Shown here: positions 1-35,894 of the stretch, piece after piece
Numbering within the stretch: the first letter of the stretch is position 1
How the letters are laid out: each line of letters opens with the position of its first letter
Virus record (IMG/VR): IMGVR_UViG_3300031553_000017
Location: 1-35,894 of that record
Reading direction: 5' to 3' (one strand)
DNA from: a virus
Length of the DNA stretch: 35,894 nt
Translations under genes and position numbers: made by a program
The notes under the pieces: generated by a model
What the model was told of the DNA's origin: nothing
Seen by the model: only the letters and a program-made list of their open reading frames with translations
The model's database searches: none

Positions 1-529
1 CATGTCCATCTGTCCTAGTGGCTAGGACAGTTTCCCCATCATCTGTCCTAGTAGGTAGGACAGATTCCCCATCTGTCCTAGTAGGTAGGACAGTTTCCCC
101 ATCGTCTGTCCTAGTGGCTAGGACAGTTTCCCCATCTGTCCTAGTAGGTAGGACAGTTTCCCCATCTGTCCTAGTGGCTAGGACAGTTTCCCCATCATCT
201 GTCCTAGTAGGTAGGACAGATTGCTCGTGCAGCATCCCGCGCCACCCGATCGGGATCGTGTACCTGGTCCGCGCTCGGTTTCGCCGGTCGCACTTCACGT
301 ACCCACCTGCCTCCAGCACGCGGATCGCCTCGACCACTGTCTGAGAGGCTGTGCCAGTCTCATACATGAGCGTTCTCACAGATGGATCGGCTACGCCGTC
401 AACGTCTGCATGTCGTGCTATCATCGTCAGTACGCCCCATGCGGAGAGCCCCATCCTCGCGGCGTGGCCCTCGTCGATCAGACGGTTGCTGAGCCGGAAC
501 CAGCCCCCCGTTCCAGTGTCCTCCGGCAC
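1..529 (-). CDS. winged-helix replication initiator-like protein, partial (runs off left edge)
   Basis: The minus-strand frame is open from a GTG at 527-529 to the window edge, giving 176 residues without a stop. An in-frame TAG lies just upstream, and GGGAG sits about 9 nt before the GTG. Residues about 1-95 read as a winged-helix DNA-binding domain: WFRLSNRLID, then LSAWGVLTMIARH, then a recognition-helix-like TASQTVVEAIRVLEAGGYV. From about residue 107 the protein turns into a repeat of VLxTRTD(D)GE(T/S), seven copies 10 or 11 residues apart. These copies are encoded by seven DNA palindromes. Phage initiators of the lambda O type have the same plan: an N-terminal winged helix, and origin iterons inside the gene. 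A RecT-like protein upstream in the operon and a DnaB-type helicase elsewhere in the window fit a replication role. A general HTH regulator with a disordered tail is the alternative. Confidence 0.75.
   Translation of the reverse strand, partial: MPEDTGTGGWFRLSNRLIDEGHAARMGLSAWGVLTMIARHADVDGVADPSVRTLMYETGTASQTVVEAIRVLEAGGYVKCDRRNRARTRYTIPIGWRGMLHEQSVLPTRTDDGETVLATRTDGETVLPTRTDGETVLATRTDDGETVLPTRTDGESVLPTRTDDGETVLATRTDGH
10..219. repeat. seven palindromic iterons, candidate replication origin
   Basis: Seven copies of a 21-bp palindrome start at 10, 43, 73, 106, 136, 166 and 199. Each has perfect 8-bp arms CTGTCCTA and TAGGACAG around a 5-bp centre that is either GTGGC (copies 1, 4, 6) or GTAGG (copies 2, 3, 5, 7). 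Copies are separated by 9 or 12 bp based on TTTCCCCAT, so the period is 30 or 33 bp. That is close to three helical turns and is always a multiple of three. The array lies inside the winged-helix gene. The arms are identical in all copies, including at synonymous codon positions, which suggests selection on the DNA or very recent duplication. It may continue past the left edge. Confidence 0.9.
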
Positions 530-638
530 CCACTAGACTCCCTTCGTCCCTCGGTTACTTCGGGCGATATCTCCAGGCCATGTCACAGTGATCAGAGCCG
601 CCGACCGGATTCTGGCCCGTGCAGCGCCAGCCTACCGG

Positions 639-815
639 CTACGCTTCGGAGTGGCCTGCTCCGCGCCCGCGATACCGCTGGTAATTTTCCTCAGCGCAGG
701 TGGCCCCGGGTGCGTACGCTCCCAATCGATACGTACGGTTGGCCCGACGAATCCATCCTGCGCCTATGGTGTCACACCACCACGCGGCGGCTCTGATCTC
801 GTCTATCGCACTCAT
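639..815 (-). CDS. small hypothetical protein, 58 aa
   Basis: ATG at 813-815 opens a 58-residue frame beginning MSAIDEIRAAAWWCDTIGAG and ending RGRGAGHSEA at a TAG. It fills the gap between the 113-aa gene and the winged-helix gene and is in the operon direction. GAGG lies only 2 nt before the ATG, so the ribosome binding site is poorly spaced. The frame continues for 27 more sense codons after the TAG, to a TAA at 555-557. That extension contains a CTGQN...DHC pair of cysteines and looks protein-like. The gene could therefore be one 86-aa protein interrupted by an amber codon, or two fragments. No family is recognised. Confidence 0.5.
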   Translation of the reverse strand: MSAIDEIRAAAWWCDTIGAGWIRRANRTYRLGAYAPGATCAEENYQRYRGRGAGHSEA

Positions 816-830
816 GTCCTCGCGCGATGT

Positions 831-896
831 GGGGCGCTGGGTACAGGCGCAAGGAGGACCGCCAGCCTGAGAGGAGGATCAGGCCCCCAGCGCCCC
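831..896 (-). ncRNA. compact three-way-junction RNA element with SD/anti-SD loops
   Basis: A perfect 11-bp outer stem (831-841 with 886-896, GGGGCGCTGGG on plus) closes two hairpins. One is 846-849/860-863 (GGCG/CGCC), and the other is 865-870/879-884 (GCCTGA/TCAGGC). Only 4, 1 and 1 unpaired bases join the three stems. On the minus strand, the direction of the operon, the loops read GTCCTCCTTG and TCCTCCTC and so contain anti-Shine-Dalgarno CCTCC. On plus they read as GGAGG. The element sits between two genes and ends 15 bases before the next start codon. The shape recalls phage C4-type antisense RNAs, but only in outline. No promoter or U-tract was found for it, so an mRNA leader element is equally possible. 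Confidence 0.5.
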
Positions 897-900
897 GAGT

Positions 901-1242
901 CTATGCTGACTCCTTTGGGGCAGTGGCCACACTATGCGGCCCCTGTGGTCCCGCCTCGTAGTGCCGGTTCAGATCGCGGCGGTGGTACTGGTTCAATTCC
1001 ATCAGCACCATATCGGCACGGTCCACCACTTCCTCAGCGAACGCGAGCACGTCCATGTCTTTGCTGCGCTCCGCCGATGCCAGTCCCTGAGCGATAGCTA
1101 TAGCGATCCTCTCCCGCCGTTGATGCCGCTCATAGAGGTACTGCGGTGCTATCGGCTTGCCCTGCGCCGGTGGCGACTCCGATGGTCGCGCCGTCGTCGG
1201 TGGATCATTATGTCCGTTTTTCTGCCTTGGGTTCTGCTTCAT
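901..1242 (-). CDS. hypothetical protein, 113 aa
   Basis: This starts at ATG 1240-1242, overlapping the TGA of the RecT-like gene as ATGA, with GAGGAGG upstream. The N-terminal 30 residues are rich in Pro, Asn, Lys and Ser and look disordered. The middle is helical and alanine-rich (RIAIAIAQGLASAERSKDMD). It ends at a TAG. No family is recognised. Tight coupling to the annealing protein makes a role in replication or recombination plausible, but this is context only. Confidence 0.7.
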   Translation of the reverse strand: MKQNPRQKNGHNDPPTTARPSESPPAQGKPIAPQYLYERHQRRERIAIAIAQGLASAERSKDMDVLAFAEEVVDRADMVLMELNQYHRRDLNRHYEAGPQGPHSVATAPKESA

Positions 1243-2021
1243 GATTTCGCGACCTCCTCTTGTGTCTCCTGGTCCGCTTGCTTCATGTCGACCATCCTGT
1301 TCAGGTCGTCGAGCATCGTCTGTAGCTGCTCGGTCGTTAGCGCCTTCGGCTCGCTCTCCGGGTACATCTCGGCCACGTAGTCCCGCACGTCATCATCGTC
1401 CCAACCGAGCGCGGTGCGTGCGGCGTGGATGGCCTCGTTAAGCTCTTCCGTCTGATCTGGTTCCTCGGGCGGCTCTAGTTCGCCCGGTGTATTGACGCTA
1501 TCCGGTGGTATCTCCGGCAGGGGTTCGATCTGCGCGCCCGGAATGGTCTCGGTTTCCGTTTCGTCCAGCATGCCGAGCCCAGCAAGCGATAGAGTCGCAC
1601 GTCGCTTGGCCTTAGTCTCGGCCTTCATCATCGCGTTCGCCAGGGCTTCTCCTTGCTGACCTCCAACCATGACCGCACCGATGCTCTCCTCGCTGCGGCC
1701 CTGGCGGTCGGTCACACGAGCGACGACGATGTAGATATTGCCCTCTCGCCGGCGATCAACGATCTGCGTACTCGCATGATGCAGTTTGCGGAGCTGATCC
1801 GTCGCGTCGCGCTTGGCGTACAGGATCACCTTCCCATCGCGCTGCTTCAGGAACATGAGCGGATGCGTGAGCGGATTCAGCCCAACCGACCGGCATGTGC
1901 CTACGTAGTACTCCACCTTCTGCCGATCCGTAAGGCCGGACAAATCACCATCGACGAGCTTCACGAGCGTCGCCGTATCAAGCGACTGGGCTTCTGTCAG
2001 CCCCTTCTCATTCTCCGCCAT
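1239..2021 (-). CDS. RecT-like single-strand annealing protein (putative)
   Basis: This is a 260-aa protein with a strong site (GAGAGGAGGTC) before ATG 2021. Residues about 35-155 carry a pattern typical of RecT/Bet-type phage annealing proteins: a CRSVGLNPLTHPLMFL segment, then LYAKRDATDQLRKLH, and a C-terminal block ETKAKRRATLSLAGLGMLDE. Such proteins coat single-stranded DNA and anneal complementary strands in phage recombination and replication. The C-terminal third (from about 165) is acidic and proline-rich, probably a linker, ending in a small helical part. No exonuclease partner is visible in the window. The family call rests on pattern memory. The gene is certain, the subfamily is not. 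Confidence 0.65.
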   Translation of the reverse strand: MAENEKGLTEAQSLDTATLVKLVDGDLSGLTDRQKVEYYVGTCRSVGLNPLTHPLMFLKQRDGKVILYAKRDATDQLRKLHHASTQIVDRRREGNIYIVVARVTDRQGRSEESIGAVMVGGQQGEALANAMMKAETKAKRRATLSLAGLGMLDETETETIPGAQIEPLPEIPPDSVNTPGELEPPEEPDQTEELNEAIHAARTALGWDDDDVRDYVAEMYPESEPKALTTEQLQTMLDDLNRMVDMKQADQETQEEVAKS

Positions 2022-2367
2022 CGTCCGTGACCTCCTCTCCGAGCCCGAGCTTTAGCGCCAGGTAACGGCGCGCCTCGTCGTGCGCCGCCTCAGTCGAGCC
2101 GACAATCGCGATCCACTGACCAGCGTATGGCGGCTGTTCGTTCCTGTACACAGTGATCAGCATGAGTCGCGGCCCAAGGTCTGATATAAGACCACGTTCG
2201 TATTCTCGTCGCCGAGATTCATCTGGGGATCCGCAGCAGGCATAGTCCTCCAGCTTGTATGCCCTGATCGGCGGCAGCCCTGGTCGGGCCTCTACTTCGG
2301 TTTGGCGCGACATCTCTGCGTGCATCTCCCGCATCCGCGGCGTCATCTGCTCTGTCTGTTCGCTCAT
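2008..2367 (-). CDS. hypothetical protein, 119 aa
   Basis: This starts at ATG 2367, overlapping the previous stop by ATGA, and its own end overlaps the next gene's start region by 14 nt. The first 30 residues are methionine- and glutamine-rich and likely flexible. The rest is a mixed alpha/beta domain with two adjacent cysteines (YACCGSPDES). No family is recognised. Its position in the chain just before the RecT-like protein suggests an early accessory role. Confidence 0.75.
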   Translation of the reverse strand: MSEQTEQMTPRMREMHAEMSRQTEVEARPGLPPIRAYKLEDYACCGSPDESRRREYERGLISDLGPRLMLITVYRNEQPPYAGQWIAIVGSTEAAHDEARRYLALKLGLGEEVTDDGGE

Positions 2368-2606
2368 AGCACCACTCCTCGCTGCTCGTTCGCCCGGCGC
2401 TTGCGGGCACGGTCGTACTCGTCGAGCGCGCGATGACTCGCGTCTGCACGTAGACCGTAGGTCCCGCCCATGTCCGGGTCCGGCGACCCGTCGGCCTTGA
2501 GCCGCCCGCCGAAGTAGGTGCTGTCCTCAGCGTAGCAGTAGACACCGAAGCACTCCGGCTCCAGACGGGCCAGGATGCGATGCTGCCCCTTTTTCAGCCG
2601 TTTCAT
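2364..2606 (-). CDS. hypothetical protein, 80 aa
   Basis: This is a small basic protein beginning MKRLKKGQHRILARLEPECF, linked to its neighbours by 4-nt stop/start overlaps on both sides (2603-2606 and 2364-2367). It contains a glycine-rich stretch (YFGGRLKADG) and a basic C-terminal helix. No family is recognised. Confidence 0.7.
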   Translation of the reverse strand: MKRLKKGQHRILARLEPECFGVYCYAEDSTYFGGRLKADGSPDPDMGGTYGLRADASHRALDEYDRARKRRANEQRGVVL

Positions 2607-2947
2607 GGCGCGCTCCCCACCTTCGACAGGCCGACCGTCGGCTCCACGTCAATGGGACACGGCACCTCCGCAGCGTGCTCCTGGCGATCCGGGGCGACGA
2701 CCATCGTGAGGGCGAAGTGACTCTCGCCGACACGAGCACCGAGGTTGTAGAGTGCCTGCGCGTGCGACTGCTCGTACGTCGCCGGTGCCTCATTCGACGG
2801 CTTGCCGAGCCACTGCGCGCGCGCCTGTTCCCATCCGTGCCGGTAGCCACGCGCGACAGTCTCGCGCTGACCGTACGGTAGCGCACGAGTGATGCTGCTG
2901 AACCGGCTTCGCAGGCGTGCGAGTGCGGCCCAATCAGTGGTTGCCAT
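2603..2947 (-). CDS. hypothetical protein, 114 aa
   Basis: The chosen start is ATG 2947 (MATTDWAALARLRSRFSSIT), preceded by GAGAGGATACACGC. The frame extends upstream to 3100, but that part is arginine-rich and overlaps the previous gene, so it is rejected. The N-terminal 60 residues look helical. A segment YEQSHAQALYNLGARVGESH is followed by a beta-like region. No family is recognised. Confidence 0.7.
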   Translation of the reverse strand: MATTDWAALARLRSRFSSITRALPYGQRETVARGYRHGWEQARAQWLGKPSNEAPATYEQSHAQALYNLGARVGESHFALTMVVAPDRQEHAAEVPCPIDVEPTVGLSKVGSAP

Positions 2948-2961
2948 GCGTGTATCCTCTC

Positions 2962-3402
2962 TCAGGCGATGCGCTGGTAGCCCTCGATCATCTGCTCGTT
3001 CATCAGGCACTCCGCGGCCTCGTCCTGCTCCGCGTCGCGCCACTCGTCCACGTCGTGCTCGTACCAGGCGATCATGCACTCCGCGTGGCGGTGCAGCCAC
3101 TCACGCGTCGCCTGTGGACCCGTGACGAGTTGCGCGCTCAGGTAGTTGTACGTCTTCTGCCGGAGCACGAGCGCGAATCCCCGACCGAGCTCGATGATTT
3201 CCACGTACGCGTCTACCTCGTCGCTGCGCACCGTCTCCAGCACGTTGCGGGGCCGCTTGTCGAGTCGGGCAAGCTGCTGGGCACTCATCGGTTCGTAATC
3301 GGGCAAATCGTGCAGCGAGATACCGGCGTAGGGCGCCTGGCCCTCGCGTGCTCGGCGCGGTGCCCTCTCGATGGATGGCACGGGGGCTCCCCAGTAGTTC
3401 AT
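2962..3402 (-). CDS. hypothetical protein, 146 aa
   Basis: The chosen start is ATG 3402 (MNYWGAPVPSIERAPRRARE), in ATGA overlap with the upstream stop and with GAGGGGG before it. The upstream extension to 3513 lies inside the neighbouring gene and is not used. After a flexible N-terminus, residues about 60-146 form a likely helical domain with an acidic stretch (WYEHDVDEWRDAEQDEAAE). No family is recognised. Confidence 0.7.
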   Translation of the reverse strand: MNYWGAPVPSIERAPRRAREGQAPYAGISLHDLPDYEPMSAQQLARLDKRPRNVLETVRSDEVDAYVEIIELGRGFALVLRQKTYNYLSAQLVTGPQATREWLHRHAECMIAWYEHDVDEWRDAEQDEAAECLMNEQMIEGYQRIA

Positions 3403-3782
3403 CGGTCGGCCCCCTCTGCCAGCGTCCGAGCCGCCTCGTGGAGACGGGTCCTCTGACGGGCTCGCTCCATCCCCTGCCGACGAACGGATTGGATTTCGTT
3501 TGTGGCCGTCCATACGTAGCTATCCAGTGACCCCCATCCAGAACCTCCAGGCAGTTTGTGCCATAGTACTGCCCAGATGCCATCTGATGCGGCACAGTAT
3601 CGGTGGCCCTTGGTGGTGAATCGGCGGACGTGGATACCGTCCTGGTCGATGGCTGCAACAGTGTACGCGTGGGGCAACGGGCAGATGTGCGCCTCGATCA
3701 GTCGGTCAATGCACTCACTGCCGCTGGGGCGAGAGCTCTCGGCGAGCTCGAAGGTGGGGCGAGGTGCCTGTGGATCGCTCAC
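3399..3782 (-). CDS. hypothetical protein, 127 aa, under RNA-level control (putative)
   Basis: The start is GTG 3780-3782 with AAGGAGG six nt upstream, giving MSDPQAPRPTFELAESSRPS. An ATG at 3803 would lie upstream of this strong site and is less likely. The protein has a compact middle region with H, C and W residues (GHRYCAASDGIWAVLWHKLP) and a basic helical C-terminus. No family is recognised. The site is unusual. It is flanked by a 10-bp inverted repeat that could hide it, and an 11-nt perfect complement lies in the loop of a predicted plus-strand RNA at 3853-3935. Its own translation is therefore probably regulated. Confidence 0.7.
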   Translation of the reverse strand: MSDPQAPRPTFELAESSRPSGSECIDRLIEAHICPLPHAYTVAAIDQDGIHVRRFTTKGHRYCAASDGIWAVLWHKLPGGSGWGSLDSYVWTATNEIQSVRRQGMERARQRTRLHEAARTLAEGADR

Positions 3783-3814
3783 GATAGTCCTCCTTGCTGT
3801 CACGAGGACTATCG
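3782..3814 (-). promoter_or_regulatory. inverted repeat overlapping the RBS of the 127-aa gene
   Basis: CGATAGTCCT (3805-3814 as read on minus) and AGGACTATCG (3782-3791 on minus) are perfect 10-bp partners 13 nt apart. The downstream arm covers part of the Shine-Dalgarno sequence and reaches the first base after it up to the GTG. Folding in mRNA would partly sequester the ribosome binding site. Confidence 0.6.
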
Positions 3815-3817
3815 CGC

Positions 3818-3846
3818 TTGCCCGGCTGAGGATGGGAGTGTATATT
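3818..3846 (+). promoter_or_regulatory. plus-strand sigma-70-like promoter
   Basis: TTGCCC at 3818-3823 and TATATT at 3841-3846 are 17 bp apart. The same -35 variant TTGCCC occurs in the minus-strand promoter at 4737-4765. Expected transcription start is about 3853, just ahead of a hairpin and terminator. Confidence 0.5.
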
Positions 3847-3852
3847 CAGAGC

Positions 3853-3935
3853 ACCACTCCCGCAAGCGATGGTCTGATAGTCCTCCGTTTGCGGTTCGGG
3901 CCCGGCGGCTGTAGACGCGTTGCCGGGCCTTTTTC
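3853..3935 (+). ncRNA. candidate antisense small RNA, about 83 nt
   Basis: Downstream of the plus-strand promoter the RNA would fold into a hairpin, CCGCAA (3860-3865) with TTGCGG (3889-3894), and then a terminator hairpin. The 23-nt loop holds GATAGTCCTCC (3876-3886). This is the exact complement of GGAGGACTATC, the Shine-Dalgarno region of the GTG-start gene at 3782. A trans- or cis-acting block of translation is the natural reading. No protein-coding gene fits this strand here. The prediction is from sequence pattern alone. Confidence 0.5.
3898..3934 (+). terminator. rho-independent terminator, plus strand
   Basis: GGCCCGGC (3899-3906) pairs with GCCGGGCC (3922-3929), followed by TTTTT (3930-3934). 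The T-run is on the plus strand only, opposite to every gene nearby, which argues for a short plus-strand transcript ending here. Confidence 0.7.
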
Positions 3936-4020
3936 TGTGCTGTCTCCTCTCTACCTCCTATCAGTGTGTTCAAGCTGTCAGAATGACGCTTATCGGCACC
4001 CGCTGGCACCTAATCGGCAG

Positions 4021-4224
4021 CTATCCATCTGTGCCACTGGACGTTGCGCCGTCCGGGCGGGGAGCAAACGGCTCACCGCGTTCCCGCTCCAGGCGGGCTA
4101 TGAGTTCCCGCAGCGCCTGCTCCACCAGGCCCGAGATCGTCGGGCGACCTGGCAGACCATGTGCTGCATCGCGTGTACGCTCCAAAATCTGATCATCGAG
4201 CGTCCAACTGACTCGTTTGCGCAT
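4021..4224 (-). CDS. ribbon-helix-helix DNA-binding protein, 67 aa
   Basis: The start is ATG 4224 with GGGAG 6-7 nt upstream. An upstream in-frame ATG at 4275 lies in the -35 box and is rejected. The sequence MRKRVSWTLDDQILERTRDA followed by GRPTISGLVEQALRELIARL is a typical RHH (CopG/Arc-like) fold: a basic beta strand, then two helices with a turn at Pro-Thr-Ile-Ser. Such dimers bind operators and repress transcription. It has its own strong promoter (4247-4275) and an inverted repeat upstream that could be its operator. It likely controls the left-end early genes. Target assignment is inference. Confidence 0.8.
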   Translation of the reverse strand: MRKRVSWTLDDQILERTRDAAHGLPGRPTISGLVEQALRELIARLERERGEPFAPRPDGATSSGTDG

Positions 4225-4246
4225 CCTTGACTCCCGTGTGTATCGT

Positions 4247-4275
4247 AGTATACGCGCCTGTGTGTCTATTGTCAA
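4247..4275 (-). promoter_or_regulatory. consensus sigma-70 promoter for the RHH operon
   Basis: TTGACA (4270-4275 on minus) and TATACT (4247-4252) are 17 bp apart: a perfect -35 box and a 5 of 6 match at -10. Transcription should begin near 4240 and run left through the RHH gene and the small early genes towards the RecT-like and winged-helix genes. Confidence 0.85.
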
Positions 4276-4281
4276 GACTTG

Positions 4282-4320
4282 CGCTGCGTTTTTCTGCTAC
4301 ATTTTCTCAGAAAAACAGCG
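4282..4320. repeat. imperfect inverted repeat upstream of the RHH promoter
   Basis: CGCTGCGTTTTTCTG (4282-4296) pairs with CAGAAAAACAGCG (4308-4320), with two extra bases in the left arm and an 11-nt loop. It overlaps the stop of the collagen-like lipoprotein gene and lies 7 bp upstream of the -35 box. It could be a 3' processing hairpin or an operator. There is no T-run after it on minus, so it is not a classic terminator. Confidence 0.6.
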
Positions 4321-4702
4321 TCAGCCGATATCGACGATACTCGTGACGTGGATGCTGGAACTCGAACGAGACGACCATGGATGCAGAGAACGACTCGCAG
4401 CCCATTTCGATGCCGGCTATCTGCCAAGCTGGTACCCAGAGGCTATCGCTCGTCATCAACCATAGATCGCTGGCGACGATCTGGCTGCACCCATGATCCG
4501 GTACCTCGATGGTTGCGCCGTATCGAGATTGCACCAAACTGGTCGCGTACACGCCACCGCGGAATACCATTGAATCGGCCAGCGCAGTCTGACCCGGGGG
4601 CCCCTTCGCCCCAGCTGGTCCCATTGGCCCCTCGCACCCAACGAGGCAGGCCTTGACAACGAGCAGACCGATAACTGGGATTATGACAGGTCGCCAGCGC
4701 AT
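4307..4702 (-). CDS. lipoprotein with short collagen-like repeat, 131 aa
   Basis: The start is ATG 4702, after GAGAGGAGGAC. The N-terminus (MRWRPVIIPVIGLLVVKACL) is a hydrophobic signal with a lipobox L-V-G-C, placing the lipidated cysteine at residue 23. It is followed directly by Gly-X-Y triplets (GPMGPAGAKGPPG), a collagen-like stretch of four repeats, then a beta-rich domain with four more cysteines or aromatic clusters. It probably sits on the host membrane. It has its own promoter and lies next to the lysis genes, as cell-surface or superinfection-exclusion genes sometimes do. Function is not known. Confidence 0.7.
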   Translation of the reverse strand: MRWRPVIIPVIGLLVVKACLVGCEGPMGPAGAKGPPGQTALADSMVFRGGVYATSLVQSRYGATIEVPDHGCSQIVASDLWLMTSDSLWVPAWQIAGIEMGCESFSASMVVSFEFQHPRHEYRRYRLTLFF

Positions 4703-4736
4703 AGCGTCCTCCTCTCGGTGCAGGCACACGCTATGC

Positions 4737-4765
4737 AGTATACGGCGGTGGAAGCAAGCGGGCAA
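4737..4765 (-). promoter_or_regulatory. sigma-70-like promoter for the collagen-like lipoprotein
   Basis: TTGCCC (4760-4765 on minus) and TATACT (4737-4742) are separated by 17 bp. The start would be near 4730, giving a leader of under 30 nt to the ATG at 4702. It lies between the end of the endolysin gene and the lipoprotein. Confidence 0.7.
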
Positions 4766-4776
4766 CTGTCAGATCA

Positions 4777-5382
4777 TCACAGAGAGTCCAGGGAAGCCGT
4801 CACAGCTTCTCGGGGTGCTCCATCAATGATCCGGTAGTACCGCCAGGCTCCGACGCCCTCTACGGACCTCGGAGAACGCGTGCGGGAAAGCTCCAGCGAG
4901 AAGGTCGAGCGGAAGAATGGCTCCGCCTTGAACTCGCCGGGCCACGACACGTGTATCCACTGCGCGGTGCCGTACCGCTCGTAGATGATCTCACGGCATG
5001 GGTAGGACCACGCGCCGCCCTCCTGCATCTGCGCGAAGAGCATGAACAGGCCCGTCGTGTCCTCCGCCTTACGCGCGTGCAGATCACAGGCCCCGTGCGC
5101 CCAGGGGTTGAGCGCGAGGAGCGTGTGGTCGGAGCCCGTGAAACTCTTGGCTTGCTGGACGCCCTGCGCGTCTCGCCACCCACGGTTCTGCCACTCTCCG
5201 ACGTTGACCATCAAGGGCTGATCCCACACCCGCCGCAGCATGTCGAGCACCGAGAGGCACGTCATGCGCGCCAGGTAGAGCTCGGCTGCGGGCACGCTGT
5301 CACGCGATTCGATCAGGCGGACTGGAAAGAGTTCCCGCACGGTGAAGTACCGCGACAGTGACGCGCTGGGGTGCACTATCAT
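4777..5382 (-). CDS. M15-type peptidoglycan peptidase (endolysin), putative
   Basis: This is a 201-aa protein; ATG 5382 follows GGGGAGGATAG. It opens with SRYFTVRELFP, a start common in phage M15A peptidases, then a helical block LSVLDMLRRVWDQPLMVNVG. Candidate zinc ligands are H86 (in TGSDH), D100 (in HGACDLH) and H144 (in QWIHVSW), in the order of the SxH...D...H pattern of M15 enzymes, which cut peptide bonds in peptidoglycan. The segment between the first two ligands is longer than usual, with an extra His at 96. It lies directly after a holin-like gene, so host lysis is the expected role. There is no signal peptide, so it would rely on the holin. Confidence 0.7.
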   Translation of the reverse strand: MIVHPSASLSRYFTVRELFPVRLIESRDSVPAAELYLARMTCLSVLDMLRRVWDQPLMVNVGEWQNRGWRDAQGVQQAKSFTGSDHTLLALNPWAHGACDLHARKAEDTTGLFMLFAQMQEGGAWSYPCREIIYERYGTAQWIHVSWPGEFKAEPFFRSTFSLELSRTRSPRSVEGVGAWRYYRIIDGAPREAVTASLDSL

Positions 5383-5384
5383 AG

Positions 5385-5753
5385 TCAGCTATCCTCCCCA
5401 CGGAGTTTCCCTATTGCGCCCTCGTGGGCACGGAGCGTATCAGCGTGTTCGCGCAGCACCCCGAATAGCTCGCGGTGCGTCTCACGATCCTCCTTGCGCG
5501 TCTCCTCGATAGTGCGCTCGATGCGCTCCAGGCGGGCAACGACATCGAAGGGATTCCGGTGCCGGGCGCCCCGTATGAACATGCCGAAGAAGGCCCCACC
5601 CAGAACGAGCGCCACCGCGACGACCAGAGCGCCGGCGATGTACCATGGGATGCTGATTCCGACATTCGGGATTCCGCTTGCACCTGCGGATACTGCAGCC
5701 AGTGCGCCAAGCGATAGCGCGGATGCAAGCCAGCTACCGTAGATGATCTTCAC
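5385..5753 (-). CDS. holin-like membrane protein, 122 aa
   Basis: The start is GTG 5753 with GAGGAGG upstream and a GTGA overlap with the previous stop. The longer frame to 5825 is arginine-rich and rejected. Two hydrophobic segments lie at about 5-25 (SWLASALSLGALAAVSAG) and 37-60 (YIAGALVVAVALVLGGAFFG). They are followed by a charged coiled-coil tail (RLERIERTIEETRKEDRETH). A two-segment membrane protein just before an endolysin is the usual layout of a phage holin. The family is not identified. Confidence 0.65.
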   Translation of the reverse strand: MKIIYGSWLASALSLGALAAVSAGASGIPNVGISIPWYIAGALVVAVALVLGGAFFGMFIRGARHRNPFDVVARLERIERTIEETRKEDRETHRELFGVLREHADTLRAHEGAIGKLRGEDS

Positions 5754-6040
5754 GACGCCTCCTCGCCCACGCACTTCCAGCCTGCAGGTACGACCGGCAG
5801 CACTCGAAGCTCGCGATTCGGGCACAGCGCCGCCGCTGCTGCCACGACGTCAGGCGTGTATGACGGATGTTCCCGCGTGCAGGTAATCACCGGGCGCATG
5901 TCATCCAGCCGACCGGTATCGTAGTCCGTGCCAGTGTCGGAGAGGAATACAGCCCCGCAGGCGACAAGCGCATCCGATACCTCGCGTCGGTAGCGGCTCT
6001 GTGTCGGCATGTGTTCATGGCCCTCGTACGCGATCCTCAT
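5750..6040 (-). CDS. hypothetical protein, 96 aa
   Basis: This starts at ATG 6040, overlapping the LamG-like gene by 4 nt, and ends in GTGA overlap with the holin-like gene. It has a mixed alpha/beta composition with cysteines at about 28, 54, 73 and 90. No family is recognised. It lies between the tail and lysis genes. Confidence 0.7.
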   Translation of the reverse strand: MRIAYEGHEHMPTQSRYRREVSDALVACGAVFLSDTGTDYDTGRLDDMRPVITCTREHPSYTPDVVAAAAALCPNRELRVLPVVPAGWKCVGEEAS

Positions 6041-6816
6041 GTTGGACCCCCCGCTGTCAGCACTCGGTACGCGTCTGTCCAGGTCGGCGCCGCGGAGCCA
6101 ATTCCGAACGCCGCATCGTTGCGATTGCCAGACTCATCCCTGACGGCCAAACCCGAGCCCGGCCGCATCTGGTAGTAGAATACGGGACCAACCTTGAAGC
6201 GGCGCACGTCCTCGTAGCCACTGGCATAGTACGCGGCAGCCTCTTCGTCTGTCCATGCGGTGCCGTATGCGAAGACCTGGGTTATCTCCTTCGCCTTCCC
6301 AGCGAAACCGAGGTCATTCAATCGTGCATTGAGTACGATTTTGTTGCAGTCCAGCAACGGATCAGGCGGCCCGGTGCCTCCCTGCGTGGTGAACGCGGCG
6401 AACGCACTGCCGTTGACTGAGAAGTAGAAGTCGCCAACACCATGGCCGGAGCCCTCGTACTTCGTCAGAACTAGATTCCACCCCGTAGAGGACCAGTTCG
6501 ATACGGTGACGTACGCGCCATGGTCCCAGCCACCGAGATGGATGCGTAGCTGCAGATTGCTTCTGAGTGAGAGACTCCACCGATCCGACGTGCCGGTACC
6601 GATACCTACGAGGGTACCCTCGCCAAGTCCGCTCGTTTCTCGGAACCAGAATCCCAAGGTCCGGGCCTGATCGCCGCTCCAAAACGCACTGCCTGCGGTT
6701 GCCGCAGCGTAGTCGTCCGTCTCGTCGCAACTAATCCCGTAGAAGAAAGCCTTAGCCGACGAACCAAGGCGGACCGCACGGGTCAACCCGGTGCCGATAC
6801 CCATGAACGGCGGCAT
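6037..6816 (-). CDS. LamG/concanavalin A-like tail protein, 259 aa
   Basis: The start is ATG 6816 (MPPFMGIGTGLTRAVRLGSS), after GGAGAG. The upstream extension to 6957 overlaps the previous gene. Residues about 50-210 follow the order of LamG-like jelly-roll domains: RTLGFWFRETS, a WSLSLRSNLQLRIHLGG strand pair, WNLVLTKYEG, and a final AWTDEEAAAYYASG motif often seen at the end of such domains. These domains bind sugars or proteins. In this position, after the tail-tip protein, it is likely a receptor-binding or baseplate accessory part. Confidence 0.7.
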   Translation of the reverse strand: MPPFMGIGTGLTRAVRLGSSAKAFFYGISCDETDDYAAATAGSAFWSGDQARTLGFWFRETSGLGEGTLVGIGTGTSDRWSLSLRSNLQLRIHLGGWDHGAYVTVSNWSSTGWNLVLTKYEGSGHGVGDFYFSVNGSAFAAFTTQGGTGPPDPLLDCNKIVLNARLNDLGFAGKAKEITQVFAYGTAWTDEEAAAYYASGYEDVRRFKVGPVFYYQMRPGSGLAVRDESGNRNDAAFGIGSAAPTWTDAYRVLTAGGPT

Positions 6817-6817
6817 G

Positions 6818-7153
6818 TCACTCTCCGTTGATCTCGATGACGTGGAGTTGCCCTGCGCTCGCGGCATAGACCTGGAACGAGCCGACGCCGCTGAATGGGA
6901 AATAGACCCACCCGTCTGTAGTCTCGATGGGCATATCGTCCGCATCCGCGGTGCCACTTGCGGCCCACAGGATGTACGCCGTAGACGTTACGGCCTTCAG
7001 CATGAGGCCGAAGTGCGTCGAGCTGGTGAGCGTGACCGCTGCACTCGTGCCGGTTGTGACCTTCTGATGCGTTGGGTAGCCGTAGCCGATGTCTACTACC
7101 CCCTGCATCTCTGCGCTGGGGCCGATGGGCCGCCCGTCAATGCTCGATGCCAT
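6818..7153 (-). CDS. hypothetical virion protein, 111 aa
   Basis: ATG 7153 follows GAGAGGTGG. The protein is serine-, threonine- and valine-rich with alternating hydrophobic residues (TSAAVTLTSSTHFGLMLKAV), suggesting an all-beta fold, and has no cysteines. It stops one base before the LamG-like start. It sits between the tail tip and LamG genes, so a structural role at the tail tip is likely, but no family is recognised. Confidence 0.65.
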   Translation of the reverse strand: MASSIDGRPIGPSAEMQGVVDIGYGYPTHQKVTTGTSAAVTLTSSTHFGLMLKAVTSTAYILWAASGTADADDMPIETTDGWVYFPFSGVGSFQVYAASAGQLHVIEINGE

Positions 7154-7163
7154 GTTCCACCTC

Positions 7164-7346
7164 TCACATCGTGTAAAGCCGCCGGATCAGATTGCCACGC
7201 AGAATCGGCGGGTACGGTAGTACCCCATCCCGAAGGGGCCTGCGTACTGATCGCGCGGCGAACGCCCCGGCTCTACCGAGCCGTTTCGGGGGGTCAAGCC
7301 CCGCGGCGGCGGCTGTTATCCCAACAGTTTCCTCCGGCGCGTCCAC
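7164..7346 (-). CDS. small basic protein, 60 aa (probable)
   Basis: A GTG at 7346 with GGAGGG seven nt upstream gives a 60-residue frame. It overlaps the end of the tail-tip gene by 31 nt and ends 10 nt before the next gene. It is rich in Arg, Ala and Pro (LDPPKRLGRAGAFAARSVRR) with a hydrophobic-basic end (PPILRGNLIRRLYTM). Short proteins of this look occur near tail-tip genes. No family is recognised. The alternative is an untranslated spacer. Confidence 0.45.
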   Translation of the reverse strand: MDAPEETVGITAAAAGLDPPKRLGRAGAFAARSVRRPLRDGVLPYPPILRGNLIRRLYTM

Positions 7347-9829
7347 AGTGCAGCCCTCCACCGCGCTGCGATATCGCCTATCAGATACGCTGTCGTGCCC
7401 CGCACCCGCACGAGAACTGCATCCTCGTTCGTATTGGGGTCCACTATCCCCGGGTCGATCTCCACCGTCACGCGCGAGATGGTGAATGTCTCGCTGTCGA
7501 TGCCGTGCTTGTCGAACGTGGCGATGAACTGCGCCCCAGCCTGCGTCCAGTCATTCCATCCGAGCTGCCCGCGTACCCAGATGCGGGTCGTGAACTCGAC
7601 CTCCAGGCGGGGGTGAAAGGTTGTGGACCCGTCGCGGCAGTACCAGTCGATCATGTCCCGTGCCAGGTGGTCGGCCTCATCAACCGTGTACTCCTCGTCA
7701 AGCTGCTCGACATGCTCGTACAGACCCGTGGTGCCGTCGTCGGCCGCACGGTTGGATACTTCCGTGCTTTCGATCTCGGACTGCTGTGCAAATCGGAGGC
7801 TGGCGCAGTCGACGCGAAGCTCCTCGGCAGTACCCAATATCTGGAAGAGGTCTTCGCCGTCCAGCGTGCTCGTGTTCTGTTGGATCGTCGCGTCGTCGAT
7901 GGTGTATTCCCACTCGTGCTCGGCCTCGATGATGATATCCCGGGCAGATGGCAGATCGCCCGTGTAGACCTCCACGATGGATCGCGCGACCGTAAGAGGC
8001 TTCCAGTTCGCGCCGTCGAGCGCGAAATCGTCGTAGCTCTCTGTCGTCCAGTCGGTCTGCTCGACATACTTGATGGCTAGATAGCCGGTGCCGGGCGCAT
8101 CCAGCCGTGCCTCGGCCCCGATGAAGATGTCATCCCCGTCCGTCGGATAGCCCACGCCCGTTTCATCGTGCTCTACACCTATGCTGCAGATGACGCTTGT
8201 CCCATCGTGCCGATAGAGTGTTACGGTGCCCTCACAGGAATTTGACAGCCACATGGCATAGACGGCGGAGACGGTCTCCGGGAATGTTACGAAGCTCGTC
8301 CCGTTGAGTGTTACTGTCATATCCTCGACGTTGCCACCGCCCATGACATAGACGACGGTGCAGTTCATCGTGTCGTTGGCGTTGGTGGATTTCACCTTGA
8401 TCGCATCAGGATTCGGGCCGCCGTTCTTGGGCTGATTGGTGAAGCCGCCGCCGCTTAGGATGCCATTGGCGATGATCGTGAACCGATCAGTGGTACTCTG
8501 GCTCACCCGCCGGCTAGCGATCAGATTGTTGCCGCCAGTCCTCGACCAGACGGTGATCGCGGGTTTCGTGAGCACGAGGAGATACGGAAGCTCGAAAGTC
8601 TGGACAATGCCATTACCCTGAAACCGTGTTGTCCCGCGCGTCGTCGAGACAGCGTAGACCGCGTTGTAGTACCGATCTGCGTGTCGCCGCACTACCAGGT
8701 CCGACCAGTCGCGTGGCACCCCCTCGGGGTACGGGCAGTAGGTTGACGGACCGCCCGCCTTGGGGTCGATTTCGAACTGGCAGTTGTCGAAGTATGCAGC
8801 CCCTATCCCCCCAAGGTATATCTCGACGCGAGTGTTCGTGGCGATGAATGTGATGGAGAGCCGCTCCCAGGTGCCTGGCGTGCTCACCTCGTCCGTATGT
8901 ACGCCCGAGCCCTTTCCTACCTGCAGGCGGATATCCGTGCTGGCCTCGGCATAGCAGTACACGGACGCGGTGTAGTAGTGGCCCACGACCATCGGCGACG
9001 CATGTCCGCGCCATATCCCCTCGTCGCTACTGTCGCCGACGTGGTGATGCGCGTAGGTGCCCCAGAACGCGTTGCCCTCGAATATCTCTGGCTCATCGGC
9101 CGTCTCGACGATCTCTTGCGTGTTCGGCGTGCCCCATGTTTCCCAGCCGGTGTAGTCGCCGCTCTCGAAGCCGCCGTTGAGATAGTTGCGGTGGCAGCCG
9201 GTGATCTGAGCACCCGACACCAGGTCGATACTCTTGTCAGCCTGGACGATCCACTGCGCACCGGTGACCTCCGCGAGCACGTCCAGCACATATGACGCGG
9301 GCTTGTAGAGGGCGTCCAGTGCGTCGATGGTCGTGTTATGCACCGCGGTCGTAATGGTCCCCTCTGATAGGCCATCGTCGGCGAGATCGTGGGTTCCATC
9401 CATGAACGTGCTCGGTGCGAGAAAGAGGCCGTCGAGGATGGCGCCGACCGTTGTATCCTTCCAATGCCGTCGTACGATCCGTCTGTCGAGCACGGCGGCA
9501 TACGACACGCAGGACACACGATATTCCACTACCTCGTTCGGCTCGCCGCTGCCGAAGTTCGTTGTCTGTGTCAGTTCACGCTCTTCAATCTCGCTGATCA
9601 GGCCGCGCCAGACGGGGGTGCCGGAGGGCTTGTCGAACCTGACCGCCTGGCCGATGACGAGTAGTGGCCGCACGGTGTCCGCATCGCCTATGAGGGTGAA
9701 GTCAAGCGCCCCGCGGCCATTCGCCTCGAATTCCAGCCGCACAGGTGAGCTACCGCTGGAGCGACAATCCAGGTAGCCCGTCACGTCGTTGACTGCATCC
9801 TCTACGTCAGTGTAGAGCTTGAGGCTCAC
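7316..9829 (-). CDS. tail-tip/baseplate protein with inserted carbohydrate-binding-like domain, 837 aa
   Basis: This starts at ATG 9829 in ATGA overlap with the tape measure stop. Residues 1-210 resemble the N-terminal baseplate-hub part of phage tail proteins: an opening beta domain, then TPVWRGLISEIEERE, then SYAAVLDRRIVRRHWKDTTV. From about 215 to 355 there is an inserted jelly-roll of CBM 4/9-like type: NGGFESGDYTGWETWG, then TWERLSITFIATNTRVEIYL and AYFDNCQFE. After it the hub sequence resumes (WSDLVVRRHADRYYNAVYAV). The C-terminal part (about 690-837) looks like the end of the hub domain. The likely role is to join the tail tip to host glycan. There is no recognisable lytic domain. Confidence 0.75.
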   Translation of the reverse strand: MSLKLYTDVEDAVNDVTGYLDCRSSGSSPVRLEFEANGRGALDFTLIGDADTVRPLLVIGQAVRFDKPSGTPVWRGLISEIEERELTQTTNFGSGEPNEVVEYRVSCVSYAAVLDRRIVRRHWKDTTVGAILDGLFLAPSTFMDGTHDLADDGLSEGTITTAVHNTTIDALDALYKPASYVLDVLAEVTGAQWIVQADKSIDLVSGAQITGCHRNYLNGGFESGDYTGWETWGTPNTQEIVETADEPEIFEGNAFWGTYAHHHVGDSSDEGIWRGHASPMVVGHYYTASVYCYAEASTDIRLQVGKGSGVHTDEVSTPGTWERLSITFIATNTRVEIYLGGIGAAYFDNCQFEIDPKAGGPSTYCPYPEGVPRDWSDLVVRRHADRYYNAVYAVSTTRGTTRFQGNGIVQTFELPYLLVLTKPAITVWSRTGGNNLIASRRVSQSTTDRFTIIANGILSGGGFTNQPKNGGPNPDAIKVKSTNANDTMNCTVVYVMGGGNVEDMTVTLNGTSFVTFPETVSAVYAMWLSNSCEGTVTLYRHDGTSVICSIGVEHDETGVGYPTDGDDIFIGAEARLDAPGTGYLAIKYVEQTDWTTESYDDFALDGANWKPLTVARSIVEVYTGDLPSARDIIIEAEHEWEYTIDDATIQQNTSTLDGEDLFQILGTAEELRVDCASLRFAQQSEIESTEVSNRAADDGTTGLYEHVEQLDEEYTVDEADHLARDMIDWYCRDGSTTFHPRLEVEFTTRIWVRGQLGWNDWTQAGAQFIATFDKHGIDSETFTISRVTVEIDPGIVDPNTNEDAVLVRVRGTTAYLIGDIAARWRAALWTRRRKLLG

Positions 9830-12045
9830 GCCGCGCCCCTCCGTGCCAGTTCTCGCGGAAGTCTGTCGGCGACTACGGTAGTGAGCTCATGGCCGTCGAG
9901 GTATAGGTGCACATGGGTCGGAGGCAGCGAGAGTCTATTCAGTGGTATCACCGCTTCCGGTCCACGCTCGCCCACGGTAGCAAGTGTAGGCCGCGTGACG
10001 ATACCACCGTGCTGAAAGTGAAATAGGCCACCAAGGGCGCTCAGGCCGGCGGTGAATCCTGTGAATCCCGACACGAGCCCCGCGGCACCCAGTCCGATGC
10101 GGGCGACGCGCGCCCACTTCCCGCCTGCGCCACCGGGGAGGATGTTCAGCATCGCATTCAGGCCATAGACGACCTGCGAGATGCTGCTGCTGAACAGCCC
10201 CATCTTGGTGTTTACGTCCTGCGTTGTGTCGGCTACGTTCGCCATCGGGATCGTAGCCTTCATCCAAGCTTTGCTGAATTCACGCGTCGTGGCATCAATC
10301 TCGACCGGTGCCCGTAACCCGGTTGTTGCCCCCGGCATTCCGATGATGCTGCGCAGATCATACTCAGGGTACGGGTGGTAGGGCATGAGGCCACGATCCC
10401 TGCCTCTCTGTGGCAGAGGCGGCGGACCAGGTGGAGGCTGCGCCTGCGCGCGTATCTGTCGGAGTGCTACATCGACAGCCTTAGCCCGTAGAGCTGCGTA
10501 GTGTTCTGTAAGCTCTCGCTCCCGCTCAAGTAGTCGCTCGTACTGCGGATCGCGCTGTAGCGTCTGTTCTGTAGCGGCGCGAATGGCCTCTGGAGCCATG
10601 CCCAGCATACGGTACTGAGTCGATGCTCCAACAGCTATACGCTTGGCCGCGATTTCACCCCCGATCAGTCGCAGATCGCGCGCCACCTCTGCCAGGTCCA
10701 GATCGGCCAGGGATTGCTTCGTGCGGTTCAGCGCCTCGTTCGTCTGTCTGATTCGATCTCGCCAGCTGACAAAGCCCGCTGCAAGCGCAGCGATCCCGGC
10801 GATGGCCAGCGTAGCGCCTACTAGAAGCGGATGCGCCGCCAATACTCCGAGCGTCGCAGTAACGCCGGCAATCGCCAGAGCGGCCGGACCCATAGCTGCC
10901 ACAATACCGGCAGCAACGAGAATCAGTTGTTTCGTACCTCGAGAAGCCTCCCCAAGTTTCTGCGCCAGCGTGGTGACAACACCAATGACATGCATTGCCG
11001 CACCGCGCAAACCCGCCTCGCCGAAGCTAATTGCCACGCCCTCGATGACGCTCTTGAGCCTGATAAGTGCGCCCATGAGCCCGCGCATCTGAGTCTCGGC
11101 AACGCTCTGTGCAATACCGCCCGAGTCTCGTAGCTTCTCCGTGAATATCGACAGCGCATCTGCGCCCTGTGCAACGAGGGCCTGCATTGCCGGACCCGCG
11201 CGCAAACCGAACACTTCGATCATCTGCGCTGCGGTAATACCGGACTGCTCTAGTTGACCGATGATGTCTACAAGTGAGCGAAGGTTCCCCTCGGTATCGA
11301 ATGCATTGATACCGAATTGCCTCATCAGCGTAGCGCCCTCCTCCGTAGGATTCGCCAGCTTTGAGAGTGCCCCGCGCAGACTTGTCCCAGCCATGCTGGC
11401 CTGTATGCCGGCATTGCCCATCAGGCCGATTGCTGCTGCGGTTTCCTCAAATGCGACACCCATGCCCGATGCGAGGGGACCGGCGTACTTCATAGCTTCA
11501 CCGAGCTGCTGTAGATTGGTATTGCTGCTGGTGAAAGCCTTAACGAGGACATCATTCACACTGGACAGATCCTCGATGTTTAGCCGATAGCCGGTCAGAA
11601 TATTGCTCGTAATGTCGGCGGCGGATGCGAGATCGAGTTGAGCAGCCGCAGCAAGTTGGAGAGTGCTGGGCATAGCGCCGATGATGCGCTCTGCGTCGAA
11701 GCCAGCCATTGCGAGATAACCCATCGCGTCGGCCGCTTGACTAGCACTGTACTGTGTCGTTCGACCGAGTTCCCTTGCTGTATCCGATAGTGATCCGAAT
11801 TGATCTGCTGTTGCGCCAGTAAGCGCCTGGACGCGGTTCATGGCTTGCTCGAACTTGCCTGCGGCCATGAGGATACCGCCAGCGGCAGCAACCAGCGGCA
11901 GTGTGACACGAGTCGTAAGCGTACGCCCGATAGCTCCGAGCTGCTTACTCATAGTGTCCATGCGCTGAGTGACCTGCTGCATCTTCCGCTCGAAGTCGCG
12001 GACATCGGCCCCGATGCGCACGAACATCTCGGCTATCTGTGCCAC
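9826..12045 (-). CDS. tail tape measure protein, 739 aa
   Basis: This starts at GTG 12045, one base after the gpT stop. The N-terminus VRIGADVRDFERKMQQVTQR and the block ALTGATADQFGSLSDTARELG to GMGVAFEETAAAIGLMGNAGI are the TP901-type (PhageMin_Tail) core. Hydrophobic segments at about 375-430 match the membrane-inserting part. The C-terminus has the common HGGIVTRPTLATVGERGPEA motif. It sets tail length, is chaperoned by gpG/gpGT, and is ejected ahead of DNA. The size is modest, which implies a rather short siphovirus tail. Confidence 0.92.
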   Translation of the reverse strand: MAQIAEMFVRIGADVRDFERKMQQVTQRMDTMSKQLGAIGRTLTTRVTLPLVAAAGGILMAAGKFEQAMNRVQALTGATADQFGSLSDTARELGRTTQYSASQAADAMGYLAMAGFDAERIIGAMPSTLQLAAAAQLDLASAADITSNILTGYRLNIEDLSSVNDVLVKAFTSSNTNLQQLGEAMKYAGPLASGMGVAFEETAAAIGLMGNAGIQASMAGTSLRGALSKLANPTEEGATLMRQFGINAFDTEGNLRSLVDIIGQLEQSGITAAQMIEVFGLRAGPAMQALVAQGADALSIFTEKLRDSGGIAQSVAETQMRGLMGALIRLKSVIEGVAISFGEAGLRGAAMHVIGVVTTLAQKLGEASRGTKQLILVAAGIVAAMGPAALAIAGVTATLGVLAAHPLLVGATLAIAGIAALAAGFVSWRDRIRQTNEALNRTKQSLADLDLAEVARDLRLIGGEIAAKRIAVGASTQYRMLGMAPEAIRAATEQTLQRDPQYERLLERERELTEHYAALRAKAVDVALRQIRAQAQPPPGPPPLPQRGRDRGLMPYHPYPEYDLRSIIGMPGATTGLRAPVEIDATTREFSKAWMKATIPMANVADTTQDVNTKMGLFSSSISQVVYGLNAMLNILPGGAGGKWARVARIGLGAAGLVSGFTGFTAGLSALGGLFHFQHGGIVTRPTLATVGERGPEAVIPLNRLSLPPTHVHLYLDGHELTTVVADRLPRELARRGAA

Positions 12046-12046
12046 G

Positions 12047-12403
12047 TCACGTATCCCTGTTGGGCGGTGGGCCGATACCGAGCGCCTGACCGACCATTGC
12101 GGCGTGTGCCGCCCAGTCCTCTGCTGTCATCGTCTTCTTCGGCTCTGGTTCCTTCGACCACTCGATCAGTACATCTTCTAGCTTCGGCCTCCGCCCTTGG
12201 CCCGACCAGTTCGCCATGAGAACCACATAGCGCAGGTAGGCCATCTCCAGCGGCAGCATGACACGCGCCGGCGGTTCGATCTGATCCAGCAGCACTATCT
12301 CGATCAGGTCGCGCGCTGGATAGCGTCGAAGCACCTCTTGTATGCGCAACCCCGTCTGCGATGCTATTCTGACGGCTGCTCGGCGGATGGGGTTGCGTCG
12401 GAG
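12047..12403 (-). CDS. tail assembly chaperone T part, made by -1 frameshift
   Basis: This frame is open from the slippery site at 12403-12409 to a TGA at 12047-12049. It has no convincing start of its own: the first possible codon is a TTG at 12349 without a ribosome binding site. A -1 shift adds 118 residues (LRRNPIRRAAV... to IGPPPNRDT) to the first 120 of gpG, giving about 238 aa. The T part contains PPARVMLPLEMAYLRYVVLM, like the T domains of lambda-type G-T proteins that recruit the tape measure to tail tube subunits. It sits directly before the tape measure, as expected. Confidence 0.8.
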   Translation of the reverse strand, partial: LRRNPIRRAAVRIASQTGLRIQEVLRRYPARDLIEIVLLDQIEPPARVMLPLEMAYLRYVVLMANWSGQGRRPKLEDVLIEWSKEPEPKKTMTAEDWAAHAAMVGQALGIGPPPNRDT

Positions 12404-12762
12404 TTTTTTGCTGTTCCCTCCTGTGACAGCTGATCCAGCCCGGAAAGCTGTTGAATCCGCAGCGCAAGCCTGTGGAGAACAGCGTTACTATGCTGGCCTA
12501 GCCGCACGGCATCGTCGTCGCGGAACAGTCGTTTGCCAGTCTTCGGATCGACGAGTGACCGGACGACGAGGCGGGCCTTGAAGTTGGTCAGATCGCCCTC
12601 TGTCGGCACGAGCGAATCCGCATCCGTACCCGTCAGTGCGCGCAGGCGGTACAGCTTGTTGCCCCACTCGGGTACGAGTACGTCTTCGTAGCCTACGTCC
12701 TTGGCCTCCATGATGTCCCGGATTCCGCCGTACTCCTGCGTCGTTTCGGTGCTCTCTGCCAT
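12364..12762 (-). CDS. tail assembly chaperone G, 132 aa
   Basis: ATG 12762 gives a 132-aa acidic protein (MAESTETTQEYGGIRDIMEA). The middle (YRLRALTGTDADSLVPTEGD to ARLVVRSLVDPKTGKRLFRDDDA) is the pattern of phage tail assembly chaperones. It follows the tail tube genes and precedes the T frame and tape measure. The last 12 codons are read only when no frameshift occurs. Confidence 0.8.
   Translation of the reverse strand: MAESTETTQEYGGIRDIMEAKDVGYEDVLVPEWGNKLYRLRALTGTDADSLVPTEGDLTNFKARLVVRSLVDPKTGKRLFRDDDAVRLGQHSNAVLHRLALRIQQLSGLDQLSQEGTAKNSDATPSAEQPSE
12403..12409 (-). promoter_or_regulatory. programmed -1 ribosomal frameshift site A AAA AAC
   Basis: On minus the heptamer AAAAAAC lies in the right phase of the gpG frame (GCA AAA AAC). 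The new frame then reads without a stop through the T part. This is a standard X XXY YYZ slip site. Confidence 0.85.
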
Positions 12763-12800
12763 CGCAGATACCTTCCCGGCCCATCGGCCTCATGTGATGA

Positions 12801-13139
12801 TCAGTCTGCGAGCTCCATCGGTTGCCCGCGGAGGTGTTGCATGATGCGCCCGTACAGCGTCCCTTCCAGTATCTCTTCGGGCCAGATGATGTAGCCATCT
12901 TTGCTTCGCCACGAGTGCCCTGCTTCCAGTGTCCGAACCACGAACATGATCGGAGTGGTCGGAGCGTTCACCTGTTCCTCTGGTGTCCGGAAGTCGTCTA
13001 CGACTATCGGATTGTCGAGATCGACATCCTTGCTGAGTGGCCCCAACCGAGACCGCACGTTCTCTTCCGCCTTCCGCAGCGCCTCCTCACGGGTGGCGCA
13101 CTTCGACGCGTGTCTCAGTCCACAGAGTAGTGCCTGCAT
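12801..13139 (-). CDS. hypothetical tail-region protein, 112 aa
   Basis: ATG 13139 opens a protein with two cysteines near the start (MQALLCGLRHASKCATREEA), a helical part, then a beta-like region (TTPIMFVVRTLEAGHSW). It lies between the tail tube and chaperone genes, where many phages have a small unknown gene. No family is recognised. Confidence 0.65.
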   Translation of the reverse strand: MQALLCGLRHASKCATREEALRKAEENVRSRLGPLSKDVDLDNPIVVDDFRTPEEQVNAPTTPIMFVVRTLEAGHSWRSKDGYIIWPEEILEGTLYGRIMQHLRGQPMELAD

Positions 13140-13148
13140 CGTATCTCC

Positions 13149-13595
13149 TTAGCCCCACGTGGGCGCGCCGGTGAACTTCAGGGTGAAGTCAGCGGTGACC
13201 TTCTCGCCGATGCTTGCGCTGACATTGAAGGTCGTGAGGATAGCATCACCGTAGACGGTCGTGCTAGCAGCGTCCGGCCACTGCACGGTATACTCCTGCA
13301 CGGCACTCGCGTCGCCGCTGTCGTGGTTGAACCGGTACAGTAGACCGCCACTGGCGTTCTTGTGTGTAGCATTCGCCGGGAGGAAGTTGATCGTACCGCT
13401 GATCTCACCCGGCTCCTTCAACCCCACCGCGTATGTCCGCCAGCCATCGGTGCAGTCAGCAGCAGTTGTCTCCTTTGCCTCCTGCGATGAGCCGACGCGC
13501 ACATCGATGATAGCGGCTACATCGGTGCCGCCGCTGCCACTTGTCGTTCCCGCGATGAGCTTCAGATCGTCGTTGCCCTTGACTATCTCGCCCAT
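13149..13595 (-). CDS. major tail (tube) protein, 148 aa
   Basis: This is a small beta-rich protein (MGEIVKGNDDLKLIAGTTSG) with the strand pattern of siphovirus tail tube proteins: KEPGEISGTINFLPA, then VQEYTVQWPDAASTT, ending SIGEKVTADFTLKFTG. The closing segment, about insertion and accumulation of fold strands before TGAPTW, is typical of the gpV/TP901 tube family. Many copies would stack to form the tail tube. Neighbours (terminator upstream, G/GT downstream) agree. Confidence 0.8.
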   Translation of the reverse strand: MGEIVKGNDDLKLIAGTTSGSGGTDVAAIIDVRVGSSQEAKETTAADCTDGWRTYAVGLKEPGEISGTINFLPANATHKNASGGLLYRFNHDSGDASAVQEYTVQWPDAASTTVYGDAILTTFNVSASIGEKVTADFTLKFTGAPTWG

Positions 13596-13610
13596 TGGTC
13601 TCGTTCCTTC

Positions 13611-14054
13611 TTAGAGTCCATCGACCCAGACGCGGTATCGGCATACGCCGCGTAGTGTTTCCCCGTCGGGCTCCGGGATTTTCTGATTCATTTCCAGCAG
13701 ACAGGCCCACCTGGTGCCCGCTGCTCCGTCTGGTTTGATGTTCCGCCCGTCGAGTAGCTGACGGATTTGACTGATCCCGCTGTTCACGTCTGTGTAGCGG
13801 TAGTAACCCTCCTTTCCGGCCACCCCGCGGCCCTGAGTTACGAGCTGGATCGTGACCGTGACCTGACTGCCGTACTCGTCCGCGCAGTTGTCGGCCACCT
13901 CGGTCCCGTCACCGATCAGGATGTATGGTGCCGCCGTGTTCTTCCCCAGATTCGCCTTGACCGGGACGGCAGTGCTGTTCAGGGTGACATTGCCCTCCAG
14001 GGCTTCCTTGATCGCCTCCTGCACATCGGCGAGCACGGACACCGGCCCAGGCAT
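13611..14054 (-). CDS. tail terminator / DUF3168-like protein, 147 aa
   Basis: This starts at ATG 14054, overlapping the gp10-like stop by one base. The protein has a helical start (SVLADVQEAIKEALEGN), then a strand with PYILIGDGTEVADNC and a middle VTVTIQLVTQGRG, the order seen in tail completion proteins of the gpU/DUF3168 type. These cap the tail tube and join it to the head. The position just before the tube gene supports this. Confidence 0.7.
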   Translation of the reverse strand: MPGPVSVLADVQEAIKEALEGNVTLNSTAVPVKANLGKNTAAPYILIGDGTEVADNCADEYGSQVTVTIQLVTQGRGVAGKEGYYRYTDVNSGISQIRQLLDGRNIKPDGAAGTRWACLLEMNQKIPEPDGETLRGVCRYRVWVDGL

Positions 14055-14431
14055 CAGCGACCGCCCTTCTTGACCGCCATGTTCATCGCCTGCCGCACTC
14101 GGCCCTCATAGTGCGGGCGGTAGAATTCCCACGCCGGGAACAGATGCGGTTGAGGTGAGCGCGGCGGATCGAGCGTGCCGAACTCGACGAATGGTGCGTA
14201 CTGCACATCCGTACCGACCTCCGCTGCCATGCCACCCTTGTAGTACGTCGCGCGGTAGCTCGACCGCAGTCGGCCCGTATCGACGGGACACCCCTCCTTC
14301 GTCATCTGCTCCACGTCCGTAGCTGTCTGACTCACGGCATCAACCACGCCGTGCCGCATCGCATCACTCACCCTGCTGATGGCGCGCTTTACCTCTCCGC
14401 CGCCCTCCAGATGCACTGATATCCTTGCCAT
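14054..14431 (-). CDS. HK97 gp10-like protein, 125 aa
   Basis: The chosen start is ATG 14431 (MARISVHLEGGGEVKRAISR), overlapping the previous stop by one base. The longer frame to 14488 lies inside that gene. PVDTGRLRSSYRATY followed by VGTDVQYAPFVEFGT is the signature of the HK97 gp10 family, which acts in the head-tail connection or in tail assembly. Confidence 0.85.
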   Translation of the reverse strand: MARISVHLEGGGEVKRAISRVSDAMRHGVVDAVSQTATDVEQMTKEGCPVDTGRLRSSYRATYYKGGMAAEVGTDVQYAPFVEFGTLDPPRSPQPHLFPAWEFYRPHYEGRVRQAMNMAVKKGGR

Positions 14432-14769
14432 CAGTCGTTCCCGTGCATCCGAGCTTCGATTCGGGTGTATTCCTTGTGCCGTCCCCAATCCACCCGAATG
14501 CTGCGTATCTCCAGGTACTCGCCGTTGAAGACCACGTACATGTCTGTCGTCAGATCGTCGCGACGACGAATGGTGATCAGATGCGTCGTATCGCTCTGCA
14601 GCAGTTGACCGCTGCGGTACGTGCTACCCGATACCGCCTCCACCTTTGCCCACACCGTAGGGTCGGTAGCGATATCATCCCAATTCGGCGTCACGCTGCC
14701 GTAGTCGTCTTGCGTTTCGCTCGCCACGTAGCGGAAGGTGACGCGCTGCCGCAGATCACCAGCATTCAT
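14431..14769 (-). CDS. head-tail joining (stopper-like) protein, 112 aa
   Basis: ATG 14769 begins MNAGDLRQRVTFRYVASETQ, the standard start of SPP1 gp16-like head closure proteins, continuing DDYGSVTPNWDDI and VWAKVEAVSG. Such proteins plug the connector after DNA packaging. It overlaps the connector gene by ATGA. Confidence 0.85.
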   Translation of the reverse strand: MNAGDLRQRVTFRYVASETQDDYGSVTPNWDDIATDPTVWAKVEAVSGSTYRSGQLLQSDTTHLITIRRRDDLTTDMYVVFNGEYLEIRSIRVDWGRHKEYTRIEARMHGND

Positions 14770-15455
14770 ATCCGGATCACCCTGTACGGGCTCAGTAGCC
14801 GACGAGCGTCGTATGTCACGCGTGCCGTGCTGGTGCCAACTACCTCGTCGGATCGCTGCTCGTACATCGTGCCGATCATCCGTAGTAATGCTTCCGTGAT
14901 CGCATCGGGCACGTCGCCTGCAGATGTGCCATAGCCCGCCGTGTAGGTGATCTTGAGCGAGTTCCGGGATCGCAGACTACTGGGCCACGCACGACCGATA
15001 TTCAGATACACGCGCCCATAGGGCGCTCGTGGCCCGTCGGGTGCATCTACCTGGTAGTAGTCTGCGCTGAAGGTCGTTGCGTCATTATCCGTGTCGTACG
15101 AGACGATGCTCAGATCGGACGCGTCCGAGTACAGCAGTGGCGGATGCGGCAGCTTGATGTAGTCCTCCGCACCCGGGTACGACGCACCCAGCGGCCAGTC
15201 CGCACGCACCTTCGCCAGATTCGCGTACCGGCCTGACCCGAGATCGTCGGCGTCGATCCATAGCTCCCACGTCTGACTGACCAGCGCACGACCGGTGTAC
15301 GCCTCGACCTGCTGCCGCGCAGCCTCGATCCACCGGTCGAACGGCGTGTCCTCGTCACTGCTATCCACGCGACAGTAGACCTTCGCCTGTGCTACCGTGA
15401 CAGGCTCAGTGTCCGGTGCTGTCTTGAGTGACGCTCGGCCTATCAGTCCGGCCAT
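14766..15455 (-). CDS. head-tail connector (phiE125 gp8-like) protein, 229 aa
   Basis: The text EPVTVAQAKVYCRVDSSDED followed by DRWIEAARQQVEAYTGRALV is the N-terminal signature of phage connector/adaptor proteins (gp6/gp8 type). Around 145-190 come GYGTSAGDVPDAITEALLRM and a helix ending in EQRSDEVV, also typical. It binds the portal and starts the neck. A long middle insertion of strands (about 75-145) is usual in the phiE125 gp8 group. Confidence 0.85.
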   Translation of the reverse strand: MAGLIGRASLKTAPDTEPVTVAQAKVYCRVDSSDEDTPFDRWIEAARQQVEAYTGRALVSQTWELWIDADDLGSGRYANLAKVRADWPLGASYPGAEDYIKLPHPPLLYSDASDLSIVSYDTDNDATTFSADYYQVDAPDGPRAPYGRVYLNIGRAWPSSLRSRNSLKITYTAGYGTSAGDVPDAITEALLRMIGTMYEQRSDEVVGTSTARVTYDARRLLSPYRVIRI

Positions 15456-15603
15456 GCTTGTATTCCCTCGGACCAGGTGCGATGTAGACTGCGTGGCCCC
15501 TGCTGACCAGATACCGGGCAGCCAACGGGGACAGATATACGATCTGCCCCCGTCGGTAGACGCGCCAGTCGGTCAACATCCGTATGCCGACGGAGCTGGT
15601 CAC
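15406..15603 (-). CDS. small hypothetical protein in head module, 65 aa
   Basis: The proposed start is GTG 15603, sharing its base with the upstream TAG. An ATG at residue 9 (MLTDWRVYRRGQIVYLSPLA) is an alternative. The core DWRVYRRGQ...AARYLVSRGHAVYI resembles a small protein often found between capsid and connector genes in phages, with a short barrel-like fold. It overlaps the next gene by 50 nt. Function is unknown. Confidence 0.6.
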   Translation of the reverse strand: MTSSVGIRMLTDWRVYRRGQIVYLSPLAARYLVSRGHAVYIAPGPREYKHGRTDRPSVTQDSTGH

Positions 15604-16043
15604 TAGGTCACGGTACCCGTTGTCGGCGCGCTGGGCGGATTCAGGCCTGCATGGCTCAGGATCGCCGTGACGCTCCAATAGCCTGCACTGATCGTCAGCG
15701 TCTCGTCGAGCTTGACCGCGACGTACCGTTCACCGCCGATGTAGCCCACCGCCTGCGTCGTGGTAGTGCTCTCGTCTGCCACCGCCACGAATGCGCCGAG
15801 GATGTCGCCGGAATCGACTGCACTGTAGCTTGATGAGGACGCCGGTGTATCCGACGCCTCATAGAGCACGGGGGTGATGTAGTTGTCTGCATCCCCGCCT
15901 GTGAGCGCGCTGTTCTCGACGATGAACTCCGCGCTCTCGAAGCCGTTCAGATCGACGTAGCTAGACCACGTATCCGCAGTCACCTCCGCGATGGTCATCA
16001 GCTTCACGACTTCGATGCTGTTGTGTAGGTCTCGTGTTGCCAC
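15603..16043 (-). CDS. probable head decoration or virion protein, 146 aa
   Basis: This is a Ser-, Thr- and Ala-rich beta protein (LNGFESAEFIVENSALTGGD, then AVGYIGGERYVAVKLDETLT). It has the pattern of small virion proteins found after the capsid gene in many phages and likely binds or decorates the capsid. It starts at ATG 16043. No family is named with confidence. Confidence 0.6.
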   Translation of the reverse strand: MATRDLHNSIEVVKLMTIAEVTADTWSSYVDLNGFESAEFIVENSALTGGDADNYITPVLYEASDTPASSSSYSAVDSGDILGAFVAVADESTTTTQAVGYIGGERYVAVKLDETLTISAGYWSVTAILSHAGLNPPSAPTTGTVT

Positions 16044-16056
16044 GTGTGTAGTCCTT

Positions 16057-17586
16057 TCACTTCGGTCTTACGACGAAGTAGTTCACGTCGTGCTCGGGGT
16101 CTGTCCACGGCAGAGACAGGTGTACCTCGCCTGCTGCGCAGTCACATCCAACGCCACAGGCGGTATCTGCGGCTGCGGCGAAGCACACATCCGTTGCGAC
16201 CACCCCTGCGACTGTGACCGTATCCTTCCCGTCGTCACCGTCTCCAGCATCGGCCAGGATGCCTGCGTGCGCATAGCGCATCAGGCTATCGAGGCTGACT
16301 GGGCCGGTGACATACTGGACGCTCGCATCCAGCGTGTCCACGGTAACTGTCCCGGTCACATCGAGATTCTCAGTTGCGGTCAGTGTGCCGTCCACGTTCA
16401 TGTCACCGGTGACTGTCGTCGTCGTCGCATTGAGCGTATCAACGGTCATTGTGCCAGTTACGTCCGCGTCGCCGCTCGCCGTCAGAGTGCCCGTCATACC
16501 CAGCGTGGAGCTGCATGTGACGCTGGCGCCGAACGTAGCAGCAGAGTCGAACTTGATGTCATCGAGTACGACAGCTACGCCCACTGAGTCGATTTCGCGG
16601 CTGGTGCCAAGGACGGCTGCTTTGCTTGCCGTAGCCGTGCCCGGCGTCACCGCATCCAGGACGCCAGTCTCCGACGCGGAGAGAATGTTGGCGCCGTGTG
16701 TGAAGTTGGTTGCCACATCGAGGTCACCGGTGACAACTGAGTCCGCTCCGATCTTGTTGACCGTGGCGATGTCCAGGTTCGCATCCGGCACGAGCACTTT
16801 GCTGGCGGCCGCAGTACCCGGCGTCACGCCATCGAGCACCCCTGTTTCTTCCGCTGAGAGTGTACTCGCACCGTGGATTATGTTCGTGGCAACATCGGCT
16901 ACGCTCACATCGGCGGTATCCGTAGTGAACTTCCCATCGACATCGAGGGCGCCTGTCACGTCGACATTGCCATCGAACGTTGCGGTACCGTCGACATCCA
17001 GATTGCCAGTCACATAGCTTGTGGCAGCGTCCAGGGTATCGACAGTCACGGTGCCCGTCACGTCGAGGTTGCCACTCGCAGTGATCGTACTCGTCACGGT
17101 CAGCGTGCCGGTGATCGTGCCATTGCCCGATACCGAGAGTGTAGTCAGCTTCAGCGTATCATCGGCCGCGATGGTCACCACGTCGCTCACACCCTCAATC
17201 TTCGCGACGACGAACGTGTCGCTGCCGACCAGCGTCAGCTTGTTGCTCACGCCCTCCAGCCGGGCCACCACGAGCGTGTCATTGCCCGCGATGGTCAGTT
17301 TATCGGACGTGCCCTCGACGACGACGACTTTGACCGTGTCCGTTGAGGTGAGCTTGTCGCTGAACGTCGTGTTCCCCGCGTAGGTCACGGTCACACCCGA
17401 CTGCACGTCCAGAGTGGCGCCCGACAGCATCTCGAACTCGCCACCGGATTGCACCTCCACCTCGCCACCATCGGCCACGACCTGCTTGTCACCGCGGTCC
17501 GTCTTGTAGATCGCCGTGATGTACGTCTGAGCATGAGCACCCACTACCAGGGCGAGAATTGCGAGGAGTGGAATGAACCGCTTCAT
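16057..17586 (-). CDS. repeat protein with Sec-type signal peptide in the capsid module, 509 aa
   Basis: The N-terminus MKRFIPLLAILALVVGAHAQ is a textbook signal peptide (KR, hydrophobic core, A-H-A cleavage site). The rest is Thr-, Val-, Asp- and Gly-rich with no charge clusters, and is built from repeats. Three 20-residue copies (SDKLTIAGNDTLVVARLEGV type) lie at about 75-147, copies of NLDVTGTVTVDTLDA at about 173, 373 and 408, and two of ETGVLDxVTPGTAxASK at about 247 and 306. The last motif is frequent in phage fibre-like proteins. Cysteines appear only near the C-terminus. A beta-solenoid fibre is likely. The signal peptide is odd for a protein coded between capsid and decoration genes. 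Confidence 0.75.
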   Translation of the reverse strand: MKRFIPLLAILALVVGAHAQTYITAIYKTDRGDKQVVADGGEVEVQSGGEFEMLSGATLDVQSGVTVTYAGNTTFSDKLTSTDTVKVVVVEGTSDKLTIAGNDTLVVARLEGVSNKLTLVGSDTFVVAKIEGVSDVVTIAADDTLKLTTLSVSGNGTITGTLTVTSTITASGNLDVTGTVTVDTLDAATSYVTGNLDVDGTATFDGNVDVTGALDVDGKFTTDTADVSVADVATNIIHGASTLSAEETGVLDGVTPGTAAASKVLVPDANLDIATVNKIGADSVVTGDLDVATNFTHGANILSASETGVLDAVTPGTATASKAAVLGTSREIDSVGVAVVLDDIKFDSAATFGASVTCSSTLGMTGTLTASGDADVTGTMTVDTLNATTTTVTGDMNVDGTLTATENLDVTGTVTVDTLDASVQYVTGPVSLDSLMRYAHAGILADAGDGDDGKDTVTVAGVVATDVCFAAAADTACGVGCDCAAGEVHLSLPWTDPEHDVNYFVVRPK

Positions 17587-17604
17587 GTCGCATCCCTCCT
17601 CTGG

Positions 17605-18903
17605 TTAGCTCTCTGCGATCTTGATGGTGTAGATCGCGTCGTCGTCGGCCACGTCGCCACCACTCATGGCGTAGCCGTAGAAGCGCGTGGTTGCGCTGCC
17701 CGCCTGGGTCACGTCATCACGCTGGATAGCCATCTGCACCGTGTCGGCGATGACATAGCCGCGCTTGAAATCGCCGTACGCGATTGGAAACGCGTCAGCA
17801 CCGATGTCCGGCATGTTCGGTGAGATGTAGATGGGCTTGCCGCGTATGGACAGCGGCATGGCGCTGTTCAGGTTATCGGCGATGACAGTGCGGCCCTGAC
17901 CATCGCGCAGATCGTAGATGACGCCCAGTGTGGTCCGGTTCATCACCCACACGCAGTTCTGCCAGTAGGGCTGCTTGATGTCCGTCATCACCTTGATGAT
18001 CGCGCTGTCACTCGCGAGCGTGTCTGCCTTCCCACCAGCCCGGTAGTTGGCCTGGACATTCGAGTCTGCCAGGAAGCCACGCGGCTCGCCAGCATCGTCA
18101 CCGTTGATGTACGACTCGCCGAAGAGCGTCGCGAAGGCGTCGCCGAACTGCTGCGATGCGAGCGCCGGAAAGTCCACGAAGCTCTGTGCCAGCAACTTCC
18201 ATGACGCATCCCAGTATGACATCGCCTCGTGGCACGGGATGCGGACCTGGCCGTACGCCTCGGTGCTATCCTCGGTGGCCGTACCGGCCTCCTTACCGAG
18301 GTACGCAGCCGTGGCGTTGCCAGTCCGCTTCGGGTATACGAGCTCGTTGCCGTCCACGGGCACGACGGTGGCAAGCTGGCGCATGACATCGAACTCGCGG
18401 GCTGCGGCGATGATCTTCTCCCGCAGGTCGGGGTGGACAAGGAACCCGGCCGCCGTATCGGTATCGACGGTCATGTCCTTCTGTGCGCTCGGCGTGCGGA
18501 CCATCACCCGGCGGTACTGGGCATTCGCCTTCTGCTCCCAGCCCTTCATCACCTCCGGTGGATCGGCGTAGACCGCATTCGCCTTGCGGCTGAACCAGTC
18601 CCAGAATCGATCCTGATACTCCTGAGACGCCTTTGCCTGCTCGTCCTTCTCGGCCGGGCGATTGGCCTCGATCTCGATCTCATCGAGTCGCGCCTTCACC
18701 GCGTCCAGGCTGCGCTGATACTGCTCCAGATCGATGGTGCCGAGCAGGTCTTCCTTCACCTTCTCGCGCAGTTCCTTCTCGTACGCTACACCCTCCAGCT
18801 TCTTCTCGGCCTCGGTCATCCGCTGGCCGAACTGCTCGAACTGGGCAAGTGCCGTACGGAACTCTTCCACGACCTTTGTCGGCGTGGTGTCTGTCTCAGC
18901 CAT
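17605..18903 (-). CDS. major capsid protein, HK97 family, 432 aa
   Basis: Residues 1-125 form a charged helical delta/scaffold part (EFRTALAQFEQFGQRMTEAE onward). The HK97-fold coat begins about 140 with DTDTAAGFLVHPDLREKIIA. It continues with RQLATVVPVDGNELVYPKRT (N-arm and E-loop region), a FGESYINGDDAGEPRGFLAD motif and the A-domain end GDFKRGYVIADTVQMAI. The delta part is expected to be cut off by the adjacent prohead protease. Length and order fit the family. Confidence 0.95.
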   Translation of the reverse strand: MAETDTTPTKVVEEFRTALAQFEQFGQRMTEAEKKLEGVAYEKELREKVKEDLLGTIDLEQYQRSLDAVKARLDEIEIEANRPAEKDEQAKASQEYQDRFWDWFSRKANAVYADPPEVMKGWEQKANAQYRRVMVRTPSAQKDMTVDTDTAAGFLVHPDLREKIIAAAREFDVMRQLATVVPVDGNELVYPKRTGNATAAYLGKEAGTATEDSTEAYGQVRIPCHEAMSYWDASWKLLAQSFVDFPALASQQFGDAFATLFGESYINGDDAGEPRGFLADSNVQANYRAGGKADTLASDSAIIKVMTDIKQPYWQNCVWVMNRTTLGVIYDLRDGQGRTVIADNLNSAMPLSIRGKPIYISPNMPDIGADAFPIAYGDFKRGYVIADTVQMAIQRDDVTQAGSATTRFYGYAMSGGDVADDDAIYTIKIAES

Positions 18904-18906
18904 GAG

Positions 18907-19776
18907 TCACGCTCCTACTCGTGCATTGAAGTCACGCACTATCTCCCATATCGAGTGGAGCGTCTCCGGCTCGATGCCATCGTGTAGCGGCTCGATCAGG
19001 GGTTGCAACACGTCCAGATCGAGTGCCTTGGTGATATCGCCATGATCCTTCAGCCACGCCTTTGCGGCCGCCAGATCGAACTCATCCTTGTCGAAGATCA
19101 ACGACTGCACCTTCATGGTGCCGTCGCCGCCTTTTAGCTTGCCCATGACCGCCTTGACGCCAGTCGTGATCGACACGGTGCGGAAGCTCCCCTTGATGAA
19201 CTTCGACGGGTCGCGCACCCTGTAGCGCCACGACTCATCTGTCTCGTCCCACCCCGGCTTATGCTCGGTCGGCTCAGCCACGTCGAGTAGCATTCGCAGA
19301 TCACACATAGCTGAGTCGAGTGCAGTCTTCACATCGGTGATGCGCGCTCGGTCATTGGCTGGGAATGACACCAGGGACCACTCCAGCAGGCGTATCTCCT
19401 TCAGCCGACGGATGTCGGATCGCTTCGGGTCGGGCTCAGCCTTGATAGTGTCGTATCCGATGGATAGCCCAGTGACGGCACCCTGTCTGGCGAACTCCCA
19501 TGCATCATGCCCGATGTTCGTATGGAGGTTCAGCTCTCCGGCCACCTTGAGCCCGCGCTTGTTCTCCTCCGCCTCGCGCGTGAGGCCAGCGACATCGAAG
19601 TGCTGCCACAGCACGGGTATGTGGGGCCGTTCCTGGAGTGTCTTCGTGAACGCACCCTCGTCGATGATGTCGCCGTACGAGTCCACGTTCCCGAATACGG
19701 CCGCGTAGCCACGGACGACGCCTTCTTGGTCATCATCAGTCTTGAAGTCGCACTGCGCTAGCGTCTTGTATTCCAT
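18907..19776 (-). CDS. prohead protease, HK97 (U35/S78) family, 289 aa
   Basis: The text GYAAVFGNVDSYGDIIDEGA, then LWQHFD and VTGLSIGY, is the family signature, with catalytic H59 and S105. The acidic third member is probably E127 or E132 in RRLKEIRLLEWSLVSFPAN. It removes the capsid delta domain. After about 150 there is an extra 140 residues: SFRTVSITTGVKAVMGKL, then MKVQSLIFDKDEFDLAAAKA. This is a domain seen in some phage head proteases and not needed for catalysis. The gene ends 3 bases before the capsid start. Confidence 0.92.
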   Translation of the reverse strand: MEYKTLAQCDFKTDDDQEGVVRGYAAVFGNVDSYGDIIDEGAFTKTLQERPHIPVLWQHFDVAGLTREAEENKRGLKVAGELNLHTNIGHDAWEFARQGAVTGLSIGYDTIKAEPDPKRSDIRRLKEIRLLEWSLVSFPANDRARITDVKTALDSAMCDLRMLLDVAEPTEHKPGWDETDESWRYRVRDPSKFIKGSFRTVSITTGVKAVMGKLKGGDGTMKVQSLIFDKDEFDLAAAKAWLKDHGDITKALDLDVLQPLIEPLHDGIEPETLHSIWEIVRDFNARVGA

Positions 19777-19792
19777 GCTATCCTCTTGCCGC

Positions 19793-20560
19793 TCACGCGG
19801 CCTTCCGGAATGTCACTGCGCAACGGCAGTTGATGATCTCAGCCGCCGATGCGCCGTGTGACGTATCCCCAGGATGCTCTAGTTGACAGCCGCCGACGAG
19901 GAACAGGCCATCCATAGGTATGGGATCGGCCGCACCGGCTGCCACATGTGTCTCCCGTGTGCGTGCGCCGGGCGTCGCCAGCCAGTCCTTCTCCAGCGGC
20001 AACCCGGTCGAGCGCGCACCTACCATTGCCCCGCGATTGCTCGCACCCACTACCTCCGTGCGCGCAATGCGCATCGAGCGGACGCGGCTTATGCCCTCGT
20101 ACGTGTCGCGCACCCTCCGCGCCAGCGCCGGTATACCTTCGCCCTCTTGTACGCCCTCTGCCAGGACCCGCCGTACCTGCTGTAGTGTCGTACTCTGAAT
20201 GCCGACGATCCGCTGGCCAGCCACGGTGTGGAGATAGGTATCCATCTGGTCTGCCCACTCGTCCACGACCTCGCTCTCCGCCTTCATCAGCCGGCCGTAC
20301 TCGAGCTCGGCGAATGTTCGGCCCACGGCCTGGTATATGCGCGCGTAGAGTATCCACCACTCATCCTGTTGATCTGTCAGCGCCGCAAGCGCCCGCTCCA
20401 TGCCCTGTGCTGGCGTACCGCCAGCCTGAAGCTCTGCTGCAAGGGCCGTCGCCTCGGCTCGGAAGCGGGTCTGCACCTGACGGTACGTGCTGAGGTACAG
20501 GCCTGCCCGGTATCTCTCGTACGCCTTCCACTCGCGCTCTCGCTGATCATAGACCTGCAT
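19793..20560 (-). CDS. MuF-like minor head protein (SPP1 gp7 family), 255 aa
   Basis: The chosen start is ATG 20560 (MQVYDQREREWKAYERYRAG), after GAGGGCAAGG. The frame also has an ATG at 20572. The long helical N-terminal half precedes a C-terminal MuF-type segment: RVRSMRIARTEVVGASNRGA, then ETHVAAGAADPI, and NCRCAVTF at the end. The family joins portal and head and is ejected with DNA in some phages. It overlaps the portal by 14 nt. Confidence 0.88.
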   Translation of the reverse strand: MQVYDQREREWKAYERYRAGLYLSTYRQVQTRFRAEATALAAELQAGGTPAQGMERALAALTDQQDEWWILYARIYQAVGRTFAELEYGRLMKAESEVVDEWADQMDTYLHTVAGQRIVGIQSTTLQQVRRVLAEGVQEGEGIPALARRVRDTYEGISRVRSMRIARTEVVGASNRGAMVGARSTGLPLEKDWLATPGARTRETHVAAGAADPIPMDGLFLVGGCQLEHPGDTSHGASAAEIINCRCAVTFRKAA

Positions 20561-21821
20561 CCTTGCCCTCACCCACGTCTGCTGGATGCTCTATCTCCAT
20601 GGCCGACAATGGCATCATCGTCGCCGATATCCAGAGGTCGTCGCCGCCCTCGACTCTCTCCAGGCCCAGCTCCTCGCGCGCCTCATTCGGCGTCTTGATC
20701 CCGGCCTGCACCGCTCTCACATTGCGCTCGATGACCTGCGCACGCTCCTCCTGCAGCACGTCCACTTCGTCCCGTGCATAGTCGACTACGATGTCCTCGC
20801 CATACTTCGGCTGTATCCAGTGCGTGAGCTCGTCGGTCACCCAGTCGAGCATCGGGAAGATGTTGAGCTCGTAGAGCAGTCGAATCGCCGTCTGGAGGTT
20901 GCTGTACGTCGCATTCTCGTGGTCCCCTAGCAGCACCGTCGGCACGAACCATGTCACGCCGATCTGCCGCATTGTGAGCTTGATGCCCTCGATCCACTCA
21001 GCATCGTGCGGCGACAGGCCGATCGGTTTCGCCGTGAACCCGTCAGCTATGATGTCCCTACCCGCGTTCATGTACCCGCCGTACTTCTCCTCGATGCGTT
21101 TGGAGACTTCCTCGAACTGCTCGTCGGTCATCTGCTCGTCGCCTTGCCACTCCCATATGAGGCCCGGACGCCCGGCTCGCCGTTGGACATTGAAGTTCCA
21201 CGCCGATGCCGCGTTACTCTGCTGGATGGCCGACCATGCAGACGCAGTAGGTGCCAGCCCGTCGTAGTCGCGCATCGGATCGGCGAACCACAGGTGCAGC
21301 ATCTCGTCGGGCGGGACCGTCTCCGCCTTGCTTTCCGGCTGGTCCGGCGGCCGAACTTTGTAGTACTCGATCCCCGCCTTGGGCTTCGGCATCGGCGTCA
21401 CCCAGTGGGGCTGGACGTTGAATAGTTCCATCCGCTCAGTCGTCCACGGTCGCTGTGCACGGGTCATCGCCCCACGGCAGTACGCGTCGCCTGACAGTAG
21501 CAGATGTTGATACGTCCGTTGCCAGAACATCGTCGCGCCGTATGCCTCATTCGGCCGGTGTAGCACGCGCATCAGGCCATGCGTGGGCTCCAGGTCGATG
21601 CGATTGTCTCCGCGTTGTCGGTACGCCACGAGCGGCACACGTGACGCGTTCTGCGCGATCAGCCGGATAGCGGCACCAACGTACGGATTGCCGCGCAGGC
21701 CCTGCTTGACGTAGTTGGCGTAGTCTCTGTTCGGATAGCCCTCGGACTGGGGTGTCGCGAATATGCCACCCCAGCGTTCGCGCGCCTTGCGCCGGAACCA
21801 TCCTCCTACTCGCGTTGTCAT
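20547..21821 (-). CDS. portal protein, HK97 family, 424 aa
   Basis: The text GNPYVGAAIRLIAQNASRVP and HGLMRVLHRPNEAYGATMFW is the standard N-terminal portal signature. LLGDHENATYSNLQTAIRLL and the C-terminal AGIKTPNEAREELGLERVEG complete the family pattern. It forms the dodecameric ring through which DNA enters. It begins in 4-nt overlap with terminase and ends overlapping the MuF-like gene. Confidence 0.95.
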   Translation of the reverse strand: MTTRVGGWFRRKARERWGGIFATPQSEGYPNRDYANYVKQGLRGNPYVGAAIRLIAQNASRVPLVAYRQRGDNRIDLEPTHGLMRVLHRPNEAYGATMFWQRTYQHLLLSGDAYCRGAMTRAQRPWTTERMELFNVQPHWVTPMPKPKAGIEYYKVRPPDQPESKAETVPPDEMLHLWFADPMRDYDGLAPTASAWSAIQQSNAASAWNFNVQRRAGRPGLIWEWQGDEQMTDEQFEEVSKRIEEKYGGYMNAGRDIIADGFTAKPIGLSPHDAEWIEGIKLTMRQIGVTWFVPTVLLGDHENATYSNLQTAIRLLYELNIFPMLDWVTDELTHWIQPKYGEDIVVDYARDEVDVLQEERAQVIERNVRAVQAGIKTPNEAREELGLERVEGGDDLWISATMMPLSAMEIEHPADVGEGKDAGL

Positions 21822-23128
21822 GCGACGCCTAGATGGTATCCCCGGCGCTTCGTCGATAGCGCCAGGTCGGTCACAGTATGCACTAGTGCATCGACTCTAT
21901 CGGGGCTAACGTCTGACTCACCCGGCACCCATGTACACATCTGATCCTCCAGGTCCCCGAACGTCCCTACATGATGCACACGGCCCTGCTCGTACAGTGT
22001 CACCACCGGCTCGGCACGCAGGCGCTTACCACGTGTCGCTCGCACCTCTCGCACAGGCAGCGTCGGCTCGATGGTGTGGAGATTCGCCTTGACCAGCTCC
22101 CAGCCCATGTTCACCTCGGCAGCCACATAGCTGGCGCTGTACCGTTCATACCCCTCTACTACGCGGTAGGCCCACTCGGATGGTGACACACGGCAGGACA
22201 GGTCGTCAATGATATACGAGTGGTTGTCCAGGCCCAGTCCGCCGACGATGATCCCCGTCTCGGCGCTGCCCGGCTTGTGCGTGCCGGCCGGGTCCACGCC
22301 CACTACGATGCGCTTGTACTCACGTGCGTCACCGTGGTTCACCCGATTCTTCTCGATCCACGCCCGCTGCCAGAGCGCATCCTCGATGTCCTCCAGGATG
22401 TGCGCGAGCAACTCCTGGCGACCGAGCTGCGAACCCTCGTAGCGCGCCACGATGTCGTCGAAGAACGCCGGCGCCAGATTCGCACGGTTATCGTACGTCG
22501 TCGAGCGCGTCGTGACCGTCGTCGCTTGTGCGATCAGATCCTTCAGCCACGGCAGCGACTTCGGCGTCGTCGTCACGATGCACCGCGGGTCGTCACCCAG
22601 GCGCAGGCCGAACATGAGCATGTCCCACGCTTGCTGCACGTAGCGCCACGCGCATGGCTCGTCAGCCCATATCCACTCGCACTGGGGGCCGCGTAGGCGC
22701 TCTGGCTCGTCCGCGCTGAAGAGCAATGCGTGAGCGCCGTTCGGCCACGTCAGCCGCCGTTTCGATGGCTCGTACAGAGGGCGATTCCACGGCGGCGACA
22801 CCGCGAGGATGCCCGATTCGCCCTCGACCATCACATCACGCACATCGGCAGCGGTCGGGCCGATCAGGTGCACATATCGCCGCCCGCACTCCTCGACCTG
22901 ACGGCGCAGCTCCTCCGCGCCAGCACGTGTCTTGCCGGAGCCGCGACCGCCAAGCTGCAACCAGACGCGCCAGTCGCCATCAGGTGGCCGCTGGTAGTCG
23001 TGCCGCCAGAACCACCAGTCGTACAGGAGGCTGGTACACTCGCCATTACTCAGGCTGTTGAGTACTGCCTTCCGGTCCGATTCTGGTAGCGATGCCAGCA
23101 ATTCGGCTCTCGATGCGCTCTCTAGCAT
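21818..23128 (-). CDS. terminase large subunit, 436 aa
   Basis: ATPase part: Walker A GGRGSGKT at 60-67 and Walker B WIWADE near 153-158. Nuclease part: VVGVDPAG near residue 275, then ESDVSPDRVDALVHTVTDLA near the end, carrying the acidic residues of the RNase H-like site. The start is unclear. The frame reaches 23173 and has ATGs at 23173, 23152 and 23128. None has a good ribosome binding site. 23128 gives the usual N-terminus (MLESASRAELLASLPESDRK). With any of them it overlaps the small subunit gene by at least 83 nt. It packages DNA into the prohead. Confidence 0.95.
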   Translation of the reverse strand: MLESASRAELLASLPESDRKAVLNSLSNGECTSLLYDWWFWRHDYQRPPDGDWRVWLQLGGRGSGKTRAGAEELRRQVEECGRRYVHLIGPTAADVRDVMVEGESGILAVSPPWNRPLYEPSKRRLTWPNGAHALLFSADEPERLRGPQCEWIWADEPCAWRYVQQAWDMLMFGLRLGDDPRCIVTTTPKSLPWLKDLIAQATTVTTRSTTYDNRANLAPAFFDDIVARYEGSQLGRQELLAHILEDIEDALWQRAWIEKNRVNHGDAREYKRIVVGVDPAGTHKPGSAETGIIVGGLGLDNHSYIIDDLSCRVSPSEWAYRVVEGYERYSASYVAAEVNMGWELVKANLHTIEPTLPVREVRATRGKRLRAEPVVTLYEQGRVHHVGTFGDLEDQMCTWVPGESDVSPDRVDALVHTVTDLALSTKRRGYHLGVA

Positions 23129-23492
23129 CGTCGATCTCGATTGACCCGCCATGTTCGATCTTGGTCGCCGCATTCAACCCGAGCAGAGTACAGAGTTCTT
23201 TCTGTGTCGCCAGCGCGGTCTTGTAATCCTGCACGCGCATGTTATTACGGAAAAGCAGCTCGTATCGACGTAGCGCCTTACCCAGTTCGTGCTCATGGTG
23301 CACGGCGGCGGCGTCGGTGATCTGACGGCGCGCGAAGCGGATATCCTTCTCGACTGAGGAATCCGACAGATCGTAGTCTTTCGCAACCTTCTCGATGATC
23401 TCATGTGGCCGCGCGCCGTTGATCAGCATGTCCACCACTGCATTGATACGCACGGCACGTGCTGCCGATGTAGAGCCCACCTTCTTAGGCAC
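23046..23492 (-). CDS. terminase small subunit-like protein, 148 aa
   Basis: Residues 10-70 look like an HTH domain (RAVRINAVVDMLINGARPHE, then DYDLSDSSVEKDIRFARRQI). A helical segment for oligomerisation follows, then ALATQKELCTLLGLNAATKI, which is common in terminase small subunits. Immediate overlap with the large subunit supports the call. It binds the packaging start site on phage DNA. Confidence 0.75.
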   Translation of the reverse strand: MPKKVGSTSAARAVRINAVVDMLINGARPHEIIEKVAKDYDLSDSSVEKDIRFARRQITDAAAVHHEHELGKALRRYELLFRNNMRVQDYKTALATQKELCTLLGLNAATKIEHGGSIEIDDARERIESRIAGIATRIGPEGSTQQPE

Positions 23493-24114
23493 GGGCGGCC
23501 TCCGTCAGCATGTCCTCCATCCACGTGCGGTGGAAGTTGAACACGTTGCGATCATTGACGAGAACGGTCTGCTCAAGGCGGGGATTAGCCGTGAAGTTGG
23601 CACTGCCCTCGATGACGAAGTAGTCGGGTGGCGCGTCTAGTAGCATCACTTTGGCATGATTCTTGAATGCGAGATACCGCTGCCCGCGATCCAGCAGACC
23701 GGCGACAAGCGTATTGCGCACGGCTGGCTTGATTGCCCCAAGACGCATTCCGGTGAGCATTGTGACCGCGCGGATACGACCCGTATCGTAGAGCTCGAAT
23801 AGCTCCAGGACATTCCCGCGATTCAGCGTCCACGTCGAACCATAGAAAGCTTCGGCCGGGCGCGCGAGAAGACTGAGGATGACGGGTGTGAATTGCCAGT
23901 AGTCGAAGTGGCCGTTGGATACGATGTGCCAGGCCTCACCGGGCTGAGGTAGCTCGGTCAGAATCTTCTCTAGCTCCTCTTTCTGGGTTGCACGAATTGT
24001 GCGCGCGCGGGCGTCGCGGCGGAGAATGCGCGCATCCTCGATGATGTGCGGTGTCTCCAGGGCCGGGGCACCGGTCATCCACGATAGGTCGTCAACGCGA
24101 CCGGTATCGGTCAT
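23485..24114 (-). CDS. phospholipase D-like nuclease (single HKD motif), 209 aa
   Basis: The motif H153-x-K155-x4-D160 (KNHAKVMLLD) is followed by EGSANFTANPR at 169-179, the GSxN block of the PLD superfamily. One copy per chain suggests a dimer, as in bacterial Nuc-type nucleases. The rest is alpha/beta with no signal peptide or membrane segment, so a cytoplasmic role on DNA or RNA is likely. It sits just before the terminase genes and overlaps the small subunit by 8 nt, consistent with a role in packaging or end processing. That role is inference. Confidence 0.75.
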   Translation of the reverse strand: MTDTGRVDDLSWMTGAPALETPHIIEDARILRRDARARTIRATQKEELEKILTELPQPGEAWHIVSNGHFDYWQFTPVILSLLARPAEAFYGSTWTLNRGNVLELFELYDTGRIRAVTMLTGMRLGAIKPAVRNTLVAGLLDRGQRYLAFKNHAKVMLLDAPPDYFVIEGSANFTANPRLEQTVLVNDRNVFNFHRTWMEDMLTEAARA

Positions 24115-24144
24115 TGTAGGTCAGCCCCCGATAAGTCGCTCCGC

Positions 24145-24402
24145 TTAGAACCCGCGCCGGCTATCATCCGGCTCCACGGGTTGATCTGTCGCTTCCTTGA
24201 CCTTCGCCAGCACCGTGTTCGCCGCTCCAAGCGCCTGCTCGGTCTTCTGGGTCACCTTGGTGATCGCCTGCCGTCCGGTGATCGCGGTCGCACCCTGGAC
24301 GATCAGCACCGGACCGAGATCGCTGCCGGTGAGCCACAGGATGATCCCGCCGATGATCGAAGCGATCCCGGTGATGTAGGTCTTCTTGCCTGCGAGCGTC
24401 AT
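24145..24402 (-). CDS. small membrane protein (holin-like), 85 aa
   Basis: The start is ATG 24402, after GTACGGAGGTGAC. A hydrophobic part at 8-45 (ITGIASIIGGIILWLTGSDL, then LIVQGATAITG) is followed by a basic/amphipathic segment and a coiled tail (TEQALGAANTVLAKVKEATD). It resembles small phage membrane proteins annotated as holin-like, but another holin-like gene lies beside the endolysin at 5.4 kb, so its role is open. It is the first gene after the 24.66 kb promoter. Confidence 0.65.
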   Translation of the reverse strand: MTLAGKKTYITGIASIIGGIILWLTGSDLGPVLIVQGATAITGRQAITKVTQKTEQALGAANTVLAKVKEATDQPVEPDDSRRGF

Positions 24403-24627
24403 GTCACCTCCGTACATGCACGCCGGGGCCGCCCGTGGTATGAGCAGCCCCGGCTATGAGTCATCGGGTGGGAGTTGAGAGAGGACGTGGCGCGCCCGCC
24501 TGCGATGTCAGCCAACATCGCAGTTCCTGCTCGCTGCCGTTGAAGACGAAGGGGGAACCACGGCAGAACCCGCATTGCCAGACCACTCCCGCAAGCTGGG
24601 TTAGCGCGCCACGCTGTACGCGCCGGT
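24403..24627 (-). promoter_or_regulatory. structured 225-nt 5' leader
   Basis: Between the promoter start (about 24627) and ATG 24402 there is no certain gene but three hairpins. They are CTGCCG/CGGCAG (24534-24539 with 24561-24566), TGCGATGT/ACATCGCA (24501-24508 with 24515-24522) and GCCGGGGC/GCCCCGGC (24422-24429 with 24447-24454). No T-tract follows the last. A long leader before a structural operon suggests control of readthrough or translation. Confidence 0.5.
24461..24586 (-). CDS. possible 41-aa zinc-type peptide in the leader
   Basis: A frame starting at GTG 24584-24586 reads VVWQCGFCRGSPFVFNGSEQ then ELRCWL and ends at TGA 24461-24463. The CxxC and later Cys, and a protein-like composition, suggest coding. 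The frame is open further upstream to the -35 box but has no ATG. The GTG has no well-spaced ribosome binding site. The hairpins in the same stretch may explain the sequence instead. Confidence 0.25.
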   Translation of the reverse strand: MVWQCGFCRGSPFVFNGSEQELRCWLTSQAGAPRPLSTPTR

Positions 24628-24633
24628 AGTCAG

Positions 24634-24662
24634 AGTATAGCGTGCGGAATCTGCCGTGTCAA
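24634..24662 (-). promoter_or_regulatory. consensus sigma-70 promoter for the structural operon
   Basis: TTGACA (24657-24662 on minus) and TATACT (24634-24639) are 17 bp apart. The next stop upstream is at 24685, so the promoter is intergenic. It points into the terminase and head genes. Confidence 0.85.
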
Positions 24663-24684
24663 GTGCGGGATGTGCAGGGAGAAC

Positions 24685-25068
24685 TCAGGGGGAAGTGTCA
24701 GAGGCGGAAGACCGCTGGCGCATGAACTGCTCGGCAGCGCCCTCGGGAAGCCAGATGTCATAGACGCAGACTTGCAGCCAGGGATGGTGCAAGCGGGGAC
24801 CGATTGAAACAACAAATATAGCAGCTTCATCGCAGCCCGTGTGCATGACGGCCATGTCGCGTAGCCAACCGCGAAACCAGACCATATCCCATGCTTTCGT
24901 TACGTCTGTTTCCTTTCCCGGCAACACGATGTCAGCGTAGCCCTCGTCAACCCAGTACCAGGTTTCGAGCCCCAGACCGACATCGGTCCAGGACGCCTGC
25001 TTGATGTGCTCAGACTCGGCCTTTGGCGGATGGTTGGCCCAGTGTTCCGTCATCTGCTCGCCTGTCAT
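24685..25068 (-). CDS. hypothetical protein, 127 aa
   Basis: ATG 25068 opens a Trp-rich protein (TWYWVDEGYADIVLPG, then WDMVWFRGWLRDM) with an FVVSIGPRLHHPWLQVCVYD strand region. It begins two bases after the stop of the gene before it. It is the last gene before the 24.66 kb promoter. No family is recognised. Confidence 0.7.
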   Translation of the reverse strand: MTGEQMTEHWANHPPKAESEHIKQASWTDVGLGLETWYWVDEGYADIVLPGKETDVTKAWDMVWFRGWLRDMAVMHTGCDEAAIFVVSIGPRLHHPWLQVCVYDIWLPEGAAEQFMRQRSSASDTSP

Positions 25069-25069
25069 C

Positions 25070-25393
25070 TCAGGTCCCTTTCGCCTCGCCTACGTTCGGA
25101 TATGGCATCTCGATAAGTTCGGCAAGCAGTCGACCGATAGAGGCGTGAATCGAGGATTGAGGTTCCCCACTATAGATTGTGACCTTACGACCATCCGCTG
25201 TGATTCGCATGTCACCTAGCCCTGCACCGAGACGCACAAGGAGCTCGCCCTCCGCTGAAATGCCTTCCGCAAATTGCACGGTGGTAGTGACCGCACCGGT
25301 AGGCTCATGGATCACCCAGATTCCATCCGTTTCGGTGTAATCGCGCTCTTTGGTGGGCCTGTCTACCGTAATCCTCTCGACTACATGAGTCAT
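25070..25393 (-). CDS. hypothetical protein, 107 aa
   Basis: This starts at ATG 25393 in ATGA overlap. It is a beta-rich N-terminal two-thirds (IWVIHEPTGAVTTTVQFAEG, then MRITADGRKVTIYSG) with a short C-terminal helix. No cysteines and no membrane segment. No family is recognised. Confidence 0.7.
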   Translation of the reverse strand: MTHVVERITVDRPTKERDYTETDGIWVIHEPTGAVTTTVQFAEGISAEGELLVRLGAGLGDMRITADGRKVTIYSGEPQSSIHASIGRLLAELIEMPYPNVGEAKGT

Positions 25394-25647
25394 GCTGCCC
25401 TCCCGGCCAGTTTGACCTGCTGCGTTGCCCGGTGTTTCCGTAGCTCTCGGTTCCGCGCCTGGGCATCGCTATCGCCACGAATCGACACGACGCGCTCGAC
25501 GGTGATGCGCTCGAACCGCCGGTCGATCACCTCGATCTCAGCCGTCCATCGGTGCTCCGGGTTGCGCTTGCACTTCCACCGGCGGCGGCTGTTGGCGCGC
25601 AGGGCGTCGGTCATCAGCCCCTCGCCGCTGCATACAGGGCAGTTCAT
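25390..25647 (-). CDS. NrdR-like zinc-ribbon small protein, 85 aa
   Basis: The chosen start is ATG 25647 (MNCPVCSGEGLMTDALRANS), linked by ATGA overlap to the gene before it. C3 and C6, then C26 and H32 in WKCKRNPEHRW, form a zinc-ribbon plan like the N-terminus of NrdR repressors, followed by an EIEVIDRRFERITVERVV strand-helix. It lacks the ATP-cone domain, so it is a truncated relative at most. It may bind nucleic acid. Confidence 0.6.
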   Translation of the reverse strand: MNCPVCSGEGLMTDALRANSRRRWKCKRNPEHRWTAEIEVIDRRFERITVERVVSIRGDSDAQARNRELRKHRATQQVKLAGRAA

Positions 25648-25868
25648 GGGATCGTCCTCTTTGTTATGCGTTTCCGGATGCGGTCTGCTCGGGCCTGGAA
25701 CCATCGCATGATGCCAATTGCCTCCCACATCGAGAGGCCGTTGGCGCGCTGACTCCGAGTAAGGATGCTTCCGACCTCTTGGTCAAGCTCCTCAAGCTCG
25801 GCAGGGGCGCTCTGCGCTAGTCGCTGTGCGATCCACGCTTCCGCCTCTGCGATGCTATGCCAGGTCAT
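25644..25868 (-). CDS. hypothetical protein, 74 aa
   Basis: The chosen start is ATG 25868 (MTWHSIAEAEAWIAQRLAQS) after AGAGAAGA. The extension to 26000 overlaps the membrane protein gene and is rejected. It is wholly helical and ends in a basic tail (RADRIRKRITKRTIP). No family is recognised. A TATACT lies at 25902-25907 without a matching -35 box. Confidence 0.65.
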   Translation of the reverse strand: MTWHSIAEAEAWIAQRLAQSAPAELEELDQEVGSILTRSQRANGLSMWEAIGIMRWFQARADRIRKRITKRTIP

Positions 25869-25899
25869 AAATCTTCTCTCGTTACGATGACGGTACCAG

Positions 25900-26106
25900 C
25901 TAGTATACCCATTCCCACATGTGCAGCCATCGCCACAGGAAGGGCCAGATCGCATCGACGACGTACAGGATCGCGATGCCGACCACATATGCTGCCACAA
26001 TCGCTGCGACTGCGACCCGCGGTGATCGATCAGCTACCACGTAGGCAACCGCCAGTATCCCCAGCATGATTACGACAGCTATAAAGCCGTACGGTGGTGG
26101 TAGCAT
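25900..26106 (-). CDS. small membrane protein, 68 aa
   Basis: The chosen start is ATG 26106 (MLPPPYGFIAVVIMLGILAV), after GAGGACCGTGGCC. Two hydrophobic segments at about 7-24 and 32-55 are joined by a short basic loop (ADRSPR), and the end is Trp-rich (FLWRWLHMWEWVY). It is a two-pass inner membrane protein of unknown role. Confidence 0.6.
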   Translation of the reverse strand: MLPPPYGFIAVVIMLGILAVAYVVADRSPRVAVAAIVAAYVVGIAILYVVDAIWPFLWRWLHMWEWVY

Positions 26107-26142
26107 GGCCACGGTCCTCGTTGATGTTGTGCCTGCGCTCAA

Positions 26143-26166
26143 CCCGGCCCTCCGTAGAGGGCTGGG
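26143..26166 (-). terminator. stem-loop after the 300-aa gene
   Basis: CCCAGCCCTC and GAGGGCCGGG form a 10-bp stem with one A-C mismatch around TACG, 12 nt after the stop at 26178. No T-run follows on minus, so it is at best a weak or processing site. Confidence 0.35.
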
Positions 26167-26177
26167 CAGAGAGCAGA

Positions 26178-27080
26178 TCAGACTGAGATCGGCACCTGCT
26201 CCAGGTAGCGCCGAACCAAGTCGTCAAACGAGCTATGGATCGTCCCCGCCTGCCATACATCGTGCACGAGCTCGGCTGCACGGTAGGATGTGCCGGGCAC
26301 CTCGTCGTACAGATCGAGCACCTGGCCATGATCAACCAGGACGGGAATACCATAGGAGCTCTCGGCGCGGTCGATCCGCAGGTGCAGGTTCCCACGTCCG
26401 AGTTCGGGCAGGTGGATCGCAATCATGATCGGCCGCTGCGCCTCTCTCTCGCGTGCGGCTTGCCGATCTTTGATGATCTCGCGCTCGCGGCGCTCACGCG
26501 CGTCCTCTCGCTCGGCAGCGCGTTCCCCCTCGATGCGCGCGGTCATATGCGCGATCTCCTCGGCGAGCTCGGCCTGCCATGCGGTCCTGGCGGCATCCCG
26601 GATGATGTCGGCGGCGTCCTGATCGCGGTGGTCGATGATATCGTGTGCGCTCTGCTCAGCGGCCAGAGTATCATACGCCGCCTGCGCCGCCTTGCGCATC
26701 GCTGCCCACCCGCGCGCGACCTCGTCCAGCTGGAGCCCACAGGCTGAGAGCTTCTGTGGTGGTGTCTCCGACGTGAACATCTGCAGCGCCACTCGCCCGG
26801 CTGCGAGCCGCTTGCTCCGGATCGACTCGGCCCAGGCAACCTGACGCTCGGTGCCCTCCAGCCTCGGCAATCCGGCCTTCAGCGCATCGGCAGCCGCCTG
26901 GGCGTTCTCCATGTCGCGTCGCGCCCGCTCCGCCTCGCGCTCCTGCTCCTGCTGCGCCGCGTAGCACTCGGCGCATACGTGGTTCGCCGCCAGCCACTCG
27001 GCGCGCCGGTCGGCGTCGCGGCCGCTCAGGCGATGCATCTCCTCGTGGCCGCAGGCCATTGTGATCGTCGTGCGAGCCAT
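26178..27080 (-). CDS. zinc-motif coiled-coil protein, 300 aa
   Basis: ATG 27080 follows GCGAGGAGGTGC. The N-terminus has C10-G-H12 and later C36-x2-C39 (HVCAECY), a likely zinc site. A coiled-coil region (QQEQEREAERARRDMENAQA) is followed by LEGTERQVAWAESIRSKRLA, a motif seen in small bacterial and phage proteins of unknown function. A long alpha-helical part (170-215) rich in Glu, Arg and Ala comes next. The last 85 residues are a beta-rich domain. The same CGH...CxxC plan occurs in the 135-aa gene at 28077. Function is unknown. Confidence 0.7.
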   Translation of the reverse strand: MARTTITMACGHEEMHRLSGRDADRRAEWLAANHVCAECYAAQQEQEREAERARRDMENAQAAADALKAGLPRLEGTERQVAWAESIRSKRLAAGRVALQMFTSETPPQKLSACGLQLDEVARGWAAMRKAAQAAYDTLAAEQSAHDIIDHRDQDAADIIRDAARTAWQAELAEEIAHMTARIEGERAAEREDARERREREIIKDRQAAREREAQRPIMIAIHLPELGRGNLHLRIDRAESSYGIPVLVDHGQVLDLYDEVPGTSYRAAELVHDVWQAGTIHSSFDDLVRRYLEQVPISV

Positions 27081-27101
27081 TTTCGCGCACCTCCTCGCTA
27101 G

Positions 27102-27143
27102 TCCCTACGCCGCCGGGCTGTCTGCCCGGCCTTGCCACCGGGC
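27102..27143 (-). repeat. leader hairpins with alternative pairing, copy 1
   Basis: GCCCGGC (27124-27130) can pair either with GCCGGGC (27112-27118) or, by its first six bases, with CCGGGC (27138-27143), so the two hairpins exclude each other. The following TCCCTACGCCGCCGG (27102-27116) recurs at 27783-27797, and a 27-bp block (27124-27150) recurs at 27377-27403. It lies between the 69-aa gene and the 300-aa gene. Confidence 0.6.
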
Positions 27144-27148
27144 TGGGG

Positions 27149-27358
27149 TTACTGCTCCTCCGCGCATCCCGGCCAGCCCAGCGCCTTGTTGATTGTGGCA
27201 AACGCAGCGCGGGCTCCGTGTCCCGGTGAATGCACGCCGTGCGTCGTCTGCTCAATCCACGCATCGACCGTCTTGAGGGCGGCTACAAGCTCATCTCCAT
27301 CGACAGGGCCGCGCGGTGCCACGAACTGTGGTCTCGGGTGATCGCTGTACTCAGCCAT
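27149..27358 (-). CDS. hypothetical protein, 69 aa
   Basis: The chosen start is ATG 27358 (MAEYSDHPRPQFVAPRGPVD), after GGAGGAAGG. The longer frame to 27391 is rejected. It is a helix-rich small protein with C-terminal WPGCAEEQ. It is flanked on both sides by copies of the hairpin leader. No family is recognised. Confidence 0.65.
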   Translation of the reverse strand: MAEYSDHPRPQFVAPRGPVDGDELVAALKTVDAWIEQTTHGVHSPGHGARAAFATINKALGWPGCAEEQ

Positions 27359-27376
27359 TAGGGCCTTCCTCCTTGC

Positions 27377-27429
27377 GCCCGGCCTTGCCACCGGGCTGGG
27401 GTTTGCGGCGGGCCGGTACCGCGGCCCGC
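27377..27429 (-). repeat. leader hairpins, copy 2
   Basis: GCGGGCC (27408-27414) pairs with GGCCCGC (27423-27429), and GCCCGG (27377-27382) with CCGGGC (27391-27396). The second hairpin lies in a 27-bp block identical to 27124-27150. It sits just upstream of the ribosome binding site of the 69-aa gene. Confidence 0.6.
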
Positions 27430-27438
27430 TGGCTCACC

Positions 27439-27765
27439 TCAGATGGTCTCCATGCGATCTGGCTCCGGGAGTTGACCGTCAACGCCCATGATGGTCAACA
27501 GCGTCAACTTGATCCGCCCCACCTTTGTCATCTGTTCGCCCTGTGGCGATACAAGCACATGGTACCCCAGCTTGCGGAGTTGCCGCGCTCTTCGTCCAGC
27601 GTCCCTACTCGCCGTCCCGTACCACTCCTGCCGGTACGGGTACGCCGGGGCGACTCCATAGCATGTAATGGGCTTGGTCATGGCCTTCCCTCCCCTGTTG
27701 GGGTTGCTCGTCTCGATGCACGGACCATACTTCGTGCCTGGTGCCGGGATCGTACCTGTTGCCAT
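27439..27765 (-). CDS. hypothetical protein, 108 aa (or 80 aa from an inner start)
   Basis: ATG 27765 has GGAGGGC close upstream and is preceded by the conserved leader. An inner ATG at 27681 has a better spaced site (GGGAGGGAAGG), so two forms or the shorter form only are possible. The shorter part is TKPITCYGVAPAYPYRQEWY then a basic RDAGRRARQLRKLGYHVLVS segment, a probable alpha/beta fold. No family is recognised. Confidence 0.6.
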   Translation of the reverse strand: MATGTIPAPGTKYGPCIETSNPNRGGKAMTKPITCYGVAPAYPYRQEWYGTASRDAGRRARQLRKLGYHVLVSPQGEQMTKVGRIKLTLLTIMGVDGQLPEPDRMETI

Positions 27766-27782
27766 GCCCTCCTCCTTGCTAT

Positions 27783-27846
27783 TCCCTACGCCGCCGGCCG
27801 CTGTGACCGGCCCCGTCGTCTCGGGTGGGGCGTCCGGAGACGCCCC
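27783..27846 (-). repeat. leader hairpins, copy 3
   Basis: GGGGCGTC and GACGCCCC (27827-27834 with 27839-27846) form an 8-bp stem with a TCCG tetraloop on minus. GGCCG and CGGCC form a second small hairpin. TCCCTACGCCGCCGG (27783-27797) is shared with copy 1. It lies upstream of the 108-aa gene. Confidence 0.55.
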
Positions 27847-27860
27847 GCGCACGCTCAGGA

Positions 27861-28058
27861 TCACTCCGGCACCCATATCGTGGTGCCGGGCGATGCCTCT
27901 TCCCAATGCCCTCTGGTACGACGCGGCCGCTTCTGTACGAGTGGTTCCGGTTCTTCTGCGGCCCGTCGTGCTGCCGGTGCATTGGCCCTAATCTGTCGGC
28001 AGAGAACGTTGATAGCTTCCCTGAACGCCGCATCCGCTGCAGCCTGCTTGCGATTCAT
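27861..28058 (-). CDS. small basic protein, 65 aa
   Basis: ATG 28058 follows GGAAGTGGACG, 18 nt after the stop of the 135-aa gene. The N-terminal half is helical (NRKQAAADAAFREAINVLCR), the C-terminal half is rich in Pro, Arg and Glu and probably disordered. No family is recognised. Confidence 0.55.
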   Translation of the reverse strand: MNRKQAAADAAFREAINVLCRQIRANAPAARRAAEEPEPLVQKRPRRTRGHWEEASPGTTIWVPE

Positions 28059-28076
28059 CGTCCACTTCCGATCAGT

Positions 28077-28484
28077 TCAGTCGATGTGCCGACCGATGGG
28101 TGACTCCTCGTATGCCCTCTGGCGACGCTCCTCGTCTGCATCTCTGCGCGCCTGCCGCTCCGCGTCCTCGGCTGCAGCCAGCTCAGGATAGCGCAGCCGC
28201 CAGGCCTTGAGTGCATCCCGCGCCGCATCGCGCGCCGGGAAGTAGCTGCCGGGGTGGTCACGGAGCCGCTCCGCTGCGTCGATCATGCGGCTGATCTCGC
28301 CACGCGCTGCGGTGGGTGACAGCTGCACGAGTGCTGCGGGATACTCAGGGACGCGCTCGTGTTCGGCCGCCGCGTCCTGGGCCGCCTGCTTCGCGATGCA
28401 GTCGTTGCAGGGCCGGTTGGTGGTGTCCAGCTCCCAGTCTTGTCCCTGCCGCGTATGTCCGCAGGTGTAGGTTATCACTTTCAT
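28077..28484 (-). CDS. zinc-motif coiled-coil protein, 135 aa
   Basis: The start is ATG 28484 (MKVITYTCGHTRQGQDWELD), after AAGGAGGGCGAG. The longer frame to 28517 overlaps the promoter and is rejected. C8-G-H10 and C26-x2-C29 form the same motif plan as in the 300-aa gene at 26178. The rest is one long helical Ala/Arg/Glu-rich region. It is the first gene after the 28.55 kb promoter. Confidence 0.7.
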   Translation of the reverse strand: MKVITYTCGHTRQGQDWELDTTNRPCNDCIAKQAAQDAAAEHERVPEYPAALVQLSPTAARGEISRMIDAAERLRDHPGSYFPARDAARDALKAWRLRYPELAAAEDAERQARRDADEERRQRAYEESPIGRHID

Positions 28485-28528
28485 CTCGCCCTCCTTGCTA
28501 GCTCCGTCTGCTACCATCCTCTACATAG

Positions 28529-28556
28529 AGTATACCATATTCCTGGCGGATGTCAA
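28529..28556 (-). promoter_or_regulatory. near-consensus sigma-70 promoter with extended -10
   Basis: TTGACA (28551-28556 on minus) and TATACT (28529-28534) are 16 bp apart, and TGG before the -10 gives an extended -10 element. The start would be near 28522, inside the inverted repeat CTCTA/TAGAG (28519-28530), which could be an operator. It drives the small-gene block 28484-24685. Confidence 0.85.
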
Positions 28557-28590
28557 GAGGTAGATGGCGATTTCTGCGATTTTTCTGTGA

Positions 28591-29097
28591 TTATTTTTCG
28601 GCGGGCGCCGGCAGTGTGGTCGCACGATGGTCCACCCTCCACCATCGGATGTGAGGTGGCGAATCCGGCGTCCGATCGGGCCTCCAAATGACGACTGCGC
28701 TGGGAAATGGAGCACCTGTTTGCCACTGGCTGAAGCGCAGTCGCCGAGGAATGAATCGTATCTCGCTAGCATTGAGCACCCAGGTGCACCACCAGTCCGT
28801 CTCAGTACGCGCGGGAATGAGGCCGACTATCAGTGCACCCCTGGCGGCCTCTTGGCTGGCCTTGCGCACCCAGAGATAGATGCGTCGGCCGTACGGGGGA
28901 TTCATCCAGCAGCGCCGCGGGGCCCACTGCTGCGCGAGTGCATCGTCCTCGCGCGTCCAGAAGTGCGGCAACTTGGCATTATTATCCGACGCGCACACGT
29001 CGATTTCAAGCGCGAACTCGGCCTGTACCGCGTGGAAGAGGGCTGCGGGCGTCTCCCATTCCTCTGTAGTACTCGTGCGTAGGGCATCATGCATCAT
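28591..29097 (-). CDS. Dam-type phage DNA N-6-adenine methyltransferase, 168 aa
   Basis: The start is ATG 29097 in ATGA overlap (a second ATG follows at once). EEWETPAALFHAVQAEF begins the family pattern. DVCASDNNAKLPHFW is the AdoMet-binding part, NPPYG (66-70) the catalytic motif, and LIPARTETDWW, then RFIPRRLRF and APFPSAVVIW, the rest of the Dam-like phage family. It methylates adenine in DNA, likely to evade restriction. No nuclease partner is seen, so it is an orphan. Promoter-free; read from upstream genes. Confidence 0.92.
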   Translation of the reverse strand: MMHDALRTSTTEEWETPAALFHAVQAEFALEIDVCASDNNAKLPHFWTREDDALAQQWAPRRCWMNPPYGRRIYLWVRKASQEAARGALIVGLIPARTETDWWCTWVLNASEIRFIPRRLRFSQWQTGAPFPSAVVIWRPDRTPDSPPHIRWWRVDHRATTLPAPAEK

Positions 29098-29276
29098 ATG
29101 GCTTTCTCGGCGACCGGCAATCCGCACCATGTCGGCACGCGGTCCATCTCCTCCGGCCAGATACTGGCCTGCCGATTCGACAGCGGCGGGTGACTGTCCG
29201 GGCACGCACAGCGGCCCATCTGTAGCCAGGGGCAGTCCCGACAGCGTGTGATACGCATATTGAGCAGCCTATCCAT
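29094..29276 (-). CDS. small cysteine-rich protein, 60 aa
   Basis: The frame from ATG 29276 overlaps the DUF5131 stop by 8 nt. An inner ATG at 29258 (MRITRCRDCPWL) is an alternative, and neither has a strong site. C12-x2-C15 and C23-x-C25 with a later C51 suggest a small metal-binding protein. No family is recognised. Confidence 0.55.
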   Translation of the reverse strand: MDRLLNMRITRCRDCPWLQMGRCACPDSHPPLSNRQASIWPEEMDRVPTWCGLPVAEKAI

Positions 29277-30135
29277 CGGCAGTAGGCCAGAGCAACGGCT
29301 GCACGACGCTCACGCGTTCCGGCTTCTCGCGCACCCGCAGATCAGCGGGGAACTGCTCGATGCGACGCTCTACGCGCCCGTCGCGGTCGATCTGCTTGAC
29401 GAACACTGGCACGCCAGACGCCTGGCAGTCGGCGACGATAGCCCGGATATGGGCCAGATCGCAGGGCCGGCCGGAGCGACCGCCCTCTGCGCTCTCGGAC
29501 CCGACGATCACCCAGTCGACGTCCGGCTGTGAACCAGACTCGTCCAGCAGGATGTGCGGGTAGCGGTTGATAGGTCCCAGCAGCGGCTCCAGGCTCACGT
29601 ATCGAACAGCAGCCGATTCGGGCAGCGCGAGTAGCTGCTTCAGCCGCCGCTCAAGCCAGTACTGGTTCTCCGCTGATACGCCCCACCAGATGTTCTCGGG
29701 CAGGATCGAGCTGCGGTATCGGCTGGTGACGTAGCCTCGCATACGCGCGGCGCGCTTGGTAAGGAGCTGGAAGGTGTGCTGCGGGTTGTGCTCCAGGAGA
29801 GTAAACACCCGGTTCAGCATGGCATCCGAAATCGCCGGCAGGAAGAGGTCGCCCATCTCCTGGACGAATATCTCCGCAGGTTCCTTCCGCCGAGCGATCT
29901 CGACAAGCTCACGCTCGTTCAGGATCGGCTCCACGTGCTCCAGGTGCTCACGCTCGAATGGCACGCCGAGGGCGCGTGGGAATCGGCCGGAGAGCGACAG
30001 GCGCTCCGAATAGCAGTGATCGCAGCCCGGCGAGCACTTGACGCAGAACCAGTCCCCGACGCGGCCCGTGCGGCGGTCGCGCCACTGGATGACGTTGCTC
30101 GTCATCTCCGTCCACTCGATAGGGGTATTGTTCAT
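29269..30135 (-). CDS. DUF5131 (phage Gp37/Gp68) family protein, 288 aa
   Basis: The start is ATG 30135 (MNNTPIEWTEMTSNVIQWRD), in ATGA overlap and after GGAGGAGATTCC. C34-x3-C38-x2-C41 (KCSPGCDHCYSE) matches the radical-SAM iron-sulfur motif CX3CX2C. HTFQLLTKRAARM, IWWGVSAENQYW, VRYVSLEPLLGPI, then WVIVGSESAEGGRSGRP and VPVFVKQID follow the order of the Gp37/Gp68 family. Members are common in phages and mobile elements. The reaction is not established, and radical-SAM chemistry is inference from the motif. Confidence 0.9.
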   Translation of the reverse strand: MNNTPIEWTEMTSNVIQWRDRRTGRVGDWFCVKCSPGCDHCYSERLSLSGRFPRALGVPFEREHLEHVEPILNERELVEIARRKEPAEIFVQEMGDLFLPAISDAMLNRVFTLLEHNPQHTFQLLTKRAARMRGYVTSRYRSSILPENIWWGVSAENQYWLERRLKQLLALPESAAVRYVSLEPLLGPINRYPHILLDESGSQPDVDWVIVGSESAEGGRSGRPCDLAHIRAIVADCQASGVPVFVKQIDRDGRVERRIEQFPADLRVREKPERVSVVQPLLWPTADG

Positions 30136-30332
30136 CTCTGGAATCTCCTCCAGAGCCATCGCCATGATCGCCGCAGCAAGTGACGATGTCGCGGCCGCAT
30201 ATAGCTTTCCGCGAACTCCTCGTACGGTGGCGGTTTGATGGCGGCCTTCCGCCTTGGGGGAAGCCCATCGCTTGCGCGAGCGAAAGCTATGAGATCGCGC
30301 ATCCGTCGTAGAACCTCTTCGGCAGTATTCAT
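30132..30332 (-). CDS. small basic protein, 66 aa
   Basis: ATGA overlaps join it at both ends (30329-30332 and 30132-30135). It has a helical N-terminus (MNTAEEVLRRMRDLIAFARA) and a very basic Trp/Arg C-terminus (HLLRRSWRWLWRRFQR) that could bind membrane or nucleic acid. No family is recognised. Confidence 0.65.
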   Translation of the reverse strand: MNTAEEVLRRMRDLIAFARASDGLPPRRKAAIKPPPYEEFAESYMRPRHRHLLRRSWRWLWRRFQR

Positions 30333-30703
30333 CGAGCGCGAGCCTCCTCGGCTAGGGGTTGTTCGACATCATCCGGCGCATACATCTCCGGCTCGTCGGC
30401 GCCCTCGTCGTCGCTCTGCGTATTCTGGGCCGGTGGTGCCTCTTTGCTTGCTGATTCATCCGTCGGGGCCGAACGGACACGGCTGATAGTGACGTCGCCG
30501 CCGAATAGTGCGAGCTGGTTGTTCGGCTCGATGTACCCGCTGGTCGTGAGTTGGTCGGCGACCTCCTGGCGACCGTCCTTGCTGACTGTACTCCGCAGCG
30601 CGAACTTCCACTCCGCGCCGTGGTCGCGCGTGAGCGCATCCGCCAGATGCTCGACGGCGCGCTGAGTTGCTGGGCTGTACCGGTCCAGTGTCTCGCTACT
30701 CAT
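30329..30703 (-). CDS. hypothetical protein, 124 aa
   Basis: ATGA overlaps join it to both neighbours. The N-terminal 75 residues form a mixed fold (YSPATQRAVEHLADALTRDH, then KFALRSTVSKDGRQEV). The last 45 are acidic and Pro-rich, probably disordered. No family is recognised. Confidence 0.7.
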   Translation of the reverse strand: MSSETLDRYSPATQRAVEHLADALTRDHGAEWKFALRSTVSKDGRQEVADQLTTSGYIEPNNQLALFGGDVTISRVRSAPTDESASKEAPPAQNTQSDDEGADEPEMYAPDDVEQPLAEEARAR

Positions 30704-31155
30704 GGATGTACCTCCTGTGACTGGGTCTGATCGCGTGTTGCGTCCTCGCTCGTGTCACTCACGGGCTTGGCAGACTTCTCCGGCCCGATGATGATCGTTC
30801 GTCGCCGCCTGATGGGCATGAGCAGTAGCCACTCCCACCAGTGTAACGGTGCCGCTGCCAGGCGCACGGGGCGGACACGTCTTCCGCCTGTCGCGGCACG
30901 GCGGGCGGGCGCTGGCGTGTACGTCGGAAGCTCGATGCCCTGCGTCTGTAGCTCGCGCTGCACGGCCTGGATAGTGTGCATCGCCGGGCGTATCAGCGGC
31001 CCATTCGCACGTGCGGCCGCCCGGATGTTGCTGAGCCAGCTCGCGCCCAGGCCAGCGGCGCGACAGAACTGTGCGTCAGTGGCCTTGGCTTTCTTCTCGT
31101 ACGCCGCCACCGCGCGCTCCAGGTCGTCGATGTTGATCACTCCGTGCGCTACCAT
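30700..31155 (-). CDS. HTH-like DNA-binding protein (putative), 151 aa
   Basis: The chosen start is ATG 31155 (MVAHGVINIDDLERAVAAYE) with GGAGG seven nt before it. The ATG at 31170 lies in that site. Residues about 25-65 (TDAQFCRAAGLGASWLSNIR) match a helix-turn-helix of the Cro/C1 type in spacing, then RPAMHTIQAVQRELQ. The C-terminus is basic with a Trp-rich stretch and a disordered tail. It may be a regulator of the right-hand operon. Its targets are unknown. Confidence 0.55.
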   Translation of the reverse strand: MVAHGVINIDDLERAVAAYEKKAKATDAQFCRAAGLGASWLSNIRAAARANGPLIRPAMHTIQAVQRELQTQGIELPTYTPAPARRAATGGRRVRPVRLAAAPLHWWEWLLLMPIRRRRTIIIGPEKSAKPVSDTSEDATRDQTQSQEVHP

Positions 31156-31331
31156 CGGTTTTGCCTCCATCTGCGGCGCCGTGCGAGCCTATCGCTGATC
31201 CACAGTGGCACGATCCACCCGAGAGCGGTGACGGCCACGATAGGTGCGATGGGTTGTCCGCACAGCGCGAGTATGAGTGCCACTCCCGCGTGGATGATCC
31301 ACGCCAGATACACGATGCGGTTCAGCATCAT
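31149..31331 (-). CDS. small two-segment membrane protein, 60 aa
   Basis: ATG 31331 (or the next at 31328) follows AAGGGAGGG directly. Two hydrophobic helices (IVYLAWIIHAGVALILALCG and IAPIVAVTALGWIVPLWI) are followed by a basic tail (RLARRRRWRQNRW). The tail end overlaps the next gene's start. It lies in a different frame from the 77-aa gene that it overlaps by 143 nt. Confidence 0.6.
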   Translation of the reverse strand: MMLNRIVYLAWIIHAGVALILALCGQPIAPIVAVTALGWIVPLWISDRLARRRRWRQNRW

Positions 31332-31422
31332 TCCCTCCCTTCGCCGACCAGTGCGCCAACCAACCGAGGCCGATGGCGAGTGCCAGCAGGATCACGCTCT
31401 GAATGACATAGAGCAGAATCAT
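31189..31422 (-). CDS. small single-segment membrane protein, 77 aa
   Basis: The start is ATG 31422 in ATGA overlap with the lipoprotein stop. The N-terminus (MILLYVIQSVILLALAIGLG) is one clear membrane segment. The rest is hydrophilic and is an out-of-frame image of the 60-aa gene, so only the N-terminal part may be under selection. An overlapping or truncated membrane peptide of unknown role. Confidence 0.5.
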   Translation of the reverse strand: MILLYVIQSVILLALAIGLGWLAHWSAKGGNDAEPHRVSGVDHPRGSGTHTRAVRTTHRTYRGRHRSRVDRATVDQR

Positions 31423-31754
31423 CGTCCCGTGCCTCTTGGGCGGAACCTAGGAACATCCGAATAGACCCGGTACGCGCTCGATACCTCTGGACATACTAGC
31501 CATAGCCCTTTCACGTCCAGATGCCTGAATTCCTGAAGTTCAACGGGTTCCCCCGGTTGCAGAGCTACGAGACCGCCGATGATAACTATTAGACTATCCG
31601 TCTCGACGATTGTGTAATCGTGGCTACCCCATCCTGCTTCGCTGACCATCTTGGCGCTACGTACCTGGCCGAGTGACATGCTATCGCCAATCGGGGTCAG
31701 GCCGCAGCCCGCAAGAAGAAGACAGCCCATCAATAGCACGAAATACCATCTCAT
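31419..31754 (-). CDS. lipoprotein, 111 aa
   Basis: The start is ATG 31754 after GAGAGGAGAG. The N-terminus MRWYFVLLMGCLLLAGCGLT is a signal with lipobox L-A-G-C, lipid at C17. The mature part is beta-rich (DYTIVETDSLIVIIGGLVAL) with one later cysteine. It is likely anchored in the host membrane or envelope. Phage lipoproteins of this size often act in superinfection exclusion or lysis, but nothing here proves that. Confidence 0.7.
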   Translation of the reverse strand: MRWYFVLLMGCLLLAGCGLTPIGDSMSLGQVRSAKMVSEAGWGSHDYTIVETDSLIVIIGGLVALQPGEPVELQEFRHLDVKGLWLVCPEVSSAYRVYSDVPRFRPRGTGR

Positions 31755-31766
31755 GTTGCTCTCCTC

Positions 31767-33233
31767 TCAGAATGGCAGATCGGCTTGCTCTGCGTCCATC
31801 TGCCGCTTCGGGTACGCGCGGTACAGCCGATGGTGCCCGACCCACTCGTACGGCACCGACCAGCGGTCCAGGCCCCACTTGTTCTTCATGTTCAGCAGTT
31901 CGACGCGCAGCACCGGATCGCCCCAGTCCATCAGTGCCACACCGTTCTCGGGATTGCGCTCCACCAGCGACTTCGGCTTCTCCACGCCCGCGTGAGGGTT
32001 GCAGATCGCAAACACCGCCGCCGCGTATCGCTCGAGCGAACCGGTGAGTCCGAAGTCAGCCATCTCGGGCCGTAGCGGTTCTCCCGTCTCAAGGACCCGC
32101 TCGCCGTAGCGTCGGTTCAGGTGGTGGAAGAGCAGCACGGCCATGTCGTGGACGATAGCGATATCCACGAGCCCGTCGATGACGCGCCCGAGGTCCTCCT
32201 GATACGACCGGCGGTCGTACTCGATCTTCGACAGATAATCCAGGATTAGCAGGTTCACCCCATGTTCCACCCGTAGCATCTTCGCGTGCGACCGAATCTT
32301 CCCGAGCGTCGCGGGCCGGTCATACACCATGTCGTCTACCGCGATGGGTAGCTCCTTGAGCCAGCGGACTACCTCCTCCATCGTCGCGATGTGCTGGTCG
32401 TCCGGCCGGTCCCGCGGGGACATGAACACACGGGGTGATACCCGCGCCACCTGCGCCATCGCTACGCCCGAGAGTGCCCGGCGTCCACCCTCCAGGTTGA
32501 TATAGCCAACCCGTGTACCCTTGCGGGCCATCGCTGCCGTGTAGGCCATCTGCACACCCATCGACGTCTTGCCCTGACCAGGTCTTGAGCCGATGACGTA
32601 CAGTTCCTGCGTGTAGAGCCCGCCGCCAAGAGCCCGGTCGAGAAGCGTAGGGCCGCCGTCCTGGTGCGGCCACGGGAAGCCTGTCGGGATGGTGCGGTGC
32701 GTGCTCTCGCCCCGCTGGAACGCCGCGAAGTCAGCGGCTACGATATCACCGAGCGAGTCAACGAGAGTGCCGCGCCCGTTGGTCGAGCGAATCTTCGTCA
32801 GTGCGAGTTCGGCCGCCTCCAGCATCTCGTCGGCCTCGCCGCTTGGATCGTAGCAGTCGGCCGCCAGACGACCCGCGATGGCGATCGCCTGCCGGCGATG
32901 CTGCTTCTCCAGCAGTAGGCGAGCATGATGGATCGCAGGCCCAGAGGTTCCCACGCTCGCGGCAATATCTATGAGATAGCCAGCGTCAGCAGCGATGTCT
33001 TGATGACCCTGGCGCTCAAGCTCGTCGCCCAGTGAACTCAGATCGACAGGTGCCCCGCGATCGTACAGCCGGCGGATCGCATGGTAGATGTGCCGGTGGC
33101 GCTCGCGGTAGAACGCCTCCGGCCCGATCAGCGCAGTCACCTGGCTGATGGCCTTCGCGCTCAGCATCATCGCGCCGAGCACCTGCTGTTCGATCTCCGC
33201 GCTGTGCGGCAGGACACGATCAGGGGTTGGCAT
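31767..33233 (-). CDS. replicative DNA helicase, DnaB-like, 488 aa
   Basis: The start is ATG 33233 (MPTPDRVLPHSAEIEQQVLG), after GAGGGAGG. The frame extends to 33371 but without support. Residues 1-150 are the DnaB N-terminal helical domain, and the RecA-like ATPase has Walker A GSRPGQGKTS at 215-224, the catalytic glutamate in YINLEGG (about 248), Walker B LLILDYL (about 328-334), and a late LFHHLNRRYGERVLETGEPL block in place of motif H4. A hexameric 5'-3' helicase that unwinds the phage replication fork. The start overlaps the previous gene by 14 nt. Confidence 0.95.
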   Translation of the reverse strand: MPTPDRVLPHSAEIEQQVLGAMMLSAKAISQVTALIGPEAFYRERHRHIYHAIRRLYDRGAPVDLSSLGDELERQGHQDIAADAGYLIDIAASVGTSGPAIHHARLLLEKQHRRQAIAIAGRLAADCYDPSGEADEMLEAAELALTKIRSTNGRGTLVDSLGDIVAADFAAFQRGESTHRTIPTGFPWPHQDGGPTLLDRALGGGLYTQELYVIGSRPGQGKTSMGVQMAYTAAMARKGTRVGYINLEGGRRALSGVAMAQVARVSPRVFMSPRDRPDDQHIATMEEVVRWLKELPIAVDDMVYDRPATLGKIRSHAKMLRVEHGVNLLILDYLSKIEYDRRSYQEDLGRVIDGLVDIAIVHDMAVLLFHHLNRRYGERVLETGEPLRPEMADFGLTGSLERYAAAVFAICNPHAGVEKPKSLVERNPENGVALMDWGDPVLRVELLNMKNKWGLDRWSVPYEWVGHHRLYRAYPKRQMDAEQADLPF

Positions 33234-33690
33234 GTTGGCCTCCCTCGAGTCGCAGTCGGGGCCGAAGATCTCGATGTCGGCGAGTAGGGCCGGCTGCATC
33301 TGCCGCATGTCCTGCAAGACCTTTCTCCGATGATCTGCAACGCTTGCACTCGCGCCGATAAAGCCAGCCATCGTACATAATCTGCTTCGGGCCCCAATCG
33401 TGTAGCCCCAGCCAGCATAGGAGCTTACCGAGCATGGTCAGCTTCCTTGCATGGTCGGCTTCCTTTCCCCGCTCAGCTTCCGTCAGTGCCGTCTCCAACA
33501 TCCGCACAGCTTCGCGGAGCGGCGTCATCTTGTGGTCCAAGCTCTCGTTGATATCGACAGTACAGCATAGGTCATCATGTATCCCGTCGATCACACCCTG
33601 TATCATGCCCATTGCCTCGCGCATCGTGTGCTCGTACGCGTTGATGCGCTGCGTCAGTGCCGCGAAATGCACGATCTGGTGTAGGCGCAT
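33220..33690 (-). CDS. DUF1660-like small zinc protein with helical N-terminus, 156 aa
   Basis: ATG 33690 gives a helical first half (INAYEHTMREAMGMIQGVID). Residues about 90-120 (LCWLGLHDWGPKQIMYDGWL then RRECKRC) resemble prophage DUF1660: a C-H pair, W-rich core and a C-x2-C pair, likely to bind zinc. The tail (after 122) is Arg/Pro-rich and overlaps the helicase start by 14 nt. Confidence 0.6.
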   Translation of the reverse strand: MRLHQIVHFAALTQRINAYEHTMREAMGMIQGVIDGIHDDLCCTVDINESLDHKMTPLREAVRMLETALTEAERGKEADHARKLTMLGKLLCWLGLHDWGPKQIMYDGWLYRRECKRCRSSEKGLAGHAADAAGPTRRHRDLRPRLRLEGGQHANP

Positions 33691-33693
33691 GAA

Positions 33694-34239
33694 TCAGTCC
33701 TCCAGCAGGCCCGATCTGATATAGCGCAAGTGGGCCCTGACGACATCCGGGCTGTCCAAATCCCAGAGGTCGATCATCCCGTGGAGCGATCTGACGGCCC
33801 GACCTATCTGCGCCTCTCGAATCTCCAGCCGTGCCGCCGCAGCCTGCTTGTCGGCCCGCTGCTGCGTGGGTGCGAATGCATTGACGCAGGCGACGATGTG
33901 CTGGAGAAGCTGAGGCGTTCGCTGGAGCTTCAGGAGCTTCATTACCGTCGCACCGTCGGCATCGAGGATGCTGACCTGACTCCGCTCGACCTTCACACTC
34001 CACGGTGTCGGCAGCGGCCCGGATTCTGGCTCTGGCTCCGGGTCTGACGTGCTCTCGTCGGGCTGCTCCGGTGCGTCCTCCAGCGGGCAGTCGTCGGGCG
34101 GTGGATCATCGAGATTGACGCCCCGGCCAATCACCCGGCAGTTAGCAGGATATCCCGACGGATGAATTGCCTTGCGCAAATCCTCTGGGATCGCCCAGCA
34201 ATCCCGGCACGTCTTGACTTGCAGCATCTTAGGTGGCAT
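33694..34239 (-). CDS. hypothetical zinc-ribbon protein, 181 aa
   Basis: The start is ATG 34239 (MPPKMLQVKTCRDCWAIPED), after GAGGAAG. The longer frame to 34371 overlaps the previous gene. C11-x2-C14, C34 and C51 suggest metal binding. A Pro/Asp/Glu-rich linker (52-75) leads to a helical C-terminal half (RTPQLLQHIVACVNAFAPTQ, then a WDLDSPDVVRAHLRYI end). No family is recognised. Confidence 0.65.
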   Translation of the reverse strand: MPPKMLQVKTCRDCWAIPEDLRKAIHPSGYPANCRVIGRGVNLDDPPPDDCPLEDAPEQPDESTSDPEPEPESGPLPTPWSVKVERSQVSILDADGATVMKLLKLQRTPQLLQHIVACVNAFAPTQQRADKQAAAARLEIREAQIGRAVRSLHGMIDLWDLDSPDVVRAHLRYIRSGLLED

Positions 34240-34241
34240 CG

Positions 34242-34562
34242 TCACTTCCTCGCTTCCCGCAGGTGGTCGATCATCGCTTGCCGGGCGGCTTCCTGCGATG
34301 TTCCCTCCGACCACGAGAAACTCTCCAGCCAGGGGAGCACATTGATCACCGCTCTTTCGAGCCTGAGCCACCCTTCCACACTTTGCTGTCTTAACTGCTC
34401 AGTCCGCTGTGCATCGTTCGCCTTCCGCCGCTGCACCCTCGCCAAGCGGGTCTGCGTCTCGTCGTCCATCTCGATCCTGTGGCCTTGCTCTGCCAGCGTA
34501 CGCACCATGTCCACGCTCACACCGAGCGCATCCGCGATGGGTCGTGCCTCTGCAGTTGTCAT
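34242..34562 (-). CDS. hypothetical helical protein, 106 aa
   Basis: ATG 34562 follows GGAGGACTGATCC. The protein is mostly helical and begins with an HTH-like stretch (RPIADALGVSVDMVRTLAEQ) followed by a charged coiled region (RLARVQRRKANDAQRTEQLR). It could bind DNA. No family is recognised. Confidence 0.65.
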   Translation of the reverse strand: MTTAEARPIADALGVSVDMVRTLAEQGHRIEMDDETQTRLARVQRRKANDAQRTEQLRQQSVEGWLRLERAVINVLPWLESFSWSEGTSQEAARQAMIDHLREARK

Positions 34563-34595
34563 GGATCAGTCCTCCGTCTCAGTGCGTTTCGTCGC

Positions 34596-34877
34596 TCATT
34601 GCAGCCTGATGTTCACGATTCGACCCGATATGTACCGCCTGGCCTGATGTGGCAACAGGATCAGGAGGATTCGCCCATCCTGAAGCTCGATATGACCCTC
34701 CACGCGGCCGTGACCGCAGCATGAGCCGCGCATGTCAATACCTCCCTCCTGAAGGGCCTTGACCAGCGGCGCGATGCAGGAATCTATCTCTGCCCACTTC
34801 CAACGCTGCTGGCGGGTGTAGGATAGGTCGCTTGGTATTTTGACCCACACCGGCGTTGTGTTGCCCGATTCACACAT
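34596..34877 (-). CDS. small protein with CCGHG motif, 93 aa
   Basis: ATG 34877 follows GAGAGG. SCCGHG (52-57) with C34 upstream suggests a metal site. The pattern SCIAPLVKALQEGGIDMRGS followed by HIELQDGRILLILL is often found in small phage proteins of unknown function. Confidence 0.65.
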   Translation of the reverse strand: MCESGNTTPVWVKIPSDLSYTRQQRWKWAEIDSCIAPLVKALQEGGIDMRGSCCGHGRVEGHIELQDGRILLILLPHQARRYISGRIVNIRLQ

Positions 34878-34889
34878 CCTATGATCCTC

Positions 34890-35171
34890 TCAACGCCTCT
34901 CGTCATCGATCATCTGAAGCAACTGCTCAAGTTCCTCGGCCGTGATGACATAGATTCTACGCTGCTCAGACTCCGGCTGGCTAGTCATTACGCTATCAAG
35001 GTAGACATCGTAGCGCGCCATTAGACTGTCGATATCCCGCGCAGGTCTCGTATAGGGCTGCATGGCTGTCTCATGTGGACACGGTGGGCACTTGTGTTTG
35101 GCATTCACGAACCACGCGCCATGGGCCATGCAGATCCAGCTCAACCAGACCAATGCCACTCCCCAACTCAT
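34890..35171 (-). CDS. small membrane-anchored protein, 93 aa
   Basis: ATG 35171 follows GAGGAATGAG. The N-terminus (MSWGVALVWLSWICMAHGAW) is one membrane segment or signal anchor, followed by KHKCPPCPHE, a C-x2-C pair, and an acidic soluble tail with an ITAEELEQLLQMIDDERR end. Function is unknown. Confidence 0.6.
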   Translation of the reverse strand: MSWGVALVWLSWICMAHGAWFVNAKHKCPPCPHETAMQPYTRPARDIDSLMARYDVYLDSVMTSQPESEQRRIYVITAEELEQLLQMIDDERR

Positions 35172-35200
35172 ATCTCATTCCTCGTCCATGGTTGCTCGTC

Positions 35201-35620
35201 TCAACGCCTCTCGTCGCTGATCGCCGAACCGAACTCGATCAGCAGTGGTTCCAGCCACTCGCTATGCACCACGCGCTTGTCCCACGTCACTTCCCTGTGG
35301 TCTGCATAGATGTGATAGCATAGGTCCTGCACATCGCTGTGATCGTGCCCAGGCCGCGCCAAGAATCTCGTCACCTGGGCAAACACACCATCATGTCCAT
35401 GTGCCTTGTCTATGTGCACAGCCCATGAGAACACGGCGAAGTAGTCGGTGCTGTGCTTGCCTTTCCAGAACTCAATGCGCAGGCCCCGCTCGTTCTCAGG
35501 CTTGGTCGGCCATGTCCGCAAGAGGCGGACGGTGTACTCGACACCGTGGATGACCACACCCTCGATCAGTAGCTCGTCGTTATCCTCAATCACTCGCTCG
35601 GTCTGCTGGCGAATCTTCAT
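35201..35620 (-). CDS. hypothetical protein, 139 aa
   Basis: ATG 35620 follows GGGGAACTGAGG and overlaps the PAPS-reductase-like gene by 35 nt. The text VHGVEYTVRLLRTWPTKPEN, then GLRIEFWKGKHSTDYFAVF and WAVHIDKAHGHDG, suggests a mixed alpha/beta protein rich in His. No family is recognised. Confidence 0.65.
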   Translation of the reverse strand: MKIRQQTERVIEDNDELLIEGVVIHGVEYTVRLLRTWPTKPENERGLRIEFWKGKHSTDYFAVFSWAVHIDKAHGHDGVFAQVTRFLARPGHDHSDVQDLCYHIYADHREVTWDKRVVHSEWLEPLLIEFGSAISDERR

Positions 35621-35894
35621 CCTCAGTTCCCCGTGGTTTGTCCCCAGCCTCGAATCGTCGCCGCAGGCCGGCTAGCGCCGCCGGCCATGTGTCCCGGGAG
35701 GGCGAGCGGAATGTATGGCCCGTCCACCGCTCTAGCTGCTCACCCTCAGCGTACATCTCAGGGTGCTCCTGCCACAGGCGATACCAGTCGGCCAGACGCT
35801 GATGGTAGCACCACATGCAATCCGTACGGCGAGGTGCCTGAAGGCCAGACCTCCCTAGCACCTCCAGTACGTCTCTTAGCCCCATCCCCAACTC
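35586..35894 (-). CDS. PAPS reductase-like phage protein, C-terminal part (runs off right edge)
   Basis: The frame is open to the window edge. A TTG at 35891 and an ATG at 35885 are not convincing starts, so the gene likely begins outside. The sequence ELGMGLRDVLEVLGRSGL, then PRRTDCMWCYHQRLADWYRL, EHPEMYAEGEQLE and GHTFRSPSRDTWPAAL, is the C-terminal end of phage proteins in the phosphoadenosine phosphosulfate (PAPS) reductase superfamily. Cys pair C25/C28 may bind metal. The PP-loop nucleotide domain is not in the window. Some relatives act in sulfur-linked nucleic acid modification, so that role is possible. Confidence 0.7.
   Translation of the reverse strand, partial: ELGMGLRDVLEVLGRSGLQAPRRTDCMWCYHQRLADWYRLWQEHPEMYAEGEQLERWTGHTFRSPSRDTWPAALAGLRRRFEAGDKPRGTEDEDSPADRASD

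Follow-up and report, generated by a model that had tools for sequence, protein, structure and literature searches.

In-frame palindromic iterons as a putative replication origin inside an initiator-like gene of an uncultured phage

At the left edge of this phage record, a run of near-identical palindromes lies within an open reading frame. The question raised by this locus is whether the repeats act as DNA, as iterons of a replication origin placed inside the gene of its own initiator, or whether a peptide repeat, an operator cluster or the assembly explains them better. The window, i.e., the whole stretch analysed here, is a complete public IMG/VR record, linear and 35,894 bp long. It ends inside the array and, since the array stops where the record stops, the copy number is a lower bound (at least seven).

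The iteron array and its gene

Seven copies of a 21-bp palindrome, CTGTCCTA-N5-TAGGACAG, occupy positions 10-219, with start-to-start steps of 33, 30, 33, 30, 30 and 33 bp (sum 189 bp, or 18 x 10.5 bp). The arms are perfect and 8 bp long, all 16 arm positions are invariant across the seven copies, and only 3 of the 30 repeat columns vary by substitution. All 14 half-sites present in the 35,894-bp window fall inside the array, and dinucleotide shuffles predict zero palindrome copies. The array is in frame within the minus-strand ORF 529..<2, where it encodes a protein linker. Both the seven palindromes every 30 or 33 bp in a minus-strand gene and the spacing that keeps the reading frame had been claimed in an earlier note on this DNA, and both are borne out. 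The features are as follows:

10..219, no strand assigned: iteron array, seven 21-bp palindromes, coding for the linker (VL[PA]TRTD(D)GE)n
10..30, no strand assigned: iteron copy 1, centre GTGGC
43..63, no strand assigned: iteron copy 2, centre GTAGG
73..93, no strand assigned: iteron copy 3, centre GTAGG
106..126, no strand assigned: iteron copy 4, centre GTGGC
136..156, no strand assigned: iteron copy 5, centre GTAGG
166..186, no strand assigned: iteron copy 6, centre GTGGC
199..219, no strand assigned: iteron copy 7, centre GTAGG, nearest to the winged-helix codons
2..529, minus strand: initiator-like gene, incomplete, with a GTG start at 529, a 3′ end that runs off the record and 176 visible codons (ORF list and PHROG replication-initiation matches)
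254..511, minus strand: N-terminal winged-helix domain, residues 7-92 (PHROG matches, AlphaFold model, Foldseek)

A Shine-Dalgarno-like GGGAG is found at 537-541, seven nucleotides upstream of the GTG. Just upstream of the gene there is also a perfect 14-bp inverted repeat, GATCAGAGCCGCCG / CGGCGGCTCTGATC, at 590-603 and 785-798 (arms 181 bp apart). A search for the palindrome in IMG/VR returned only three single intergenic matches, no more than the chance expectation for 16 fixed bases in a collection of this size, and a literature search with the half-site sequence gave, among the papers listed, nothing bearing on phage origins.

Residues 7-92 match PHROG replication-initiation families: phrog_270 (E 5.1e-7), the primosomal protein family phrog_11896 (5.4e-6), phrog_1032 (6.8e-6) and the O-like phrog_391 (1.5e-5); phrog_678, also O-like, is among the profile matches of the initiator. 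These profiles point to an N-terminal domain related, though remotely, to phage replication-initiation proteins, and the profile search proposed in the earlier note thus led to such families and not to a non-replication one. In an AlphaFold model built with one relative added, the elements follow one another as in a winged helix: helices at 28-41, 51-58 and 62-74 and wing strands at 79-81 and 89-91; pLDDT is about 60-82 in the core, and the overall fold is poor from the single sequence (pLDDT 53) and reaches 60 with the relative. The nearest viral models by Foldseek are phage helix-turn-helix and replication proteins. The earlier reading of the N-terminus as a winged helix is upheld by the model and the structural comparison. 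No close relatives of the gene that could attest conservation of the array were found in IMG/VR, INPHARED or GTDB genomes; a tblastn search of INPHARED, a collection that includes lambda, with the 176-aa protein gave nothing at E 0.01. As family profiles (phrog_391 and phrog_678) alone reveal the relation, we file the gene, by sequence, under the wider O-like kind and not as a lambda O protein proper.

Two further replication genes, both announced in the earlier note as a RecT-like and a DnaB-like product, are found in the window:

1239..2021, minus strand: gene for a RecT-like annealing protein, on the strand of the initiator and upstream of it (a remote match: phrog_2760 RecT-like, E 0.044; phrog_286, 1.8e-7)
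31767..33371, minus strand: phage DnaB-family replicative helicase gene, the product being the likely partner to be loaded (PF00772, 3.6e-25; PF03796, 1.2e-21; phrog_19, 2.8e-57)

The helicase also matches TIGR03600 (E 2.2e-50, with a bit score under the curated cut-off). It is present in the same genome as the initiator, and the two genes are not adjacent in the linear record. The RecT-like protein has 101 relatives in IMG/VR. The record carries a tailed-phage gene set of HK97 type (terminase, portal, prohead protease and major capsid), and these structural genes, the helicase gene and the RecT-like gene are all on the minus strand. GC skew is negative throughout the window, without a sign change, and is uninformative for origin placement. 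The helicase gave no match as a route to sister phages, the first 8 kb have no DNA similarity to isolate phages, and Rfam and tRNA searches returned none.

The minus strand also holds other genes. A Dam-type DNA N6-adenine methyltransferase (28591-29205; PF05869, 5.7e-30) and a DUF5131 gene (29269-30165; PF07505, E 2.1e-50; phrog_2045, 2.9e-63), from a phage-borne family of unknown function, are found in the right half. A protein with a weak phospholipase-D-like domain, possibly a nuclease, is encoded upstream of the terminase gene (23485-24114; PF13091, 0.0064; phrog_20533, 1.7e-13), and an incomplete gene at the right edge (35586-35894) matches phage phosphoadenosine phosphosulfate reductase (phrog_424, 1e-8).

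The same layout in lambda and other O-like genes

Each lambda iteron is described as an inverted repeat of 18-19 bp, located centrally within O and next to an AT-rich tract, and O binds as a dimer; Stx phages have six iterons (PMC7466680, PMC6022878). The lambda record, used as a positive control, annotates four iterons inside O followed by the AT-rich tract, and our repeat script recovers the four. The locus described here has in common with ori-lambda a helix-domain N-terminus and iterons that form inverted repeats, in frame and midway along the initiator gene. However, lambda has four imperfect iterons 20-24 bp apart, whereas here at least seven perfect-armed 21-bp units are spaced by 30 or 33 bp, and the sequences are unrelated. 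Lambda loads the host DnaB via P, while this phage carries its own DnaB-family helicase; and the side on which lambda has its AT-rich tract falls here beyond the record end.

Identical-palindrome arrays were searched for in 824 kb of loci picked for RecT relatives, plus the initiator-like loci of those records. Besides the window's own array, the scan returned two, one being a low-complexity repeat and the other lying in an O-like gene (L089), which has five repeats around GTAACCCACGGTTAC directly after the helix domain, followed by 40 bp of up to 88% AT. In a second set of loci, two genes that are O-like by profile carry palindromes immediately behind the helix domain: L196 has three copies of GGACAAAAATGTCC and then 85% AT, and L202 has four of GTGCAGAATTGCAC and then 75% AT. 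An AT-rich stretch after the iterons is present in lambda, L089, L196, L202, L212 and L092; behind the repeats of L203 such an element was not found. A further uncultured O-like gene, from a Herpetosiphon genome (L125, 1483-2940), has six in-frame GATGGTGACATT repeats at steps of 33, 33, 21, 32 and 21 bp, followed by an inverted AAAATGTCACC, and is a second case of near three-turn spacing. These four uncultured genes (L089, L196, L202 and L125) resemble the present one in that in-frame repeats come after a winged helix, the repeats of L089, L196 and L202 being palindromic, and L125 also uses steps of 32-33 bp, mixed with 21 bp. They differ from it in repeat sequence, in their fewer copies and in their complete C-terminal parts.

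When mismatches are allowed, three or more chained repeats are found in 13 of 44 O-like ORFs and in 17 of 400 random ORFs; the 44 include five seeds chosen with knowledge of their arrays (8/39 without them), and some of the 44 are probably ordinary regulators. The cleanest test is given by nine initiator genes of isolate phages, two pairs of which are close relatives, fetched solely by resemblance of their helix domain to that of L202. Under the strict setting, three or four chained repeats are found at nt 264-363 in six of the nine, while in the remaining three genes the same position is taken by two copies or by looser repeats; none of 16 neighbouring genes has such repeats. In Lactobacillus phages c5 and PMBT4, Fusobacterium phages FNU4 and Funu2, Cellulophaga phi39:1, Flavonifractor phage Cormatin and Staphylococcus phage SpT99F3, HTH/O-like initiators have the helix domain and then in-frame iterons around nt 264-363, in several cases followed by an AT-rich stretch that is rich in Asn, Ile and Thr codons. 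The next gene after the initiator encodes a DnaB helicase or a helicase loader in most of these isolate phages. In two of them, the initiator is preceded by a gene for a recombinase or a single-strand annealing protein, which resembles the position of the RecT-like gene here. Unlike the present phage, this group has 2-4 short-armed iterons about 21-24 bp apart, mostly in AT-rich genomes.

The earlier note had placed the locus on the plan known from lambdoid phages. As a layout, i.e., a winged helix and then in-frame inverted-repeat iterons within the initiator gene, this is supported, since lambda shows the plan and so, independently, do several unrelated O-like genes; as a statement of kinship it does not hold in the same measure, the sequence similarity to lambda O being remote.

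Repeat arrays near the RecT genes of L007, L027, L033, L042, L055, L056 and L075 were considered and rejected as iterons, being pentapeptide or low-complexity repeats. The long in-frame protein repeats of L007 (7687-8694, AVxxAV...), L042 (1047-2126, pentapeptide) and L027 (5797-6954, AASATG) are unrelated to origins.

Spacing, codon choice and alternative explanations

Most relatives space their iterons by 21-24 bp, about two helical turns, whereas here the steps average 31.5 bp, which corresponds exactly to three turns of 10.5 bp. The earlier note had stated that the palindromes share one helical face. On average this is the case, with a cumulative phase departure of at most 1.5 bp, but a random order of 30- and 33-bp steps does equally well about once in eight, and the order is suggestive only. 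It is conceivable that we are looking at a separate class of intragenic origin: at least seven perfect palindromes at three helical turns, with frame and phase jointly optimised by alternating 30 and 33 bp, would support a longer and more regular initiator filament than lambda-type two-turn origins do; we consider this unlikely. The perfect 8-bp arms and the seven or more near-identical copies may be described as the regular end of the arrays seen, somewhat unusual among them.

A second alternative makes the array an operator cluster: the winged-helix protein would regulate transcription, binding the palindromes within the gene that encodes it, and would take no part in starting replication. 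Palindromes suit dimeric repressors; the best Pfam match of the protein is MarR_2, which, like HTH_36, is below the gathering score; and the solved structures nearest to it by Foldseek are MarR, ArsR and CodY winged-helix regulators, none at E <0.001 (NCBIfam gave regulator-like noise alone). The PHROG matches, however, are overwhelmingly to replication-initiation families, the seven sites all lie within the coding region, no further site being present at a promoter or in the rest of the window, and the layout recurs in annotated phage replication initiators beside helicase or loader genes. We regard an operator cluster as very unlikely.

Could the repeat instead belong to the protein? Low-complexity linkers are common in phage proteins, and a flexible VLxTRTDGE linker expanded by slippage would leave near-identical copies, as recent duplicates do, with the palindrome as an accident of codons. 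Yet the palindrome is built from codons that are rare in this phage (reference: 24 genes of the window): ACT and ACA make up 10% and 17% of Thr codons, CTA 10% of Leu, AGG 5% of Arg and CCT 11% of its synonyms. When codons for the same repeated peptide are drawn at random from phage usage, perfect arms of at least 8 bp arise in 0.2-0.3% of trials. Because the needed codons are rare and random choice so seldom yields such arms, the palindrome was probably selected as DNA and is not a by-product of the peptide. In addition, other O-like genes carry wholly different repeat DNA, again inverted-repeat and at the same position, which a protein constraint would not predict. An origin of the array as a mere peptide repeat has, in our judgement, a very small probability. 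The earlier note had relied on another sign, that the arms never vary even at silent positions. The statement is true but weak as evidence: three varying columns would all miss the arms by chance in about 9% of cases (364/4060), and the invariance could also be due to nothing more than recent tandem duplication. Codon choice is the stronger argument for a constraint on the DNA.

A repeat-driven misassembly at the contig end, with a true array of another size or arrangement, is hardly credible: the record does end inside the array, as short-read assemblies frequently do at repeats, but centre types and spacings follow no periodic order, so this is not a looped unit, the frame is open through all seven copies, and such an error would alter the copy number only and not the nature of the feature.

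A putative origin and its proposed working

The reading that we prefer is that the iterons are part of the phage replication origin, placed inside the initiator gene and bound by its own product in a lambda-like manner; by analogy, we hold this to be very probable. As in O-like initiators with an intragenic iteron origin, there is a (remotely) initiation-related winged helix, dyad iterons follow in frame right after the DNA-binding domain, and the genome has a helicase gene; to these observations the codon bias and the recurrence of the layout elsewhere are added. Most likely, this is an ordinary phage origin of a known kind that had not been recorded before, and its array is unusually regular.

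All that follows, from binding and dimerisation to melting, helicase recruitment and origin activity, is proposed by analogy with lambda. Each 21-bp palindrome would be bound by the N-terminal winged helix of the encoded protein, most likely in dimeric form, so that each 8-bp arm takes one subunit. At least seven dimers, about three helical turns apart, may then assemble into a nucleoprotein complex, and this would bend the DNA and open an AT-rich segment that is expected directly downstream, past the left edge of the record. The C-terminal domain, which would lie beyond the record, may then bring in the replicative helicase, probably the DnaB-type enzyme encoded at the record's other end. Since the repeats double as the code of a flexible linker, the DNA must keep both frame (through 3-bp steps) and helical phase, and alternating steps of 30 and 33 bp satisfy both.

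The putative origin of an uncultured phage has been placed in this way from sequence alone, at a locus that offers a clear case of DNA serving at once as protein code and as predicted binding sites. The genes compared here suggest that phages of very different hosts commonly have in-frame iterons right after a winged helix. As such iterons seem to be common, the origins of many metagenomic phages could be predicted by scanning O-like genes for in-frame arrays of inverted repeats.

Follow-up and report, generated by a model that had tools for sequence, protein, structure and literature searches.

The region at 3783–3935 of an uncultured bacterial virus genome raises the question of whether the strand opposite to its genes encodes a small antisense RNA and, if so, which part of the neighboring message this RNA would act on. 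The window, by which we mean the whole stretch of DNA that was analyzed, is a single 35,894-nt virus record from IMG/VR, and our analysis concerns this genome only. Small RNAs of uncultured phages are rarely annotated. If real, the RNA described below would mean that antisense RNA runs one more early-gene circuit in a phage. It would also offer a compact, testable example of a start site that is locked and is linked, through a repeated ribosome binding site (RBS) word, to an RNA from the other strand; its reach is limited to one genome.

Results

Genome setting of the locus

The minus strand carries the recognizable products of the phage (a DnaB-type helicase, terminase, portal, protease, capsid, and tape measure protein), and all proteins with a family match are encoded on it. 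The sole plus-strand open reading frame that we tested (27316–28191) has no family match. This fits an earlier, sequence-only reading, which had placed the candidate RNA opposite to all genes. The late block ends near 4307 and is followed by a minus-strand promoter (4275–4247), P0002, an interval of 238 nt, P0001, and further early genes. The features of this segment are as follows.

4247–4275, minus strand: promoter TTGACA-17-TATACT upstream of P0002, 11/12 consensus matches
4021–4224, minus strand: P0002, a 67-amino acid protein of probable ribbon-helix-helix (RHH) type, with sub-threshold Pfam matches
3809–4009, minus strand: intercistronic reading frame of 66 codons with its TAG stop within the anti-RBS arm (element B, below); possible, doubtful
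3399–3782, minus strand: P0001, a 127-amino acid orphan with a GTG start at 3782 and the RBS GGAGG; presumed controlled gene

The promoter at 4275 is one of three near-consensus minus-strand promoters (TTGACA-17-TATACT, at 28556, 24662, and 4275, each with 11/12 matches), which apparently serve the host RNA polymerase. P0002 is a probable small RHH regulator. Its matches to two Pfam families, VapB_antitoxin at E = 0.03 and CcdA at E = 0.08, stay under the cut-off, its predicted structure is helix-helix without a strand (pLDDT 72.5), and a fold search returned no PDB match at E ≤ 0.001. P0001 has no match in PHROGs, Pfam, or NCBIfam. Its coding score lies between the coding mean and the off-frame mean, and its structure model is of low confidence (pLDDT 50) and was left unused. 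The frame 4009–3809 is doubtful as a leader peptide: its coding score of −0.20 is far under the coding mean of 0.36, and inspection by eye found no good RBS for it. Among the early genes, 1239–2021 encodes a recombinase-like protein, presumably of the RecT/Erf type.

A putative RNA gene on the plus strand

The sequence-only reading had proposed a promoter, a hairpin, and a terminator in line on the plus strand. We locate the following elements there.

3818–3846, plus strand: sigma-70-like promoter TTGCCC-17-TATATT of the predicted RNA, 9/12 consensus matches
3834–3861, either strand: 7-bp inverted repeat GGGAGTG-N14-CACTCCC around the −10 box and the RNA start; possible operator
About 3853–3934, plus strand: predicted small RNA of 82–84 nt, its likely start placed 6–8 nt below the −10 box
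3860–3894, plus strand: hairpin with a 9-bp stem (one G-U pair) and a 17-nt loop, −17.4 kcal/mol on the plus and −12.9 kcal/mol on the minus strand
3898–3934, plus strand: intrinsic terminator, a hairpin (−24.2 kcal/mol) followed by TTTTT

The best reading of 3818–3934 is a putative free-standing RNA gene composed of promoter, structured RNA, and terminator. The promoter and the terminator with its five Ts are as first described, the −35 box of the promoter matching the consensus at 4/6 positions. The hairpin is also present, but the 23-nt loop once ascribed to it is a 17-nt loop in the RNA, since only the outer 6 stem pairs had been counted.

We find 13 promoter-like sites in the 35.9-kb window (4 plus, 9 minus), and 3818–3846 is the only one with a terminator-like hairpin 40–250 nt downstream. 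In 1,500 dinucleotide shuffles of 3700–4300, with both strands read, such a promoter-terminator pair occurs in 8 strand-cases, and a pair whose terminator hairpin reaches −20 kcal/mol or better in 1. Our own scan rule lists 11 terminator candidates (8 plus, 3 minus), among which this hairpin is the strongest; a standard scan with a loop limit of 8 did not list 3898–3934. The T run of the terminator is found on the plus side only. The predicted RNA (3852–3935) folds at −43.2 kcal/mol (z = −4.2; equaled by 0/200 shuffles) and its complementary strand at −35.3 kcal/mol. The gap of 7.9 kcal/mol is matched in 50/1,194 windows, and we regard the advantage of the plus strand as support, not proof. 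Individually, the hairpin is 4.5 kcal/mol and the terminator 4.0 kcal/mol better on the plus strand, because G-U pairs of the plus-strand RNA turn into A-C mismatches on the minus strand. An inverted repeat comparable to that around the −10 box flanks 50/4,000 random hexamers.

A search of the window with Rfam returned no family member. Two families of two-hairpin small RNAs, like the predicted RNA in shape, gave weak shape matches, namely anti-hemB (RF02837; 3858–3936, 14.1 bits versus a gathering score of 49.5, E = 0.89) and Betaproteobacteria toxic sRNA (RF02278; 3879–3936, 14.5 bits versus 50, E = 2.2); we rejected membership in either, the gathering scores not being reached. Separately, we observe that the 5′ end of the predicted RNA (3853–3867) recurs as a 15-nt direct repeat, ACCACTCCCGCAAGC, at 24582–24596, within a 220-nt late-operon leader that lies below promoter 24662–24634 (minus) and upstream of the terminase block.

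One word shared by the RNA loop and the RBS

The predicted RNA is connected to the start of P0001 by a repeated word, which defines three elements and a second hairpin.

3876–3886, plus strand: loop element GATAGTCCTCC, an exact copy of 3783–3793; its minus-strand form, GGAGGACTATC, is element A
3804–3814, minus strand: element B, the anti-RBS arm CGATAGTCCTC, an inverted repeat
3783–3793, minus strand: element C, RBS and spacer GGAGGACTATC of P0001
3782–3814, minus strand: RBS-locking hairpin B-C of 11 bp (13 bp with outer pairs), −22.5 kcal/mol on the minus and −17.3 kcal/mol on the plus strand

That the loop is the perfect complement of the P0001 Shine-Dalgarno and spacer had been claimed at the outset and is correct, GATAGTCCTCC being found at both 3783–3793 and 3876–3886. 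The inverted repeat CGATAGTCCTC/GAGGACTATCG occupies 3782–3792/3804–3814, and the core GATAGTCCTC has three copies, those at 3783 and 3876 in the same direction and that at 3804–3813 in the opposite one. A 10-mer with three occurrences in a 321-nt region, both strands counted together, is seen in 8/20,000 dinucleotide shuffles.

For the offset, hairpin, and random-oligonucleotide controls we used 57 minus-strand starts defined by a mechanical rule (at least 60 codons, RBS score, overlap filter), which replaces some starts of longer open reading frames. Only 1/57 genes has an upstream match of at least 9 nt to its own RBS at the same offset (P0001, 11 nt; the runner-up has 8 nt), and only one of 43 plus-strand large-loop hairpins scanned, the one studied here, has a 10-nt RBS complement within 300 nt; the observed case is counted within both the 57 starts and the 43 hairpins. 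A complement of 11 nt or longer to some RBS of the phage is found in 115/2,000 random plus-strand 84-mers. The repeat and the promoter-terminator pairing mostly exceed chance. We also considered a second target for the RNA, its 5′ tail ACCACTCC pairing best with the RBS of gene 2367 (−18.1), and dropped it because −18.1 with some RBS is also reached by 8% of random tails and by 13% of those matched for GC content.

We weigh two other explanations here. According to the first, there is no RNA regulator: a chance promoter-like string is followed by a terminator that only halts stray plus-strand transcription between the late and early blocks, and the repeat is a copied RBS segment. RBS-like strings do recur: GGAGGACT occurs 6 times on the minus and 0 times on the plus strand, plainly as an RBS in two cases, and the RBS of genes 34562 (GGAGGACTGATCCATG) and 33690 (GGAGGACTGATTCATG) begin like the P0001 word. 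Gene 34877 likewise has a long upstream repeat of its own RBS region, without such hairpin architecture, and the −35 box at 3818–3846 is weak. We nevertheless consider this explanation unlikely, given that promoter, hairpin, and terminator are jointly rare, that the RNA has a fold z of −4.2, and that the repeat is placed in a hairpin loop.

According to the second, which we hold to be improbable as well, a repressor uses the three GATAGTCCTC copies as half-sites in the DNA and thereby governs the promoter that lies between them (3818–3846) and the P0001 start. Copy C, however, coincides exactly with a working RBS and spacer, no copy with up to 2 mismatches is present at promoters 28556, 24662, and 4765 or at 4275, the promoter of the probable RHH gene itself, and strand-asymmetric RNA pairing is unexpected for DNA sites. 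Consistent with half-sites are the arrangement of two copies as an inverted repeat with 11-nt spacing that adjoins the −35 box, with the third copy on the far side, the additional 7-bp inverted repeat that brackets the −10 box, and the likely RHH regulator gene next to them.

A predicted RBS lock, and the leader as the probable stronger partner

Hairpin B-C favors the minus strand by 5.2 kcal/mol, the RNA hairpin and the terminator favor the plus strand, and the working strand of each element is thus consistent. The target site had been described as lying inside a self-complementary hairpin (3782–3814), and we find accordingly that the cost of opening this RBS ranks 2nd of the 57 starts. Opening the P0001 Shine-Dalgarno costs 13.0 kcal/mol in the full leader, and the RBS is closed in all of the leaders starting from 4240, 3950, and 3836 (11.2–13.1 kcal/mol). 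The cost falls to 2.8 kcal/mol when arm B is masked. Masking of the antisense footprint (3852–3935) leaves the RBS closed (13.1 versus 13.0 kcal/mol), so the RNA should alter nothing at the RBS at equilibrium.

It is in this light that we judge the sequence-only reading, in which the RNA loop acts in trans mainly by blocking the P0001 RBS, as a second layer over the hairpin. The pairing itself is strong, with 11 exact pairs plus a U-G pair into the start codon and a duplex energy of −22.3 (20-nt pieces) to −24.9 kcal/mol. P0001 is the best of the 57 RBS for the loop (−24.9), and loop and RBS have 11 nt in common, whereas element A and arm B have only 10. The energy of the pair, named earlier as a check, yet comes to a net value of only about +1.6 to −1.0 kcal/mol, excluding any initiation penalty, once both structures are opened (15.8 kcal/mol over 3783–3793 and 8.1 kcal/mol for the RNA loop). 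A closed RBS also offers little left to repress, −24.9 is reached with some RBS by 25% of random plus-strand 21-mers and by 4% of 1,500 GC-matched ones, and the RBS of gene 34562 is almost equal (−24.1). With B occupied, opening from the RBS to the start costs 3.9 kcal/mol, and the net loop-RBS energy becomes about −10 kcal/mol. Of the two-layer control proposed for the gene, we thus retain the RNA gene and the RBS hairpin but not a loop that acts mainly by covering the RBS, which the lock already closes; with the RBS locked, the two layers would be redundant at equilibrium unless the anti-RBS arm is occupied first. We therefore doubt that direct blocking of the RBS is the main action of the RNA.

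The predicted RNA is, on the other hand, perfectly complementary to 3852–3935 of minus-strand transcripts running from the 4275–4247 promoter into P0001. A scan found no minus-strand terminator between 4247 and 3782, and the message is for this reason expected to continue into P0001. Pairing of the RNA with its own complement in the leader amounts to −36.5 kcal/mol for 20 nt, or about −21 kcal/mol once the cost of opening the 11-nt core is subtracted, and the duplex can span the entire RNA. Because this pairing is far stronger, the main partner of the RNA should be the intercistronic leader, if the leader is transcribed.

Search for relatives

Searches of viral contigs via P0001, the next early gene, or the lysin-like gene found no relatives; P0001 has none in genome contigs, phages, or plasmids, and the 2-kb DNA has no relative among phages. 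We kept 80/101 RecT-type relatives, which together with one further locus (L003) gave 81 loci. No neighbors of the P0002-P0001 locus were found in these at E 0.01, and 100 loci searched at E 1 yielded only 6 weak, chance-like matches, none of them for P0001. An inverted-repeat scan returned only one unrelated AT-rich terminator, and a scan for a hairpin with a free loop returned nothing. Capsid and tape measure searches detected distant relatives and two 100%-identical fragments (L084 and L087) that end short of the P0001 region; P0001 is absent from the 11 searched of 19 capsid/tape measure records. Both fragments come from another data set (3300031864), and their capsid and tape measure proteins are 100% identical to those of the phage, which means that either several samplings caught the phage or its record was split.

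Discussion

A tentative model for control of P0001

From the sequence elements and predicted folds we infer transcription, pairing, and effect as follows. The model that we favor, tentatively and at a little short of an even chance, is cis-antisense control of the P0002-P0001 leader combined with a separate RBS lock, the RBS being masked by the RNA only when unlocked. The putative antisense RNA gene lies within the intercistronic leader that separates P0002 from P0001, the first of the early genes. RNA polymerase would start at ∼3853 on the plus strand and stop at ∼3934, and a minus-strand message from the 4275–4247 promoter would read through into P0001. The open loop of the RNA would begin to pair with the mirror-image loop of the leader, and the resulting duplex would cause double-strand cleavage of the message or block passage into P0001, in either case giving less P0001. 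Separately, the predicted hairpin B-C would shut the P0001 RBS, such that P0001 would be translated only if B is occupied or B-C unformed, for example by ribosomes coming from upstream. In the open state the RNA loop could also mask the RBS itself, which would account for the 11 nt common to loop and RBS.

The general feature of phage cis-antisense RNAs, an own promoter and terminator opposite the target message, is present here as a sequence prediction, and the predicted RNA would probably tune its neighboring early gene in a known style of phage control. Speaking against the model are the −35 box with its 4/6 matches and the target gene itself, P0001 being without a homologue and having a middling coding score. 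In an elaborate version, which we consider very unlikely, the one 11-nt word would serve a three-element leader switch of cis-antisense pairing, RBS masking, and lock competition, sar-like and RNAI-like within 150 nt. The word would then be RBS, lock partner, and the kissing loop targeted by the opposite-strand RNA, a threefold role to which we likewise assign a very low probability.

Comparison with known antisense systems

Arc and Mnt of phage P22 are RHH proteins, and the P22 sar RNA gene is placed intercistronically, the RNA covering the RBS of ant itself. The locus described here resembles arc-sar-ant in layout, in which a small repressor gene (here P0002, of probable RHH type) is followed by the gene of a short opposite-strand antisense RNA, here a predicted one, and then by the controlled gene (here presumably P0001). 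Unlike sar, the predicted RNA maps 70–153 nt ahead of the start, and only the 11-nt repeat connects it with the RBS. The overlap of RBS and antisense RNA that characterizes P22 immI is thus absent, 3853–3934 beginning ∼70 nt upstream of 3782, and P0001, unlike ant, is no known antirepressor. The sar RNA has 68/69 nt and interferes with translation initiation of ant (PMC2629481, PMC12197685).

The match between loop and RBS recalls c4 of phages P1 and P7, from which the predicted RNA differs by its position on the opposite strand and by having its own promoter. Cleavage releases c4 from the strand that also carries its target. It is a short phage RNA complementary to the surroundings of an RBS, the complement probably lying in loops (PMC12197685). 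A doubled target word is known from the CI RNA of P4, which pairs with two sites of the same sequence, seqA and seqC (PMC4825925). CI RNA differs from the predicted RNA in that it arises by processing of the same transcript and makes transcription terminate.

In I-complex control, the leader forms a pseudoknot. The predicted RNA and its leader resemble RNAI (Inc RNA) of this group in their mirrored stem-loops and in a second element competing for the RBS: the antisense stem-loop of RNAI mirrors stem-loop I of the rep mRNA, and the RBS meets competition from another element of the leader (PMC10724649). An IncI-type switch is highly improbable here. In such a switch, leader loop A would pair with B and free the RBS, the plus-strand RNA would repress by occupying A, and the likeness of A and C would stem from their common need to pair with B. 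A, B, and C are all present, A-B reaches −18.3 kcal/mol, the plus-strand RNA is a mirror image of the A hairpin, a relation like that of RNAI to stem-loop I (PMC10724649), and the reading frame 4009–3809 stops inside B, but the lock B-C (−24.8 kcal/mol) is stronger than the activating A-B pairing, A-B pairing is absent at 6/6 end points in growing-transcript folds computed without pseudoknots, and the coding score does not support a leader peptide. A loop element that beats or precedes the RBS-closing pairing, as in the I-complex, is therefore not seen (−18.3 versus −24.8 kcal/mol). As tested, the locus lacks defining features of both P22 immI and I-complex control, and the cis-antisense RNA of our favored model would, if it works, act in the manner of a phage antisense RNA and is filed under none of these families.

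Other repeats in the record

The left end of the record (6–219) consists of about seven 30-nt tandem units, each containing the palindrome CTGTCCTAG-TGG-CTAGGACAG or a variant of it, which possibly form an operator array or replication-origin repeats. A 17-nt direct repeat (34888–34904 and 35199–35215) lies upstream of two successive minus-strand starts, and a direct repeat of at least 27 nt is found near the start of, and upstream of, the minus-strand open reading frame 26671–27264 (27102–27150 and 27377–27403).
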